Shown in pieces: positions 1 to 64,000 of a stretch of 64,000 nucleotides of DNA (the stretch's first letter is position 1; each line of letters begins with the position of its first letter). The notes under the pieces were generated by a model, which saw nothing but the letters and a program-made list of their open reading frames with translations, ran no database searches and was not told where the DNA came from. This DNA is from Gammaproteobacteria bacterium (lineage in GTDB: Bacteria > Pseudomonadota > Gammaproteobacteria > GRL18), in the NCBI GenBank assembly GCA_015488755.1, contig WFNB01000005.1, positions 1 to 64,000 on the forward strand, written 5' to 3'. A program made the translations under genes and the position numbers.

Positions 1-51
1 GCCGATGATAGTGTGGGAGTTCCCATGTGAAAGTAGGTCACTGCCAGGGTT
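1..51 (+). rRNA. rrf: 5S ribosomal RNA, 3' end only (partial)
   Basis: The first ~51 bases match the conserved 3' part of bacterial 5S rRNA: a GATAGTGTGGG strand, a CCCATGTGAAAGTAGG segment and the final ACTGCCAGG that closes the terminal stem. The 5' part lies outside the window. The exact mature end is placed by analogy with E. coli 5S and could be off by a few bases. It marks the end of an rRNA operon read on the + strand. Confidence 0.9.
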
Positions 52-83
52 AAACGAGCCATTGAGAAGCAATGGCAGAGGAG

Positions 84-120
84 AAGCCTCAATATCTTAG
101 GATATTGAGGCTTTTTTTTT
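84..120 (+). terminator. Rho-independent terminator of the rRNA operon
   Basis: A perfect 13-bp stem (84-96 pairing with 101-113) with a TTAG loop is followed by an unbroken run of T to position 120. A second small perfect hairpin (GCCATTG/CAATGGC, 58-76) lies between the 5S end and this terminator and may take part in 3' processing. The terminator falls inside the longest open frame of birA, which argues that birA translation starts downstream of it. Confidence 0.95.
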
Positions 121-131
121 GGGAGCTTTGT

Positions 132-1112
132 TTGCTTTTTTTGGGGGATGTAGTGGAAAATGAATATGCTAAGTTTAAGTTATTGTGTAGCGCAGGTTTA
201 AAAGAGACGAAAGAAAATTTATTTTTTGTTAATGATGTTATTGAAAAAGGCTTAGAAATAGAAGTACAAAATGGTTTCTATCAAGTAATTGAACCACTTG
301 AGCCGCTATCTACTGATTTAATATGTTTGCAATTAAGCCCTGAAGTTAAAAAAAAGATTACTTTTTTAAAAGTTTTTTATCAGGTGGATTCAACAAATGA
401 CTTACTTATAAAAGAAAAATTAAATAGGTCGAATACTTTTTCTATTTTACTTGCAGAATATCAGTCTAATGGTAAAGGACGTAGGGATAGGAAATGGATT
501 TCACCCATAGGCACAAATATTTATTTATCGATTAAATTTATTCAGCTTAGTTCTGATAAAATACATCTCCTGCCATTATTGACAGGGATAGAAGTATGTA
601 AGTGTTTATCACAAGCGCTTGATATTGATTGCCAGATAAAATGGCCCAATGATATATATCTTGATGGTAGAAAATTAGGGGGTATTCTAATTGAAAGTCG
701 CTATAACTCTCATTCAGGCCATGAAGTAGTGGTTGGCCTTGGTTTGAATGTCAATATGCTAGCAAATGATAAAATTGATCAATCATGGATTAGTTTGAGA
801 ACTAAGTTAGGTAAATATTTTAATCGAAATAGGCTTACAAGCATTTTGATATCAAGGCTAATAGAACGCTATAGTAATATAAGCCAGCTTGATGTTCTAA
901 AGTTTGTATCTGAATGGCAAGAACATGATTTTCTGCTTGGGCGCAATATTAATGTTATAGAAGATAACGTATCATATAGAGCAATAGCAAAGGGTATTAG
1001 CGAAGATGGTGGCTTGTTAATTGAGTATTATGATAAAGCGCAGTATAAAGTAAGCAAAACTAAAATAACTAAAACATTGTTATCTGCAGATGTCTCTGTG
1101 CGCCAAGCATAG
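132..1112 (+). CDS. birA: Bifunctional biotin ligase/biotin operon repressor BirA
   Basis: BirA makes biotinyl-AMP and transfers biotin to a lysine of the acetyl-CoA carboxylase carrier protein; in many bacteria it also represses biotin synthesis. Visible catalytic motifs are GKGRRDRKW (the biotinyl-AMP loop, E. coli GRGRRGRKW), KWPNDIYLDGRKLGG and GLGLNVNM. The frame is open from ATG 72, but that start lies in the rRNA trailer and would place the terminator inside the gene. TTG 132 has a GGGAG six bases upstream and gives 326 residues and a DSTN motif spacing close to E. coli (321 aa); GTG 153 behind GGGGG is the alternative. The N-terminal helix-turn-helix is degenerate, so repressor activity is uncertain. 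The third glycine of the loop is Asp here. Followed after 40 bp by coaX. Confidence 0.93.
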   Translation: MLFLGDVVENEYAKFKLLCSAGLKETKENLFFVNDVIEKGLEIEVQNGFYQVIEPLEPLSTDLICLQLSPEVKKKITFLKVFYQVDSTNDLLIKEKLNRSNTFSILLAEYQSNGKGRRDRKWISPIGTNIYLSIKFIQLSSDKIHLLPLLTGIEVCKCLSQALDIDCQIKWPNDIYLDGRKLGGILIESRYNSHSGHEVVVGLGLNVNMLANDKIDQSWISLRTKLGKYFNRNRLTSILISRLIERYSNISQLDVLKFVSEWQEHDFLLGRNINVIEDNVSYRAIAKGISEDGGLLIEYYDKAQYKVSKTKITKTLLSADVSVRQA

Positions 1113-1152
1113 AAATCTTAAAATGTTTTAACACGATAAATAAAGGCAAAAA

Positions 1153-1929
1153 GTGAGTTATATTTTAATAGATGCAGGAAATAGCTGTCTAAAAGTTGCT
1201 ATACTGGACGATCTTACAATCAGAGATATAAGCTATAGTATTATAGCCTATGAATATTTATATGAAGATTTGTATAAATGTATTTCTTGTAATTCGGTTT
1301 CACAGGTTTTAGTAAGTAATGTTAATAATACCCTAACTTTTCAGATTATTTCAGATGTTGTATATAAATTATGGGGTATACAAACTCAACAGGTTATTGT
1401 TGAACAGGATAGCTATGGTATTTCAACTAATTACTCAAATCCATACACATTAGGTAGTGATCGATGGTTGACACTTATTGCCTCAAAAGCTAGCTATGAT
1501 AATGCTTGTTGTATTATAGATTGTGGTACAGCTGTTACTGTTGATGTGTTGTCTGAATCAGGCCTTCACTTAGGCGGTTTAATTACTCCAGGTATAAAAA
1601 TGCTAAGAGATTCTCTTGGTCTTAAAACAAGTTCATTGCCAATAGTGGCAGATGATGTTGAAAAAAATAGCAGTCATTTTCATTTTCTTGCTAATAACAC
1701 AAAGAATGCCATACTTGGAGGTACATTATTTCAATTAAGTGCTTACATTGAGCGCATTGTCTCAGAAATAAAATGTGAATTTGGCGAAAATATAGAGTGC
1801 ATTATTACTGGGGGGGATGCTCAAAAATTACAGCCCCTTATTCTACATAATTTTCTATATCATGAAACTCTAGTATTAGATGGTTTACGAGTTGTGGCAA
1901 AAGATTTGTTTCAAAAGGCGAAGTCATGA
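1153..1929 (+). CDS. coaX: Type III pantothenate kinase
   Basis: CoaX phosphorylates pantothenate in the first step of coenzyme A synthesis and, unlike CoaA, belongs to the ASKHA fold. The sequence shows the N-terminal DAGNSCLK motif (family D-x-G-N-T/S-x-x-K), GSDRWLTLIA, the central DCGTAVTVDV motif and GGLITPGIKM. At 258 residues it has the usual length. The start is GTG 1153 with AAGG six bases upstream. It lies between birA and a SPOR gene and overlaps the latter by four bases (ATGA), implying translational coupling. Its place next to birA matches the position of coaA in E. coli, so this is a case of non-orthologous replacement. Confidence 0.95.
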   Translation: MSYILIDAGNSCLKVAILDDLTIRDISYSIIAYEYLYEDLYKCISCNSVSQVLVSNVNNTLTFQIISDVVYKLWGIQTQQVIVEQDSYGISTNYSNPYTLGSDRWLTLIASKASYDNACCIIDCGTAVTVDVLSESGLHLGGLITPGIKMLRDSLGLKTSSLPIVADDVEKNSSHFHFLANNTKNAILGGTLFQLSAYIERIVSEIKCEFGENIECIITGGDAQKLQPLILHNFLYHETLVLDGLRVVAKDLFQKAKS

Positions 1930-2702
1930 AGTGGCTATTTATATTTACTCTAGTTCTTAATATTATTTTTTGGGCTTATAATTCCTTTTATGTTGTTATT
2001 CCAAACAGCATAATTACTCATTCATCAGATTTAGAAACAACTGCTAATAAACAATTACTGCTTCTAAGTGAATTAGATGATGAACAATTAAAGACACTAC
2101 AAGGAACTGTACTAAAGAAACCGGTCTTAACTACTTTGAAAACAATAGAGCATGATGCGGTTCAGAGTGATGCCAACCAAGAAAGCCAAACTAAAGAAGA
2201 GCAAAATTCAGTTATTCAAAATCAGAATGTAGAAAAGCAAAATCTTTGTTATATAGTGGGACCTTTAAATAAAAAAGATATGGATTCCATAAGGTTAACC
2301 CTTGAGGCTGAGTATAACAAAGAGCTTTCTTTTGGTATTGAGACAACATCGAAAATCACCTACTATAGAATTTATATTCCACCCTTAGAGAGTAAAACTA
2401 AAATAAAAGAGACAATTACATTATTAGATAAGAATAATTTGAAAGATCATTATGTTATGTCAATTGACGGTAGAAAAAATGCCATTGCTTTAGGGGTTTT
2501 TAAACACAAAAATGCAGCTGAAAAAATAGCTAGAATTGCTAAAAAAATTAAACTGCATACCACCATTGAGGCGATTAGTGATGATAAAAATAGCTTGTAT
2601 AAACTGCAAATTAGTTTTCAGAAATCTCATAATCAAGCTTTTTATCAAAGTCTTATAGACAAACAACACATTAAATCGATTGAGTGCCCAAATAAAGGTT
2701 GA
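1926..2702 (+). CDS. SPOR-domain-like membrane-anchored protein
   Basis: The protein has one N-terminal membrane segment (about residues 3-22), a polar linker rich in Gln, Glu and Lys (about 60-105), and a C-terminal part with two repeats of the SPOR type. The first begins near LCYIVGPL and the second covers the ALGVFKHKNAAEKIARIAKK stretch followed by a YKLQISF strand. SPOR domains bind denuded glycan strands of septal peptidoglycan. The family assignment is by pattern only. Overlapping coaX by four bases, it is probably co-transcribed with birA-coaX. A SPOR-type gene after coaX is, from memory, common in gammaproteobacteria. Its stop codon overlaps the -35 element of the tRNA promoter. Confidence 0.7.
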   Translation: MKWLFIFTLVLNIIFWAYNSFYVVIPNSIITHSSDLETTANKQLLLLSELDDEQLKTLQGTVLKKPVLTTLKTIEHDAVQSDANQESQTKEEQNSVIQNQNVEKQNLCYIVGPLNKKDMDSIRLTLEAEYNKELSFGIETTSKITYYRIYIPPLESKTKIKETITLLDKNNLKDHYVMSIDGRKNAIALGVFKHKNAAEKIARIAKKIKLHTTIEAISDDKNSLYKLQISFQKSHNQAFYQSLIDKQHIKSIECPNKG

Positions 2703-2726
2703 TCTCGGTTTAAAACAATGTATAAT
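2699..2726 (+). promoter_or_regulatory. Sigma-70 promoter of tRNA-Thr
   Basis: TTGATC (2699-2704) and a perfect TATAAT (2721-2726) are separated by 16 bp. A GC-rich stretch GCGCTC follows the -10 box, as is usual in stringently controlled stable-RNA promoters. The expected start near 2733 lies 15 bases before the tRNA. Confidence 0.8.
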
Positions 2727-2747
2727 GCGCTCATTCAAAATTATTAA

Positions 2748-2823
<76 letters not shown>

Positions 2824-2949
2824 TAATAATTATTCTGAATATCAAATCAAACCATTCAAGACTATAAAGTTCATATCTGTATATCCTCATAGTGTTATGT
2901 TAATATAATACAGTGTCAAATATTTTAATTTTTAGGTTGTCAGCAAAAA

Positions 2950-4332
2950 ATGATGGTTAGAATCTTTAAACATTATATTCCCTTTCGTCTAGTTCTTGTT
3001 TCCATTCTTGAGGCTGCGACATTTTTCTCATCAATTCCAATCGCCAGATTTTTAAACCAGAGTGACAGTACTCCGGTTGATTATATTTTCTATATTGCTT
3101 TTGCTTATACCTTAGTCACTATTTTTTCGATGGCTGCTGTTGGTTTATATAGCCGTAGTCTGCATGAAGATTTTAAGCGCTTAGTCTTTAGACTATTGCT
3201 TCTTATGGTTGTTGTTGTCATTTTAATGAGCTTTTTGTTTTATTTATTACCTATTTTATTTATGACAAGAACAACATTTATATATGCTTTGATGTTGTCT
3301 GGCAGTGCCTTGGTTGTGGTAAGGACATTATTATTTATTTCCATTGATAGAGAATACTTTAAGCAAAATATTATTGTTTTTGGTGCGGGGAAAAAGGCTA
3401 AGCAGCTTAACGAAATGCATAGAAAGCTTGATACTAAGACAATAAAAATTGTTGGTTTTTTACCTATTGAAACCGAAGAGGTTCTTATTGAACAGTCTCA
3501 ATTGATTTCATTGCCTGATACTTTATTAGAGTATGTTGTCACTAATAATATTGATGAAATTATTGTTGCCATTGATGATCGTAGAAAAAGATTTCCAGTG
3601 GATGATGTTTTAGAGTGCAAAGTAAATGGCACACAGGTTTTGGATGTATCCACATTCTTTGAACGCCAAACAGGTCGGATCACACTGAATGCCTTACATC
3701 CAAGTAACCTTATATTTTCAGATGGATTTATTCAGAATAATTTCTATCAGTTGCTAAAACGTCTCTTTGATATTATGGCATCTTTAATTTTACTTATGGT
3801 GACATGGCCTGTGATGATTATTACAGCATTAGCTATTATGATTGAGTCTGGCTTTAAGGGTACTATATTATATAAGCAAGTTAGAGTTGGATTATACAAT
3901 GAAAACTTTGAAGTGTTTAAGTTTCGTAGTATGGGTATGGATGCAGAAAAAAATGGTGCTCAATGGGCTCAGAAAGTTGATGCTAGGGTAACAAAAGTGG
4001 GTGAAATTATTCGTAAATATCGGATAGATGAATTGCCACAATTGTTCAATGTTATTAAGGGTGAAATGAGCTTTGTCGGGCCGCGACCTGAGCGTCCTGA
4101 ATTTGTAAAAGAACTTTCAGAAAAAATAAAATTTTATGAAATAAGGCACTATATTAAACCGGGCATTACTGGGTGGGCTCAAATTTGTTATCCCTACGGC
4201 GCTAATGAGGAAGATTCCCGTAATAAATTAGAATATGATCTGTACTATATGAAAAACTTTTCTATTTTTCTTGATGTTATGATACTTTTACAGACCATAC
4301 AGGTGGTCGTTTGGCGGCAGGGATCTAGATAA
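2950..4332 (+). CDS. Polyprenyl-phosphate sugar phosphotransferase (XrtA/PEP-CTERM EPS type)
   Basis: This enzyme starts repeat-unit synthesis by moving a sugar-1-phosphate from a nucleotide sugar to undecaprenyl phosphate. The N-terminal half has four to five membrane helices and a CoA-binding-like domain (IIVFGAGKKAKQL near residue 140). A further hydrophobic segment (about 275-300) precedes the catalytic sugar-transferase domain with KFRSM, DELPQLFNVIKGEMSFVGPR, ERPEF and PGITGWAQI. Length (460 aa) and position next to prsK fit the sugar transferase typical of XrtA/PEP-CTERM loci. It follows tRNA-Thr by 126 bp and precedes prsK by 21 bp. Which sugar is transferred cannot be read from the sequence. 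Confidence 0.92.
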   Translation: MMVRIFKHYIPFRLVLVSILEAATFFSSIPIARFLNQSDSTPVDYIFYIAFAYTLVTIFSMAAVGLYSRSLHEDFKRLVFRLLLLMVVVVILMSFLFYLLPILFMTRTTFIYALMLSGSALVVVRTLLFISIDREYFKQNIIVFGAGKKAKQLNEMHRKLDTKTIKIVGFLPIETEEVLIEQSQLISLPDTLLEYVVTNNIDEIIVAIDDRRKRFPVDDVLECKVNGTQVLDVSTFFERQTGRITLNALHPSNLIFSDGFIQNNFYQLLKRLFDIMASLILLMVTWPVMIITALAIMIESGFKGTILYKQVRVGLYNENFEVFKFRSMGMDAEKNGAQWAQKVDARVTKVGEIIRKYRIDELPQLFNVIKGEMSFVGPRPERPEFVKELSEKIKFYEIRHYIKPGITGWAQICYPYGANEEDSRNKLEYDLYYMKNFSIFLDVMILLQTIQVVVWRQGSR

Positions 4333-4353
4333 ATATTATGTTAATGTTTATTT

Positions 4354-6468
4354 ATGAACTCTGAAAATTATATTTTTTATAGTTATCTTTTTGCTTCTTT
4401 TGCTTATATTATATTACTTGCCGTTAGTTTTTTTGGTATCCGAAGGTATGCTTCTGGTTTCCTTTTATTTATAGCTGTATGCTCTTCCTTATGCTGGTCA
4501 TCTTATATCAGCTACACCTGTTTTTATGACACATTTCTTGTTTCCAGTATTCTACCTATTGAAACACTGCATAATTTAGGCTGGTTTCTTTATCTGTTTT
4601 CTATGTTGCCACACCAAAATGAAATGGCAGATAAACGATCTCATGAGTCAATTGACCTTGTTGATAAGCTAAAACTTTTGTTGCATTCGAACTATGCAAT
4701 AAGTTTGATTTTTATTACTTGTTTGGTGTTTAGCATTGAATTAATGCCAAGAATAATCATATTACTAAATGAAAATATTGGTATTGAATTTAGATTACTT
4801 TCTCATGCAATTTTTTCAATTATAGGGCTTATCCTTGTTGAACAGTTATATCGTAATTCTACATCAGAGCAAAGGTGGACCATAAAATTTCTTTGTCTGG
4901 GCTTGGGGGCAATGTTTTTCTATGATTTTATTATTTATAGCAAGTCTCTTCTCTTTGGCAGTATTGACCCAGTTTTGTGGGGTTCAAGAGGTATTGTCCA
5001 TGCTTTGATTGTCTCTTTGCTTATAATTTCTATTGTGCGTTTACAAGATTATTCCCGATCATTTACCGTTTCAAGACAGATTGTTTTTCATACCTCAGCT
5101 CTTGTGAGTACAGGGCTTTATCTTATATTTATGTCTCTTGCAGGCTATTATATTCGTGCCTATGATTCTGATTGGGGGCAGGTTGCTCAGATCGTTTTCA
5201 TCTTCATTTCTCTCACAGCTCTGTTGCTAATTATTTTTTCAGGTTCTGTTCGTTCTCGTTTTAAGGTTTATTTTACCAAGCATTTTCTTCATCAGCGCTA
5301 TGATTATCGAGAAGAATGGATTAATTTGAGTAAAACGCTGTCGAGTCTAAATTCATTTGATACCTTATCTCATTTTATGATAGAAACATTGGCAGATTTA
5401 GTTGATTCTTCAGGTGGGGGGCTTTGGATACAAAACAATCAAGGGAGTTATTATTTAGCAGAAGAAAAAAATTTAGGGCTAAGTAAAAATGAACAAAAGT
5501 TAACATTGATTGAACATGATGATCCTTTAATTTTATTTTTAGAACGTAAAATTTGGGTTGTTGATCTTTTTGAGTGTCAAGAAAATCCTCAAAAATATGA
5601 TAATATTGATCTGACAATGTGGTTTGATAATAAGAAAATCTTTTGGTTAATCGTTCCTCTTATGCAGAACAATAAGCTAAAAGCCTTTATTTTATTAACC
5701 AAACCAAGAGTCATTCGTAGCTTAAATTGGGAAGATCATGATTTACTTAAAACCGTTAGTTTACAATTAGCGAATGCTCTGGTTTTAAGTCAAGCTAGTG
5801 ATGATTTATCAACATCACGGCAGTTTGAAGCTTATAGTCGTCTATCAGCATTTGTTATTCATGATCTAAAGAATTTGGTTGCTCAAGTTTCTTTATTGGT
5901 AAAAAATGCGGAAAAGCATAAAAGCAATCCTGAGTTTATTGATGATGCCATTGATACATTGGAAAATGTAGTGACTAAAATGCAAAAGCTGGTCAGCCAG
6001 TTAAGGCAAAGAAATGTAGAGTCAGATTATGCAACCTTTAATTTGGTCGATGTGATTAGCAATACAATTAAATTACACTCTCAGCAACGGCCTCGTCCCC
6101 AGTTTAATAGCGAAATAACAGAATGTATTATTTTAGGGGAAAGACAGCAAATATCCGCTATTATTGGACATTTGGTGCAAAATGCTCAGGATGCAACACT
6201 TGATGACGGTACTATTGATATTGAGCTTACAATTGTAAATAAAAATGCTATTGTTAGGGTAGCTGATAATGGTGTTGGAATGGATAATAAATTTATTTCA
6301 GAGCGTTTGTTTAAACCATTTGATACAACAAAAGGGAATGCAGGTATGGGAATAGGCGTTTATGAAGCGAAAAGTTACATTATGCAACATTCGGGTACTC
6401 TTTCTGTTTCCAGCACTCTCGGGTCAGGGACGGTATTTACCATACATTTACCTCTAAATTGTGCTTAG
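4354..6468 (+). CDS. prsK: XrtA/PEP-CTERM system sensor histidine kinase PrsK
   Basis: PrsK is the membrane sensor kinase paired with PrsR; work on related systems links the pair with sigma-54 control of PEP-CTERM genes. The first ~300 residues form about eight membrane helices, followed by a GAF-like domain (about 330-485) and a kinase core with the phospho-acceptor in AFVIHDLKNL (His503). The ATPase domain shows HLVQNAQDAT, DNGVGMD, LFKPFDTTKG and GMGIGV. At 704 aa it has the usual family length. HDLKN instead of HELRT is characteristic of this kinase group. It lies between the sugar transferase and prsR (53-bp gap). The input signal is unknown. Confidence 0.93.
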   Translation: MNSENYIFYSYLFASFAYIILLAVSFFGIRRYASGFLLFIAVCSSLCWSSYISYTCFYDTFLVSSILPIETLHNLGWFLYLFSMLPHQNEMADKRSHESIDLVDKLKLLLHSNYAISLIFITCLVFSIELMPRIIILLNENIGIEFRLLSHAIFSIIGLILVEQLYRNSTSEQRWTIKFLCLGLGAMFFYDFIIYSKSLLFGSIDPVLWGSRGIVHALIVSLLIISIVRLQDYSRSFTVSRQIVFHTSALVSTGLYLIFMSLAGYYIRAYDSDWGQVAQIVFIFISLTALLLIIFSGSVRSRFKVYFTKHFLHQRYDYREEWINLSKTLSSLNSFDTLSHFMIETLADLVDSSGGGLWIQNNQGSYYLAEEKNLGLSKNEQKLTLIEHDDPLILFLERKIWVVDLFECQENPQKYDNIDLTMWFDNKKIFWLIVPLMQNNKLKAFILLTKPRVIRSLNWEDHDLLKTVSLQLANALVLSQASDDLSTSRQFEAYSRLSAFVIHDLKNLVAQVSLLVKNAEKHKSNPEFIDDAIDTLENVVTKMQKLVSQLRQRNVESDYATFNLVDVISNTIKLHSQQRPRPQFNSEITECIILGERQQISAIIGHLVQNAQDATLDDGTIDIELTIVNKNAIVRVADNGVGMDNKFISERLFKPFDTTKGNAGMGIGVYEAKSYIMQHSGTLSVSSTLGSGTVFTIHLPLNCA

Positions 6469-6521
6469 GCGCGTGTTTATAATTTAATACTGGTTTACTT
6501 AGGTTCAAAGAAGAAATAGTA

Positions 6522-7889
6522 ATGAGCGATAGTGATAAAAAAATATTATTAATTGTTGAAGATGATCCCGGTTTACAGAAACAATTAAAATGGAGCTTTG
6601 AAAATTATACTGTTGTTATTGCGGGAAATAGAACAGAAGCTATCGTTGCATTTCGTCGTTATAACCCTGCTGTTGTAACACTTGATTTGGGACTGCCACC
6701 TGATCCTGCTAATGCCAGCGAAGGTTTAGCTGCTCTAAAGGAGATGCTAGAACTTGTACCTGAAACAAAAATAATTGTTGTTACAGGTAATGATGATAGA
6801 GAAATTGCAGTACAAGCAGTGGCAATGGGGGCTTATGATTTTTATCAAAAGCCGATTGAGCTTGACACATTAACTCTTATTATCGAACGTGCCTTTCATC
6901 TCAATGATTTAGAAAGAGAAAACCAACTGCTGTTAAGTAAAGCAGATGAACCTTTAGAAGGGATTATTGCCGTAAGCAAACCCATGCTAGAGCTTGCTCG
7001 AATGGTAGAAAAAATAGCACCAAGTGATGTGACAACTTTACTTCAAGGTGATAGTGGGACAGGTAAAGAAGTATTTGCCAAAGCACTGCATAAACTCAGT
7101 AATAGAAAGGATAATGCCTTTGTTGCTGTTAACTCGGCAGCAATACCAGAAAACTTATTAGAAAGTGAATTATTTGGTTATGAAAAAGGGGCGTTTACAG
7201 GAGCGGTAAAGCAAACCAAGGGAAAAATTGAATACGCAGACAATGGGACTTTTTTCCTAGATGAAATTGGCGATCTGCCAATGGCATTGCAAGCGAAATT
7301 ATTGCGTTTTTTACAAGAGAGAACGATTGAGCGTATTGGTGGTCGTAAAGAAATAGCAGTAGATATTCGAGTTGTTTGTGCGACGCATCAAAATTTACAC
7401 GATCTTATTAGTCAAGGAAAATTTAGGGAAGATCTGTATTATCGATTAAGTGAAATGACCATTAATATTCCTCCTTTATGTGAGCGTGAAGGTGATGCTA
7501 TTGTCATTGCAACCGCCTTATTAAGGCGCTTTAATAAACAACAAAATAAAAAAATTAAAGGCTTTTCTGAGGATGCAGCAAGTAAAATTGAGTCCTATCA
7601 ATGGCCTGGTAATATTAGAGAACTAGAAAACAAAGTAAAACGAGCTGTTATTATGGCAGATGGCAATCAAATTACCGCTGAAGATTTAGGTCTGGCTGAT
7701 AGTATAATTAACAATGAGGTTGTTCCTCTTAATCTCAAGGAAGTTAGAGCGATAGCAGAAACTTCCGCTATTAAAAGAGCTTTGGCCTATACCAACCAAA
7801 ATATTTCAGAGACGGCTAAATTATTGGGTTTGACAAGGCCGACGCTCTATAACTTATTATCTAAATATGGCATTGATAGCAATGAATAA
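6522..7889 (+). CDS. prsR: PEP-CTERM-box sigma-54-dependent response regulator PrsR
   Basis: PrsR is an NtrC/AtoC-type activator. The receiver domain (about 5-130) has the acidic pair ED near residue 18, phospho-acceptor Asp55 in LDLGLPPD, and a KP motif. The central AAA+ domain has Walker A GDSGTGKE, the sigma-54 contact loop GAFTGA, and Walker B FFLDEIGDLP. The C-terminal Fis-type helix-turn-helix reads NISETAKLLGLTRPTLYNLL. It should be phosphorylated by PrsK and open sigma-54 promoters. The only sigma-54 promoter I recognise here is upstream of the PEP-CTERM gene at 11066, preceded by two long direct repeats that could be its binding sites. Confidence 0.94.
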   Translation: MSDSDKKILLIVEDDPGLQKQLKWSFENYTVVIAGNRTEAIVAFRRYNPAVVTLDLGLPPDPANASEGLAALKEMLELVPETKIIVVTGNDDREIAVQAVAMGAYDFYQKPIELDTLTLIIERAFHLNDLERENQLLLSKADEPLEGIIAVSKPMLELARMVEKIAPSDVTTLLQGDSGTGKEVFAKALHKLSNRKDNAFVAVNSAAIPENLLESELFGYEKGAFTGAVKQTKGKIEYADNGTFFLDEIGDLPMALQAKLLRFLQERTIERIGGRKEIAVDIRVVCATHQNLHDLISQGKFREDLYYRLSEMTINIPPLCEREGDAIVIATALLRRFNKQQNKKIKGFSEDAASKIESYQWPGNIRELENKVKRAVIMADGNQITAEDLGLADSIINNEVVPLNLKEVRAIAETSAIKRALAYTNQNISETAKLLGLTRPTLYNLLSKYGIDSNE

Positions 7890-8007
7890 TAGTTTCTAAT
7901 ATGGAGCTTATTGTTAGCCCATAAAATTATCTGCAAATAGGTTCACTACTTAGGGGAGCCTAAAGTAAATGACTAAAATTCAATGATTTATTTCTTAAGG
8001 ATCAAAT

Positions 8008-10788
8008 ATGCAATTGGCTAAGTTGGTGCTATTTTTTTGTTTATTAGGTGGACACTCTATTGCTATTGCAAGCAATCATTATATTGAGGATGCTAAAGCG
8101 TATCTTGCAAAAGGTGAGGTTCAGGCCGGTATTATTCAATTAAAAAATCACCTAAAACAAAAGCCTAATAGTGTCGTTGCACGCCACTTATTGGGAATTA
8201 CTTATTTCCAAGCAGGAAAGCTTTTACAGGCTGAAAATGAATTACAAAAAGCAAGCCGTTTAGCGCCTAAAAATAGTGAGGTACAATTAAATTATGCCAG
8301 CGTGCTACTGGATCTAAAAAAATACAAAGAAGTGATTGCTCTGTTAAATACTCATACAGTAGAGCATCAAGACTCGGCAATAACGGCCTCTATAAATGGT
8401 CGTTATCAAACACTTTTGGGCTATGCTTTTTTAGGTTTAAAAGAAAATTTAGAGGCGCAGAAAAGTTTTCAGGCGGGGGCTGATAAGGGTTATATTAAAG
8501 CTAATATTGGTCTGGCCAAGATTGCTCTATTAGAAGAAAAACAAGACAAAGCGTTACTCTTATTAGAAAAGGTTTTAGCTCAAGATGCTAACGATCAGCG
8601 AGCACTGCAACTTAAGGCACTGGTTCTAAATATAACGGGAGATTCTAAGCAAGCTTTATTCATTTACCATCGCTTGATTAAGGAAAAGCCACATCAACAA
8701 GACTTGTTTTTACAGCGAGCGGCAACCTATCTTGCTCTTAATCAACTGGGGGATGCTGAAAAAGATATCCAGCATCTTTTGAGTGTTAATAAACAACAGG
8801 CACAAGCAAATTTTTTACTCTCTAAAGTACGATTGATTCAAAAAAACTACCCGTCCGCACAGCAATTTGCTCAGAAAGTGCTCAATAGTAATAGTAGACA
8901 CTATCCTTCTATTCTTATTTTAGGAATATCACATTATGCACAAGGGCATTTTAATCAGGCTGATAAGTATCTAACCCAATATCTTAGTTTTCAGCCAGAA
9001 AATGTAAAAGTTCAAAATATCCTAGCGAATGTTTATCTGGCAGAGAAAAAACCACAAGAAGCCATCTTAATGTTAAGTAATTTATCCAAAAATGATAGAG
9101 AGAATATTGATGTTCTTTTGACCTTAGGAAGTGCTTATTTGTTGTCAGGTGATTACCCAAAAGGGTTGGAAATACTGTATCAGGCAAAGACCTTGGCGCC
9201 CAATAATAAAGAGGTACAAAAACGTATTGTTGCTAGCCAATTCCAAGTGGGTAATATGAGTAATGCCATTAAAGAGTTGGAAGCTTATATTCCACTGGTT
9301 AAAGATTCTTTAAAAATGGATTCTTTACTGATTGCCTCTTATATCCAGCAAGGGCTATTTAAAAAGGCAGAAAAAAAGATTAATCACTTGATCTCAATTG
9401 ATGCAAATAAGCCTATTCTTTATGTTTTACGTGCAGCTATTGAAAAATACTACTTAAATAATGAGCAAGCAAAAAAATCTTATGATACCGCCATAACAAT
9501 TGATCAAAAATTTATCCCTGCGTATGTCGGCTTGGCAAAAACATATTATGAGGATGGCGCTTATGATAAAGCCGATCAAGTTTATCGCAAGATAATAACG
9601 ATTAATAGTCACTATAATAGTGCTTATATTGCTCTGGCAAATCTAGCAGAAAAAAAGAGCGACTTGGTAGCGGCAGAGAAGTTGCTGATTAAAGCGTATA
9701 CACATAATAAAGAAAGTGTTAAACAGCAGCTTAACAATGCGACTTTTCTTGCTCATTTTTATGATAGAAATCATCTTAAAGACAAGATGTTATGGATTGC
9801 TCAAGATATATTAAAGAATAACCCTGAGCAAGTTAAAGTACTTGCTTTTATGGTTGATGTTCAACTTAGATTGGGACACTTAAGTCAGGCTGAAGCCCTA
9901 TTACAAGAGATCATCCATAAGGATAAAGAGACGATTAAATATCGTTTGAGTTTGGCTGCTGTTTTGGCCAAACAGAACAATAGAAATAGTGACATGGAAC
10001 GTATATTAAATGAAGCATTTCAATTGGATCCAACAAAACCACTTGCTTTAGTCGTGCAACATGGTCTGCAATTAGAAAAAAAACAATATAAAAAGGCATT
10101 AAAAACAGCAAGAAAGGTGATGCAGTCTTTTCCACGGTTAAGTCTTGGGGAGCAATTAGAAGCAGATATCTTATGGCAGCAAAAGCATTTTAGTGAAGCC
10201 ATTCGCCTATATAAAAAAGCCTACCAAAAACATCCAAATGAACATTTGGCTATTAAAATTGTTGATGCAATGAATGAGCGGGGGAATCGTAGTGATGTGA
10301 TGATATTCCTCAAGCAACAAATCAAGCAGCAAAAAAATAATCAAAGGTTGTTATTTAAAGCGGCTAAAATTTACCAGAAAAAAGCAGACTATGAGCAAGC
10401 GCTTTATTATTATTCACAATTATTAAAGCAACAAATTGAGAATGCGATTGTTTTGAATAATATGGCTTGGATTTATGCTCAACAGAATAATCCTAAGGCT
10501 ATTGACTTTGCTCGCAGAGCCTATAATAAACAACCTGCTTCAGGTGCTATTGCTGATACCTACGGCTATATCCTACTGGAGAATAAAAAGTCTAAGGAAG
10601 CACTTAGAGTACTTAAGCGTGCCTCAGAATTGGCACCTGATATTAAGGATATTCGTTATCACCTTGCCTTAGCCTATAATGCTAATGGCAAACGGAAAAA
10701 TGCTATTGCAATATTAGAAAAGCTAATTGAGGGTGGAGCTTTTGTTGAAAAAGAAAAAGCAATGCAACTTTTGCATCAACTAAAGTGA
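8008..10788 (+). CDS. prsT: XrtA/PEP-CTERM system TPR-repeat protein PrsT
   Basis: A 926-residue protein with an N-terminal signal sequence (about residues 1-22, ending IAIASN) followed almost end to end by tetratricopeptide repeats, more than twenty by eye (for example ARHLLGITYFQAGKLLQAE and AYVGLAKTYYEDGAYDKAD). No catalytic motif is seen. Long TPR proteins of this kind always accompany prsK/prsR in XrtA loci, and PrsT is the accepted name. It is likely periplasmic or outer-membrane attached and may scaffold the EPS export machine, by analogy with other TPR proteins of secretion pathways. The start ATG 8008 has AAGG (7998-8001) six bases upstream. Confidence 0.92.
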   Translation: MQLAKLVLFFCLLGGHSIAIASNHYIEDAKAYLAKGEVQAGIIQLKNHLKQKPNSVVARHLLGITYFQAGKLLQAENELQKASRLAPKNSEVQLNYASVLLDLKKYKEVIALLNTHTVEHQDSAITASINGRYQTLLGYAFLGLKENLEAQKSFQAGADKGYIKANIGLAKIALLEEKQDKALLLLEKVLAQDANDQRALQLKALVLNITGDSKQALFIYHRLIKEKPHQQDLFLQRAATYLALNQLGDAEKDIQHLLSVNKQQAQANFLLSKVRLIQKNYPSAQQFAQKVLNSNSRHYPSILILGISHYAQGHFNQADKYLTQYLSFQPENVKVQNILANVYLAEKKPQEAILMLSNLSKNDRENIDVLLTLGSAYLLSGDYPKGLEILYQAKTLAPNNKEVQKRIVASQFQVGNMSNAIKELEAYIPLVKDSLKMDSLLIASYIQQGLFKKAEKKINHLISIDANKPILYVLRAAIEKYYLNNEQAKKSYDTAITIDQKFIPAYVGLAKTYYEDGAYDKADQVYRKIITINSHYNSAYIALANLAEKKSDLVAAEKLLIKAYTHNKESVKQQLNNATFLAHFYDRNHLKDKMLWIAQDILKNNPEQVKVLAFMVDVQLRLGHLSQAEALLQEIIHKDKETIKYRLSLAAVLAKQNNRNSDMERILNEAFQLDPTKPLALVVQHGLQLEKKQYKKALKTARKVMQSFPRLSLGEQLEADILWQQKHFSEAIRLYKKAYQKHPNEHLAIKIVDAMNERGNRSDVMIFLKQQIKQQKNNQRLLFKAAKIYQKKADYEQALYYYSQLLKQQIENAIVLNNMAWIYAQQNNPKAIDFARRAYNKQPASGAIADTYGYILLENKKSKEALRVLKRASELAPDIKDIRYHLALAYNANGKRKNAIAILEKLIEGGAFVEKEKAMQLLHQLK

Positions 10789-10798
10789 TAGCCATTAA

Positions 10799-10938
10799 GT
10801 GTCAGAAATTTTTACATAGCAAGAAAGGAAGTCTGAAACCAAAATCTGAGGTTCATTGTAAAACTAGGCTGTTTACCGCTTAATACGTTAATAGCGTGCA
10901 AAGCAACGTGTCAGAGTTCTTTACAAAGCAAGAATGGA
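10799..10938 (+). promoter_or_regulatory. Pair of 31-bp direct repeats upstream of the sigma-54 promoter (candidate PrsR sites)
   Basis: Positions 10799-10829 and 10908-10938 are imperfect direct repeats (about 26 of 31 bases equal), both starting GTGTCAGA and containing TTTACA then AGCAAGAA. The first contains a near-palindrome TGTCAGAAATTTTTACA. A third partial palindrome, GTAAAA...GTTTAC, lies at 10858-10876. They are centred about 200 and 90 bp before the expected start, a normal distance for enhancer sites of sigma-54 activators. Binding by PrsR is an inference from location. Apart from these and the promoter, the 277-bp gap between prsT and the PEP-CTERM gene shows no gene. Confidence 0.55.
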
Positions 10939-10987
10939 TACCGACTATTTTTTTCTAACCCATTGTTATTAATATCTATATTGTTTC

Positions 10988-11003
10988 TGGCATATAGATT
11001 GCT
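10988..11003 (+). promoter_or_regulatory. Sigma-54 (-24/-12) promoter of the PEP-CTERM gene
   Basis: TGGCATATAGATTGCT matches the RpoN consensus TGGCACG-N4-TTGCW with exact spacing: GG at 10989-10990 and GC at 11001-11002. Transcription should start near 11013-11014, about 52 bases before the ATG. A sigma-54 activator (prsR) is encoded 3 kb upstream. Confidence 0.85.
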
Positions 11004-11065
11004 TCTATAGCAATAGAGAAAATAATTAGAGTTACTATTTAATAAAAGATATAAGGTTTATAATA

Positions 11066-11728
11066 ATGAAAAAAATAATTGGCTTAATTTCAGTTTTACT
11101 TTTTAGCTTCAGTACCGCACAAGCAGTTGTCATTGATGAATTTGATAGTGGTGCTATAGCAGTAGCTGCTGATGGTAGTAATAATGTTGCCGGTGGTACT
11201 ATTATTGGTGGTTCACGTACCGTAGGTATTGTAAAATCAGGACCTCTGGATGCAAGTGCTACGGTTCTTTTTGGTCCTGGTTATGATATTTTCACCCATA
11301 GTGCTGATGCGCTAACTGCTGCAACAAGTGTTGTTACTTGGGATGCTAATGGTACTGGCTTAGGTGGTGTTGATTTGATTGATGGTCTAATTAATACTCG
11401 TTTTGTTTTTGATATTTTAGGTATTGATCAAGGCAATGTTGCCCTGACCATTAATGTGGCAGATACATTTGGAACAACAGGTTCGTACACAGTAACGAAT
11501 GCTGGAGTCGGTGTAACCGCGGTATCGTTTGCCTTATTTGCAGGTATTGACTTTACTTCAGTTGACTTTTTATCACTTGAAGTAGCGGGTACTGCGGCAT
11601 CTGACTTAACACTGGATTCATTAGGTACTACAGGCGATACTCCTCCTCCTGTGCCAGAGCCAGCATCTTTAGCTCTATTAGGCTTAGGTTTGGTTGGTCT
11701 TGGTTTTGCACGTCGCAAAGCAAAATAA
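11066..11728 (+). CDS. PEP-CTERM sorting-domain protein
   Basis: A 220-residue secreted protein and the only exosortase substrate seen in the window. It has a signal peptide (residues 1-20, cut after AQA) and a Gly/Thr/Asp-rich, Cys-free body predicted as beta-strand. The tail is the classic sorting signal: a PPPVPEP motif (PEP at 197-199), a hydrophobic helix and a basic ARRKAK end. Exosortase A should cut near PEP and leave the protein at the cell surface, where PEP-CTERM proteins are linked to EPS and floc formation. It is a single-gene unit: a sigma-54 promoter in front and a terminator behind isolate it from prsT and the export operon. No enzyme domain is recognised. Confidence 0.95.
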   Translation: MKKIIGLISVLLFSFSTAQAVVIDEFDSGAIAVAADGSNNVAGGTIIGGSRTVGIVKSGPLDASATVLFGPGYDIFTHSADALTAATSVVTWDANGTGLGGVDLIDGLINTRFVFDILGIDQGNVALTINVADTFGTTGSYTVTNAGVGVTAVSFALFAGIDFTSVDFLSLEVAGTAASDLTLDSLGTTGDTPPPVPEPASLALLGLGLVGLGFARRKAK

Positions 11729-11750
11729 TAGTCACATTATTTTTTTCTGA

Positions 11751-11786
11751 AAAAACAACTCACCATTAGGTGAGTTGTTTTTTTTT
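11751..11786 (+). terminator. Rho-independent terminator after the PEP-CTERM gene
   Basis: Perfect stem AAAAACAACTCACC/GGTGAGTTGTTTTT around an ATTA loop (11765-11768), ending in a T run. It separates the PEP-CTERM gene from the polysaccharide export operon. Confidence 0.95.
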
Positions 11787-11869
11787 GCCAGAAGAAAAGT
11801 TTCATACTGATAAATTTTTAATTGATTGAGTATGTACAGTAATATTTATACAATAAAGAAACTTGAGTT

Positions 11870-11909
11870 ACTACTGATTGGTGCTAACTTTTATCAGTAG
11901 TAGTAGTAG
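11870..11909 (+). other. Stem-loop and TAG triplet run in the leader of the export operon
   Basis: ACTACTGAT (11870-11878) pairs with ATCAGTAGT (11893-11901) around a 14-base loop, and the right arm runs into a short TAG triplet repeat (to 11909). It lies about 40 bp before the polysaccharide export gene. A promoter must lie between the terminator at 11786 and 11950. I see only a weak candidate (TTGATT 11822-11827 with TTATAC 11846-11851). The stem-loop could be an operator or a leader structure; no T tract follows, so it is not a terminator. Confidence 0.4.
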
Positions 11910-11949
11910 ATAAATTGACTGTATTTTTTCTTTTTAATGGATGTAAGTG

Positions 11950-12582
11950 ATGCATTTAACACACCGACTTGTCTTATTGATAATTTTGGCTGTTACCATC
12001 AGCCTTAGTGCTTGTTCAGGCTACCCTGAGTTACCTGCTAGTTCTCCTGATAATCCTTTAACAACCAAACATGAAGATTATTTATATCATATAGGCCCAG
12101 GTGATGTGCTGAGAATTTTTGTCTGGAGAAACCCAGAAGTATCTGTTGAAGTTAAAGTCCGTCCTGATGGTATGGTGAGTACTCCATTGGTAGAAGATCT
12201 GGTTGTGAGTGAAAAGACCTCAACTGAGGTTGCCAGAGAGCTTGAGGAAGCCCTATCTGTTTTTATTAAAGAGCCCATAGTTACCGTATCAGTCGATAAG
12301 TTTGAAGGTCCTTATAAGGAACAAGTGAGGGTGATTGGCCAAGCGGCAGAGCCACAGGCTCTTTCTTATAGTGAAGACATGACCTTGCTGGATGTCATGA
12401 TTCTAGTTGGTGGTTTGACTGAGTTTGCCGATGGCAATAATGCCGTTCTTGCCCGAGTAGAAGGGGGTAAGCAAAAGCAGTATACTGTGCGTCTTGAAGA
12501 TCTTATTCAAGATGGTGACTTAGATGCTAATATTGATATATTACCTGGAGATATTATTATTATCCCTGAAAGCTGGTTTTAA
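11950..12582 (+). CDS. Polysaccharide export lipoprotein (OPX/Wza family, XrtA type)
   Basis: An outer-membrane lipoprotein of the OPX family that forms the exit channel for Wzy-dependent polysaccharide. The N-terminus is a lipoprotein signal ending in the lipobox LSAC (Cys about residue 22). The export domain follows (YHIGPGDVLRIFVWRNPEVS ... VRPDGMVSTPLVEDL), then an SLBB-like domain (VRVIGQAAEPQALSY ... LLDVMILVGGLTEFADGNN). ATG 11950 is preferred to GTG 11947 because of the GGATG spacing. At 210 aa it lacks the C-terminal membrane helix of the larger Wza. It starts the second EPS transcription unit; the chain-length regulator follows after 78 bp. Confidence 0.93.
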   Translation: MHLTHRLVLLIILAVTISLSACSGYPELPASSPDNPLTTKHEDYLYHIGPGDVLRIFVWRNPEVSVEVKVRPDGMVSTPLVEDLVVSEKTSTEVARELEEALSVFIKEPIVTVSVDKFEGPYKEQVRVIGQAAEPQALSYSEDMTLLDVMILVGGLTEFADGNNAVLARVEGGKQKQYTVRLEDLIQDGDLDANIDILPGDIIIIPESWF

Positions 12583-12660
12583 GTATGTAAATTATATTTG
12601 CATGATTTATAAGTTCACGATTATAAACCCAGTATTGTTATCGCTAAAATAGGAAGCTTG

Positions 12661-14205
12661 ATGCAGGATGTAGTAGACCAGATTGTTGGTTATCTTAAAG
12701 GGATATGGAATAAACGTTGGTATGCGATGCTGATTGCATGGCTTTTTTGCTTCTTTGGTTGGGGGATTATCTTCGTTTTACCTGATCAGTATGAGTCCAG
12801 AGCAAAGATATTTATCGATACTCAATCATTACTTAAGCCATTACTAAAAGGGCTTACCATACAAACCAATGTTGATCAGCAAATTAATTTAATGGTGAGA
12901 ACCTTGCTAGCTCGCCCTAATGTGGAAAAAATCATACGTCTTTCTGACTTGGATTTGGATGTGAATACCGATGATGAATTTGATGAACTGGTTAAACATT
13001 TACAAAAAAAGATAAACTTTGCATCTCATGGGCGCAAAAATAAAAATATTTATGACCTCTCTTATCAAAATACTTCACCAGAGGTTGCGCAGATTGTATT
13101 GCAGTCTGTTATCACTGTTTTTATTGAGAACTCAATTGGGGAAAGCAAAGAAGATACGATCTCTGCTCGAAAATTTTTAACAAGCCAGATCAAAGAGTAT
13201 GAGCAAAGGCTTTCTGAGTCTGAAAACAGGTTAAAAGACTTTAAACAAAAAAATATGGGTATGTTACCTGCTTCGGGTGGTATGGATTACTATGCTCGAA
13301 TGGAGCAAGCAAAAAATAACTTTGAAGAATCAAAGTTGAGCTTAAAAGAAGCAGAAAAAAGGCAAGCAGCAACAGAGAAAGAGTTGAACAATATCATTCA
13401 GGTTTTAAAATCATCAGGGCGTGAGGTACAAATTATTACCCCCTATGATGAGCGCATAAATGATTTGCATAGAGAGCTTGATAAAATGCTGCTTAATTAT
13501 ACTGATCAACATCCAGATGTCTTAGCACTAAGAAGGGTGCTTAAAAGCTTACAAAAAAAACAACAGGATGCGCTAGTTGAATTAAAAAGTGAAGAGCACA
13601 GTGCTAAAAATAATTTAGAGTTGAATCCTGTTTATCAAGAGCTAAAAATAAATTTAGGGACTGCAACTGCTGATGTAGAGTCCTTAAAGGTTCGAGTGAC
13701 TGAGCACAAACAGCGCTATGAGAAACTTCAGCGTTTAGTGAATACCATCCCTGAAATTGAGGCTCAACTTACAGCACTTAATCGAGATTATAAAATTACT
13801 AAGTCTAAATATGAGGAGTTCTTAGACAGGAGAGAATCTGCAAGCATTTCAGAGAGCGTTGATCAGACAACAGAAAGTATTCAGTTTAAAGTAATTGAAT
13901 CGCCACGGGTAGAAAATATACCCGTGGGTCCTAAGAGGATCCTGTTATCCAGTGCAGTTTTGCTTATATCTCTGAGTCTGGGTGTTGGCTTTGCCTTCTT
14001 ATTATCACAATTGAAGCCCGTTGTGATGTCTAGCAAGCAAATGATGGAAGTAACTAATCTACCTGTTCTTGGTACGGTGTCAGCGGTTGTTTCACCTGCC
14101 CAGAGACGGCGGAGATTTTTATTAATTTTTAGTTACCTGTCATTATTAATTGCTCTATTTGTGATTTTTGGTCTTCTAATGGGTTGGTATATTATTGCCA
14201 ACTAA
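12661..14205 (+). CDS. Polysaccharide chain-length determinant (Wzz/PCP family, XrtA type)
   Basis: An inner-membrane protein that sets polymer length and contacts the OPX channel and the tyrosine kinase. There is one membrane helix near the N-terminus (about 20-40, followed by the PDQYESRAKIFIDTQ beta segment typical of Wzz) and one near residues 425-450. Between them lies a long periplasmic coiled coil (about 165-370), and a final hydrophobic segment closes the C-terminus. A PxxP-like motif (ESPRVENIPVGPKR) precedes the second helix. The start is ATG 12661 with AGGAAG upstream rather than TTG 12658. The kinase is encoded separately after 57 bp. Confidence 0.92.
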   Translation: MQDVVDQIVGYLKGIWNKRWYAMLIAWLFCFFGWGIIFVLPDQYESRAKIFIDTQSLLKPLLKGLTIQTNVDQQINLMVRTLLARPNVEKIIRLSDLDLDVNTDDEFDELVKHLQKKINFASHGRKNKNIYDLSYQNTSPEVAQIVLQSVITVFIENSIGESKEDTISARKFLTSQIKEYEQRLSESENRLKDFKQKNMGMLPASGGMDYYARMEQAKNNFEESKLSLKEAEKRQAATEKELNNIIQVLKSSGREVQIITPYDERINDLHRELDKMLLNYTDQHPDVLALRRVLKSLQKKQQDALVELKSEEHSAKNNLELNPVYQELKINLGTATADVESLKVRVTEHKQRYEKLQRLVNTIPEIEAQLTALNRDYKITKSKYEEFLDRRESASISESVDQTTESIQFKVIESPRVENIPVGPKRILLSSAVLLISLSLGVGFAFLLSQLKPVVMSSKQMMEVTNLPVLGTVSAVVSPAQRRRRFLLIFSYLSLLIALFVIFGLLMGWYIIAN

Positions 14206-14262
14206 TTCTAAGTTTATACTAAATGTATGGTGAGGCTTTTTGGAGGATAGAGTAAGTTTATT

Positions 14263-15252
14263 ATGGATACAATTGAAAAAGCATTAAAGAAAAGAACAAT
14301 TACCCCTGAGGTACAAAAAGGGGATGGTTTCGATGTGCCTGAATCCAATTCAACTGCTCAAGAAAACATGGCAGAAGACCAAACGACTCAAATCGTTTCT
14401 CAGAAGATAGAGCAAGCGAGCAAATTAGTCGAAGCACTAAAAACAGAGCCAGTTGATAATAAACAGATGCCTAACACGACTAATGACATTGATAATATAA
14501 GCTCAATGAAACAGGCTGAGTCATACTCTTCCAACACCATTTTCATAGATAAAAAACATCTTGAAGAACAGGGGTTTTTAACTCCGAATGATACGCACTC
14601 AAAAATTAGTAATGAGTTTAGACAAATTAAAAGACCCTTGTTGCAGAATATCAGAAGTATGAAAGAGGGTTCTACAGAGAGGCTTAATTTAATTCAGGTA
14701 ACCAGCTCTTTTCAGGGGGAAGGAAAAACCTTTAATGCCATTAACATTGCTATGGCTATGGCTATGGAATTAGATTATAAAGTGTTACTTGTGGATGCAG
14801 ATGTTATAAAACCTTCTATTATGAGAAGCTTGAATGTCAAGGCGGATAATGGGCTTATTGAATATTTATCAGGAGACATTGGTGATTTATCAGAGGTGAT
14901 GCTCAATACAAATATCGATAAGCTGACGATTTTACCTGCGGGTAATAAGCATAATTTACTAACAGAATTAGTCAGCAGTGCCGCGATGGATCAGCTATGT
15001 GATGAATTATCAAAACGCTATAGTGATCGGATTGTTATTATTGATTCACCGCCAATCTTACAGACCAATGAGGCGGTTCTCCTCTCTCATCAAGTAGGGC
15101 AAATTGTGCTTATTGTAGAGCAAAATACAACGCCACAGGCAGATATTAAAAAGACACTTTCAAAACTAGGCTCCAATGCTAAAATAGGCATTGTTCTGAA
15201 CAAATCACGTTCTGGAGAAACTGAGGGTTATTATGGCTATGGTTCAGGGTAA
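14263..15252 (+). CDS. XrtA-associated tyrosine autokinase (BY-kinase)
   Basis: The cytoplasmic partner of the chain-length regulator; autophosphorylation cycles control polymer assembly. The first ~110 residues are polar and low in complexity. The kinase domain shows Walker A SSFQGEGKT, Walker A' VLLVDADVIKPS and Walker B VIIDSPPIL. The short C-terminal tyrosine cluster is EGYYGYGSG, with only three tyrosines, fewer than Wzc. At 329 aa it matches the stand-alone kinases of XrtA loci. It lies between the chain-length gene and an outer-membrane protein gene (8-bp gap). Confidence 0.93.
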   Translation: MDTIEKALKKRTITPEVQKGDGFDVPESNSTAQENMAEDQTTQIVSQKIEQASKLVEALKTEPVDNKQMPNTTNDIDNISSMKQAESYSSNTIFIDKKHLEEQGFLTPNDTHSKISNEFRQIKRPLLQNIRSMKEGSTERLNLIQVTSSFQGEGKTFNAINIAMAMAMELDYKVLLVDADVIKPSIMRSLNVKADNGLIEYLSGDIGDLSEVMLNTNIDKLTILPAGNKHNLLTELVSSAAMDQLCDELSKRYSDRIVIIDSPPILQTNEAVLLSHQVGQIVLIVEQNTTPQADIKKTLSKLGSNAKIGIVLNKSRSGETEGYYGYGSG

Positions 15253-15260
15253 TATAATTT

Positions 15261-16676
15261 ATGTCTGTAAGTGCCCGTAAGTGCTATATACTTTATTTTG
15301 TACTACTGATAAGTATTCTTATTTTTACTAAAGGTGCCGTTGCGAAGGACATAGAAACAGAGCCAACACTTACGATTGGGCTAGGCTATTCTGATAATAT
15401 CAACTTGGATCATGACAATGTAAAATCAAGTGCTTATACGTTAATTGCTCCAGCAGTTCGTTTTATAAAAGAGGGCAGTCGAGTTAAAACACAATTAGAC
15501 TATAAAATGAACGGTTATACGTATGCTTCTGATAGTGATTTAAATAATACTCAGCATAACCTTAATGCCTTGCTTAAATCCGAATTGTTAGCACAGTCTA
15601 TTTTTCTTGATATAAATGCTAATATTTCACAAGAATTGCTTAATAATAGCCAAAATAGCTCACCAGATGGGGCTTCAGGCTCTAATAATTTAACCCAGAC
15701 ATATACTTATGGTGTTTCGCCCTATTGGAAAAAGCAATGGAAAAATTATGCGACATCAGAGTTTAAATATGAATATAATGAGCTTATCTATTCCAGTGAG
15801 GATGAAGCGAATAATAACAATGGTGGTGATAATAGTCGAGCTAACCAAATTACACTAATGATTGAAAGTGGTAAAAATTTTAATCGATATTTTTGGGATT
15901 TTGATTATACGTTTAATACGACGGATTATGAAATTAATAATGATACTCGCTCAGAATCCTATAAATTACAATTAGGCTACCATTATTCTAAAAAACTGGA
16001 CTTTACCTTCACAACGGGTTATGAAGATTATAGTGACTCTCGAGAAGAGAGTGGTGGTGGCTGGCGTACAGGTATTCTCTGGAACCCAACATCAAGAACA
16101 AATTTTGAGTTTGAGCTAGGGCATCGTTTTTTTGGTAATACTTATGTGTTTGACTTTAAACATCAAAATCGGCGTTTAACGTGGCATTTTCGCTATGATG
16201 ATACGATTACTAATACCAGAAATCAGATTATTAATAATAACCAGCAAGAAAATCCTGATGGCATCACACCACCACTAAGCGATTTTACCGTGCAGTATTA
16301 TTTAAGTCGACGTTTTGCTGGTGATATTAGCTATAGGCATAAAAAATCAGCTTTTATTTTGGGCGTCTTTAATGAAAAACGTTATTTTCAAGACTCAAAC
16401 ACTCTTGATGAAGAAAATACGGGATTTGATTTTACATGGAATTTAGCGGTTGGTCGTCGTATGAATATGAGTAGTCAGATAGTCTGGCGGCGTTTAAAAG
16501 ATACTACTGGTACGAGTTCTCAAGAGCAAAAGTCATTTCGTTGGTCTTTCAATCGATATTTGTCTGCGACTCTTACTGGTGTGATTTCCTTATCATACAG
16601 CACGAATAATGCTGATTTAATAACCAATGATTATACTGAGAATGCACTGTCAGTCGGTTTGACGAAACGTTTTTAG
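15261..16676 (+). CDS. PEP-CTERM system-associated outer-membrane beta-barrel protein
   Basis: A 471-residue protein with a cleavable signal sequence (about residues 1-29, ending GAVAKD). The mature part has alternating aromatic strands typical of outer-membrane barrels (TLTIGLGYSDNINLDHDN, FKYEYNELIYSS, AVGRRMNMSSQIVWRR) and ends in Phe (LTKRF), the usual BAM recognition residue. Its size and place between the BY-kinase and the ATPase fit the TIGR03016 family of XrtA loci. The role is unknown; it may help move polymer or sorted protein across the outer membrane. Confidence 0.85.
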   Translation: MSVSARKCYILYFVLLISILIFTKGAVAKDIETEPTLTIGLGYSDNINLDHDNVKSSAYTLIAPAVRFIKEGSRVKTQLDYKMNGYTYASDSDLNNTQHNLNALLKSELLAQSIFLDINANISQELLNNSQNSSPDGASGSNNLTQTYTYGVSPYWKKQWKNYATSEFKYEYNELIYSSEDEANNNNGGDNSRANQITLMIESGKNFNRYFWDFDYTFNTTDYEINNDTRSESYKLQLGYHYSKKLDFTFTTGYEDYSDSREESGGGWRTGILWNPTSRTNFEFELGHRFFGNTYVFDFKHQNRRLTWHFRYDDTITNTRNQIINNNQQENPDGITPPLSDFTVQYYLSRRFAGDISYRHKKSAFILGVFNEKRYFQDSNTLDEENTGFDFTWNLAVGRRMNMSSQIVWRRLKDTTGTSSQEQKSFRWSFNRYLSATLTGVISLSYSTNNADLITNDYTENALSVGLTKRF

Positions 16677-16727
16677 TGCTAAAGCTATTTCCATTAGCTA
16701 ATTAAATAAGTTTAAGAGCATAAATGA

Positions 16728-17846
16728 ATGTATAAAGAATATTATAACTTACATCGGAATCCTTTTCAGATGACGCCTGACCCCTCGATATTTTTTGCCA
16801 GTACAGGGCATAAAAGAGCCTTGTCCTATCTACAATATGGCTTAAGTCAGGGGGAAGGTTTTATTGTTATTACGGGTGATGTGGGTACAGGAAAAACCAC
16901 GATAGTAAAAAATTTAATCGCTGGGCTTGATCGGCAAACGTATATTGCTAAAGAGTTAGTAACGACTCAGCTTGGTGAGCATGACTTGATTGAAATGATT
17001 TGTGAGTCTTTTGAGCTGATATCCAAGGGATTGACTAAGGCGGCCTTACTAAACCAGTTTAAATCTTTTCTGACATCGGCAAACAAATTGGGACGCAGAG
17101 TCGTACTGGTTGTTGATGAAATTCAAAATTTACCCGTAAAAACAGTAGAAGAATTAAGAATGTTGTCTAATTTTCAAGTCAATAATAAACCTCTTATTCA
17201 AAGTTTTTTAGTTGGTCAAAAGGAATTTATTAATACGCTTAAATCCGATTCTATGGAACAGCTTAGGCAGCGAGTTATTGCCTCATGTCACTTGGGGCCT
17301 TTAAAACCAGATGAAACCCAATTCTATATTAATTACCGCTTGGTTGAGTCAGGTTGGGATGGTGGTGAATTAATTGATAAACAGGCAATGGCATTGATTC
17401 ATGAGCTAACAGATGGTGTGCCACGTCGTATTAATGTCTTTTGTGATCGTATTTTATTATTTGGCTATCTGGAAGAAATCCGTTTTTTTACTAAAGAGCA
17501 TATTAAACAAGTATCTGATGAACTGGCTGATGAAATTACGAGCCCAATTAATGTCAAAAAACATGAAGAAATTGATTCTTATATGAGCAAACTTCAAAAA
17601 ACCTATGCAAATAAAACAGATTCTGTTGAGGGAGCTATAGAAGACTATTCTGCTATTACTATAGATGATACTGAGGAGCCATACCTGATACCACAGGAAA
17701 ATCTACAAGAGGATATTATCTCACCAAAACCTGTGAATAGTGATTTTGTTGATACTGAATTTGTTGATATTGAGGAGACAATTAAAGACTTTGAATCTCG
17801 TGTGGAGCAAGAAATTCAAGCTTATAAAAACTCGCTAGAAAAATAA
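16728..17846 (+). CDS. XrtA-associated AAA ATPase (ExeA/GspA-like)
   Basis: A cytoplasmic ATPase resembling the ExeA/MSHA family, found in nearly every XrtA locus. The N-terminus has the family motif YYNLHRNPFQMTPDPSIFFA. Walker A is GDVGTGKTT (about residues 48-56), Walker B VVLVVDEIQNL, followed by RRINVFCDRILL in the lid. The C-terminal ~110 residues are acidic and disordered, richer in Glu and Asp than usual. It probably couples ATP hydrolysis to assembly of the envelope complex; the direct substrate is unknown. The deacetylase gene follows after two bases. Confidence 0.9.
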   Translation: MYKEYYNLHRNPFQMTPDPSIFFASTGHKRALSYLQYGLSQGEGFIVITGDVGTGKTTIVKNLIAGLDRQTYIAKELVTTQLGEHDLIEMICESFELISKGLTKAALLNQFKSFLTSANKLGRRVVLVVDEIQNLPVKTVEELRMLSNFQVNNKPLIQSFLVGQKEFINTLKSDSMEQLRQRVIASCHLGPLKPDETQFYINYRLVESGWDGGELIDKQAMALIHELTDGVPRRINVFCDRILLFGYLEEIRFFTKEHIKQVSDELADEITSPINVKKHEEIDSYMSKLQKTYANKTDSVEGAIEDYSAITIDDTEEPYLIPQENLQEDIISPKPVNSDFVDTEFVDIEETIKDFESRVEQEIQAYKNSLEK

Positions 17847-17848
17847 AT

Positions 17849-18688
17849 ATGAAGCCTAAGCAAATAATTATCAATGCGATGACCGTTGATGTTGAAGACT
17901 ATTTTCAAGTGTCTGCATTTGAGCAATGCATCGCTAGAGATCAGTGGGAGACACTGCCTCATAGGGTTGAAGCCAATACCAATAAAATATTAGACTTATT
18001 TAGTAAACATAATGTTAAAGCAACTTTTTTTGTTTTAGGATGGGTCGCTGAACGTTATCCTCAGATAGTCAAAAAAATTGTTGCCCAAGGGCATGAAATT
18101 GCTAGTCATGGTTATAGTCATCAAAGAGCCACCTTGCAAAGTCCGCAAGAATTTAGAGATGATATTGTCAAGGCAAAAGATATTTTAGAGGATCTTTCTG
18201 GTGAAGTCATTAAAGGTTATCGTGCTCCGAGTTATTCTATTAGTAAAAAAAACCTATGGGCTCAGGATGAGTTATTTAAAGCAGGTTACTTGTATAGTTC
18301 AAGTGTTTACCCTGTTCGTCATGACTTATATGGTATTCCTGATGCCTCTCGTTTTGCCTATCAATGTGAAAGTGGTTTATTAGAAATTCCAGTAACAACC
18401 GTGTCTCTTTTTGGTAAAAACTTTCCTGCGGGTGGCGGTGGCTTTTTTCGTCTATACCCATACTTGCTTTCTCGATGGAATATTCAGCAAGTTAACAATC
18501 AAGATAAACAAGCAGCAATTTTTTATTTTCATCCTTGGGAAATTGATCCACAACAGCCAAGGCAAAATGAGGCAAGCTTAAAATCACGATTTAGGCATTA
18601 TTTGAATTTACACAAAACGGAGAAAAGACTGGATCGTTTACTAGCAGATTTTCAATGGGGACGTATGGATGATACGTTTCTAAAATGA
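17849..18688 (+). CDS. XrtA-system polysaccharide deacetylase (NodB family)
   Basis: A carbohydrate esterase family 4 enzyme that removes acetyl groups from N-acetyl sugars. The NodB motifs are present: MTVDVEDYFQ (catalytic base and metal Asp, about residues 11-20), SHGYSHQRAT (metal-binding H-x3-H), RAPSYSIS, and the final FYFHPWEID histidine motif. At 279 aa it has the family's usual length. There is no signal peptide, as in other XrtA deacetylases. It overlaps xrtA by four bases. A second, unrelated deacetylase gene lies at 43.9 kb. Confidence 0.92.
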   Translation: MKPKQIIINAMTVDVEDYFQVSAFEQCIARDQWETLPHRVEANTNKILDLFSKHNVKATFFVLGWVAERYPQIVKKIVAQGHEIASHGYSHQRATLQSPQEFRDDIVKAKDILEDLSGEVIKGYRAPSYSISKKNLWAQDELFKAGYLYSSSVYPVRHDLYGIPDASRFAYQCESGLLEIPVTTVSLFGKNFPAGGGGFFRLYPYLLSRWNIQQVNNQDKQAAIFYFHPWEIDPQQPRQNEASLKSRFRHYLNLHKTEKRLDRLLADFQWGRMDDTFLK

Positions 18689-20178
18689 TGCCCTTAGATA
18701 AGGAAATGAAGGTTAAACTGGAGCCCTTTATACCACTATTGATTGCCATAACGATGTGGCTTCTAGCCTATTCACAAACATTGTTAAGTATGGTGGAAAT
18801 ATGGTGGCGTTCAAATACTTTTACTCATGGTTTTCTTATTTTCCCCATATCATTGTATTTAATTTACAAAAAGAAACACCTCTTTTATCGTGTTGACAAG
18901 CAGTCCAGTCGGGTTTTTCTTTTTTTTCTTTTTTTAAGTAGCCTCTTATGGCTGCTTGCTAATGCAGTCGATGTTTTGGTAATACAGCAATTACTGGTGA
19001 TCATCATGGTGCCATTAATTGTTGGAACACTGTATGGTTTTGAGGTGGTTAAAAGTTATTTATTTCCCTTTGCATATAGCTTATTTTCTGTGCCTATAGG
19101 TGAATTTTTGATCCCTAAACTACAACAAATTACCGCAGCAATTACAGTTTTTTGTTTAGAATTATCACACATCCCTGTTTTTCACGAAGGGATGTTTATT
19201 TCAATTCCTACTGGTGATTTTGAAGTGGCTATTGCCTGTAGTGGTATTCGTTATTTAATTGCTTCTCTAGCGCTGGGCACTTTGTATGCTTATTTGGTTT
19301 ATCGTAGCTATACTAAACGCACACTCTTTATTTTAGCGGCACTGATTGTGCCTATTTTTGCTAATGGTATTAGAGCGTATGGCATTGTTTTAATTGCTCA
19401 TTTTAGTAATATGAAATATGCCACAGGAGTGGACCATTTAATTTATGGCTGGCTTTTTTTTGGTCTTGTTATTTTTATCTTGTTTTATATTGGTAGCTTT
19501 TGGGAAGATGAAGAAGAACAGATAAGCAGTAATGCGCAACGGGCTAAGGTTAATCTTTCGTATAGACAAGGCTTGCCTATTGTTACCTTAGTGGGTCTCT
19601 GTATGGTTTTATTTTCAGGTCCTCTTTACTCAACTCTTTTGTTACCAACAGAACAAAAGCATGGTGACTCATTATTAGCGATGCCTAATAGTACACCGAG
19701 TTGGCAGCTTGTTGGTACCTCTAACAAACAATGGCAACCTCTTTTTTTAAAACCTGATCATGAAATTCAAGCTCAGTTTAAATATAAATCCAGCAATGAA
19801 CGTATTTATTTTTATAAAAATGAGTATTTATCAGAAGAACAAGGTAAAGAGTTAGTCAATACCATGAATCATTTTTACAATCCTAAAAAGTGGATCGTGC
19901 TTGAGCATAGTATACAATATCACGATTCGGTTCAGTTTATTGAGTATAATTTACATTCAACTCAAGGTAAACTGCTTATTTTAGGATGGTATGAGGTATT
20001 AGGAATGCATTTAACCAGCCCTATAAACATAAAAATGGCTCAAGCATGGGCTAGGCTTAGTGGTAAAGAGTTAAGAGGCTATTTTACAGCAATTGCAACG
20101 CCGCACTCAGATAATATTGTTGCTGCTCGTTCAAACTTGTATTCCTTTTATCAAGAGTATATGGCAATGGGTGATTAA
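18685..20178 (+). CDS. xrtA: Exosortase A with C-terminal EpsI domain
   Basis: The membrane transpeptidase-like protease that recognises the PEP-CTERM tail. The N-terminal ~280 residues form eight or more membrane helices with the catalytic residues Cys185 (AIACSGIRYL), Arg230 (ANGIRAYG) and His251 (GVDHLIYGWL). The region after residue ~300 is a soluble EpsI-like domain preceded by another helix (LCMVLFSGPLY), so exosortase and EpsI are fused as is normal for XrtA. It starts inside the stop of the deacetylase gene (ATGA overlap). Together with one PEP-CTERM protein in the window it forms a complete sorting pair. Confidence 0.95.
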   Translation: MMPLDKEMKVKLEPFIPLLIAITMWLLAYSQTLLSMVEIWWRSNTFTHGFLIFPISLYLIYKKKHLFYRVDKQSSRVFLFFLFLSSLLWLLANAVDVLVIQQLLVIIMVPLIVGTLYGFEVVKSYLFPFAYSLFSVPIGEFLIPKLQQITAAITVFCLELSHIPVFHEGMFISIPTGDFEVAIACSGIRYLIASLALGTLYAYLVYRSYTKRTLFILAALIVPIFANGIRAYGIVLIAHFSNMKYATGVDHLIYGWLFFGLVIFILFYIGSFWEDEEEQISSNAQRAKVNLSYRQGLPIVTLVGLCMVLFSGPLYSTLLLPTEQKHGDSLLAMPNSTPSWQLVGTSNKQWQPLFLKPDHEIQAQFKYKSSNERIYFYKNEYLSEEQGKELVNTMNHFYNPKKWIVLEHSIQYHDSVQFIEYNLHSTQGKLLILGWYEVLGMHLTSPINIKMAQAWARLSGKELRGYFTAIATPHSDNIVAARSNLYSFYQEYMAMGD

Positions 20179-20266
20179 GAGAGCACCAGCATAATCAGTA
20201 ATATAATAATTCTGATTTCTCTGGAATAATGGTAGTGTGGTATAAAAATTTTAATGAGAGATAATT

Positions 20267-21616
20267 ATGAAAGTAAGTATTTTTGGAACAGGCTATGTTG
20301 GTTTGGTTACCGGAGCATGTTTGGCTGAAGTCGGTCATGATGTGACTTGTATTGACGTTGATGAAACTAAAATTGAAGGCTTAAAAAAAGGTATCATGCC
20401 AATTTATGAGCCAGGTCTTGACTCGATAGTAATAGAAAATCACAAATCAGGGCGTTTAAAATTTACCACTGATATTGAAGAAGGTGTTAACTTTGCTGCC
20501 ATACAATTTATTGCAGTAGGGACTCCTCCTGATGAAGATGGTTCAGCTGACTTGCAATATGTGGTTTCGGTCGCTAAAAGCATTGGGCAATACATGAACG
20601 ATGAAAAAATTGTCATTGATAAATCAACCGTTCCTGTTGGTACAGGTGATAAAGTGGCACAAGCGCTTCAGGAAGAATTATCTCAGCGAGATTTGGATCT
20701 TGAGTTTCATGTGGTATCCAATCCAGAATTTCTCAAAGAAGGTGCTGCGGTTAATGATTTTATGAAACCTGATCGTATTATTATTGGTACTGATAATGCG
20801 AAAGCTGAAAAAATTATTCGAGAATTATACGCGCCCTTTAATAGGAATCATGAACGTATTATCTTTATGGATGTACGCTCAGCAGAGTTAACAAAATATG
20901 CAGCGAATTCTTTGCTAGCGACTAAAATTAGTTTTATGAATGAAATTTCAAACCTAGCAGAGCGTTTAGGTGCTGATATTGAAAACGTTAGATTGGGTAT
21001 CGGTTCTGACCCTCGTATTGGCTACCATTTTATTTATCCCGGCTGTGGTTATGGTGGCTCATGTTTCCCAAAAGATGTTCAGGCATTGGCTAAAACAGCA
21101 AAACAAGTTGGCTATGATGCCGAGCTTCTTAATGCCGTAGAAGCGGTTAATTATCGTCAAAAAGAAGTTTTATTTACTAAAATCACCGAGCACTTTGGCG
21201 GAGTAGAAAATCTTAAAGGCAAAGCTATTGCGCTTTGGGGGCTGGCCTTTAAACCCAATACGGATGATATGCGTGAAGCATCCAGTCGGACTCTAATGAA
21301 GTCACTTTGGCAAGCAGGGGCAAGTGTTCAGGCTTATGATCCCGAAGCCATGGATGAAACACAGCGTATTTTTAATAATCGAGATGATCTCAGTCTGATG
21401 GGCACCAAAGAAGCCTGTTTACAAGGCGCTGATATGTTAGTGATTTGTACTGAATGGAAACAATTCAGAGCACCTGATTTTGATTTGATCAAAGACAAAT
21501 TATCAGAGCCTGTTATTTTCGATGGTCGAAATCTTTATGAGCCTCAAATAATGAAAGAAAAAGGCTTTGCCTATTATGCGATTGGCCGTGGTGATAGCGT
21601 TAAGAAATTTAATTAA
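20267..21616 (+). CDS. ugd: UDP-glucose 6-dehydrogenase
   Basis: The enzyme oxidises UDP-glucose to UDP-glucuronate with two NAD+. The sequence starts with the Rossmann motif [20 protein letters not shown]. It carries the substrate motif [19 protein letters not shown], the catalytic Cys266 in [14 protein letters not shown], and the C-terminal [17 protein letters not shown]. At 449 aa it is full length. With the epimerase that follows after 18 bp it should supply UDP-glucuronate and UDP-galacturonate, so the polymer probably contains uronic acid. GDP-mannose dehydrogenase is a less likely alternative. Confidence 0.93.
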
Positions 21617-21634
21617 TACAATTTAGGGCTTTTT

Positions 21635-22672
21635 ATGAAATTTTTAGTAACAGGTGCTGCGGGTTTTATTGGTTCTAAATTATCAGAAGTTTTGGCATCC
21701 CGTGGTGATGATGTTGTGGGTATTGACATACTCAATGATTATTATGATGTTCGTCTTAAAGAAGCAAGACTGCAACGCATTGAAGAAACATTAAAAGATG
21801 TGGATTCGGATCAAAAAGGCAGTTTTCGTTTTATTAAACTGGATCTGGCTGATCGACAGGCAATGGAAAGCTTATTTGCCGAAGAGCAGTTTGATAAGGT
21901 AATGAATCTGGCTGCTCAAGCCGGAGTACGTTATTCGATTGAAAACCCATTGTCCTATGTTGACAGCAATATTGTGGGTTTTGCTCATATACTAGAAGGC
22001 TGTCGCCATAATAAAGTAAAACATTTAGTCTATGCTTCTTCAAGCTCAGTCTATGGTTTAAATGAAAGCATGCCATTTTCTATTCACGACAATGTTGATC
22101 ATCCCATTTCACTTTATGCAGCATCAAAAAAATCGGGTGAATTAATGGCGCATACTTATAGTCACTTATACCAATTACCTACAACAGGATTGCGATTTTT
22201 TACCGTATATGGTCCTTGGGATCGCCCCGATATGGCCTTGCAAAAATTCTCAAAAGCTATTTTTGAAAATAAAGCCATTGATGTTTATAACTATGGCAAG
22301 CATCGTCGAGATTTTACTTATATTGATGACATTGTTGAGGGTATTGTGCGGGTGCTTGATAACATTGCCCAGCCTAATCCAGATTGGACAGGTGAAACCC
22401 CTGATTCAGCAAGCAGTCCTGCACCGTGGCGAATTTACAATATAGGTAATCAAGAGCCAGTTGAGTTGCTGACTTATATTGAAACATTGGAAAAATATCT
22501 AGGAAAAAGTGCTAAGAAAAATCTATTACCCTTACAACCTGGTGATGTACCAGATACCTTTGCTGATGTTGAAGACTTAGTAAGAGATGTTAACTATAAA
22601 CCCTCAACCAGTGTTGATGAAGGTATTAAGAACTTTGCCCAGTGGTATAAAGATTACTATAAAGTCAGTTAA
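21635..22672 (+). CDS. UDP-glucuronate 4-epimerase (NAD-dependent)
   Basis: A short-chain dehydrogenase-type epimerase: NAD motif [12 protein letters not shown] at the N-terminus, [10 protein letters not shown], the catalytic Y-x3-K in [10 protein letters not shown], and [16 protein letters not shown]. The last motif and the 345-aa length fit UDP-glucuronate 4-epimerase (CapI/LpsL type) better than GalE. It sits directly behind ugd, so UDP-Glc to UDP-GlcA to UDP-GalA is the natural reading. Confidence 0.88.
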
Positions 22673-22735
22673 AATGACTTTATAGCAAGTAGATAAAAGT
22701 TTCTAAATAATATTTTAAATTATGATAGCCTATTA

Positions 22736-23767
22736 ATGAAAGTAAACACCTTAACCCATGCAAAATATGCACAATGGGATGACTATGTTGAGCATCATCC
22801 CGATGGCACTATTTATCATCGTATTGCATGGAAAAATATTGTTGAACAACATTTTTCTAAAAAGACACACTACCTTTATATTGAAAATAAACAGCAGATA
22901 GAAGCTGTTTTACCTTTGGTCTTTTTTAAATCACTACTCTTTGGTGAGTTTATTGTCTCCTTTCCTTATGTGAATTATGGTGGCATGTTGTACTCTAATG
23001 AACAGGCAAAGCAAATGCTTTTAGAGGCAGCTAAGTCGTTTCTTGAAGCATCTCATTCAGAGTTTATTGAATTAAGGAGTATGCAAAAAGATGAATTTTC
23101 ATTGCCAGTAAAAGATAAAAAAGTCACCTATTATCTGAATTTACCAGATAATGAAGAGGCTTTAATGAAACAATTTAAAGCCAAGCTTAGAAGTCAAATT
23201 CGCCGTCCAATTAAAGAAGGCATGTATGCTAAAGTCTTTTCTCATGATGGCTTAGATTATTTTTATGAAATTTTTGCAAAAAAAATGCGTGATTTGGGTA
23301 CGCCCGTTTATGACAAGACATTTTTTTCCACTATCTTGAGTGAACTTCCACAAAATAGCCATATTATTATTGTCTTCTCTAAAGATGATGTGCCCGTGGG
23401 TAGCGCCTTTATTATTCACAATAAAGAGCGTATGGAAATTCCTTGGGCAGCGACCTTAAGAGAATATGATAGGCTCAGCCCTAATATGTTGCTTTATTTT
23501 GAAGTGCTTAAATATGCGATGGCTCAGAAATGCACGGTATTTGATTTTGGGCGTTGCACTAAAGACAGTGGTACTTATCGTTTTAAAAAGCAATGGGGCG
23601 GGCAAGAAAAAACATTGTATTGGTATTATTTGCTCAATAAGGGGCAGGATTTGCCAGAAGTCAATCCCAATAACCCAAAATATCAGATGGCCATTAAGCT
23701 CTGGAAAAAGTTACCCTTATCGTTAAGCAAGTTAATTGGGCCAACCATAGTGAAACATATACCCTAA
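22736..23767 (+). CDS. FemAB-related protein, XrtA/PEP-CTERM system-associated
   Basis: A 343-residue protein of the FemAB/GNAT-fold superfamily, whose known members transfer aminoacyl groups from tRNA to peptidoglycan precursors. Visible signs are HPDGTIYHRIAWKNIVEQHF near the start, KLRSQIRRPIKEGM, VPVGSAFIIHNKERMEIPWA and VFDFGRCTKDSGTYRFKKQW. A member of this family is a regular part of XrtA loci but its acceptor is unknown; amino-acid or acyl decoration of the polysaccharide is the usual guess. It overlaps the next gene by one base (TAATG). Confidence 0.88.
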   Translation: MKVNTLTHAKYAQWDDYVEHHPDGTIYHRIAWKNIVEQHFSKKTHYLYIENKQQIEAVLPLVFFKSLLFGEFIVSFPYVNYGGMLYSNEQAKQMLLEAAKSFLEASHSEFIELRSMQKDEFSLPVKDKKVTYYLNLPDNEEALMKQFKAKLRSQIRRPIKEGMYAKVFSHDGLDYFYEIFAKKMRDLGTPVYDKTFFSTILSELPQNSHIIIVFSKDDVPVGSAFIIHNKERMEIPWAATLREYDRLSPNMLLYFEVLKYAMAQKCTVFDFGRCTKDSGTYRFKKQWGGQEKTLYWYYLLNKGQDLPEVNPNNPKYQMAIKLWKKLPLSLSKLIGPTIVKHIP

Positions 23768-26364
23768 TGATCCCTATTGATGTCCCTATTATTATTGATG
23801 AAACAGATGGCTTAGTACGATGCGCTGAACCTATCCGCATGGGTGTGCCTTTTGCTAAAGGCGTTCTACACAATAATAGCTCTTTAGCTCTATATGATGT
23901 CAATCAGGAAATTCCTTGTCAAATTAACACAACTGCTTATTGGAATGATAAGAGTGTTAAATGGCTTTGTTTGGATTTTCAGATTGATATTAATAAGCAC
24001 TCACAAAAAAAGTTGTTACTGAGTAATCATGGTGACAGGAGTAATCAATATACCTTAATCAAGTTAGTTGAATCGGATGAGACCATAACCATTGATACGG
24101 GGGTACGAAGCTTTGTTATTAACAAAAACACCTTGCAACCATTTGAGTCCATTAGCAAACATAAGTCGATTATTTTAGATAAAAATTGTAATTCACTGCT
24201 TCTTTATAATAAAAATAATGAGCCATTGAATGCTAAGATTGATGGCATTAGCTATCATCAAAAAAAGCAACACTATTGTTTATCTCTTGATATTAATGGA
24301 CAATTTATAGATAGGGATAAAACTTGTTTGGCACGTTTCTCTTCCGTGCTAACGTTTTATGCAGGTCTTTCTCGGGTTAAGTGGGACTTTAGCTTGCATA
24401 ATCCTAAAAGAGCACAGCATACAGGAGGCTTATGGGATTTAGGTGATATAGGGTCGATATATTTTAAGAGCTTAAAATATCAGCTTAACTTAGGCAGTGA
24501 TTATGATGCTATATGTAAAGAAGATGTGCATGGCCAATGGATAGCATTGACCAAAAAGGACTTTGTTCTTTATCAAGACTCTAGCGGTGGTAAAAACTGG
24601 CATTCAAAAAATCATATTAACTATCAATCAATAAACCCTCTTCGTTTTAAAGGCTATCAGTGCATTGAAGAGCAATGCTTGAGTCGATCAGGAAATAGAG
24701 CATCCCCCTTTATTCATGTTCATAATAAAGAATTGACCCTTACCGCTCACATTAAACAGTTTTGGCAAAATTTTCCTAAAGCAATCGTGCTTTCTAAAAA
24801 TAAACTGGACTTATCCCTTTTTCCTGAACAGTTTGCAGATGATTTTGAACTACAAGGTGGGGAGAGAAAAACACATACTATTTTTCTTGATTTTGGCAAG
24901 GATAAAAATTCATTGGATTATTGCCAAAACTCATTGGTGGCTAGCATTCCAAGTGACTATTATATTCAGACGAATGTTTTTTGGATGGTGTTAAGCAATA
25001 GTAATAATAGAGAATTAGAAAATCTTATTCAAGCAGGTGTTAATTCAGATAAAAATTTCTTTGCTAAACGAGAAGTGATTGATGAATATGGCTGGCGAAA
25101 CTTTGGTGATTTATTTGCCGATCATGAATCCTTATATGCTAAAGAGGGACACATTAATATATCGCATTACAACAATCAATACGATCCCATGAATGGTTTT
25201 GCTCAACAATTTATTCTGACGGGTAAGAAACAGTGGTTTGAATTAATGAATGACCTAGCACAACATGTTGTAGATATTGATATCTACCGTACAGATGATG
25301 ACCGTCATGAATATAATAATGGCTTGTTATGGCATACCAACCACTATGTTGATGCGGCAAGCTGTACTCATCGGACTTTTTCTAAAGCACACATTGATGA
25401 AGAACCCGATACTGGGGGTGGTCCAGGTAATGAACATTGCTATACCGCTGGACTCTTAGCTCATTACTTTATGACGGGATCAGAGCAATCCAAGGATGCG
25501 GTGCTCTTGTTAGCGCAATGGCTGATCCGTTACCATGAAGGGAATAATGGTGTTTTAGAAAAATTATTATTGATCAAGCAACAGGATGTAGCACGATTTA
25601 AGTCCTTAATAAAAGGAGATACCGTTGCTAAATATCAATATGCACTGCATCGAGGCACAGGGAATTATATGAGTACCTTATTAGATGCTTATCAAATCAG
25701 TTCGGATGAAGACTATCTTTTACGGGTAGAAAAAATAATACCTTTAACTTTACATCCTAATGATAATATAGAAAATAGACATTTGGATGATTTAGAAGCG
25801 GCTGCTAATTGGTCTTACACCATTTTATTACAGGCGATAATCAAATATCTTATGATTAAACAAGCAATGAATGATATTGATGATAGCTTTATTTATGCCA
25901 AAGAATGCTTGCTTCATTATGCTCGCTGGATGTTGGAAAATGAATACCCTTATTTGGAAAAACCTGAAGTGCTCGAATTTCCAAATCATACATGGACCGC
26001 TCAGGATCTTCGTAAAGCCACTATTTTCCAAGCAGCGGCTTTATTTTCTTCATCAGAACAAGAATGTAGTCAATTCATAGGCAAGGCCGACTACTTCACA
26101 AACTATGTTGTCTCTACACTCAGTTCAGAATCGACTCGCACTTATACACGAATAGTATCTATCTTGATGCAGAATCAAATGCTTATAGATGGTGTAAAGA
26201 ATACTAAAATGAATCAAGCAGAAAATAAATATTATAAACAATCAAGCCCACAGTATTCATTTATGAGTCTTAGTTTTGAAATCTTATCAGACTTGACTAA
26301 GAGATTGCTTCATTTCTCTCTTAAAAGAGAAAAAAAATGGCTTAAACTCAGATTGCAGGCATAA
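23767..26364 (+). CDS. Rhamnogalacturonan-lyase-like protein (PcRGLX/YetA type)
   Basis: An 865-residue protein. The N-terminal pattern (RCAEPIRMGVPFAKGVL, then CQINTTAYWNDKSVKWLCLD) is that of the RIFT-barrel domain of exo-rhamnogalacturonan lyases of the PcRGLX (PL26)/YetA type. The middle is beta-rich. The C-terminal half (from about residue 420) looks like an alpha/alpha toroid, with TGGGPGNEHCYTAGLLAHYF near residue 550. Assignment is from memory of the family pattern. No signal peptide or membrane segment is visible, which is odd for a polysaccharide lyase. It may trim or epimerise lipid-linked intermediates, or be a non-catalytic relative. It overlaps the FemAB-like gene by one base and is followed by glycosyltransferases. 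Confidence 0.6.
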   Translation: MIPIDVPIIIDETDGLVRCAEPIRMGVPFAKGVLHNNSSLALYDVNQEIPCQINTTAYWNDKSVKWLCLDFQIDINKHSQKKLLLSNHGDRSNQYTLIKLVESDETITIDTGVRSFVINKNTLQPFESISKHKSIILDKNCNSLLLYNKNNEPLNAKIDGISYHQKKQHYCLSLDINGQFIDRDKTCLARFSSVLTFYAGLSRVKWDFSLHNPKRAQHTGGLWDLGDIGSIYFKSLKYQLNLGSDYDAICKEDVHGQWIALTKKDFVLYQDSSGGKNWHSKNHINYQSINPLRFKGYQCIEEQCLSRSGNRASPFIHVHNKELTLTAHIKQFWQNFPKAIVLSKNKLDLSLFPEQFADDFELQGGERKTHTIFLDFGKDKNSLDYCQNSLVASIPSDYYIQTNVFWMVLSNSNNRELENLIQAGVNSDKNFFAKREVIDEYGWRNFGDLFADHESLYAKEGHINISHYNNQYDPMNGFAQQFILTGKKQWFELMNDLAQHVVDIDIYRTDDDRHEYNNGLLWHTNHYVDAASCTHRTFSKAHIDEEPDTGGGPGNEHCYTAGLLAHYFMTGSEQSKDAVLLLAQWLIRYHEGNNGVLEKLLLIKQQDVARFKSLIKGDTVAKYQYALHRGTGNYMSTLLDAYQISSDEDYLLRVEKIIPLTLHPNDNIENRHLDDLEAAANWSYTILLQAIIKYLMIKQAMNDIDDSFIYAKECLLHYARWMLENEYPYLEKPEVLEFPNHTWTAQDLRKATIFQAAALFSSSEQECSQFIGKADYFTNYVVSTLSSESTRTYTRIVSILMQNQMLIDGVKNTKMNQAENKYYKQSSPQYSFMSLSFEILSDLTKRLLHFSLKREKKWLKLRLQA

Positions 26365-26400
26365 CTTTATCCCTATGATGGCTGGTAGAGAATGAAATAG

Positions 26401-27549
26401 ATGATTATGAAACATACACCAAAGAAAGTAATTAATGTCTTGCAATTTATTTGTCCTACTGGGTTTTATGGTGCCGAGCGTTGGATTTTAGCCTTAGTAA
26501 AAAATAGCGATCCCAATACTGTGAATCATGAATTAGCAGTAACCTATGAGTCAGAAAAACAAAATTTAGAATTACTGCATCAGTTCCCAAAAGCAAATCA
26601 AACTCATAAAATTACCATGAATGGCCGCTTTGATTGGCAGGTGATTAAAAAATTAGTAAGCTTAATCAAACAGCGAAATATTGATATTATTCATACGCAT
26701 GGTTATAAGTCTGATATCTTAGGTGTGATTGCCGCTAGAAAAGCAGGCATTAAAAGTGTTGCTACTCCTCATGGCTTCGGTACATCCAAGGAGTTAAAAC
26801 TTCAGCTATTTACTTGGTTAGGGGGTAAAAGCCTTAGCTTTTTTGATAAAGTCGTGCCCTTATCAAAGCAATTATACAAGGAATCACTCGACTATGGTGT
26901 GGCAAAAGATAAGTGCTTTTATATTCGTAATGCCGTTGACCTAACGGAAATTGATGAGTTTTTAGTTAAAAAAACACCTTATAGTAAAACAGATGCTAAG
27001 GCTGAAAAAAAACAAATTGGTTTTATTGGACAATTGATCCCTAGAAAAAATGTTAAAGATGCCATTGATATATTTGATACACTTTGGCAGAACGATAAAA
27101 ACATAGAATTTAATTTATTAGGCGATGGTGAAAGTCGGCAGGAGTTAGAACGCTATGCTAACTCTTTAGCATCGGCTCAGGATATTCACTTTCTGGGGTT
27201 TCGTAATGATCGTTTAGAGAGATTAAAAGACTTGTCACTCTTTGTTATGACCTCAGAAGATGAGGGAATACCTCGTTGTTTAATGGAAGCCTGTGCTATG
27301 GAAATACCCATAGCAGCCTACGATATTGCAGGCATTGATCAACTTATCAGTCATCAAAAAACAGGTTTATTAGCTCCCTTTGGAGATAAAAAACAATTAG
27401 CCTTGCATTGGCGACAATTACTTGATGATGCCGACTACGCACAAACACTTGCCAGAGCGGCCAGAGCGTTTGTTTTAGAAAAATTTTCAGGGCAGCGAAT
27501 GGCTAAAGAATATCATGACTTATTTAGGCAATTATTACAGAGCAAATAA
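26401..27549 (+). CDS. Glycosyltransferase family 4 (GT-B fold)
   Basis: A retaining glycosyltransferase probably adding one sugar to the lipid-linked repeat unit at the inner membrane. The N-terminal domain has VLQFICPTGFYGAERWILAL and DIIHTHGYKSDILG. The donor domain has IGFIGQLIPRKNVKDAIDIF and the E-x7-E type motif in TSEDEGIPRCLMEACAMEIP. At 382 aa it is full length with no signal peptide. ATG 26401 and ATG 26407 are both possible starts. Donor and acceptor are unknown. Confidence 0.88.
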   Translation: MIMKHTPKKVINVLQFICPTGFYGAERWILALVKNSDPNTVNHELAVTYESEKQNLELLHQFPKANQTHKITMNGRFDWQVIKKLVSLIKQRNIDIIHTHGYKSDILGVIAARKAGIKSVATPHGFGTSKELKLQLFTWLGGKSLSFFDKVVPLSKQLYKESLDYGVAKDKCFYIRNAVDLTEIDEFLVKKTPYSKTDAKAEKKQIGFIGQLIPRKNVKDAIDIFDTLWQNDKNIEFNLLGDGESRQELERYANSLASAQDIHFLGFRNDRLERLKDLSLFVMTSEDEGIPRCLMEACAMEIPIAAYDIAGIDQLISHQKTGLLAPFGDKKQLALHWRQLLDDADYAQTLARAARAFVLEKFSGQRMAKEYHDLFRQLLQSK

Positions 27550-27581
27550 TAATTAATGAAACAATTAAAAAGTGATCGTCT

Positions 27582-29480
27582 ATGTGTGGAATAGCGGGCT
27601 TTACCCAGTTTTTTAAAACCTATGGTGATGAAGCAACCCTAACTAAAATGGGGGCGGCCATACGCCATCGAGGTCCTGATGCCAGTGGTGTTTATCTCAA
27701 TGACTCTGTTGGCCTATGCCATCAGCGTTTGAGTATTATTGACTTGTCTTCCTCAGGCAATCAACCAATGACATGCCAAGCGTTAGCACAAAAAGAAAAT
27801 AATCGTTATACCATTGTCTTTAATGGTGAAGTTTATAACTTCCCTATGTTACGCAAGCAATTACAACAAAAAGGTTATCATTTTAATTCGACCTCTGATA
27901 CCGAGGTGGTGCTTGCCATGTATCAAGAATATGGTAAAGACTGTCTATCACAGCTTAATGGCATGTTTGCACTGGCTATTTGGGATCATGCTCGCCAAGA
28001 ATTATTTTTAGCCAGAGACCGGATTGGCAAAAAACCTTTATATTATTATACGATGGGACAAGATATTGTTTTTGCTTCAGAAATAAAAGCCATCTTAGAA
28101 GTTAATGATATTCCCAGAGACATACGTCTGGATGCTCTTTATGATTATTTCACCTATCAATATGTTCCTGATCCAAAAACAATTTTTAATAATATTTATA
28201 AACTCAAACCCGGCTATTGGATGTTGGTATCTCAAGAGGGTATACAAAAGCAACAATATTGGGATGTCTCTTTTGCAGAACAATCAAGTCAATCAAAACA
28301 AGCTATTTCAGAGCAATTAGTAGACTTACTTGAGCAAAGTACTCAGAGTCGAATGGTTAGTGATGTGCCTCTTGGTGCCTTTTTAAGTGGTGGTGTGGAC
28401 TCTAGTGCGGTAGTGGCACTGATGGCAAAAAATAGTCATACGCCTGTGACCACCTGTTCTATTGGTTTTGATTCTAAACAATTTGATGAAGTGCAATACG
28501 CCAAAGTCATTGCCGATCAGTTTTCAACCCAGCATTATGAACTCACTGTTAAAGAAAATGTCGCTTCTCATATAGAAGATATTGTGGCTTATTTTGATGA
28601 ACCCTTTGCTGATCCGTCATTAATACCAACCTATTACGTTTCTAAGTTGGCTAGAGAAAAAGTAACCGTTGCCATTGCGGGTGATGGTGGTGATGAAAGT
28701 TTTGCCGGTTATGAGAAGTATTCAGTGGATCAATTTGAGAATAAGTTGCGTGGTGTTTTTCCTAGCATTATCCGCAGTGGTGTTTTCCCTTCACTGACGA
28801 AATTACTGGCTTCACATAATAATGTTTTTTCTCGTAAAGCCTATAGTTTACTCAATACCTTGAGTCATGCGCCTGACTATGGGTTTTTTCTCAGCAATTC
28901 ATTTTGCTCTGATAAATTATGGCATCAATTAGCCAGTGAGACATTAAAAAATAGCTTACAGGACTATCATCCCTCTGATATTACGACGAATTATTATCAT
29001 CAAGCCGACACGGATGATCACCTAGCAAAAATACTCTATAGTGATATGAAAACCTATTTGCCAGGCGATATTCTTGTTAAGGTCGATAGGATGAGTATGG
29101 CTAATTCACTTGAAGTACGAGCACCGATACTGGATTATAAAGTAATGGAATATGCTGCGAGTATTCCCTCGGCAATGAAAATTCATCAGGGTGAAAAAAA
29201 ATACATACTCAAAGAAAGTGTTAAATCCATGTTGCCTGATGATATTTTATATCGTAAAAAAATGGGCTTTTCAGTGCCCTTAGCTGATTGGTTTCGAGAT
29301 GAAATAAAAGTCTTTGCAGAGCAAAAATTATTTCATAATACTATTGGACTGGTTAACTATCTGAATATGCAAGAACTACACACATTATGGGATGCTCACC
29401 AAGCGGGTATTCAAGATCATGCCACTATACTATGGACCTGTTTGATGTTTGAACTTTGGTTTGAGCACTATATGCAATAA
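27582..29480 (+). CDS. XrtA/PEP-CTERM system amidotransferase (asparagine synthase-like)
   Basis: A glutamine-dependent amidotransferase. The protein starts MCGIAGF, so Cys2 becomes the N-terminal nucleophile after methionine removal. The glutaminase domain includes IRHRGPDASG and VFNGEVYNF. The synthase domain has the PP-loop GAFLSGGVDSSAVVAL (about residue 265) and GDGGDESFAGYEKY. The length (632 aa) fits the amidotransferase of XrtA loci (TIGR03108). In EPS and O-antigen clusters such enzymes turn a carboxyl, for example of a uronic acid, into an amide; with ugd and the epimerase nearby this is a plausible substrate. Confidence 0.92.
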   Translation: MCGIAGFTQFFKTYGDEATLTKMGAAIRHRGPDASGVYLNDSVGLCHQRLSIIDLSSSGNQPMTCQALAQKENNRYTIVFNGEVYNFPMLRKQLQQKGYHFNSTSDTEVVLAMYQEYGKDCLSQLNGMFALAIWDHARQELFLARDRIGKKPLYYYTMGQDIVFASEIKAILEVNDIPRDIRLDALYDYFTYQYVPDPKTIFNNIYKLKPGYWMLVSQEGIQKQQYWDVSFAEQSSQSKQAISEQLVDLLEQSTQSRMVSDVPLGAFLSGGVDSSAVVALMAKNSHTPVTTCSIGFDSKQFDEVQYAKVIADQFSTQHYELTVKENVASHIEDIVAYFDEPFADPSLIPTYYVSKLAREKVTVAIAGDGGDESFAGYEKYSVDQFENKLRGVFPSIIRSGVFPSLTKLLASHNNVFSRKAYSLLNTLSHAPDYGFFLSNSFCSDKLWHQLASETLKNSLQDYHPSDITTNYYHQADTDDHLAKILYSDMKTYLPGDILVKVDRMSMANSLEVRAPILDYKVMEYAASIPSAMKIHQGEKKYILKESVKSMLPDDILYRKKMGFSVPLADWFRDEIKVFAEQKLFHNTIGLVNYLNMQELHTLWDAHQAGIQDHATILWTCLMFELWFEHYMQ

Positions 29481-29491
29481 AGAGCAACCCA

Positions 29492-30448
29492 ATGGAAACT
29501 AAACCTATGCTATTTTCAGTTATTATTCCTGCCTATAATGAAGAAAAATCACTGCCGGAGTGTTTGCGCTCATTACAGCAACAGACGCTTAATAAGGATG
29601 AATTTGAAGTTATTGTGATTGATAATGGTTCCACTGATAAGACACAGGAAATTGCTCAATCATTTGCTGCAACAGTGCTCATTAATACGCAGAAGAATGT
29701 TTCAGGGCTGCGAAATTTGGGGGCAAATAAGGCCAAAGGAAAGGTATTAGCATTTATTGATGCTGATTGTACAGCTTTTGATGATTGGCTTGAAAGTGCC
29801 AAAATGTATATTGAAGATGAAGCGGTTTCAGCTTGGGGTTCGCCTCCCAGTGTACCGGATGAGGCCACTTGGGTGCAAAAAAGTTGGTATCATCTAAGAA
29901 AGAAAAATGCCCAGATTGTGGCCGTTGATTGGCTTGAATCCATGAACCTGTTTGTCAGAAAAGACACTTTTTTTAGTGTGGGTGGTTTTAATGAAAGTCT
30001 GATCACCTGTGAAGATGTTGATTTTTCTTATCGTATTGCTCAGCAGGGGAAAATTTTATCAGATAGTCGTATCCGAGTGATCCACTATGGCGAAGCGGAT
30101 ACCATCAAACACTTTATCAAAAAAGAATTTTGGCGTGGTATCAGTAATTATAGTGGTGTTTTTAGCCATCGTTTTAAATGGTCAGAATTATCCAGCCTTT
30201 TGTTTCCCATTTATTTTGCCTTTTTTTTACCTAGTGTTTTAATTTGGGCGGCTATGAGTCATTATCCTTTGATAAAAGTGCTTGCTCTTTTGGCACTATT
30301 GGCTCCCTTCTTAGGGGTGACCTTTAAATTACTGAAGAAAAAGCTCGGTGTGTTTGAACTATTGCAATTGCAATTATTGATCCATATTTACTTTATTGTT
30401 CGTACTCTTTCAGCCTTTAAGGGTTTGTTTAATCAATTTAAAAAATAA
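29492..30448 (+). CDS. Glycosyltransferase family 2 with C-terminal membrane helices
   Basis: A GT-A fold enzyme: SVIIPAYNEEKSLPECLRSL at the N-terminus, VIDNGSTDKTQEIA, the metal-binding AFIDADCTAFDDW and an acceptor-side ESMNLFVRKDTFFSVGGFNE with ED in CEDVDFSYR. The last ~90 residues hold two or three hydrophobic helices that tie it to the inner membrane. It lies 11 bp after the amidotransferase and two bases before the next glycosyltransferase. The donor sugar is unknown. Confidence 0.88.
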   Translation: METKPMLFSVIIPAYNEEKSLPECLRSLQQQTLNKDEFEVIVIDNGSTDKTQEIAQSFAATVLINTQKNVSGLRNLGANKAKGKVLAFIDADCTAFDDWLESAKMYIEDEAVSAWGSPPSVPDEATWVQKSWYHLRKKNAQIVAVDWLESMNLFVRKDTFFSVGGFNESLITCEDVDFSYRIAQQGKILSDSRIRVIHYGEADTIKHFIKKEFWRGISNYSGVFSHRFKWSELSSLLFPIYFAFFLPSVLIWAAMSHYPLIKVLALLALLAPFLGVTFKLLKKKLGVFELLQLQLLIHIYFIVRTLSAFKGLFNQFKK

Positions 30449-30450
30449 TT

Positions 30451-31653
30451 ATGAAGCCATTACTTTACCTTGTTCATCGCATACCCTACCCGCCTAATAA
30501 AGGTGATAAAATTCGCTCATATAATATATTACGTTATTTGTCACAGCATTATGATATTTATCTGGGGACCTTTATTGATAATACGGATGATAGTCAATAT
30601 CAGGATAAAGTACGCTCCTATTGCCAACAAACTCATTTTGAAATGATTAAGCCTCAATTATCTAAACTAAAAAGTTTATCTGGATTGGTGACAGGACAAG
30701 CATTATCCATCCCTTATTATGCTTCTAAAAGTATGCAACAATGGGTTGATGAGGTTATTGAGAAAAATAACATTGATACCGTACTTGCTTTTTCATCGCC
30801 TATGGCACAATTTGTTATCGCTAAGAACGAGTTGCATAAAGTAATGGATTTTATTGACATTGATTCTGATAAATGGCGACAATATAGCGGTTCACACAAA
30901 GGTTTAATGAGTTGGATCTATGCTCGTGAAGCTGATTATTTATTTCAATATGAGCAAGAAGTGGCCGATAAATTTGCCGCCAGCACCTTTGTTTCAGATA
31001 AGGAAGCCGAGCATTTTAAAACTCTAAGCCATAATCGTGATAATAATATATCCGGTGTTTCTAATGGCATCGACTTTTCTTATTTTGATCCAACATTAGC
31101 TTATGAACCAATCTACCCTCAAGATAAAAAGGTCTTAGTCTTTACCGGAGCAATGGATTATTGGGCAAACTGCGATGCTGTTATCTGGTTTGCAGAGGCG
31201 GTCTTTAAGAAACTTTATCTGCTGGATAATAACTACCAATTCTATATTGTAGGCTCTAATCCAAGTAAAGCTGTTCAAGACTTAGCACAGCAATCCGGCA
31301 TTGTTGTTACTGGGCGAGTTGAAGATATTAGGCCCTATATTGCTCATGCATTTATTGCTATTGCACCGCTTAGAATTGCCAGAGGTATTCAAAATAAGGT
31401 ATTAGAGGCTATGGCTATGAATAAGGCTGTTGTGGCAACTCATAATGCCATGGAAGGTATTATTATTAATGACGATATTGCTAATTGTGTTGCCGATACG
31501 GCAGAAGGACAAATGACTATTATTGATAAGCTATCGAAAAATAATTTGGCTGATACATTAGGCCAAAGTTTACGTACATGGGTAAAAAATAACTATCAAT
31601 GGTCGTCTGTTTTACAACCATTAAAAACACTTATTGACGATCATGCTGAGTAA
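30451..31653 (+). CDS. PEP-CTERM/EpsH1-system sugar transferase (GT4-like)
   Basis: The N-terminus YLVHRIPYPPNKGDKIRSYN is the signature of the TIGR03087 glycosyltransferase group linked to XrtA loci. The donor half has VLVFTGAMDYWANCDAVIWF, VVTGRVEDIRPYIAHAFIAI and the late motif GIQNKVLEAMAMNKAVVAT. At 400 aa it is complete and soluble. It lies within a run of four adjacent glycosyltransferase or amidotransferase genes with gaps of 2-11 bp, clearly one operon. Its sugar is not predictable. Confidence 0.92.
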   Translation: MKPLLYLVHRIPYPPNKGDKIRSYNILRYLSQHYDIYLGTFIDNTDDSQYQDKVRSYCQQTHFEMIKPQLSKLKSLSGLVTGQALSIPYYASKSMQQWVDEVIEKNNIDTVLAFSSPMAQFVIAKNELHKVMDFIDIDSDKWRQYSGSHKGLMSWIYAREADYLFQYEQEVADKFAASTFVSDKEAEHFKTLSHNRDNNISGVSNGIDFSYFDPTLAYEPIYPQDKKVLVFTGAMDYWANCDAVIWFAEAVFKKLYLLDNNYQFYIVGSNPSKAVQDLAQQSGIVVTGRVEDIRPYIAHAFIAIAPLRIARGIQNKVLEAMAMNKAVVATHNAMEGIIINDDIANCVADTAEGQMTIIDKLSKNNLADTLGQSLRTWVKNNYQWSSVLQPLKTLIDDHAE

Positions 31654-31656
31654 CTA

Positions 31657-32772
31657 ATGACCATTAAAATTTTACATCTTACTTATGATATGGCTATTGG
31701 TGGCACAGAGCAGGTTATTCGACAATTAGTTGAAAATACCAACCCAGAGACATTTGATGTATCCATACTTTGCCTTGAAAATCGAATTGGTGATATGGGG
31801 CAAGAGTTAATTAAACAAGGTGTTAATATACAATGTTTAAACCGCCAAGAAGGCTTTGATATTAAGCTAATAAAGTCCATTAGAACTTATGTTATCAAGC
31901 ATAACATTGATATTTTGCATTGTCATCAATACACACCCTATTCCTATGGTATTCTGGCTTCTATTTTTACTCACACTAAAGTTATCTTTACTGAACATGG
32001 ACGTTTTTACCCCGATGTAAGCAGTTGGAAAAGAAAATTAATTAATCCATTTTTAGCTTTAATTACCGATAAAATCACCTCAATATCAGAGGCAACTAAA
32101 CAAGCGCTGGTACATTATGAATCCCTACCAGAAAACAAAATACAGGTGATTTATAATGGGGTTATTGACTTAAGTGATCGTATCTATGATAACAAGGCAT
32201 TACAAAAAAAACATAATATTTCTGCTGACCATCTTGTATTAGGAACCATTTCTCGATTGGATCCAATAAAAAACCATCAAATGATGCTAGAGGCCTTTAG
32301 TAAAATACATCAGCAATACCCTTATGTTAAATTGTTGATTGTTGGTGATGGTGAGCTACGAGAAACCTTAGAAGAACTGTGTGATAAGCTGGCCATAACA
32401 GAGCAGGTTATTTTTACCGGTTTTATTATAGAACCTCAAAAATATCTGAATATAATGGATATTTTTTTACTGCCTTCGTTGAGTGAAGGTACCTCGATGA
32501 CCTTATTAGAAGCCATGTCATTTAGCAAGCCCTGTATTGTGACTAATGTAGGCGGTAATCCAGAAATTGTTTCTCATAATAAGACCGGTTTAGTGGTACC
32601 AAATGAGGATTGCTCAGCCTTAGTCAAGGCCTGTGTGTCTTTGATTAATGATTCAGATAGACGACAGCAATTAGCCATAGCAGGAAGGCAACGATATGAG
32701 CAATTATTTAGCGTTGATATGATGATGCGACAATTTGAATCGTTGTATGTATCACTGTCTAAAAATGATTAA
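31657..32772 (+). CDS. Glycosyltransferase family 4
   Basis: A GT-B fold enzyme: ILHLTYDMAIGGTEQVIRQL at the N-terminus, DILHCHQYTPYSYGILAS, the donor-domain start LGTISRLDPIKNHQMMLEAF, and the E-x7-E region SLSEGTSMTLLEAMSFSKPC. At 371 aa it is full length. It follows the previous transferase by three bases and its stop lies inside the start of the VanZ-like gene (8-base overlap), so the two are translationally coupled. Likely a repeat-unit assembly enzyme. Confidence 0.9.
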   Translation: MTIKILHLTYDMAIGGTEQVIRQLVENTNPETFDVSILCLENRIGDMGQELIKQGVNIQCLNRQEGFDIKLIKSIRTYVIKHNIDILHCHQYTPYSYGILASIFTHTKVIFTEHGRFYPDVSSWKRKLINPFLALITDKITSISEATKQALVHYESLPENKIQVIYNGVIDLSDRIYDNKALQKKHNISADHLVLGTISRLDPIKNHQMMLEAFSKIHQQYPYVKLLIVGDGELRETLEELCDKLAITEQVIFTGFIIEPQKYLNIMDIFLLPSLSEGTSMTLLEAMSFSKPCIVTNVGGNPEIVSHNKTGLVVPNEDCSALVKACVSLINDSDRRQQLAIAGRQRYEQLFSVDMMMRQFESLYVSLSKND

Positions 32773-35128
32773 TACAATTGAAAAATCGGATCTTAAAAAA
32801 TGGTATTTACCCTATGCCAGAACCCTTTTTTTCTTGTCTTTTTTATTTATTCTTTATGGCAGTATTGTACCACTAGAGTTTAAGTCGGTTACTTTTGCTC
32901 ATGCTCTGTCTCAGTTTTTTCTTATTTTACAGCAACCTGTTAGCCATTATTCAAAAGTTGATTTTGCCACCAATGTACTCATTGCTATGCCGCTGGCATT
33001 TTCTTTGAGCGCCATTTTATATCGACATGTAAATACCATTATCAATGTTTTTGTGTGCTTTTTAGTCTGTCTTTCAATCTCTTTTTTTGTTGAGTTTTTG
33101 CAATTATTCACACTTTCTAGAGTACCTTCTAAGCTGGATGTTATGGCCCAATTTATTGGTGCAGGTATTGGTATTGCTCTTTGGCTAGGGTTGGGACAGA
33201 AAATCTCAGCATGGTTTACTCAATGGGTTGATATGCGTGAAGAGAGTCAGTTTTTTGAAAAGGTGTTTTGGATCTACCTTGTTATATTATTTATCTATAA
33301 TGTTCTCCCGCTTGATCTAACCATTAATCCGGTTGATATTTACCATAAATGGTCTGATGGGCGTATTAATCTGGTTTTATTTCGTTTTCATGGTGATGAA
33401 CTCGCACAGCAGATATATCAAATTATTGCGGATATTATCATATGGATACCTATTACTCTTTTTTGGATATTAAGCCACAAGAAAACACCACAAAATGCTT
33501 TTTGGAGCACCATAAAAGTTGCCTTGTTATTGGAATTTCTTCAGCTATTAGTTGATTCAAGATTTACTGATATTAATGATATTCTCAGTGCTGCTTTAGG
33601 TGCCTTTGGTGGTATTTTATTAGCAAGATTGTTCGGTGCAAATACCTTAGTTTCAATAAATAGCAATGACACAACTAAAATACATTGGTATTTGTTTTTA
33701 GCGGTTATTTTTTGGTCTTGTACTCTTATTGCTATATTCTGGTTTCCCTTTGATTTTAATTTGCAAAAAGAGTTTGTTTTACCACGTCTTCATTTTATTT
33801 ATAACATGCCTTTTTCAGGTTATTTTTATACCAGTGAGTTTTATGCAATTACGACCCTATTACAAAAAATAATTTTATTATTACCGCTTGGTATTTTATT
33901 GGGTTTAATAAAGTACTATGCTACTAAAGAGCATATTTTTCTCGTTAATATCGGTGCTTTTTTCTGGTCAATTTCATTGTTGATAGTGATTGAATTCGGG
34001 CAAGTATTATTACCTGAAAGCTCTCCCGATACGAGTGACATTTTTCTTGGTTTAGCCAGCATCTTGGGGGGGAATTATTTGTTGGGCTATTTTTTACAAC
34101 ATAAAAATAGGTCTGACAGTAGGTTGCTAAGTAATACTCATATGAGTATTGCTAAACAGCAATGCGACCCAAAAGCAGCTTCACCTTTCTTGCATAGAAT
34201 ACTAAAATTTGCTGCCTTGATTGCCTTTCAATTGCTTATTTTAGTGCTTATAAGTAATGTGATCGCCCATATTGAGCAACTGCCTTATAATGTTCGTGAA
34301 TTAGTCTCATCGACAACTTTATGGCAGCATATTGTCTTTAATTGTGCGGTCTTATTGGCTGTGTATTGTCCACTATTTATTGCCTATAAAGTAAGCCTCT
34401 CATTTCGATGGATTTGGCTTTCTTATCCGGCATTATTTTTAACGGCTATTGTGCTTTATTTTATGCTCCTTTTTTCTATTCCTATTGAAAGTATTCATGA
34501 CGTTATCGGCTTTCCTGTCTTAAACTGGTCTTGGCATTGGGAATCTATTGGTCGCTTTGGATTTTTATACAGTGCTATCTTCTGGCTATTTTTAGGGGCT
34601 TATTTTCTCGTGTCAGGAAGGGGAAAAGCAAATAAAAGAGAATTGCTGACATGGCTAATGCTCTCCTTGTTTATCGTACCTCTAGGGCACTATATTATTG
34701 TGGACATGGCTGCTACGGATAACTTAACAGAATTAATGAAAGATAATGGTACTTGGTTAAGTAGTCTCTTTATTTTTCTGATATTACTCTTATTTTTTAC
34801 GACAATTATCTTGTTTGGGCAATTAGCTTCAGGGATAAAAGCATTTAAATTGCGCCATTTTCTCTTCTTTAGTAGTGCAATTTTTGTTAACTATTATTGG
34901 GTAACACTGGCGAGCGAAACCTTTATTTTCAAATACGGTAACGTATTTTCTGCCTTACAGTTTTTGCTCAGTCCGCAACGCAGTCATTATATTGCACAGG
35001 ATAAAATCTTATTAAATTTTATTATTGCCTATCTTATTGTCAGTGGTGCTATTATGTTAATTCAACTACCATTTTGGTGGCTCAACAAGATAAAGTCACG
35101 ATCTCCAAATGACACCACTGTTGAATAA
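32765..35128 (+). CDS. Large membrane protein with three VanZ-like modules
   Basis: A ~787-residue integral membrane protein. Three consecutive stretches each look like a whole VanZ-type domain: a hydrophilic entry (IVPLEFKSVTF; VLPLDLTINPVDIY; FPFDFNLQKEFVLP), helices, then a closing motif of E-F-x-Q-h followed by a polar loop with Asp and a Gly-rich helix (EFLQLFTLSRVPSKLDVMAQ, EFLQLLVDSRFTDINDILSA, EFGQVLLPESSPDTSDIFLG). The last ~330 residues add about eight helices without the motif. VanZ-family proteins are common in XrtA loci but normally carry a single domain. The longest frame opens at 32735 inside the upstream gene, but ATG 32765 fits the coupling. Role unknown. Confidence 0.75.
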   Translation: MINTIEKSDLKKWYLPYARTLFFLSFLFILYGSIVPLEFKSVTFAHALSQFFLILQQPVSHYSKVDFATNVLIAMPLAFSLSAILYRHVNTIINVFVCFLVCLSISFFVEFLQLFTLSRVPSKLDVMAQFIGAGIGIALWLGLGQKISAWFTQWVDMREESQFFEKVFWIYLVILFIYNVLPLDLTINPVDIYHKWSDGRINLVLFRFHGDELAQQIYQIIADIIIWIPITLFWILSHKKTPQNAFWSTIKVALLLEFLQLLVDSRFTDINDILSAALGAFGGILLARLFGANTLVSINSNDTTKIHWYLFLAVIFWSCTLIAIFWFPFDFNLQKEFVLPRLHFIYNMPFSGYFYTSEFYAITTLLQKIILLLPLGILLGLIKYYATKEHIFLVNIGAFFWSISLLIVIEFGQVLLPESSPDTSDIFLGLASILGGNYLLGYFLQHKNRSDSRLLSNTHMSIAKQQCDPKAASPFLHRILKFAALIAFQLLILVLISNVIAHIEQLPYNVRELVSSTTLWQHIVFNCAVLLAVYCPLFIAYKVSLSFRWIWLSYPALFLTAIVLYFMLLFSIPIESIHDVIGFPVLNWSWHWESIGRFGFLYSAIFWLFLGAYFLVSGRGKANKRELLTWLMLSLFIVPLGHYIIVDMAATDNLTELMKDNGTWLSSLFIFLILLLFFTTIILFGQLASGIKAFKLRHFLFFSSAIFVNYYWVTLASETFIFKYGNVFSALQFLLSPQRSHYIAQDKILLNFIIAYLIVSGAIMLIQLPFWWLNKIKSRSPNDTTVE

Positions 35129-35186
35129 CAAAATGAATAGCAAAAAATTGTCATGAACGGTTTTAAAGTGATTTTTATGTTATTTA

Positions 35187-35369
35187 ACCTGAACTCTGGA
35201 TAAGATGCTCTTGAAAATAACTTCAGAGCGTTGATTCGCCTGTATTTGTGGAAGAAGTCTCTTTGGCATGGATGCCAAAGTGAAGCCTACAAGGATGTAT
35301 TAACGGCGACTTCTGTAACAAATACAGGCTAATTAATACGTTACTAGTTCAGTTATCCAGAAATCAGCT
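35187..35369 (+). mobile_element. 183-bp palindromic MITE-like element, copy 1
   Basis: A non-coding element with terminal inverted repeats (left ACCTGAACTCTGGATAA; the right end is the imperfect reverse complement) flanked by TATTTA at 35181-35186 and 35370-35375, apparently a target duplication. Inside, GCCTGTATTTGT/ACAAATACAGGC (35238-35249 and 35318-35329) form a second perfect inverted repeat. The centre is the hairpin TTTGGCAT-GG-ATGCCAAA. It is 183 bp, the same length as the copy at 41813 and about 94% identical by hand alignment. Its right end supplies the first base of the stop codon of the acyltransferase gene. No transposase is encoded. Confidence 0.85.
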
Positions 35370-36481
35370 TATTTAGGTGCTTGTAGTAGTTTCCTGCCGA
35401 TATTAATAAAGGGTTTTTCTATGTACTGATAAGATAAAGAAGCGCTGATATAGGTAGCAATAAGAGTTAATGATAAGGTCATTATCACTCGTAATAGTGG
35501 CTCAGTGATAGAAAAATGAATAATCAATAGTACCGAGCAGGCGACAAAAATATTATGATATAAATAGGTGCTATAGGATATCGTGCCATAGTGTTTAAGA
35601 AACTCTTCAAAGCGTGAGTGTACATCAACTTTAGTATAGAGCACGATCAAGACTGCTAGAATAGCACTGGCACCATAGGAGACCCAAATATTGGATAATA
35701 ACGGAATATCGGGCAGTTGAATATAAGAATTACTGAGGCATGAGACATAAATGGTTAATAAAATGAGTATAAATAGACCGGATGAGGGGGCTATTTTAAG
35801 ATGATAGTGCTTATAAATATAACCTACCAGAACACCGCCACAAAAACTGAAGGCAAGCGTAAAAAAACGATCATGAGCAAAGTGAATAATAGTTAGACGC
35901 GGTACGAGAAAGAGTATGGCACCGATAATAATGGGCCCTATGATGCCCATGCGTTTAATAGAATAAATAATAAGAGGGAATATCAGATAATACTGAAATT
36001 CTACCGGTAAACTCCAATAAGCATTATTAAATAATCCCTGTGACCCAGTGATATTAAAGGTAAAGCTTAAATAGGAAAGAATATCATAACTAGAATAGTC
36101 TTGGAGAAATTGATTTTCAACCCAATGCCCTTGTGCATTGGGATAGTAATATGAAAAGATAAATCCAAAGAGAATATAACAAATAAGTGAAATAACAAAG
36201 GCTGGCCATATTCTAAAGAAGCGTTTAATATAAAAATGAGTAATGCCCTTTTGTGCGAGCTTATCAACATTACTGATATACAGTGTACAACCACTAAGAG
36301 CAAAAAATAACACCACGCCAAAGCTACCCAAATCAAATAAAGACAGGATAAATAGATGACTTGCCTGATCGGTGCTGCTGTATTGCACCTCTGTCGCTCG
36401 AATCGTGTGAGAGATAATGACAAAAAAGGCCGCAATACCTCTTAGCCAAGTTAATTGCTCGATATAAGTTTTATTTACCAT
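35369..36481 (-). CDS. Membrane acyltransferase (acyltransferase family 3, OafA-like)
   Basis: A multi-pass enzyme that moves acetyl or other acyl groups onto sugars across the inner membrane. Characteristic signs are LTWLRGIAAFFVIISHTIRA near the N-terminus (catalytic H in ISH), the R/G-rich FFALSGCTLYISN, FYIKRFFRIWPAFV, and NNAYWSLPVEFQYYL. About ten membrane helices are visible over 370 aa. It overlaps the SGNH hydrolase gene by 11 bases. The final codons and stop fall in the duplicated target of the 183-bp element, so the native C-terminus may have been slightly longer. Confidence 0.9.
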   Translation of the reverse strand: MVNKTYIEQLTWLRGIAAFFVIISHTIRATEVQYSSTDQASHLFILSLFDLGSFGVVLFFALSGCTLYISNVDKLAQKGITHFYIKRFFRIWPAFVISLICYILFGFIFSYYYPNAQGHWVENQFLQDYSSYDILSYLSFTFNITGSQGLFNNAYWSLPVEFQYYLIFPLIIYSIKRMGIIGPIIIGAILFLVPRLTIIHFAHDRFFTLAFSFCGGVLVGYIYKHYHLKIAPSSGLFILILLTIYVSCLSNSYIQLPDIPLLSNIWVSYGASAILAVLIVLYTKVDVHSRFEEFLKHYGTISYSTYLYHNIFVACSVLLIIHFSITEPLLRVIMTLSLTLIATYISASLSYQYIEKPFINIGRKLLQAPK

Positions 36482-37193
36482 TTTTTTCTTCTACGTCATA
36501 GATACTTTGTTGGAGTGCTTTTATCCATACCTTATAGCCTAGTGGACTTAAATGTATGCCATCACCAAGGTGATAGTAAGTGTGTAAATTATTATGACTA
36601 TCAACTAATTGAGGGGTAATATTGATAAAATTTATTTGCTGTTTATTTTGATAACGTTGTGACAGTATCGTGTTAATTTTTTGGATACGGGTGTTCATAC
36701 CAACTTTTGATGGTATGTTTTCATCAACAGGCAAAATAGCACTGATGATAATTGGGACAGTGTTTGGGATTTGAGCAATGATCTGATCAAAGTGATGAAT
36801 AATACTTTGATTATTACGCCATCTTAGATCATTAACCCCAATGGCCAATACCACGGCCTTAGCCTGTTTGATTGCTGAATAATAGGGGAGTCTTTGTAAT
36901 ACGCCCATTGTGGTGTCGCCACCGATGCCAAAATTAACGGCCTGTGGATAAACCGCACTCACGGCCAGTCCTTGAGTGATACTATCACCGATAAATAATA
37001 CGGATTTGGGTAAGACATTATTGTTGACTCGGATGTGGAAGGGTAATAATTGATAATAATAAGTGCCAAGCTCTGAATGACTAGACGTAAGGCCTATTTT
37101 TTGTGCCAGTTGTTGCAATACATCTGTTTTGACAGCAATAAGAGCTAATAGAATATGCAGTAGTAGGACATAGATAAGAACTATTTTTTTCAT
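36471..37193 (-). CDS. Membrane-anchored SGNH/GDSL hydrolase
   Basis: A 240-residue lipase/esterase-fold protein with an N-terminal membrane helix (residues 4-22) and a periplasmic catalytic domain. Block I is SVLFIGDSITQG (Ser71), block III LAIGVNDLRW, and block V GDGIHLSPLGYKVW with the catalytic Asp and His. SGNH proteins next to OafA-type acyltransferases usually complete sugar O-acetylation or remove acetyl groups. The 11-base overlap with the acyltransferase gene supports a joint function. Confidence 0.88.
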   Translation of the reverse strand: MKKIVLIYVLLLHILLALIAVKTDVLQQLAQKIGLTSSHSELGTYYYQLLPFHIRVNNNVLPKSVLFIGDSITQGLAVSAVYPQAVNFGIGGDTTMGVLQRLPYYSAIKQAKAVVLAIGVNDLRWRNNQSIIHHFDQIIAQIPNTVPIIISAILPVDENIPSKVGMNTRIQKINTILSQRYQNKQQINFINITPQLVDSHNNLHTYYHLGDGIHLSPLGYKVWIKALQQSIYDVEEKNGK

Positions 37194-37205
37194 TGATTTA
37201 TTAAC

Positions 37206-38687
37206 TTAAGGCATTGTTTTGGTTAATCTATGGGTAATTGGTTCTAATGCTAATATCAGCATCTTTTTTAAATGTTGATATTCTGCAATATGCCGATAGT
37301 GTATGACATATAAAAAAAGATAACAGACTAAAAATATCAGTAAATAGGCAACACTTAGGCTTAACAGATGAAGTAGGGTGGTTTCTGCAAGCCATGTGAT
37401 GAGTACACTCATACTATAAATTGTGATGCCTATGGACAGTATGACAGGTAATAGCAAATAACTAAGACGTGAAAAAGAAAAATGGGTAAAAGTTTTAATA
37501 TAAGTGATAAATAATGCTGTTATTAAACACTGAATCCCTCCTCTAGCTAAGGCGATGGCTTCTATTGAGCTATTTTTCATAGCAAATAAAACGCTGAATA
37601 TAATTACAACGGTAAGAATATCTAAATAAAAAATGGCCTTAATTCGATGGGTTGAAATACAAATATTATTCAAAATAGAAGCAAAACAAGTAAAGAACAT
37701 GAGTACGGCAAAATTAGAAAAAATAGGGCTGATGTGTAGCCATTTGTCACTTAAAAATACATGAATGATATACGGTGATAATAAGTAGATATAGACTGCA
37801 GAGGGTAAGGCAATAAGACTGACAACAAAGAGCGAAAAGAGTATTTGATAAGAAAAATTATGCTTGTCAGAATTTGATTTTGAAAAAGAGGCCAGTAAGG
37901 GATCGGTTGCGGGTATGATTAATTCATTGGCAGGCAAGAGGACAATATCCTTGGCCATATAAAAGCCACCGAGTTGCTCAGCACTAAAGAGTTTACTGAC
38001 AAATAATTGATCTAAGTTTGCTTTTGCAAAGCCCAGTATGCCTCTTAAAAACATCCATTGAGAAAAGCCCCATTGTTCTTTGAATTTACTCAGTGAGGGT
38101 CTGGGTCTAAACGGTTGCATTAAATAGGAACCAATAAATGCCACCAGTGTTGCTGTAATGTCACCGGCAACCATTGCCCAATAAGAAGGAGAAATAACTA
38201 TCCAAATCATGACAACTATAAATGAGAGCATTTTAGCGCTGACTTCTAACTTAAAATAGGGGCGGTAATTGAGTGCTTTTTCATAGAGAACAAAGCCTGG
38301 ATTTCTAAGGGCTTTTAATAAGATAATGATAGAGAGTACATATAAGGCATTTTCAGCCTCTGCCATTTTAAAGTAACGTGTAATATAAGGGGTTGCCAAT
38401 ATAAGAACCAGCCAAAAAGCACTTCTTAAACCAATGTTCAGTGTCCATATGGTATTAAGATCATCATTATCAATTTCTTTTTTGCTGATGATATATTGGA
38501 TGCTACCGGTTTCTGAGAGTAAATAAAATAAATGGGTGGTAATGGCGATAAAGGCAACGATACCAAAGTCTTCTGGGAGGAGTACGCGAGCTAAAATCAG
38601 GGTGCTTATTAAACCAATACCCTTTTGTAGAAAGCGTGTGGCTAACATAAAATAAGAGCTGGATAAGAGTTGTTTAGCTAATGACAT
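37206..38687 (-). CDS. Lipid-linked oligosaccharide flippase (Wzx/MOP superfamily)
   Basis: A 493-residue membrane protein with about 14 helices. The start SLAKQLLSSSYFMLATRFLQ and LISTLILARVLLPEDFGIVAF are typical of the lipopolysaccharide-type MOP exporters (WzxC/TuaB group). LGGFYMAKDIVLLPANELIIPATDPLLASFS in the middle is also family-like. It should flip undecaprenyl-linked repeat units for the polymerase encoded at 40.5 kb. It lies in a four-gene minus-strand operon between a glycosyltransferase (18-bp gap) and the SGNH hydrolase. Confidence 0.9.
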   Translation of the reverse strand: MSLAKQLLSSSYFMLATRFLQKGIGLISTLILARVLLPEDFGIVAFIAITTHLFYLLSETGSIQYIISKKEIDNDDLNTIWTLNIGLRSAFWLVLILATPYITRYFKMAEAENALYVLSIIILLKALRNPGFVLYEKALNYRPYFKLEVSAKMLSFIVVMIWIVISPSYWAMVAGDITATLVAFIGSYLMQPFRPRPSLSKFKEQWGFSQWMFLRGILGFAKANLDQLFVSKLFSAEQLGGFYMAKDIVLLPANELIIPATDPLLASFSKSNSDKHNFSYQILFSLFVVSLIALPSAVYIYLLSPYIIHVFLSDKWLHISPIFSNFAVLMFFTCFASILNNICISTHRIKAIFYLDILTVVIIFSVLFAMKNSSIEAIALARGGIQCLITALFITYIKTFTHFSFSRLSYLLLPVILSIGITIYSMSVLITWLAETTLLHLLSLSVAYLLIFLVCYLFLYVIHYRHIAEYQHLKKMLILALEPITHRLTKTMP

Positions 38688-38705
38688 TATAAAAGATGAA
38701 TGCGT

Positions 38706-39479
38706 TTATAATAAAAATTGTTGTTGTAGCTCTTTGGATATTCTTTGTCCTTTTATAATGGGTTTTAAATATGCCTTGAGTTTCTTCCACCAATTATCAC
38801 GCCAAGCATCGCTAATATTATCACCACTAGCCAATACATAACAGAGCAATCGCTCATGAATAACCAGCGCAGGATCATCTAGCTCTTGAATAAAAAACTG
38901 ATCAAAGGTCATGTGAGGATAGCGACACCAAGGAATAATATTGACTCCCGTTGTGCTAAAATCGGTTGGTGTTGGCATATGAGCATCAGCAATAATAGAT
39001 GTTGAGCCACAATAAAGGATTAAATCATCATTAGCAATGACTCGCCCCCTGTTTTTGTATAATATATAGCCGTGATTAATAATATAGCCTGATGCTTTGG
39101 GTTGTTTGCTGATGGTGTCAACGAAATTAAGTGCCATTAAATCATCCGCATCGAGTTGATACCAGTAATCAATGTCATGTGATTTGAGCAATTTAATGCC
39201 AGTAGCAATTTTCAGACTTTTATCATCAAGATAATCTCTGTGAGAAAAATGAGCGGATGCTCTATCAGGTGCTGGGGTATCCACAGTGACAAATTGGATA
39301 TTGTCTTGGGCAATGCGGTCGAAAAAATCAGGCTTTTCATGTCCAACGACAGCAACCGAAAATGATTGATTAGTTTGCTGAATAATGGTTTGTAGTGTAT
39401 GCCATAATGCATCGCACGTTGTTGACCAACTATTAGACACTTGCTTTGACTTAAATGGAATGACAATCCCTAGCTTCAT
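38706..39479 (-). CDS. Glycosyltransferase, GT-A fold (family 2-like)
   Basis: A 257-residue soluble protein beginning MKLGIVIPFKSKQVSNSW with a metal-binding motif YWYQLDADDLMALNF, as in GT-A transferases. The C-terminal part (IPWCRYPHMTFDQFFIQELD) resembles acceptor-binding segments of small capsule transferases. It is first in the minus-strand operon with the flippase. The family is clear only at fold level; donor unknown. Confidence 0.75.
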   Translation of the reverse strand: MKLGIVIPFKSKQVSNSWSTTCDALWHTLQTIIQQTNQSFSVAVVGHEKPDFFDRIAQDNIQFVTVDTPAPDRASAHFSHRDYLDDKSLKIATGIKLLKSHDIDYWYQLDADDLMALNFVDTISKQPKASGYIINHGYILYKNRGRVIANDDLILYCGSTSIIADAHMPTPTDFSTTGVNIIPWCRYPHMTFDQFFIQELDDPALVIHERLLCYVLASGDNISDAWRDNWWKKLKAYLKPIIKGQRISKELQQQFLL

Positions 39480-39619
39480 TTGTGGTTCTCTTAATGGTGT
39501 GGTTAATGGTGAATGATGTGTTTAGTCGTTCTAAAGTTATGCTGAGCAAGCAAGGCAAGACCTTCAGATTCTAACAAAAAGTGTTATCTTACTCAATGGC
39601 CTATCCTTGGATCATTATA

Positions 39620-40462
39620 ATGAAAAAAATCAGACGTATAAGTGCTATTATTATTGGCTTTATGGCGATAAGTTTACTGCTTATTAATATCGTTGGCTTA
39701 TTTAAAAATATCCGCAAAGAGGGTTTATTAGAGGATGCGGACTTGCGTTTTAAAAATGATATTTCTCTTTCTTATGAGCAGGCAATGGCTGCGACTAAAC
39801 GTCGCGCCAATGAATCAGAGAAAGCCTATGCCAGACGAGTTACGACAGTTGTCTCTCAGGGCTTGGCTCATATTGACTGGAATCAGATTAGTGATACCGA
39901 ACGTTATAATCAATTAGTGCCTATATGGGAAAATTATTTTATTTATTTTATGGGTAAGTTTTCGACTATTCCTGAATACAAAAAATACCATTTTGCTAAT
40001 TATGAGCGCAGTTTGCAACGAGGCATTGGGATTTGTGGTGATGCCTCAATGGTGATGTCTCAGCTATTAGATAAGCAACAGGTTAAAAATCAGCTCTATA
40101 CTTTTCCCGGTCATGTGATCTTATCGGCATCCTTTTCTGACGGCCAGTCACAATTATTTGATCCTGATTTTGGTGTGATTTTACCCGGCGACCTTAATAA
40201 AATACGCGCACAGCCAGAGCTGATTGAACAAGCTTACCTAAAGGCTGGCTATACTCAGGATGATGCTTTAGGTATGAAGAAACGCTATCAGCAAGACTAT
40301 GAAGCATGGAATGGTGTCAGCCATTTTATTACTAAGAAATACTACTTTGAAGCTATGGCTTATTTCCTAAAATGGCCACTACCCATTTTCTTATTATTGC
40401 TGGCTTTATTTCTCGATGGGCGATTGTTAGCGAGCCACTTTTCAAAGCAAAAAAAACGATGA
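39620..40462 (+). CDS. Membrane protein with transglutaminase-like triad
   Basis: A ~280-residue protein with an N-terminal helix (about residues 7-26) and a C-terminal helix (about 253-270) flanking a soluble part. This carries a transglutaminase-like Cys-His-Asp set: GIGICGDASMVMSQLL (Cys139), FPGHVILSA (His165) and QLFDPDFG (Asp181). The frame opens at GTG 39581, but ATG 39620 directly before a KKIRR-hydrophobic start is preferred. It is divergent from the minus-strand operon and 18 bp before the O-ligase gene, so the two are probably co-expressed. The substrate is unknown; peptidase or amide-forming roles are both possible. Confidence 0.65.
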   Translation: MKKIRRISAIIIGFMAISLLLINIVGLFKNIRKEGLLEDADLRFKNDISLSYEQAMAATKRRANESEKAYARRVTTVVSQGLAHIDWNQISDTERYNQLVPIWENYFIYFMGKFSTIPEYKKYHFANYERSLQRGIGICGDASMVMSQLLDKQQVKNQLYTFPGHVILSASFSDGQSQLFDPDFGVILPGDLNKIRAQPELIEQAYLKAGYTQDDALGMKKRYQQDYEAWNGVSHFITKKYYFEAMAYFLKWPLPIFLLLLALFLDGRLLASHFSKQKKR

Positions 40463-40480
40463 GTTGTTACTGAATTTATT

Positions 40481-41809
40481 ATGCCAAAAATACTTATCTT
40501 AATTGGTGCCACCTTAATTTTGGGCAGTGTATTGCCTTTTATTTATGGTGCGCACTGGGCTTTTTGCCTATATGAATTTATTTATTTTCTCAACCCCGAA
40601 CATCGGTGGTGGTATTTTTATGTGCCGAGTATCCCTTATTCAAAAATATCTGTTATTATTTTATTGCTTATGTTTATGCTTAAATTTAAGCAACTACAAA
40701 AAAACAAGCTAATTAAAATCCCTCAATTTAAGTGGTTTGTTATGCTACTTATTACCTATGCCTCGGTGTCTTCTTATGCGTTGGCACCAGAAATACATGA
40801 AGAGGCGCTGGTTAACTACTTTAAGCTATTTGTTATTATGAGCATAGCCTATAAAGTTCTGGATTCACAAAACAAATTAGAGTGGGCATTGTTGGCCTAT
40901 ATCGTGGGTTGCACCTATATAGGCTATGAAGCGCACGCAGTGGGTCGAAATTCAGGTGACCGAGTGGAAGGTATTGGTCTGATTGATGCACCAGATTCTA
41001 ATGGTGTCTCAGCGGCCATTGCCCCCGTGATCCCTTTTTTAATTTATTATTTCTGGCTGGGCTCTAAAAAAGTAAAACTAATGATTACTATTGCCGGTGC
41101 TTTGATTGTCAATGGTATCGTATTAATTAATAGTCGAGGTGCTTTCTTAGGTGCTGCGGTGAGTGGGCTGTATTTTATGTGGGAAATGTATACTTCTAAG
41201 ATCAAAGTCAGTCATCAAAAATTAATGGTTATCTTTTTACTTATTATGGGAGTGCTGGCCTTATTGGTGGTTATGGACAATGCCTTTATTGATCGAATGT
41301 TGACCTTGACCGAAGTGGAAGATGAAGAAAAAAGTGGTTCTCACCGCTATCATATGTGGTTAACAACCTTTGATATGATGCGAGATTACCCTTGGGGGGT
41401 CGGTGCCTATGGATATAATTTATTGAGCCCGCAATACGTTGATCAGTCACTTTTCGGCAAAGGTCAAATTTACAAATCTGTCCACTCCCTTTGGTTTCAA
41501 GCCCTGTATGAAGTGGGCTGGCATGGTTTCTTCTTTTTTATGATGATCATCTTTACAACATTAAAAATGGCTTATAAAACAAGAGCGATATGTAAAAAAA
41601 GACAGGATATAAGACAATATTACCTAGCCCATGCCTTACTCTGTTCTTTTTTAGGCATGTTAACAGCCTCGACCTTTATTAATCAATTTCGGGTGCAGAT
41701 TGTCTATTGGTCAATACTTTTTATTGCTTGTTTCTATAGCATTGTCCGCAATCAAGAAAACTCAGAGGCAACACTTAAGGAAAGTAGTGCAAGTAAGCTA
41801 CCTCCCTAA
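40481..41809 (+). CDS. Exosortase A-associated O-ligase/polymerase (WaaL/Wzy type)
   Basis: A 442-residue protein with about eleven membrane helices. The N-terminal YEFIYFLNPEHRWWYFYVPS resembles the start of the exosortase-A-associated probable O-glycosylation ligase (TIGR03097). A large periplasmic loop carries RMLTLTEVEDEEKSGSHRYH and VHSLWFQALYEVGWHGFFFF, the H-S-x-W/F and arginine features of Wzy/WaaL enzymes. It could polymerise repeat units or ligate glycan to a sorted protein. Its TAA stop is inside the duplicated target site of the second 183-bp element. Confidence 0.87.
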   Translation: MPKILILIGATLILGSVLPFIYGAHWAFCLYEFIYFLNPEHRWWYFYVPSIPYSKISVIILLLMFMLKFKQLQKNKLIKIPQFKWFVMLLITYASVSSYALAPEIHEEALVNYFKLFVIMSIAYKVLDSQNKLEWALLAYIVGCTYIGYEAHAVGRNSGDRVEGIGLIDAPDSNGVSAAIAPVIPFLIYYFWLGSKKVKLMITIAGALIVNGIVLINSRGAFLGAAVSGLYFMWEMYTSKIKVSHQKLMVIFLLIMGVLALLVVMDNAFIDRMLTLTEVEDEEKSGSHRYHMWLTTFDMMRDYPWGVGAYGYNLLSPQYVDQSLFGKGQIYKSVHSLWFQALYEVGWHGFFFFMMIIFTTLKMAYKTRAICKKRQDIRQYYLAHALLCSFLGMLTASTFINQFRVQIVYWSILFIACFYSIVRNQENSEATLKESSASKLPP

Positions 41810-41812
41810 GTA

Positions 41813-41995
41813 ACCTGAACTCTGGATAAGATGATCTTGAAAATAAATTCAGAGTGTCGATTAGCCTGTATTTGTGGAAGAAGTCTCTTTTGCATGGATG
41901 CCAAAGTGAAGCCTACAAGGATGTATTAACGGCGACTTCTGTAACAAATATAGGCTAATCAATACGTTATTAGTTCAGTTATCCAGAACTCAGGT
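41813..41995 (+). mobile_element. 183-bp palindromic MITE-like element, copy 2
   Basis: Ungapped alignment by hand with the copy at 35187 shows about 11 differences in 183 bp, in the same orientation. Terminal inverted repeats are ACCTGAACTCTGGATAA and the reverse complement of TTATCCAGAACTCAGGT (two mismatches). TAAGTA flanks it at 41807-41812 and 41996-42001. Both flanking hexamers in the family have the form TA-N2-TA. The left duplication contains the stop codon of the O-ligase gene, which therefore remains intact. Confidence 0.85.
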
Positions 41996-42037
41996 TAAGT
42001 AGTAAAAAGTAATAGAAGTGCTATTGGCGTTGGGGGG

Positions 42038-42059
42038 TAGCCCCGCAAAATGAGCGGGG
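42038..42059. other. GC-rich hairpin between convergent genes
   Basis: CCCCGC (42041-42046) pairs with GCGGGG (42054-42059); a GGGGGG run just before can pair alternatively with the CCCC. It lies between the convergent O-ligase and carbamoyltransferase genes. No T tract follows on either strand, so a standard terminator is not supported; it may still slow transcription or block exonucleases. Confidence 0.35.
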
Positions 42060-42069
42060 TTGAGATCAG

Positions 42070-43896
42070 CTATTTAGAATTATCAGGGTGCTGAACCAAA
42101 AAGGGACCAATGGCTAAATAGTCCAGATTACCTTGTAAAAAGGCTCTAATGGCATCAAATGGCGTGCAGACAATAGGTTCTTCATGCATATTAAAACTGG
42201 TATTGATTAAGCTGGAAATACCGCTGAGTTTTTCATACTCTTTTAAAATATCATAATAACCGGGGTTTACTTCACGTCTTATAAGCTGAGGTCTGGCAGT
42301 GCCATCGACATGCACGGCTGCTGGGCAGTCACGCTTCATTTCATCGGTACAGTCAAAGGTGATGGTCATAAATTCCGCTGCGTGTTCAGCCCCTTTAATA
42401 TTAATAAAATATTTTTCTCGGGCTTCATAGAGGGTTACAGGTGCAAAAGGCATAAATTCTGTGCGCCCTAAGCGTTTATTAAGCCATTGATTTACCTCAG
42501 GTTCACGAGCATGATACATAATAGAACGATTACCTAGTGCTCTGGGACCGTATTCCATGCGACCATCAAAACGGGCAACGACTTTACCATCATGGATCAG
42601 TTTAGCAACTTCAATCGCTAAGTTCTCAGGCTTTGTAAAGCTAAGTTTTTCATTACTGAGTTCTTTGTGAATATCTTCATCACTAAAGTCAGGGCCAAAA
42701 TAGGCATTGCTGATAGATGGGCGGGTTGCCTCGGTGTGGGAATGGAATAAGGCGGCTCCTGTGCCACAGCCACCATCGCCCATATTGGGGTAAACAAAAA
42801 TTTCTTTAACCTCAGCAATTTCAAAAATACGTTGGTTAAGCTTCACATTGGCGGTCACACCACCGGATAAAACCACTTTATTGATGCCTGTTTTTTGCAC
42901 CCAATACTGAACAAATTTAACGGCCACTTTTTCTAATACATCTTGATAGGCGGCAGCTACATCAATTTTAGGAAAATGTGAGGCGAGATAACGAGAAAAA
43001 TAAATATTATTAGACTCATAAATTTTAAAATCACCGGAGGATTGATCAATACGGCTTAATAAAATCTCGCTTAGTATGTCTGGGTCACCATAGGAGGCCA
43101 AGCCAACGATTTTACCTTCATGACGACCGGGCTGGTAGCCTAGGCTGGAGGTAACATGCTCATATAATGTGCCGAGGGAATTTGGGTATTGTACGCCGTG
43201 TAAACGCTTAATTTTACCATTTTTGGCTTCACTAACGGAGCCTGCAAGACCAGTACCATAGCCATCAAGGGTGATACACAAGGCCTCATCAAAACCACTG
43301 GTGTAAAAACTATTGGCGGCATGAGATAAATGGTGATCCATGCGTTTGAGTTTGTCTTTTAAGCCCAGTTGCTCCAAACCATCTTCGAGATCATTTTGCC
43401 ATTTTTTAAAGGAGGCATCGGCGGCATCGGCCCATGCTTGAGAGCCTTTGATTGCCACTTTATTTGAGATGGCTGACTGACTGCCTGCTAAGTTATAAAA
43501 AGTATTATATAAAAAACCTTTTTCAACTTTCTCATTGGGTAGGTTAAGGCCATGAATATGGTCATAGCGTTTGGGTACTTTTTTCTCAGCATCTGTGAGC
43601 AGTTTTTTTAGATTACTGCTTTTAAAATGAGCTAAAAAATCCTTCTCATCATCAAGATTTTTAGCAATTAACTTGGCTTCATCCTGATAGTTCATAAAAG
43701 GATAAGCCACCATATCAATGTCTTCGATTTTGGTATTGGTGTATTGCAATGCCTTTTCAATGGCATGCATGGGGAAGCCATCTTGCTGTTTGTTTCGGGT
43801 AAACCGCTCTTCACCTGCTGCAAAAAGGATCACCCCATCTTCTACAATAGAAACATTGGTGTCCTTGTCCAGTGGTGATATGCCTAAAACCTTCAT
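42070..43896 (-). CDS. O-carbamoyltransferase (NodU/CmcH/TobZ family)
   Basis: This enzyme family makes carbamoyl adenylate from carbamoyl phosphate and ATP and moves the carbamoyl group to a hydroxyl. The N-terminal Kae1-like domain shows MKVLGISPLDKDTNVSIVED, HHLSHAANSFYTSGFDEALC with the metal-binding histidines, and VVLSGGVTANVKLNQ. The C-terminal YrdC-like domain has the motif RMEYGPRALGNRSIM. At 608 aa it is full length. It starts directly after the stop of the deacetylase gene on the same strand. In this setting it probably carbamoylates a sugar of the EPS. Confidence 0.92.
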   Translation of the reverse strand: MKVLGISPLDKDTNVSIVEDGVILFAAGEERFTRNKQQDGFPMHAIEKALQYTNTKIEDIDMVAYPFMNYQDEAKLIAKNLDDEKDFLAHFKSSNLKKLLTDAEKKVPKRYDHIHGLNLPNEKVEKGFLYNTFYNLAGSQSAISNKVAIKGSQAWADAADASFKKWQNDLEDGLEQLGLKDKLKRMDHHLSHAANSFYTSGFDEALCITLDGYGTGLAGSVSEAKNGKIKRLHGVQYPNSLGTLYEHVTSSLGYQPGRHEGKIVGLASYGDPDILSEILLSRIDQSSGDFKIYESNNIYFSRYLASHFPKIDVAAAYQDVLEKVAVKFVQYWVQKTGINKVVLSGGVTANVKLNQRIFEIAEVKEIFVYPNMGDGGCGTGAALFHSHTEATRPSISNAYFGPDFSDEDIHKELSNEKLSFTKPENLAIEVAKLIHDGKVVARFDGRMEYGPRALGNRSIMYHAREPEVNQWLNKRLGRTEFMPFAPVTLYEAREKYFINIKGAEHAAEFMTITFDCTDEMKRDCPAAVHVDGTARPQLIRREVNPGYYDILKEYEKLSGISSLINTSFNMHEEPIVCTPFDAIRAFLQGNLDYLAIGPFLVQHPDNSK

Positions 43897-44925
43897 TTAA
43901 GAGTCTCCATTTTGCTTACTAATAAGCGTCTGTCTAAGTTGTGTAGGGGTGGATGCTTGACCCCCTAATTGGCTAAAGAAAAAATCAAAAAAATAACGAA
44001 ATGAATCAAGAAACTGTGTGAGTTCTTGCTCATTCTGAGTATAAGCGGTCATGCCTGGTACCACACTGGGGCTGTGAAAATTCCAAGTGAATGTCCGAAC
44101 CCCCTTATTATAAAGAAATTTTGTTAACTTGATATGTTCTTTTGAGGTGTATCCCTCAGGAGAAAGCATTAAGCGGTCAACAATATTTAAACGTGAAAGA
44201 ATGCCACGGGCTTTAATCACTTCAAAGTAGTGAGCCAAATTATAAATGTGCTTACCTGCTTTGCCTGCGTAACCAACAAAGGCACCGCTTAAGGGGATTT
44301 CTAATAGTGCGTTTTGCTCTTCGTTTTGCTCTTCTAGGTGCTGTGCAAACCAGAAAGGTTCGGCATGGGCGTTGCTGAAATCAGGACCACCATCCTGACG
44401 ATAATCGTAGGATGTGCAAATGGATAAATCAATCGTAAAGCCTAGTTCATTGAGGATCTCGGCGGTGTGTTGACCGACACCATAGCGACCGGCTTTATAT
44501 ATCTCAGGTGAAAAACCAAAGACCTGCTCAATTTGCTGACTTAGATGCTTAAGTTTGCTCAACTCCAGTGAGCGACTTAAATTACCTGGATACATATTGC
44601 TAAAAGTTAACTCTTCGTCAAAAGGAGGGTTAACCCAAGGGTGTAAATGAGCACCGATTTCACAATGCCCAGCAGTAAATATTTCTTGTAGAGGCTCATA
44701 GCCTGCGCTCTGGCTGGCAATAGGGTAGTCAATAACATAACAAGGGGTTATCTTATAGTCATCAAAAATAGCTTGCACGCGATGAATTTTTTCCATAGCA
44801 CTGACGGCAATGGCATTTTTGTCGGGTTTTTTTGACCAATCAAATTCTTCCTCTGTGTCAATGACCACAATTAATTGTGCGGGATGGTCATGGGGAAATT
44901 TTATGGCTGGGTGATGATTAAGCAT
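43897..44925 (-). CDS. Polysaccharide deacetylase-like protein
   Basis: A 342-residue protein of the NodB-like fold: VVIDTEEEFDW (catalytic Asp and metal Asp region), CEIGAHLHPWVNPPFDEE (metal H-x-H), YKAGRYGVG, and TFTWNFHSPSVVPG near the C-terminus. The group differs from the XrtA deacetylase at 17.8 kb and has an H-x-H rather than H-x3-H spacing. There is no signal peptide. The carbamoyltransferase gene follows without a gap, which suggests both modify the same glycan. A 14-bp tandem repeat lies directly upstream. Confidence 0.85.
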   Translation of the reverse strand: MLNHHPAIKFPHDHPAQLIVVIDTEEEFDWSKKPDKNAIAVSAMEKIHRVQAIFDDYKITPCYVIDYPIASQSAGYEPLQEIFTAGHCEIGAHLHPWVNPPFDEELTFSNMYPGNLSRSLELSKLKHLSQQIEQVFGFSPEIYKAGRYGVGQHTAEILNELGFTIDLSICTSYDYRQDGGPDFSNAHAEPFWFAQHLEEQNEEQNALLEIPLSGAFVGYAGKAGKHIYNLAHYFEVIKARGILSRLNIVDRLMLSPEGYTSKEHIKLTKFLYNKGVRTFTWNFHSPSVVPGMTAYTQNEQELTQFLDSFRYFFDFFFSQLGGQASTPTQLRQTLISKQNGDS

Positions 44926-44956
44926 AGTTATTGTGTAATAGTTATTGTGTAATAGT
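44924..44956. repeat. 14-bp tandem repeat, 2.4 copies, upstream of the deacetylase gene
   Basis: ATAGTTATTGTGTA occurs at 44924-44937 and 44938-44951 without change, then ATAGT begins a third copy. It touches the start codon of the minus-strand deacetylase gene, so it forms its 5' leader, and it ends at the left flank of the third palindromic element. Confidence 0.8.
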
Positions 44957-44960
44957 GGTT

Positions 44961-45113
44961 CATGAGTAGGTACTTGAGGATAACTCTGTGTTTACGGAGG
45001 AAGTTTTTGCCACATGGATGTGGCAATAAAGCCTCCATGGATGGATTTACGGCGTCTTGCGTAGTAAATACAGAGTTATCCGGCATTCAAAAGTGCTTAA
45101 GCACCTGCCTATG
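44961..45113. mobile_element. 153-bp palindromic MITE-like element, copy 3 (divergent subtype)
   Basis: AATAGTGGTT flanks it at 44951-44960 and 45114-45123, a candidate 10-bp target duplication. Ends are imperfect inverted repeats (CATGAGTAGGTACTT against the reverse complement of the right end, 11 of 15). An inner inverted repeat GGATAACTCTGTGTTTA/TAAATACAGAGTTATCC (44978-44994, 45065-45081) has one mismatch. The centre has hairpin TTGCCACAT-GG-ATGTGGCAA and the tract AAGCCT...GGATG...ACGGCG seen in the 183-bp copies, but the ends differ. The rest of the 267-bp gap to the next gene shows no gene. Confidence 0.75.
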
Positions 45114-45225
45114 AATAGTGGTTAGCTAATTAATAGCTTGTGTAAGCGTATATTTTTCTTTTTATGAATGCTTATGTTAATGTTGTCAGTCATTGATTCT
45201 AACCCCTATTTTTTTGGTGTACAAG

Positions 45226-45804
45226 GTGAAAAGACAATTAAAAAATACTATTGCTTATATCTGTGTTTTATTGATGTTGCCGGTGCTTATGTTATATCTT
45301 TTTGCTCGTCTCTTTTCTGGTGACAGTGTCTTTGCTTCCTTTTCTCAATGGCTAAGTTTGTTGCCGGGTAAAACGGGCAGTTATCTTAGAATTGCCTTTT
45401 ATCGTTATGCCATGTCAGAGTGTCACCCCGATAGTGTTATTGGCTTTGCCAGTTTATTTTCCCAACAGAGCACAAGTATAAAAAAGGGCGTTTATATTGG
45501 CCCTCAATGTAATATCGGCCTGTCAACGATAGGTAAAAACACCCTAATTGCTAGCGGTGTACATATTATGAGTGGTAAAAACCAGCATAATTTTTCTGCT
45601 TTGGATACCCCCATTCAACAGCAAGGTGGGCACTATGAAAAGATCAGCATTGGTGAAGATTGCTGGATTGGTAATGGTGCTTTAGTTATGGCTAATATAG
45701 GCAAGCAATGTATTGTTGGTGCTGGCTCAGTGGTGGTGTCGGATGTCCCTGATTATGCCATTGTGGTAGGCAATCCGGCAAAAATTGTAAAAATGAGAAA
45801 ATGA
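45226..45804 (+). CDS. Hexapeptide-repeat acyltransferase (LbH fold)
   Basis: The N-terminal ~70 residues hold a membrane helix (YICVLLMLPVLMLYLFARLF). The rest is a left-handed beta-helix with hexapeptide repeats (VYIGPQCNIGLSTIGKNTLI), a catalytic-type His in the HNFSAL segment, and the closing VVGNPAKIVKMRK of O-acetyltransferases such as CysE/LacA/NodL. The start is uncertain: TTG 45193, GTG 45217 and GTG 45226 share the frame; GTG 45226 gives MKRQLKNT, which looks like the usual beginning of relatives. It overlaps the next gene by four bases. Acetylation of an EPS sugar is likely. Confidence 0.85.
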   Translation: MKRQLKNTIAYICVLLMLPVLMLYLFARLFSGDSVFASFSQWLSLLPGKTGSYLRIAFYRYAMSECHPDSVIGFASLFSQQSTSIKKGVYIGPQCNIGLSTIGKNTLIASGVHIMSGKNQHNFSALDTPIQQQGGHYEKISIGEDCWIGNGALVMANIGKQCIVGAGSVVVSDVPDYAIVVGNPAKIVKMRK

Positions 45805-46940
45805 ATACCTCTTGTGTTGATGATCATAGCAGTCGTTATCAAGTTGAGTGTTTTCATTCGATCAAGGCTATACCTGAGCGATTTACGCCTCTTTTTGAGC
45901 AGGCCTCACAAGAGAGCCTGTTTTACTCACGCCATTGGTTTTACCTATTAGAACAGTCTATTTTTCACTCTTTGGTCAGAGTGTTTACGGTATCTCTTAA
46001 TGATGCCAGCCCTTTATTGATCCTACCTTGTTATGAAAGCAAACAGGGAACAGAATTACATGCCTTAAGTAATTATTATTCAGCACTTTATAAGCCTCTA
46101 TGCCACTCCAGCTATCCTCATATGGTTACTGTATTTGATGCCCTTATCAGAGAAATTAACCGCCATCACTATCAGCGTATTTGTTTACCAGCAATGCCAA
46201 AGGACAAAGTGTATGAGCAATTACAGCAGAGATTTTCTTATCATGCTTATATGACAAAATCTTTTTTTTGCTTTGGTAATTGGTATGAGCCGATTGAAAC
46301 ATCCGTGTTTACGGATTATCTTAGTCATAGACCTTCTCAGCTTAGAAATACGTTACGCAGGAAAGCAAAAAAACTCACTGATCACCACATTGTTATTTCC
46401 TCGGAGCCAAAGGAAATACAACGGCTTTTCCCCCACTATCAAGCAATTTATGCCAAAAGTTGGAAAGGGGATGAAGCTTATCCCGACTTTATTGAAGAGA
46501 TGGTTTTTTCCTTGGCACGAAAAGGAGTTATGCGAGTTGCTATTGCCTATATTGCCAATAAGCCAGCCGCAGCACAATTATGGATGGTTACTAAGAGCCG
46601 TGATCAAAAGTGTGGTCAGAGCAATGCGGTGGCCAGCATCTATAAGCTGGCCTATGATCCCCATTTTAAAAATAGCTCGATTGGTTCGATCCTGACCGCA
46701 GCGATGTTTAAGCATGTGATAGAGCAAGACCGAGTGAGTAAAATTGATTATTTAAGTGGCGATGATGCTTATAAAAAAGATTGGATGTCTAATAGAAATG
46801 AGCGTTGGGGCTTGTTAATGTATAACAAAAGAACATTCAAGGGATTTTTTCTAGGACTTGTTTCGCTTATTTTTCGTACCATAAAAAAGAAACTCAAGGC
46901 GTTAAAGAGGGCTTTTTTTAGCCTAAAAGAGCGTGTATGA
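45801..46940 (+). CDS. GNAT-fold acyltransferase (BioF2/CelD-like)
   Basis: A 379-residue protein with tandem acyl-transferase-like halves. The first has QESLFYSRHWFYLLEQSIF and the second RPSQLRNTLRRKAKKL followed by YAKSWKGDEAYPDFIEEMV, a GNAT-type core VAIAYIANKPAAAQLWMV and KIDYLSGDDAYKKDWMSNRN. This pattern matches the GNAT group that includes CelD and FemAB relatives. It starts inside the hexapeptide gene and ends 30 bp before the acyl carrier protein gene, so use of a carrier-bound acyl or aminoacyl donor is plausible. Confidence 0.78.
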   Translation: MNTSCVDDHSSRYQVECFHSIKAIPERFTPLFEQASQESLFYSRHWFYLLEQSIFHSLVRVFTVSLNDASPLLILPCYESKQGTELHALSNYYSALYKPLCHSSYPHMVTVFDALIREINRHHYQRICLPAMPKDKVYEQLQQRFSYHAYMTKSFFCFGNWYEPIETSVFTDYLSHRPSQLRNTLRRKAKKLTDHHIVISSEPKEIQRLFPHYQAIYAKSWKGDEAYPDFIEEMVFSLARKGVMRVAIAYIANKPAAAQLWMVTKSRDQKCGQSNAVASIYKLAYDPHFKNSSIGSILTAAMFKHVIEQDRVSKIDYLSGDDAYKKDWMSNRNERWGLLMYNKRTFKGFFLGLVSLIFRTIKKKLKALKRAFFSLKERV

Positions 46941-46970
46941 TAGCGTAAAATTTCTCAAGAGCGAATATGA

Positions 46971-47219
46971 ATGCCCCATTTAGAGCAAGTAAAACAAATA
47001 TTTAAGCAGACACTAAAACTGGGTGATTCTTTTGATGCCAGTAATGCAGAAACCGTGTTGTTGGGAAATTTTCCTGAATTTGATTCTTTGGGAATTATTT
47101 CTGTTATCAGTGCCATAGAAAGCGAATTTAATATTGTGGTCGAGTGGGATGAACTCAGTGGTGATACCTTCGAAACACTAGGCACATTGGTTGCCTATAT
47201 TGATGAGAAACTAGCTTAA
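46971..47219 (+). CDS. Acyl carrier protein
   Basis: An 82-residue acidic four-helix protein with the phosphopantetheine attachment motif FDSLGI (Ser39), the usual place for carrier proteins. EFNIVVEWDELSGDTFETLG corresponds to helix 3 and the following loop. It differs from the fatty-acid AcpP (DSLDTVE) and fits the dedicated carriers found in exosortase A loci beside an AMP ligase. It converges tail to tail, without a spare base, with the PLP decarboxylase gene on the other strand. Its likely cargo is whatever the ligase at 48.5 kb activates. Confidence 0.9.
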   Translation: MPHLEQVKQIFKQTLKLGDSFDASNAETVLLGNFPEFDSLGIISVISAIESEFNIVVEWDELSGDTFETLGTLVAYIDEKLA

Positions 47220-48482
47220 CTAAACAAGCATTTCTTTAACATGGGGATGGCCTAAAAAGTTTTCTGGGCTGGCGGTTCTGCCATAGGCACCGGATTGTAA
47301 AATAACCACATAGTCACCCACCGCGGCTTTGGTTAAGAGCATATTATCTGCTAAGGTATCCAATGGGGTGCATGATGGCCCGACAATGGTGACGTATTCC
47401 ATCTCTCTTTCTTCTGTATGAGCTCGTGTCTTGTGGGCCTGTTTCTTACTGATGTGCACAGGGTAATTCTTACGGATCACCTGACCAAAATTACCTGAGT
47501 TGGGCAGGTGGTGATGCAAACCACCATCACAAACCAAATAGGTTTTACCTCTGGATTCTTTCTTATCAATCACTTGGCTGATATAAATCCCCGCCTCACC
47601 TACCAAATAACGCCCTAGCTCAATGGTGATTTTTTTCTGTTGAAATTGTGGATACTGCTTGAGCAGCTCATGTAAATTATGAGTGATGGCCTCGACATTA
47701 AGTGCTTTATCACCAGCAAAATAGGGGATACCAAAACCACCGCCAATATTAATACTTTGGTAGTCATCAATGCCATGTAGTAGTTGAGCAGCTAAGGCAA
47801 AGGTTTGTTGATGAGCCTCAATAATGGCATCGCTATTAAGATTTTGTGAACCGCAAAAAATATGCAAACCAGCAAAGTTAAGCTGATACTGTGCTAATGA
47901 TTGCAGGATGTTGGGTATCTTTTCTGCGTCAATGCCAAATTGTTTGGCTCCTCCTGACATTTTCATACCAGAAGCCTTTAGTTCAAAATCAGGGTTTACT
48001 CGTAGAGCAATCGTGGGCAGAGTATTTAATTGCTTGCCTAATCGGTCAACATGTTTCAGCTCATTCTCTGATTCGACATTAAGGCAAACGCCACTGCTGA
48101 TAGCGGCAACTAATTCTTGCTCTGTTTTTCCAGGGCCGGCAAAACTGATGTTTTCTGCTAAGACACCAGAGTTTAAGGCGATTAACAGTTCACCATGGGA
48201 GGCAATATCTAAACCGTGGACATAATTAGCAACATGTTGTACAAGCGCAGGCATAGGGTTGGCTTTAAGAGCATAGTGTAGCTGAACTTGTGTAGGTAAT
48301 TGCTCAAGCAATGAGTTAATCGTTTGGCTGATCTGTTGGCGATCATAGATATAGGCGGGTGTTTGCCCAACAATATTAATTAATTCGGTAATGCCTTTAC
48401 CGGCAATCAATAAATGCCCATCTTGATTAGGGTATGGAAATAGCTCTGCTGAATGTGTGCGTAATGGTGTTTTATTGGGCAT
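47220..48482 (-). CDS. PLP-dependent decarboxylase, exosortase A system-associated
   Basis: A fold-type III enzyme related to diaminopimelate/ornithine decarboxylases. PLP lysine motif VQLHYALKANPMP, substrate motif LHIFCGSQNLNS, phosphate-binding SINIGGGFGIPYF, GRYLVGEAG, and a catalytic Cys in VGPSCTPLDTLADNML. The start is set at ATG 48482 (MPNKTPLRTH); the frame continues upstream to 48566 inside the ligase gene. It gives about 420 residues, the usual size. The gene overlaps the AMP-ligase gene by 11 bases. This decarboxylase, the ligase and the carrier protein form a recurring set in XrtA loci with unknown product. Confidence 0.9.
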   Translation of the reverse strand: MPNKTPLRTHSAELFPYPNQDGHLLIAGKGITELINIVGQTPAYIYDRQQISQTINSLLEQLPTQVQLHYALKANPMPALVQHVANYVHGLDIASHGELLIALNSGVLAENISFAGPGKTEQELVAAISSGVCLNVESENELKHVDRLGKQLNTLPTIALRVNPDFELKASGMKMSGGAKQFGIDAEKIPNILQSLAQYQLNFAGLHIFCGSQNLNSDAIIEAHQQTFALAAQLLHGIDDYQSINIGGGFGIPYFAGDKALNVEAITHNLHELLKQYPQFQQKKITIELGRYLVGEAGIYISQVIDKKESRGKTYLVCDGGLHHHLPNSGNFGQVIRKNYPVHISKKQAHKTRAHTEEREMEYVTIVGPSCTPLDTLADNMLLTKAAVGDYVVILQSGAYGRTASPENFLGHPHVKEMLV

Positions 48483-50064
48483 GATCGGTCTTTTGATATA
48501 AATTCTGATAGTGATTAAAGAGCGCCTGTCGATCAATTTTATTATTTTGATTATAGGGCAAAGCATCGCTATGGAACAATGCCATTGGTTGCATATAATT
48601 AGGCAAATGTTGCTGGCAATAGTGTTTTAATTGTGCGCTGGGATCCCCGTCACAAGACGCTTTTGTTGAGCTAAAGATGGCAATAATAGCCTGCCCAAGC
48701 TCTGGATGAGGTATGCCTAGTACCAGTGTTTCTTTAACTGCATCACATTGTTGGATCAGGGTTTCAATTTCCTCAGGGCTGACTCGATAACCCGAGGTCT
48801 TAATTAAGTTATCTTTACGAGCAATAAAATAGAGATAGCCATCCTTATCACGTTGTACAATGTCTCCTGACCAAAGAGCAATCTCAGTAGCATATTGTGT
48901 GGTGTGATAGCGCCTAAAATAGCGTGCGGTTTGTTCGGGTGCATTCCAATAGCCTTGAGCAACTAATGAGCCACGATGGACTAACTCACCTTGCTCGCCA
49001 ATATTACACTCACTGCCATCCTCTCGTAATACCAAGACCTCAGCATTTGGAATGGCAATACCAATGGCATCTTTATGAGTGCTCAGAGCCTCTGGTGGTA
49101 CATAGGTTGAGCGAAATGCCTCGGTTAGGCCATACATAAGATAGGGCTGGGCGTTGGGCAAAGCCGTTATTAATTGATCCAATACCGAACTGGGCAAAGA
49201 TCCACCAGAATTACAAAAATAACGCAAACTGCATGGCGTTGGCCATGATAATGAGGCCAGCTTTATCCATAATGAGGGGACGGCGGCCAAAGCAGTAATC
49301 TGGTGTTTTTCGATAAGAGTAATAATATCTTTAGCAAACAAATAATCCATTAAAACAGCAGTAGCACCGACAAAAAAAGCACTGCTAATTTGGCTGAGAC
49401 CATAATCAAAACTCAATGGTAAGACAACTAAAATTTTATCCTCAGAGGTGTTTTTTAGATAGTGACAAACACTTTGAGCACCAGATAATAGGTTTCTATG
49501 GGAAAGCATAACGCCCTTAGCCTGTCCGCTACTACCTGATGTGTACAGTATTGCCACCGTGTCGGTATCAATCCCCTGAGGTGTGTAAGTGCTTACTTTT
49601 GGAGCGGACACATCATCTAAATAAAATAATTGAATTTTTTTATTAGTAAAGTGAAACTCATGCGTTGGTTTATCTATTAGCAATATTTGTAAAGAGGGCA
49701 GTTTTTCTATGCTCTGTTGCAATATGGCTAAGCGGGCACTATTGGTAATGAGCAGTTGGCTTTGACTATCCTGAAGAATATGCTGAACTTGCTTTGTTTT
49801 TAACACGGGATTAATAGGAATAAACACCGCCCGACACAATGAAATGGCAAAAAAAGTAGCAACGGTGGTGTTTGATTTAGGTAAATAAATGCTAATATGA
49901 TCGCCAGCTTGAATACCAAGGTGCAATAAAATAGCGCTTAAATGCTGACATTGATCGGCAAGTTGCTGATAATTTATGCTGTCATTTTGGTGCACTAAAG
50001 CCGTTGCCAAAGGCCGTTTAAGCGCTTGAGATTGCACCAAATGATGTAACAAAAAGTTCGCCAT
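48472..50064 (-). CDS. AMP-forming acyl-CoA/aminoacyl ligase, exosortase A system-associated
   Basis: An ANL-superfamily adenylating enzyme. ATP motif ILYTSGSSGQAKGVMLSH, YLMYGLTEAFRSTYVPP, the hinge FIARKDNLIKTSGYRVSPEE, and the C-terminal catalytic Lys in NKIDRQAL. ATG 50064 with GAGAA upstream is preferred to TTG 50076; this gives 530 aa. It activates a carboxylic or amino acid as the adenylate and likely loads it on the nearby carrier protein. The set resembles the D-alanylation pair DltA-DltC in logic, though the substrate is unknown. Co-transcribed with the decarboxylase. Confidence 0.9.
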   Translation of the reverse strand: MANFLLHHLVQSQALKRPLATALVHQNDSINYQQLADQCQHLSAILLHLGIQAGDHISIYLPKSNTTVATFFAISLCRAVFIPINPVLKTKQVQHILQDSQSQLLITNSARLAILQQSIEKLPSLQILLIDKPTHEFHFTNKKIQLFYLDDVSAPKVSTYTPQGIDTDTVAILYTSGSSGQAKGVMLSHRNLLSGAQSVCHYLKNTSEDKILVVLPLSFDYGLSQISSAFFVGATAVLMDYLFAKDIITLIEKHQITALAAVPSLWIKLASLSWPTPCSLRYFCNSGGSLPSSVLDQLITALPNAQPYLMYGLTEAFRSTYVPPEALSTHKDAIGIAIPNAEVLVLREDGSECNIGEQGELVHRGSLVAQGYWNAPEQTARYFRRYHTTQYATEIALWSGDIVQRDKDGYLYFIARKDNLIKTSGYRVSPEEIETLIQQCDAVKETLVLGIPHPELGQAIIAIFSSTKASCDGDPSAQLKHYCQQHLPNYMQPMALFHSDALPYNQNNKIDRQALFNHYQNLYQKTDHAQ

Positions 50065-50209
50065 TGTTGTTCTCAATTAGGGAGTATAAAGGTCAGCTTT
50101 TTATCGTGAGTTGATATTTTTTTATTATGAAGTGCTATTATACCCCTTAATCGGAGTGATGGATCAAACTCACTCTCTACGATGTAAAATAGACCAATTA
50201 AAATACCCT

Positions 50210-51070
50210 ATGAGTTTAGCACAGCCTATTGTCCGTAAAGCAACAATTCATGACTTCGATAAAGTCTATCCCTTATTAAAAAAAATAAGGCAAGATCGGG
50301 CGGATAAAGCCTATTGGCAAAATTTATTTAACGATCATTGGCACTTTGGTGAATTTTCACCGGGGATTATTTTACAATCCGGTGATGAGATTGTGGGTTT
50401 TTTAGCCACTATTTATAGCCGACAATACCATAATAACAAGCAACACACTTTTTGTAATTTAAGCAGTTGGATTGTCGATGAGGCATACCGTAGCTATAGC
50501 TTTATGATGCTTTTACCTCTACTTAAAGAAAAAAAGATAGTGCTTACCAGTTATACCTCCAATGATATTTCTTATGCCATCTATCATAAACTAAACTTTC
50601 AAGATGGTAACACCCACCAACGTATTGTGTATGCTTCGCCCTCACTAACGCATTTTTTTAATGCCGATGCCTATCAAATTATTGTTGATGCAGAGGCAAT
50701 ACAGGCTCGTCTTAATGAGCATGATCGACAAGTCTATGTGCATCATCAGTCTTTTCATACGCAATGCTATTTGATCACTTATCAGAACACGTATTGTCTG
50801 ATCATGGGTGAACGGGTGAAGACGATGTTCCATGTCTATAGTGTCAGTGATTGTGCCTTTTTACAACAACACTTAGGTCGGGTACGCAATCAACTGATGC
50901 ATCAAATGCAGGTAAAATCCCTACTTATTAATGAAAATTGCCTTAATAAAAAGGCACTCTTTCTCAGTCGAAAAGTGCAATGGGGTTTGCCTTATCAATA
51001 TAAAACACAGGATCCTGATATTGTTGATCCCAGCCCTGTGTATTCGGAGTTATTTTTGCTAAAAATGTAA
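50210..51070 (+). CDS. GNAT-family N-acetyltransferase-like protein
   Basis: The N-terminal half shows a GNAT pattern: PIVRKATIHDFDKVYPLLKK, DEIVGFLATIYSR, CNLSSWIVDEAYRSYSFMML and YAIYHKLNF. The C-terminal half looks like a second, weaker GNAT-like or accessory domain. The frame opens at 50111; starts at ATG 50159 and ATG 50210 are both possible and neither has a convincing Shine-Dalgarno sequence. It is divergent from the AMP ligase gene and is the last gene of the EPS region. Substrate unknown. Confidence 0.65.
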   Translation: MSLAQPIVRKATIHDFDKVYPLLKKIRQDRADKAYWQNLFNDHWHFGEFSPGIILQSGDEIVGFLATIYSRQYHNNKQHTFCNLSSWIVDEAYRSYSFMMLLPLLKEKKIVLTSYTSNDISYAIYHKLNFQDGNTHQRIVYASPSLTHFFNADAYQIIVDAEAIQARLNEHDRQVYVHHQSFHTQCYLITYQNTYCLIMGERVKTMFHVYSVSDCAFLQQHLGRVRNQLMHQMQVKSLLINENCLNKKALFLSRKVQWGLPYQYKTQDPDIVDPSPVYSELFLLKM

Positions 51071-51121
51071 GGCCTTGGTGAGTGGGGATGTTATGTCTTA
51101 GAGCGTGCCTTAGAGCGAGAC

Positions 51122-51727
51122 TTAGAGGCTTAATTGTTTACTGAGTAGCTCCAAATCAGCAGGTGTATTCACATTTAAAAAGGCCTCTTTTTGATCAGAA
51201 AAATCCAACTTTAGTGCACCATTATCCATTAACCACTTGCCTAATTTATGTTCATTGCTTTGCAGAGAATGATTTAATGCCCTAAAGATATCCTTATGAA
51301 GTAAGTTATAGGTTGGTTGCTTATACTGACCATCAAAAACTAATACCGCCTGAACCTGAGCTTGTTTGATGCTCTCAAGCATTCGGGCAGCTAAATCTAG
51401 GGGTAATAAAGGACCATCACAAGGGACAGTAAGTAAGTAGTCACTTTTACTCTGCGCCAAGCCACGCGACATACCTGCCAAAGGCCCACGATAATCATCA
51501 AACTCATCGACTAATACCTCGTAGCCAAATTGCTGATAACTGTCAATGTGCCGATTAGCGCTGATTAAGACCTGTTCAACCTGAGGCTGGAGTCGAGCAA
51601 TAACATGCTCAATCATTGCTTTTCCCTGTAACTCAAGTAAGCCTTTATCATGGCCGTTCATACGACTAGAGCGCCCGCCCGCTAAAATAAGACCGGTAAT
51701 TGGGAGTGAATGCTTATCTTTATACAA
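51122..51727 (-). CDS. mobA: Molybdenum cofactor guanylyltransferase
   Basis: MobA joins GMP to molybdopterin to make the guanine dinucleotide cofactor. It has the nucleotide-binding start LILAGGRSSRMNGHDKGLLE, VDEFDDYRGPLAGMSRGL, and the metal-binding YLLTVPCDGPLLPLDLA, followed by YKQPTYNLL and FLNVNTPADLELL. At 201 aa it is full length. It has no evident link to EPS synthesis and marks the resumption of general chromosomal genes. Confidence 0.95.
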   Translation of the reverse strand: MYKDKHSLPITGLILAGGRSSRMNGHDKGLLELQGKAMIEHVIARLQPQVEQVLISANRHIDSYQQFGYEVLVDEFDDYRGPLAGMSRGLAQSKSDYLLTVPCDGPLLPLDLAARMLESIKQAQVQAVLVFDGQYKQPTYNLLHKDIFRALNHSLQSNEHKLGKWLMDNGALKLDFSDQKEAFLNVNTPADLELLSKQLSL

Positions 51728-51941
51728 TGGATATCAACCTATGAGCGTACTTGAGTCTAAATAAAGGTCGATTATAGCAGATAGTAAGAGCTATTTGCCT
51801 TTAATGAATATCAGTATATTAATGTTAAATTATATGCTAATATTAGCAATAACTGGAAAGTTTTATATGATGGTCTAAACTACCAGAATAACATTCTCAT
51901 GCAGGCAATAAGTGCAAGCTATTCTATTGATTTATCTAGGT

Positions 51942-51968
51942 TAAAGTAATTCATTATTTTGACGATAA
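51942..51968 (+). promoter_or_regulatory. Sigma-28 (FliA) promoter of the chemoreceptor gene
   Basis: TAAAGTAA, 11 bases, then GACGATAA: the consensus is TAAAGTTT-N11-GCCGATAA, so spacing is exact and the -10 differs in one base. The chemoreceptor ATG is 61 bp downstream. This ties the receptor to the flagellar/chemotaxis regulon. The rest of the 302-bp gap after mobA shows no gene. Confidence 0.8.
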
Positions 51969-52029
51969 TATACTTGTAAAAATCAAGTAAAAAGCAACGC
52001 ACAACAATAAACACGATAGGTAACGTTTA

Positions 52030-53949
52030 ATGAGCATTAGCAAAAAAATACATCTCCCTCTTATTATTTCCCTCTTTCTTGGTATTTGCATTGTCATTTT
52101 GAGTTCATGGCATAGTCTGGCTGAAATTAAAGAGGAAGTTTATCAGACAGAGCAAACGAAATTGAGCAATTTTTTTGAGCAAAAATATCAGGCAAAACTG
52201 GATGTTGCGATTTCTAATGTGATTAATCTGGCACAAAACCACTATGTCGTCTCATCACTTAAAGAGAATGATCGTAATATTGCTATTAATGGCTTAAAGA
52301 CCATTATTAAGGACTATAAAGAAAATACTAAGTTTCATAATATAAGAATACACCTGCATGATAAAACCATTCATAGTTTTTTGAGAATTTGGAAACAAGA
52401 TAAATTTGGTGATGATCTGAGTGGTTTTCGACATACGATAGTGTCCGTTAAGCAAAATAAAAAGCCCATTGCTGCCATAGAAATTGGTCGTGCCGGCTTA
52501 ATTTTAAGAGGCATTGCGCCCATTGTAGAAAATAATACCTATCTGGGTAGTGTGGAGTTTATGCAAGGCCTTAATTCTATTATCAGAGATGCCAAAGCTC
52601 AAGGGATGGAGAGCTTTATTGTTATGGACTCAAACTATTTGAGTACCGCGACTAAGTTGTCAAGTGCTAAAAAATTAAACTCTCAATTTGTGCTGGCATC
52701 CAAAGCACAAAACCTGAATCAAGATTTTTTTGATGAATTAAAAGAGCATGACATTAGCCTTGCGGGTAAAAGCGCTCATTATTTTTATAGCAGTGTAGCG
52801 ATTAAAGATTTTCAAAACAGAGTGGTAGGCTATGCAGTATTAGGTGAAAAATTATCTAAAGTTGACACATTGGTCAGTCATGCCAGCTCTGCTATGATCT
52901 TACAAATTGTCATAATGATGATTTTAGATATCATTGTGTTGATTTTTTTAGCCACAGTCATACATCGAGTCATTATCAAGCCGATTAAACATATTTCTGA
53001 TGAGTTAACAAAAGAGGGCGGTGTTCTCAACAAACACTTCAAGATTAATTCAAATGATGAATTATCGCTTATTGCAGAGCATTTTAATCAATTGGTGGAA
53101 AATATTAGAGAGATTGTGACCAATGCTCAGGCAAATACCCAAGAGGCACACCAAAAATTACACGAGTTCTCTGAATTATCAACACAAACCATTCAAGATT
53201 CTACAATAGTGAGTGAGCAATTAAGCCTATCCAATAATGAGACCAGTGAAATTACCCGCTTTACTCATGAGTCAATAGCGTCTACTCAAGATGTGTTGGG
53301 AGAAATACATAAAGCAAATGGCCTAATGAATGAGGCAAACCAATCAATGGCTGAGTTAAAAGCAGATGTCGAACATAATGTCAGTATGGAAACTGAGGTA
53401 TCTAAAAAGTTATTGAGTTTATCGAATGAGATCAGTCAGGTAAATGGTGTCTTGGAAGTCATCGAGAATATTGCTGAGCAAACCAATTTACTGGCACTTA
53501 ATGCGGCGATTGAGGCTGCTCGGGCAGGTGAACAAGGCCGAGGTTTTGCAGTCGTGGCTGATGAAGTGCGTCAACTGGCCATTCGAACTCAGGAATCATT
53601 GGATGATGCCAATCAAACGGTTGGGTCGGTTATTAACAATATTAATGAGCTGAATACAGAAACACAAAGTGGCGTGTCAGAATTATCACATCTTATTGAT
53701 ACATCGAATCTGGTGTCATCACAAATTAATGAGAATACCATTATTTTAAACCAGACCACTGAAGACTTTACTCGAGATATGGCGCAGTTAGAACAAATTG
53801 GCAAGAAAATTGAAAAAATTGATCATCATTTACACTCTTCGGCTGAATTGAGTTCTAAAAATGTCACCGCCATTAAGAGTATGAGCAGTAAGCATAATGA
53901 AACAGTGAATATGATTAAGGAATTTGAGCACTTATTAAAAGAATTTTAG
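52030..53949 (+). CDS. Methyl-accepting chemotaxis protein with periplasmic Cache-like sensor
   Basis: A 639-residue receptor. A first membrane helix (about 10-28) is followed by a ~250-residue periplasmic region that looks like a double Cache domain ([40 protein letters not shown]). The second helix (about 288-312) leads to HAMP and a long cytoplasmic coiled coil with the highly conserved tip [20 protein letters not shown] and [13 protein letters not shown]. There is no C-terminal NWETF-type tail, so it relies on other receptors or on direct CheR access for adaptation. The ligand is unknown. It is preceded by a sigma-28 promoter. Confidence 0.93.
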
Positions 53950-54021
53950 ATGAAAGATAAAACAAATAGTGACTAACTTTAAATGGATGGATAAATATCA
54001 AGTAGCTCTTAATAATGGGTA

Positions 54022-54030
54022 TGCTATACT
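54022..54030 (+). promoter_or_regulatory. Extended -10 promoter before the HD-GYP regulator
   Basis: TGC-TATACT matches an extended -10 box; no good -35 is seen 17 bp upstream. It lies 37 bp before the HD-GYP gene and after the receptor stop, so the signalling genes that follow may form their own transcription unit. Confidence 0.45.
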
Positions 54031-54066
54031 AATTTACCACAATACATAAGCTTACTTTGATGATAT

Positions 54067-55119
54067 ATGGATACTAAAAATAATAAAATCTTCATTATTG
54101 ATGATGAACCCGTTAACTTGAAGTTACTGGATAAGCTATTAAGTAAACATGGTTATACAGATCTAGTGTTAATTCATGATCCAAGAGAGGTTATTGAGCA
54201 ATACAAGGGGCAACGACCGGATCTTATTTTACTTGATATTAATATGCCATATCTCAATGGCTTTGAAGTCATGGCACAATTGCAGGCCTTGAATGATCCT
54301 CTCTTGCCTCCAATTGTCATATTGACAGCGCAGAATAGTAAAGAATATTTGATGAAGGCTTTGGAGGCGGGTGCCCGAGATTTTTTAACCAAGCCCTTTG
54401 ATGGTTATGAGCTACAAATGCGAGTAAGAAACCTGCTGGATGCCCATTTAGCTCATCGAATGTTACATGATCAAAAAAATGTGCTCGAAGAAATGGTGGT
54501 TGAGCGCACCGAAAAATTGCAACGGACACAATTGCAGATAGTACAGCGTTTGGGTATGGCTGCAGAGTATCGTGATGAAGATACCGGTAATCATGTTTTA
54601 CGTATGAGCCATATCTCTATGGTGCTTGCAAAGGCAGTGGGCTGGAGTCAGAAAAATTGTGAATTGATATTATATGCCAGTTCCATGCATGATGTTGGCA
54701 AAATTGGTATTCCAGACAGTATATTGCTTAAGCCTGGCAAGCTGGATGCAGATGAATGGGAATTAATGAAAACCCATACCACCATTGGCGCAGAACTATT
54801 GGCTCATGATGACTCAGAGTTAATGAAAATGGCACATGAAATTGCTCTGAGTCATCATGAACGTTGGGATGGGTCTGGATACCCGAATGGTTTGGCTGGT
54901 GAAGCTATTCCTAAATCAGGGCGTATTACTGCTTTGGCTGATGTTTTTGATGCCCTAACCTCTCCCCGACCTTATAAAAAAGCATGGTCAATTGATGATA
55001 CCATGGCGCTAATTAAAGACGCTAGTGGCAAACACTTTGACCCTGAGTTGGTTGATATTTTTATACAACAATTAGCTAATATATTGGCGGTAAGAAAACA
55101 ATTTTTAGACGAAGAATAG
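54067..55119 (+). CDS. Response regulator with HD-GYP phosphodiesterase domain
   Basis: The receiver domain (about 5-120) has IIDDEPVN and the phospho-acceptor Asp57 in LLDINMPYLNGFEVM. After a short coiled linker the HD-GYP domain begins (EYRDEDTGNHVLRMS). It has the HD pair in SSMHDVGKIGIPDSILLKPG and the GYP loop in SHHERWDGSGYPNGL. All metal-binding residues look intact, so it should hydrolyse cyclic di-GMP. A drop in c-di-GMP normally reduces EPS production and favours motility, which fits its place between a chemoreceptor and an EPS locus. ATG 54067 is the start. Confidence 0.95.
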   Translation: MDTKNNKIFIIDDEPVNLKLLDKLLSKHGYTDLVLIHDPREVIEQYKGQRPDLILLDINMPYLNGFEVMAQLQALNDPLLPPIVILTAQNSKEYLMKALEAGARDFLTKPFDGYELQMRVRNLLDAHLAHRMLHDQKNVLEEMVVERTEKLQRTQLQIVQRLGMAAEYRDEDTGNHVLRMSHISMVLAKAVGWSQKNCELILYASSMHDVGKIGIPDSILLKPGKLDADEWELMKTHTTIGAELLAHDDSELMKMAHEIALSHHERWDGSGYPNGLAGEAIPKSGRITALADVFDALTSPRPYKKAWSIDDTMALIKDASGKHFDPELVDIFIQQLANILAVRKQFLDEE

Positions 55120-55201
55120 AAAATAAGAGGAGCAAGAGAAAGGTGTTGTATTTTTCTTTTGCTAGAATAAGACTGATTCTAAACGAATAGGATACGCTTT
55201 A

Positions 55202-55585
55202 ATGTCACAATTACAACGCATATTATATGTTGAAGATGAGCCTGATATTCAGGCTATTGCAACAATGGCACTGGAAATGGTAGGTGGCTTTAGCGTCAAA
55301 GTCTGCTCATCTGGAGAGGAAGCACTTGCTGAGGCTGAAGCCTATGCTCCTGATATGATTTTATTGGATGTGATGATGCCCGGTATGGATGGTCCCACAA
55401 CGCTTCAGGCATTAAGGGAAAAACCGGCATTGAGCCAACTGCCCGTGGCCTTTATGACCGCAAAAGTCCAACCTCAAGAAATAGAATACTACAAATCATT
55501 AGGCGCACTTGATGCCATTGCTAAACCCTTTGACCCGATGACATTGGCCGATCAGGTTAGGGCTATTTGGAACTCTCGCATATAA
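55202..55585 (+). CDS. Stand-alone response regulator receiver (CheY-like)
   Basis: A 127-residue single receiver domain: acidic pair in VEDEPDI, phospho-acceptor Asp56 in ILLDVMMPGMDGPTTL, the Thr switch in FMTAKVQ and Lys in AIAKPFDPM. There is no output domain, so it acts by protein contact or as a phosphate relay. It lies 82 bp after the HD-GYP gene and 51 bp before a hybrid kinase that contains its own Hpt domain, an obvious partner. Confidence 0.95.
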   Translation: MSQLQRILYVEDEPDIQAIATMALEMVGGFSVKVCSSGEEALAEAEAYAPDMILLDVMMPGMDGPTTLQALREKPALSQLPVAFMTAKVQPQEIEYYKSLGALDAIAKPFDPMTLADQVRAIWNSRI

Positions 55586-55636
55586 ATTCCTTTTGTACTT
55601 ATCACAGATATATGTGAATTATTGGATAACACCAAG

Positions 55637-58600
55637 ATGGTAGATTCAAACAAATCTGAACTGCAAAACAAGCTTAAAGCGTTGCAACAAAACTTTAAAG
55701 CGCAGTTGGCTAAAAAAACAACCGATATTGAACATTTGTGGCTTGCTATAAAGCAGGAAACCAACCGTTCAAAACTACAAGACTTACATCGTATGGTGCA
55801 CTCACTGGCAGGTTCTGGCGGTACCTATGGTGCCATGGCTGTGAGCACTCAGGCAAGAATGTTAGAGCAAATGCTCCTATCGCTTCTTAACGATGAAAAC
55901 GTGCAAAGTAGTCAGAATCTTCCCCATACGGTATGCGATCAAATCAACCAATTAATCTTAGATTTACAGGATATTGCCCTAGCCTGGCAGCCTTCTGATA
56001 TTCCCTATATTCCTCCTGAAAAACCACTAAAATCTGCCGATAATAGTTTAATTTATCTTATTGAAGATGACATTGTATTAGGGCAAAACCTAAAGATAGA
56101 TATCGAGTCTTATGGCTTTGAAGTGGTGCATTTTACAGAATTAAATACCTTTGAAAAGGCAGTAAAAGAGCAAATGCCAGCGGTTATCCTTATGGATATT
56201 GTTCTTAAAGAGGGTGATATCGCAGGTGCTGAGGCGATATCACGTTTAAAAAAGACTCTGGATATTATGCCGCCTGTTATTTTTATGTCGGTGCGAGATG
56301 ATATTGTTGCACGCTTAGCCGCAGCCAGAGCGGGTGCGAATCGTTATTTTTCCAAACCATTGAATATGGAAAAATTATCACAGACACTGGCCGGCCTGAC
56401 TCTGCGTTCTAAAATGCATCCCTTTCGCATCTTGGCTATTGATGATGACAAGGCATTATTAGATTACTATGAAACGGTACTTGGTAATGCCGGTATGGAA
56501 GTCAAAACATTAACCGATCCGATGAAAACATTGCGTGCTTTAAATGAATTTCGTCCAGATGTGATCCTTGTTGATGTGTATATGCCTAATTGTTCTGGTC
56601 CTGAGTTGGCAGAGGTGATCCGTCAAGATGATGGCTGGAGCTTGACCCCCATTATCTTTTTATCAACCGAATCAAACCTGAGTCGTCAACTATCAGCGAT
56701 GAACCAGGGGGGCGATGATTTTTTAGTTAAGCCGATACAGGCAAGTCATTTAGAAGCTGCAGTGACGGCCCGTGCCAAGCGTGCTCGTTGGACCACTCGT
56801 CTCAGAGATGATTTACAACGAGCTAAAAGAGACAATGAATTTCAGTTGGTTACGATGAACCAACACGCCATCGTGTGCATAACCAATCCTAAAGGAGAGA
56901 TCACTTATGTCAATGATAAATTTTGTCGGGTGAGTGGTTATCGCAGAGAAGAATTATTAGGCCAGACGAACCATATTGTCAATTCAGGTGTACAGAGTCA
57001 TGATTTTTATAAGACCATGTGGCAGACCATTAGTCAGGGAAATGTATGGCAAGGAATTATGTGCAACCTGAGCAAAAATGCTAAAAAATACTGGGTCGAT
57101 GCCACCATTGTTCCCTTTGTTGATGAAATGGGCAAGCCCTATAAATACGTTACCACACAAACAGATATTACCTCCTTTAGAGAGAGTGAAAATAAATACC
57201 GTTCCTTATTTGAATTGTCAGATGATGCAAATGTTATTTTAGATAAAAAAGGCTTAATTGATTGCAATCAATCCACTATCACAATGTTTGCTTGTAAAGA
57301 TAAAGAAAAATTTTTAGCGATGACGCTTAATGATATTTTTCCACCATTGCTACCCAGTGAGAGCAGTACACAGTTAATAACAGTCAATGAAAAGATTCAA
57401 ACAGCCTATGAAACGGGTCATGATTTCTTTGAGTGGACGCTTAAAAATAGAGCAGGAGATGAATTTCAGGCAGAAATAACGCTGACACCAATGGTTGTTG
57501 AGGGGCGTTATTTACTACAAGCCATTATTCGAGATGTGACGGCAGAAAGACAAGCCAAGCAAGAGCTGATCTGTGCACGCGAAGCAGCGGATGAAGCCAA
57601 TCATGCTAAATCACAATTTCTCGCCAGTATGAGTCATGAACTGCGCACACCAATGAATGCCATTATTGGTTTTAGCCAATTATTACAAATGGACTCTGAT
57701 TTGGATGAATCACAGCTTGATAGTATTGGTGAGATCATAAAAGCAAGTGAGCATTTGTTGAAGCTGATTAATGAAGTTCTGGATCTGGCTAAAATCGAAG
57801 CGGGGAGTATTGAATTATCCATTGACAGTGTTGATCTTAAAGAAGTGGTCTCTGAATCATTGTATCTTATTGAAGCAATGGCAAGCAAACGAGGCATTCA
57901 AATTGAACTGATCCGTAATGGTAAGCATATCGATCAGAAAAATATGCCCGATCAATGCTTAATGGTTCGGGCTGATTTCACTCGCCTTAAACAAGTGTTG
58001 TTAAACTTATTAAGTAATGCAGTTAAGTATAATCGAGATAATGGCAAGCTCACTATTTGTTGTGATCAATTGGACAATAATCGAGTTCGAGTGGCTGTTT
58101 CTGATACCGGTAATGGCTTAACGGCAGAGCAACAAGCCTTATTATTTAAACCGTTTGAGCGTCTTGGTTTGGAATCTTCGAACATAGAGGGGACGGGTAT
58201 TGGGCTGGTGATCAGCAATAATATTGTCCAGCTTATGGGCGGTACTATTCATGTCGATAGTCAAGAGGGAAAAGGATCAACCTTTTGGTTTGAATTGGAC
58301 GGTGACATTATGAATCCAAATAATAAGGTAGAGGCTATTAATAGTGATAGCCCAATAAAAATAGATGCATCTGAAAAACAGCAGGAAAGACAAGAAAAAG
58401 ACTATGAACATAGTGTTTTATACATTGAAGATAATCCAGCAAATATGCGTTTGGTGTCTCAATTATTAGCTCGCCATCCATCACTTTATCTATGGACGGC
58501 ACCAGAACCCTTACTGGGTTTGGAGTTAGCCTTAGCACATTTACCGGACTTAATCTTATTGGATATTAATCTACCCGGTATGAGTGGTTTTGAAGTGCTT

Positions 58601-58786
58601 AAGCGACTACGAGAATATAAAGAAACAAAAGATATTACGATTATCGCCGTGAGTGCCAATGCCATGGAAAGAGATATATCAAAAGCAATGGAGGCAGGTT
58701 TTGATGGTTATATTACCAAACCCATTAATGTAGTTGAATTTCTAAAAACCATAGATGAGGTACTTTTAAAACCTAATGACCAATAA
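55637..58786 (+). CDS. Hybrid sensor kinase Hpt-REC-REC-PAS-PAS-HisKA-HATPase-REC
   Basis: A ~1050-residue cytoplasmic phosphorelay protein with no membrane helix. Order: Hpt (His55 in HRMVHSLAGSGG), REC1 (phospho-Asp in VILMDIVLKEGD, about residue 185), REC2 (VILVDVYMPNCSG), PAS1 (ICITNPKGEITYVNDKFCRV), PAS2 (VILDKKGLIDCNQ), HisKA (SMSHELRTPMNAI, His667), HATPase (LLSNAVKYNRDNG, GTGIGLVISN) and REC3 (LILLDINLPGMSGFEVL). An Hpt at the N-terminus followed by two receivers is more usual in front of GGDEF domains. The frame opens at TTG 55622; ATG 55637 is preferred. It overlaps the next kinase gene by 11 bases. Confidence 0.93.
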   Translation: MVDSNKSELQNKLKALQQNFKAQLAKKTTDIEHLWLAIKQETNRSKLQDLHRMVHSLAGSGGTYGAMAVSTQARMLEQMLLSLLNDENVQSSQNLPHTVCDQINQLILDLQDIALAWQPSDIPYIPPEKPLKSADNSLIYLIEDDIVLGQNLKIDIESYGFEVVHFTELNTFEKAVKEQMPAVILMDIVLKEGDIAGAEAISRLKKTLDIMPPVIFMSVRDDIVARLAAARAGANRYFSKPLNMEKLSQTLAGLTLRSKMHPFRILAIDDDKALLDYYETVLGNAGMEVKTLTDPMKTLRALNEFRPDVILVDVYMPNCSGPELAEVIRQDDGWSLTPIIFLSTESNLSRQLSAMNQGGDDFLVKPIQASHLEAAVTARAKRARWTTRLRDDLQRAKRDNEFQLVTMNQHAIVCITNPKGEITYVNDKFCRVSGYRREELLGQTNHIVNSGVQSHDFYKTMWQTISQGNVWQGIMCNLSKNAKKYWVDATIVPFVDEMGKPYKYVTTQTDITSFRESENKYRSLFELSDDANVILDKKGLIDCNQSTITMFACKDKEKFLAMTLNDIFPPLLPSESSTQLITVNEKIQTAYETGHDFFEWTLKNRAGDEFQAEITLTPMVVEGRYLLQAIIRDVTAERQAKQELICAREAADEANHAKSQFLASMSHELRTPMNAIIGFSQLLQMDSDLDESQLDSIGEIIKASEHLLKLINEVLDLAKIEAGSIELSIDSVDLKEVVSESLYLIEAMASKRGIQIELIRNGKHIDQKNMPDQCLMVRADFTRLKQVLLNLLSNAVKYNRDNGKLTICCDQLDNNRVRVAVSDTGNGLTAEQQALLFKPFERLGLESSNIEGTGIGLVISNNIVQLMGGTIHVDSQEGKGSTFWFELDGDIMNPNNKVEAINSDSPIKIDASEKQQERQEKDYEHSVLYIEDNPANMRLVSQLLARHPSLYLWTAPEPLLGLELALAHLPDLILLDINLPGMSGFEVLKRLREYKETKDITIIAVSANAMERDISKAMEAGFDGYITKPINVVEFLKTIDEVLLKPNDQ

Positions 58787-60188
58787 AAATACGGATAAGG
58801 TTGATTCTGTTGAGATAAATTCTACTGAATCATTGGTACCTGAATTTAGTGTATTTGCCTTTAAAACAAATATCTATAGCCATTCTGTTGCCAGTGAGCA
58901 GGTCAGGATGCTCTTTGGTTATAGCCAGTTAATTTCAATATCGAATAGTTTTTTTGCAGCATTATTTGTTGCTTTTATGTGGCCAAGTAATTCTCATTTT
59001 ATGTTACTGACATGGTTAGGTGTGATTTTTACGATATCACTATTTCGTTGGTTCTCAGCGGTCTTTTATAATAAAAGAAATAAAGAAACGGATAATACCT
59101 CGGCTTGGATAAATGTCTTTATGCTATTGACTGCCGTTAATAGTACGACTTGGGGGGTAGCCAGTGTTATTTTCTTTTCCAGTGCCAATGTCGGTGAACA
59201 GTATCTTATTGCTCTTTTTATCTTTGGTTTGGCCTCATTAGGTATTTCAATTTTTTCTATTATACCCAAGGTTATGTATGCCCTATTGATCCCCACCATG
59301 TTGCCATTTACTATTTTAATGATACTTCAAGATGGCTATTCATTTCATTTGCTGGCTATTGGTATGATGTTTGCCTTTTTGTTTTTTATTTTTGCAAGTA
59401 GAAAATCGTATATAAATACCTATGAAAACATTTATTATCATATTAAAGAAGTTGAGCAGAGAAAAACACTGGTTTTAGCCAAAGAACTTGTAGAAAAATC
59501 CAGCAAAGCGAAGTCTGACTTTTTATCAAGAATGAGCCATGAATTGCGCACCCCTTTAAATGCTATTTTAGGTTTTTCTCAAATGTTGGAACTGGATGCA
59601 GATGATCTTTCTCATACTCAAAAAGACAATGTTTCTGAAATTCTTAATGCCGGTCAACACTTGCTAAACCTTATTAATGAAGTATTGGATTTATCCCGTA
59701 TCGAATCTGGCAAGCTGGATATACATTTAGAGAATATAAGTGTAAGCCGTAGTTTACATGAGGCCATTAAATTAATTCAAGAGCAAGCAAAAAACAGACA
59801 TATTCACATTGTTGATCACATCAGCGAGCAGGACTTTTATGTTTATGCCGATGCGATTCGCCTTAAGCAGGTACTTGTTAATCTACTCTCCAATGCCGTT
59901 AAATATAATTGTGATCACGGTGAAATTATATTAGAGGCTCACGTTATCGATGGGCTTTATTTAACGATCAATATTACCGATACAGGAGAAGGCTTAACAG
60001 AACAAGAAGTAGACTTGTTATTTGTCCCCTTTGATCGCTTAAATGCAACAAATAATGTCGAAGGGACAGGGATTGGACTTGTTATTACACAACATCTAAT
60101 AACACTAATGAATGGCAAATTACATGTTATTAGCTCTCGGGGTAAGGGCAGTACCTTTTCTATTGAATTATTGTTGCCAGAAGTATAA
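58776..60188 (+). CDS. Membrane sensor histidine kinase
   Basis: A 470-residue kinase with six membrane helices in the first ~220 residues and no periplasmic domain, followed by HisKA (LSRMSHELRTPLNAILGFSQ, His255) and HATPase (LLSNAVKYNCDHGEI, DTGEGL, GTGIGLVITQ). The input is thus membrane-embedded, similar to the MHYT/7TM-like sensors though not recognised. ATG 58776 lies inside the end of the hybrid kinase gene. The kinase core is closely similar to those of the genes on both sides. Confidence 0.92.
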   Translation: MTNKNTDKVDSVEINSTESLVPEFSVFAFKTNIYSHSVASEQVRMLFGYSQLISISNSFFAALFVAFMWPSNSHFMLLTWLGVIFTISLFRWFSAVFYNKRNKETDNTSAWINVFMLLTAVNSTTWGVASVIFFSSANVGEQYLIALFIFGLASLGISIFSIIPKVMYALLIPTMLPFTILMILQDGYSFHLLAIGMMFAFLFFIFASRKSYINTYENIYYHIKEVEQRKTLVLAKELVEKSSKAKSDFLSRMSHELRTPLNAILGFSQMLELDADDLSHTQKDNVSEILNAGQHLLNLINEVLDLSRIESGKLDIHLENISVSRSLHEAIKLIQEQAKNRHIHIVDHISEQDFYVYADAIRLKQVLVNLLSNAVKYNCDHGEIILEAHVIDGLYLTINITDTGEGLTEQEVDLLFVPFDRLNATNNVEGTGIGLVITQHLITLMNGKLHVISSRGKGSTFSIELLLPEV

Positions 60189-60197
60189 AGGCTATTA

Positions 60198-61952
60198 ATG
60201 AAACTTCAATCCATTGTGTTAGCTTTAACCTTAGTGATTTTTAGCATTATTGCTGCTATTGGCTATTATGCCGATATAAGTTGGTCTGATAATGTTTTAG
60301 ATGAGGCTCAAAAAAACACTGAAATACAATCGCTTATGTTAGCACATGATTTTAGCTCCTTTGTAAAAAATCAAAAAAAACCAGTTCGAACCCTTGCTAA
60401 TATACAAAGCATTCAAAAAGCCGTTATCTATGCAGATAAACAAAGCCTTCAGCAAGCGAATCAATTATTAGATATTTTTTGTGCCACTTTAGATGCCATG
60501 ACCTGCTATTTAATGGATAAAGAAGGGCTTACCATTGCCTCAAGTAACCGTCATTCAAAACACAGTTTTGTGGGTAAAAATTACTCATTTCGTCCTTATT
60601 TTAAGTTTGCTATTGAAGGTGTACCCTTTACTCATTTAGCCTTGGGCATTACCTCCAAAAAAAGAGGTGTTTATTTTAGTCATCCTGTCATGAATAAGGA
60701 CAATATTCCTCAGGGAGTTGTTGTTGTTAAATATTCAGTCTTAGATATGGAGGGCTTATTTCACAATGTTCCTGGTATTGTCACCATTACGGGCAGCGAT
60801 GGTATTGTCTTTGCTACGAATAAAATAGACTGGTTATATAAAAGTTTATGGCTATTATCAGAAGCAGAAAAAAAAGCCTTATTAAAAAGAGAAGTCTTTA
60901 GCGATGAAATGCCTGAAAATATTGGTATTCATCATGCATCTGATCAGATAAAAGCAGGGGACTCTACCGCTTATTTATTAGCCACACAGCAACTCGATGG
61001 CTTGCTTGGCTGGCAATTGAGCTACTTTATTGAGTTGGCTGATGTGCAAATGACTCAATATGAACTATTTAAAAAAATGCTGACTTCTTGGCCAGCACTA
61101 TTACTGTTGTTTCTGGTATTTATCACCCTATGGTTATACGTTATTGCTAAGCAAGAAATCACGAAACGCTCGATTATGAAACAGGATCTCTTTATTGCTA
61201 AAGAGCAGGCAGAAAAAGCTAATCAAGCAAAATCAGAATTTTTATCACGCATGAGCCATGAATTAAGAACGCCTTTAAATGCCATCCTTGGTTTTGCGCA
61301 AATGCTGGAACTAGATGCAAAAAACTTTAATGACTTGCAACAAGAGAATATTAAAGAAATTCTTCAAGGAGGGCATCACTTGTTGCATCTAATTAATGAA
61401 GTGCTTGATTTATCTCGTATTGAATCAGGAAAATTAGAAACCTATATGAGTATGATCGAGCTGAAAGATGTTATCCAACAAGCCTTAGTATTAGTTCAAG
61501 TACAAGCAAATAGAAAACAATTACGCATTATTAACCACCTAAGTGATCAAAACGTACCCGTTTATGCCGATCATCTTCGCCTTAAGCAAGTCATTGTTAA
61601 TTTGCTGTCAAATGCAGTTAAGTACAATAGAGAAAAGGGCTCCATTATTATTGAATATTATATTCTTGATGAGGATACTCTGAGTTTGTCTATTAGTGAT
61701 ACCGGTTACGGTATCAGTGATGCAGATATGAAAAAATTATTCATTCCCTTTGAGCGTTTAAATACGGATCATAATATTGAAGGTGCTGGTATTGGGCTGG
61801 TTATTAGTCACCACTTAATGATGCTAATGGGTGGCCAATTGGGTGCCCAAAGTCGAGAAAATGAAGGCAGTACTTTTTGGTTAGAATTACAGAGACAAGA
61901 ACCTAAAACAGAACCTTTATTAGAACCTCAACTAGAAATAAAATCACTATGA
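60198..61952 (+). CDS. Sensor histidine kinase with periplasmic dCache (DctB-like) domain
   Basis: A 584-residue kinase. A first helix (residues 5-25), a periplasmic domain of ~260 residues and a second helix (about 295-315) precede HisKA (LSRMSHELRTPLNAILGFAQ, His354) and HATPase (LLSNAVKYNREKGS, GAGIGLVIS). The periplasmic part shows GKNYSFRPYFKFAIEG, LGITSKKRGVYFSHPV and GVVVVKYSVLDME, strongly like the C4-dicarboxylate sensor DctB, so a small organic acid ligand is likely. It has no receiver and must use an external regulator. It lies nine bases after the previous kinase. Confidence 0.92.
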   Translation: MKLQSIVLALTLVIFSIIAAIGYYADISWSDNVLDEAQKNTEIQSLMLAHDFSSFVKNQKKPVRTLANIQSIQKAVIYADKQSLQQANQLLDIFCATLDAMTCYLMDKEGLTIASSNRHSKHSFVGKNYSFRPYFKFAIEGVPFTHLALGITSKKRGVYFSHPVMNKDNIPQGVVVVKYSVLDMEGLFHNVPGIVTITGSDGIVFATNKIDWLYKSLWLLSEAEKKALLKREVFSDEMPENIGIHHASDQIKAGDSTAYLLATQQLDGLLGWQLSYFIELADVQMTQYELFKKMLTSWPALLLLFLVFITLWLYVIAKQEITKRSIMKQDLFIAKEQAEKANQAKSEFLSRMSHELRTPLNAILGFAQMLELDAKNFNDLQQENIKEILQGGHHLLHLINEVLDLSRIESGKLETYMSMIELKDVIQQALVLVQVQANRKQLRIINHLSDQNVPVYADHLRLKQVIVNLLSNAVKYNREKGSIIIEYYILDEDTLSLSISDTGYGISDADMKKLFIPFERLNTDHNIEGAGIGLVISHHLMMLMGGQLGAQSRENEGSTFWLELQRQEPKTEPLLEPQLEIKSL

Positions 61953-62104
61953 GATTAATGCTTTCAATTATTGAGTTCTTATTTTTTTAGGTTAAACAGG
62001 GAATTTAAGGAAAGTGAATAAAATAACTCTAGTAAGTTCCCAAAAGAATTATGGTCGATAAGAAAACAGATAATACGTATTATAAATTTTATTGAGGTTT
62101 TTTT

Positions 62105-64000
62105 GTGTTTGAAAATATGAAAATAAAAACAGTGGGCTTACTGATAGCCCTTATGTTAACGATGGTTGTTCTGGTTGTTAGTATGGACGCTTATGAACTT
62201 AATAAGGAACTTACGGGTGTCAAAACATCATGGGTAAAATTTAATGCAGAGCGCTCAACACGCTATCGAATGTTGCGGGGCTTAAATGCTGTTTTGGGTT
62301 ATGGTGGTATGATCCATAACTTCAAAAATTTCTTTATACGTAAAGATAGCCTCTATTTAAGAAAAGCAGAGCAATCCATAGCTACTGCTCACTTTATTGT
62401 GGCGAATTATAGAACGATTGCCGATGCCGAAGAGCAGCTTGCTTTAAATAAAATTGAAGTGATGTTGAATGATTATTCAATCTCATTGGCTTTGATTGAG
62501 AAACTACAAAGCGTAGGAGTCAATGCGGATCAAATATCTCACCAAGTGGCGGTAAATGATAAAAAAGCAATTAAAAGTTTATTGTTGTTGCAAAATAAGA
62601 GTTTAGAAAATAGCTATGAGCAGGGAGAAAATGTATTAAAGGGCAGTAAGCTGCAACTTCTTAATTGGTTAAGAAGTGGTATGGGCTATAATGGTATGAT
62701 TCATAATTTTAAAAATTATATTATCCGCCATGATGAGCAGTATTGGCATTCTGCACAACGTGATTTTGCTTATTTATCTCAGGTATTGGCTGACTATAAA
62801 AAACTGCCTCTGAATAATGATGAGTCTCAAGCAATACAGACATTGCAAGACGTTATTGAGCATTATAAAAAAAATATTGTTTTGGCTAGAAGTCTTATTT
62901 CTAAAGGAAAAACGGTTGAGCAAATTGATAAAGTCGTGGCCATTAATGATCAAATAGCCTTTGATGCCTTTTCTGCTATTGGTCGGGTTATTAACCAACA
63001 AAATGAGCAGGAATCTAAAATAGTAACGAATACCTTACAAACCTTAGACCGAGGTGTAGAAGTTCGCACCATGGTCATTGTGACCTTATTGGTCTTATCT
63101 ATTGTGGCAATTATGTGGCTCTTAATCAGCAAAATTATTAGCCCAATTTCGTATCTTACCCAGATAATGCAAAAGTTAGCAGATAATAAACTGGATACGA
63201 TTATTGATATAGAAACGGGCAATAATGAAATTGGTATTATGGTAAAAACACTTAAGGTGTTTAAAAGTAATGCTATCGTCACCTTAAAAGATGCCCAATT
63301 GATAAAAAAAATTATGTCATCAGCAGGTGAAGGCATTTATGGGGTGGACACTCATGGCATTATTACCTTTATTAACCCAAAGGCTGCACAGATGTTGGGC
63401 TGGGATGAGAATGAACTATTAGGGCAGGATATTCATAAGCTCTGCCACTATAAACATTTAGATGGTTCTGACTATCCTATTGATGATTGCCCAACACGAC
63501 TTGCTATGGAACGCTGTCAGGAAACAGAAGCTACTGATGAGATTTTTTGGCACAAAAATGCTGAGAGTTTCCCAGTGGAAATGACCACAACACCGCTTAT
63601 TGAAGATGATAAGGTTTCTGGTGCGGTGGTGTTATTTCAAGATATTACCGAACGCAAACGTGTCGAACGAATGAAAACAGAATTTATTTCTACGGTCAGT
63701 CATGAGTTACGCACACCGCTCACTTCTATTCGCGGCTCGTTAGGCCTAATTATGGGAGGAGCTGTTGGTGAACTGCCACAAAAAGCAGGTGAACTACTTA
63801 AAATTGCCAGCAATAATACCGAGCGTTTGTTGATGCTCATTAATGATATTTTGGATGTTGAAAAAATTGAAGCGGGTTCAATGAATTTTCAATTTGAGAA
63901 TTTACCACTCATGCCTATGGTTGAACAGGTATTGCAAGATAATGCCGCTTATGCCGATCAATACGGAGTAAAGTTTGTATTAAAAACAACTGAGAGTGAT
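62105..64000 (+). CDS. Sensor histidine kinase with duplicated helical sensor (partial, runs off the right edge)
   Basis: The reading frame from GTG 62105 (GAGG 7 bases upstream; ATG 62117 is less well placed) is open to the window end, 632 codons. There is one N-terminal helix (about 9-28). A helical periplasmic region follows with two copies of a segment centred on GYGGMIHNFKNFFIRKD and GYNGMIHNFKNYIIRHD. A second helix (about 320-340), HAMP, PAS (GIYGVDTHGIITFINPKAAQ) and HisKA (STVSHELRTPLTSI, His533) come next. The ATPase domain is cut off by the window edge. The GYxGMIHxFKN block is, from memory, a recurrent sensor motif in kinases and cyclases; its ligand is not known to me. The PAS domain has Cys residues in KLCHYKH and DDCPT. 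Confidence 0.92.
   Translation, partial: MFENMKIKTVGLLIALMLTMVVLVVSMDAYELNKELTGVKTSWVKFNAERSTRYRMLRGLNAVLGYGGMIHNFKNFFIRKDSLYLRKAEQSIATAHFIVANYRTIADAEEQLALNKIEVMLNDYSISLALIEKLQSVGVNADQISHQVAVNDKKAIKSLLLLQNKSLENSYEQGENVLKGSKLQLLNWLRSGMGYNGMIHNFKNYIIRHDEQYWHSAQRDFAYLSQVLADYKKLPLNNDESQAIQTLQDVIEHYKKNIVLARSLISKGKTVEQIDKVVAINDQIAFDAFSAIGRVINQQNEQESKIVTNTLQTLDRGVEVRTMVIVTLLVLSIVAIMWLLISKIISPISYLTQIMQKLADNKLDTIIDIETGNNEIGIMVKTLKVFKSNAIVTLKDAQLIKKIMSSAGEGIYGVDTHGIITFINPKAAQMLGWDENELLGQDIHKLCHYKHLDGSDYPIDDCPTRLAMERCQETEATDEIFWHKNAESFPVEMTTTPLIEDDKVSGAVVLFQDITERKRVERMKTEFISTVSHELRTPLTSIRGSLGLIMGGAVGELPQKAGELLKIASNNTERLLMLINDILDVEKIEAGSMNFQFENLPLMPMVEQVLQDNAAYADQYGVKFVLKTTESD

Follow-up and report, generated by a model that had tools for sequence, protein, structure and literature searches.

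The window, that is, the whole stretch of 64,000 nucleotides analyzed here, harbors two copies of a short element, termed F1, and one copy of a second element, F2 (Table 1). Both F1 copies are 183 bp long and, when aligned pairwise, differ at 11 of 183 positions, which is precisely the length, and matches the approximate number of differences, given in an initial annotation of this DNA; no ORF of 90 or more amino acids is contained in the element. The borders TATTTA and TAAGTA, recorded there as 6-bp direct repeats of the form TA-N2-TA, are indeed present at both copies and agree with the consensus TANNTA of the copies in the host genome. The imperfect inverted ends are 17 bp long with two to three mismatches; at copy 2, the right end reads ACCTGAGTTCTGGATAA on the opposite strand and pairs with the left end ACCTGAACTCTGGATAA. 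Both the RNA cargo of these elements and the second core-bearing family, whose copy in the window lies upstream of an ORF starting at 45193, had been overlooked.

Table 1. Positions of the F1 and F2 elements and of their parts in the window.
Feature	Positions	Strand	Remarks
F1 mini-transposon, copy 1	35187..35369	+	183 bp
F1 copy 1, left target duplication TATTTA	35181..35186	.	
F1 copy 1, left terminal inverted repeat ACCTGAACTCTGGATAA	35187..35203	+	
F1 copy 1, right terminal inverted repeat AGCTGATTTCTGGATAA	35353..35369	-	
F1 copy 1, right target duplication TATTTA	35370..35375	.	overlaps stop codon of gene 36481-35369 (-)
F1 copy 1, TwoAYGGAY-type RNA core	35245..35322	+	model R1, 100.5 bits; covariation shown
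F1 copy 1, hairpin 1, loop region CAUGGAUG	35259..35280	+	
F1 copy 1, hairpin 2, UACAAGGAUGUA	35288..35299	+	CsrA SELEX UACARGGAUGU matched 11/11
F1 mini-transposon, copy 2	41813..41995	+	183 bp
F1 copy 2, left target duplication TAAGTA	41807..41812	.	holds stop TAA of gene 40481-41809 (+)
F1 copy 2, TwoAYGGAY-type RNA core	41871..41948	+	model R1, 94 bits
F1 copy 2, right target duplication TAAGTA	41996..42001	.	
F2 mini-transposon, window copy	44961..45113	+	ends CATGAGTAGGTACTT / CCTATG, unrelated to F1; same RNA core
F2 window copy, left 10-bp target duplication AATAGTGGTT	44951..44960	.	
F2 window copy, TwoAYGGAY-type RNA core	44991..45068	+	model R1, 89.1 bits
F2 window copy, right 10-bp target duplication AATAGTGGTT	45114..45123	.	

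Copies, target duplications and mobility of F1

In the host genome (3.5 Mb in 122 contigs), at least 41 BLAST matches to F1 were obtained, and 40 distinct copies were aligned together with their flanks. The flanks were complete for 38 copies and identical over 6–7 bp in 33 of these (30 exact 6-bp and three exact 7-bp repeats). When, as a control, left and right flanks were taken from different copies, the 6-bp repeat matched in 124 of 1,406 such mismatched pairs (8.8%), compared with 30 of the 38 true pairs (p = 6e-25). Outside the duplications, the sequences of different copies are unrelated (mean identity 28–29%), and homology ends at the borders that had been annotated. A 183-bp relative of F1 in a congener (G003, L120:1442-1624) is placed between two copies of TAATTTA, whereas the orthologous stretch in another congener (G011, L148) is uninterrupted and contains a single TAATTTA site, which makes it the empty counterpart; this occupied/empty pair, with its 7-bp duplication, comes from congeners and not from the window copies. 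The flanking TA may also be counted into the inverted repeat, an ambiguity of the border that leaves the empty-site reading unchanged. Because F1 is multicopy, has defined ends and exact duplications, and is represented by an occupied/empty pair in congeners, its classification as a MITE with 6-bp (sometimes 7-bp) TANNTA duplications is supported. The MITE-like nature and the spread proposed in the initial annotation are thus borne out, as are the further copies (at least 40 in the host) and, at one congener locus, an empty site of the kind that it had envisaged in relatives, but a transposase gene bearing F1 ends was not found in the searches given below. That F1 elements are real mobile elements carrying a conserved RNA cargo is near certain.

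Short F1 derivatives that lack the core but retain two good ends exist at three loci (L052, L053, and L054), so the core seems not to be needed for mobility. In another variant (L034, L036-L040), 26–29 nt (CCCGAAGGAAGTACTCTTGGGG) are inserted 3′ of hairpin 2, and a similar insert was seen in congener G011 (L108); considering the 26-nt insert a third GGA loop was rejected, since the likely fold puts its GGA inside a stem or at the end of one.

An IS982 origin of F1 was discarded, given that PF13612 has no match in the host, and F1 is therefore not filed as IS982-type. ISNCY_2 transposases (NF033594) gave one strong match (in G005) and otherwise weak ones, and none of them has an F1 terminal inverted repeat beside it within four mismatches. 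No full partner lies within about 3 kb of the unpaired F1 repeats; an autonomous F1 was dismissed after the neighborhoods of 29 unpaired or orphan repeats had yielded nothing but deletion derivatives, chimeras, and further MITEs. Carriage by a plasmid or phage was likewise dropped, for which no blastn match was obtained.

No host copy of F1 is located inside a predicted gene (0 of 40), the gene contexts being convergent in 14, tandem in 20, and divergent in 4 cases. A stop codon and the target site overlap at 15 of the 39 copies, including both in the window, whereas among control TANNTA sites this is so for 21 of 528. When the flanks were rejoined, 2 of 39 copies showed an ORF of at least 100 amino acids extending across the target site, so a few F1 insertions may have interrupted a reading frame.

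A TwoAYGGAY-type RNA core

The central 78 nt of F1 are a TwoAYGGAY-type (RF01731) structured RNA. In an Rfam scan of copy 1, the one match was to this family (35210-35358, 37 bits), and both window copies score at most 37 bits, under the gathering score of 43; sister copies exceed it, four in the host with 43.5–44.6 bits and one with 47.5 bits. Matches to Ysr224 (antisense) and to plant microRNAs were weak, far under the cut-off, and were read as chance. Of the earlier statement that the element belongs to no named family, the part on transposons stands, as no transposon name was found, but the tract CATGGATG...ACGGCG, which had merely seemed familiar, is the TwoAYGGAY core. A covariance model of 78 positions (R1), trained on 11 cores drawn from several families, recognized at least 118 host cores among 150 scored candidates, whereas RF01731 gave 33 matches at E up to 1, four of them past the cut-off; the Rfam model misses most of the family.

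The fold of F1 has a z-score of −7.4, and none of 200 shuffled sequences folded equally well. The fold comprises a stem and a lower stem (GAAG/CTTC), followed by hairpin 1 (CAUGGAUG) and, across the linker AAGCC, by hairpin 2 (UACAAGGAUGUA) and then ACGGC. The loop of hairpin 1 (AUGGAU) conforms to AYGGAY, whereas that of hairpin 2 (AAGGAU) differs at position 2. Compensatory changes were observed in 13 of 25 pairs in the 11 training cores of R1. When 109 cores from many species were compared, 95.4% of the cells paired and 777 cells had changed on both sides, but pairing dropped to 31–46% when the partners were slid by one to three columns, slid controls staying at or below 49% throughout; covariation is present in every helix of the 78-nt core. 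Hairpin 1 shows 2 changes over 22 sites in 39 F1 copies, and private changes in F1 are fewer there than in the arms (2 versus 40, p = 0.003). The F2 core has no shortage of private changes, and purifying selection on single copies was abandoned as a general claim because it was seen in hairpin 1 of F1 but not in F2.

In other genomes, the core is often found atop stems of 15–30 bp (in G330, L186-L190; in G326, L181-L185; and at L245-L324) that retain their pairing although each locus has a sequence of its own. Among 88 loci from many species, 84 possess a stem of this sort beyond the R1 model (58 sequence clusters); arms taken from different loci reached the same score in 39 of 496 combinations. 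Among the mismatches on the GGA strand of these 84 outer stems, G-U outnumbers A-C (61 versus 17, p = 6e-7), as is the case for the F1 stems (79 versus 47, p = 0.006) but not for the F2 stems, which have no G-U excess (61 versus 74). A palindrome in DNA would produce no G-U/A-C asymmetry, which argues that selection acts on the sense RNA; the core likely functions as RNA and not as DNA. One orthologous pair (L157/L216), with flanks 94% identical, an arm that seems far more diverged, and the core inverted, fits drift of the stem under a pairing constraint, a point that a single pair does not settle.

Other carriers and distribution of the core

F2 elements of the host are about 152 bp long, with ends CATACGTAGGTACTTAAGG. 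Of 39 copies, 22 are bordered by exact 10-bp target duplications, and most others have one- or few-base mismatches or cut ends. The F2 ends presumably resemble those of IS4/IS231-type elements, for which duplications of about 10–12 bp and an IS231-like transposase would be expected, compared with the 10 bp seen at the 22 copies. In one chimera (L066), an F2 core is enclosed by F1 ends and TATTTA duplications; cores thus pass between F1 and F2, probably via nesting and deletion. A third element type occurs twice (L049, about 3190-3460; L068, reverse strand, about 2750-3010), with ends like ACTACTCAGCAA ... TTGCTGAATAGT and its own version of the core with two GGA hairpins, and in congeners the core resides in further ends, for example, GGGACAGATCAAA. 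The same core within different ends, together with the F1/F2 chimera, demonstrates that it has been captured by several unrelated mini-transposon families.

Other arrangements were encountered as well. F2-type cores are located at contig ends of the host (G000 C29, C77, C43, C82, and C87), and for this reason the repeats are probably what breaks its assembly. In genome G565 (L370:2800-4300), six tandem repeats of 227 bp each contain a core and a GTAG-type palindrome (GTAGGAGCGGCTTCAGCCGCGA), which we take to be REP-like. Divergent pairs of cores, about 80–250 bp apart, were seen at seven loci (L292, L306, L302, L246, L265, L318, and L317) in Marinobacter, Halomonas, Stenotrophomonas, Saccharospirillum, and others. 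At five loci of Methylocucumis oryzae (L264, L287, L308, L313, and L324), the right arm of the stem is swapped for a shared, unrelated sequence (ctgctcctgcgttgcc...).

As judged with R1, 21 of the 24 genomes of the host's family contain the core, as do 71 of the 369 genomes sampled from its class; in a wider sample of the phylum, all 30 positive genomes belong to the same class. Carriers among the matches listed include Marinobacter, Thioalkalivibrio, Ectothiorhodospira, Stenotrophomonas, Methylocucumis, Alcanivorax, Halomonas, and Thermomonas.

Candidate function of the core

The SELEX consensus for CsrA is RUACARGGAUGU, with GGA presented in hairpin loops (PMC4347634), and binding of CsrA by TwoAYGGAY was predicted from its motif in 2015 (PMC4333381). 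Hairpin 2 of F1 (CUACAAGGAUGU) matches the consensus at 11 of 12 positions, and hairpin 1 (GCAUGGAUGC) carries GGA. Each of the 36 cores detected with the model instead of a pattern presents GGA in its two loops, a conservation that is partly built in because R1 weights GGA; 26 of these 36 agree with UACARGGAUGU in hairpin 2 at no fewer than 9 of 11 positions. A single CsrA gene, canonical in sequence, is present in the host. Among high-quality genomes of the class, 58 of the 59 that carry the core have CsrA, compared with 222 of the 255 that lack the core (p = 0.009), an association that is weak because CsrA-less genomes are often small and that both genome size and lifestyle confound. Five of the 71 core-bearing genomes gave no CsrA match, among them one that is 98% complete (G218). 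Judged from these sequences, CsrA is the probable protein partner of the core RNA, and a function of the copies as a sponge or as distributed CsrA sites is plausible.

The explanation we favor, with a probability of about 0.58, is that F1 is a nonautonomous MITE with TwoAYGGAY cargo, the dispersed sense RNA copies of which bind CsrA as sites or as a sponge. The element inserts at TA-rich TANNTA sites and duplicates 6–7 bp, as the copies, their duplications, and the congener pair show, and its cargo is, as the covariation shows, a stem topped by two hairpins with loops presenting GGA. If the core is transcribed from the sense strand, its paired GGA hairpins would most likely bind a CsrA dimer, and the dispersed copies could jointly act as CsrA-binding sites or a distributed sponge, shifting Csr regulation; the core is modular, and the several unrelated mini-transposon families that have captured it spread it. 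The main weakness of the sponge is the likely antisense read-through together with the lack of a promoter consensus. Neither a promoter nor a terminator consensus was found in the F1 element region, and F1 RNA is not oriented with its neighboring genes (9 versus 11 in tandem contexts), so read-through would often yield antisense. A stop codon close to F1 more often faces the 3′ side of the RNA.

Were F1 a plain MITE, its inner hairpins would be ballast or aid transposition at the DNA level and have no role as RNA. Palindromic MITEs are common, no promoter was found, and F2 lacks both the G-U excess and the reduced number of private changes, all of which would agree with such an element; nevertheless, this explanation is improbable in light of the same core being present in unrelated mini-transposons and in stand-alone stems, the compensatory changes throughout it, the strand-asymmetric tolerance of G-U, and the match to an RNA family that was assembled from distant taxa. 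We also regard it as unlikely that the core is a transcript-end or mRNA-stability structure at gene 3′ ends, with GGA loops that serve folding or are recognized by some protein that is not CsrA. The intergenic position of all 40 F1 copies (4 between divergent genes), the overlap with stop codons in excess of control sites, and the long stable stems speak for it, but T-run terminators are absent from the window F1 copy, a plain terminator has no need of two invariant GGA loops, and F1 is not biased in its orientation. Least credible, and indeed very improbable, is that the core RNA serves the mobility of the element, being bound by the transposase or acting as a guide or as a regulator of transposition: despite its retention in several mobile families, it is missing from the three F1 derivatives with two good ends and occurs in stand-alone stems without transposon ends, and F1 and F2, which must use different transposases (duplications of 6–7 versus 10 bp), have it in common.

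Extending the favored CsrA-binding explanation to the class, the RNA module, on unrelated transposons and with dozens to more than 100 copies per genome, might be a mobile sponge that titrates CsrA, with settled loci keeping only the pairing and having obtained a long stem of their own by a process that forms or corrects palindromes; this is offered tentatively, as a conjecture more apt to fail than to hold. To our knowledge, TwoAYGGAY is an RNA family without known function. As the cargo of unrelated mini-transposons, with at least 118 cores per genome in the host and in about one-fifth of the sampled genomes of the class, its function becomes directly testable, and such mobile cargo would tie selfish DNA to a global post-transcriptional regulator. 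Carriage of TwoAYGGAY by mobile elements was found nowhere in the literature searched, whereas binding of CsrA had already been predicted in 2015. No earlier report of such carriage was found in the largely open-access literature searched on CsrA in combination with MITEs, sponges, or transposon-derived RNA; the passages found on TwoAYGGAY make no mention of transposons, and the 2010 main text contains nothing on transposons or copy number for it (PMC2864571).

Like TwoAYGGAY as described (RF01731; Weinberg et al, 2010, PMC2864571), the core has two hairpins that share a stem and end in AYGGAY-type loops, the conserved AAGCC between them, and ACGGCG after them, and sister copies pass the gathering score; the window copies differ in remaining under it and in the AAGGAU of hairpin 2. 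With the small RNAs that sequester CsrA/RsmA (CsrB/C and RsmX/Y/Z), it has in common several hairpins with GGA loops, CsrA being its predicted partner, but it consists of two GGA hairpins on one long stem, is dispersed in dozens of mobile copies, and has no visible promoter or terminator. REP/BIME elements moved by RAYT are likewise dispersed, extragenic hairpins, and the G565 array includes a GTAG-type palindrome, but F1 and F2 are set apart by genuine terminal inverted repeats and by target duplications. In these respects, F1 corresponds to MITEs with IS ends, which are short, noncoding, and multicopy, with inverted repeats and target duplications; it differs from them by a conserved, covarying RNA that is common to unrelated MITE families.
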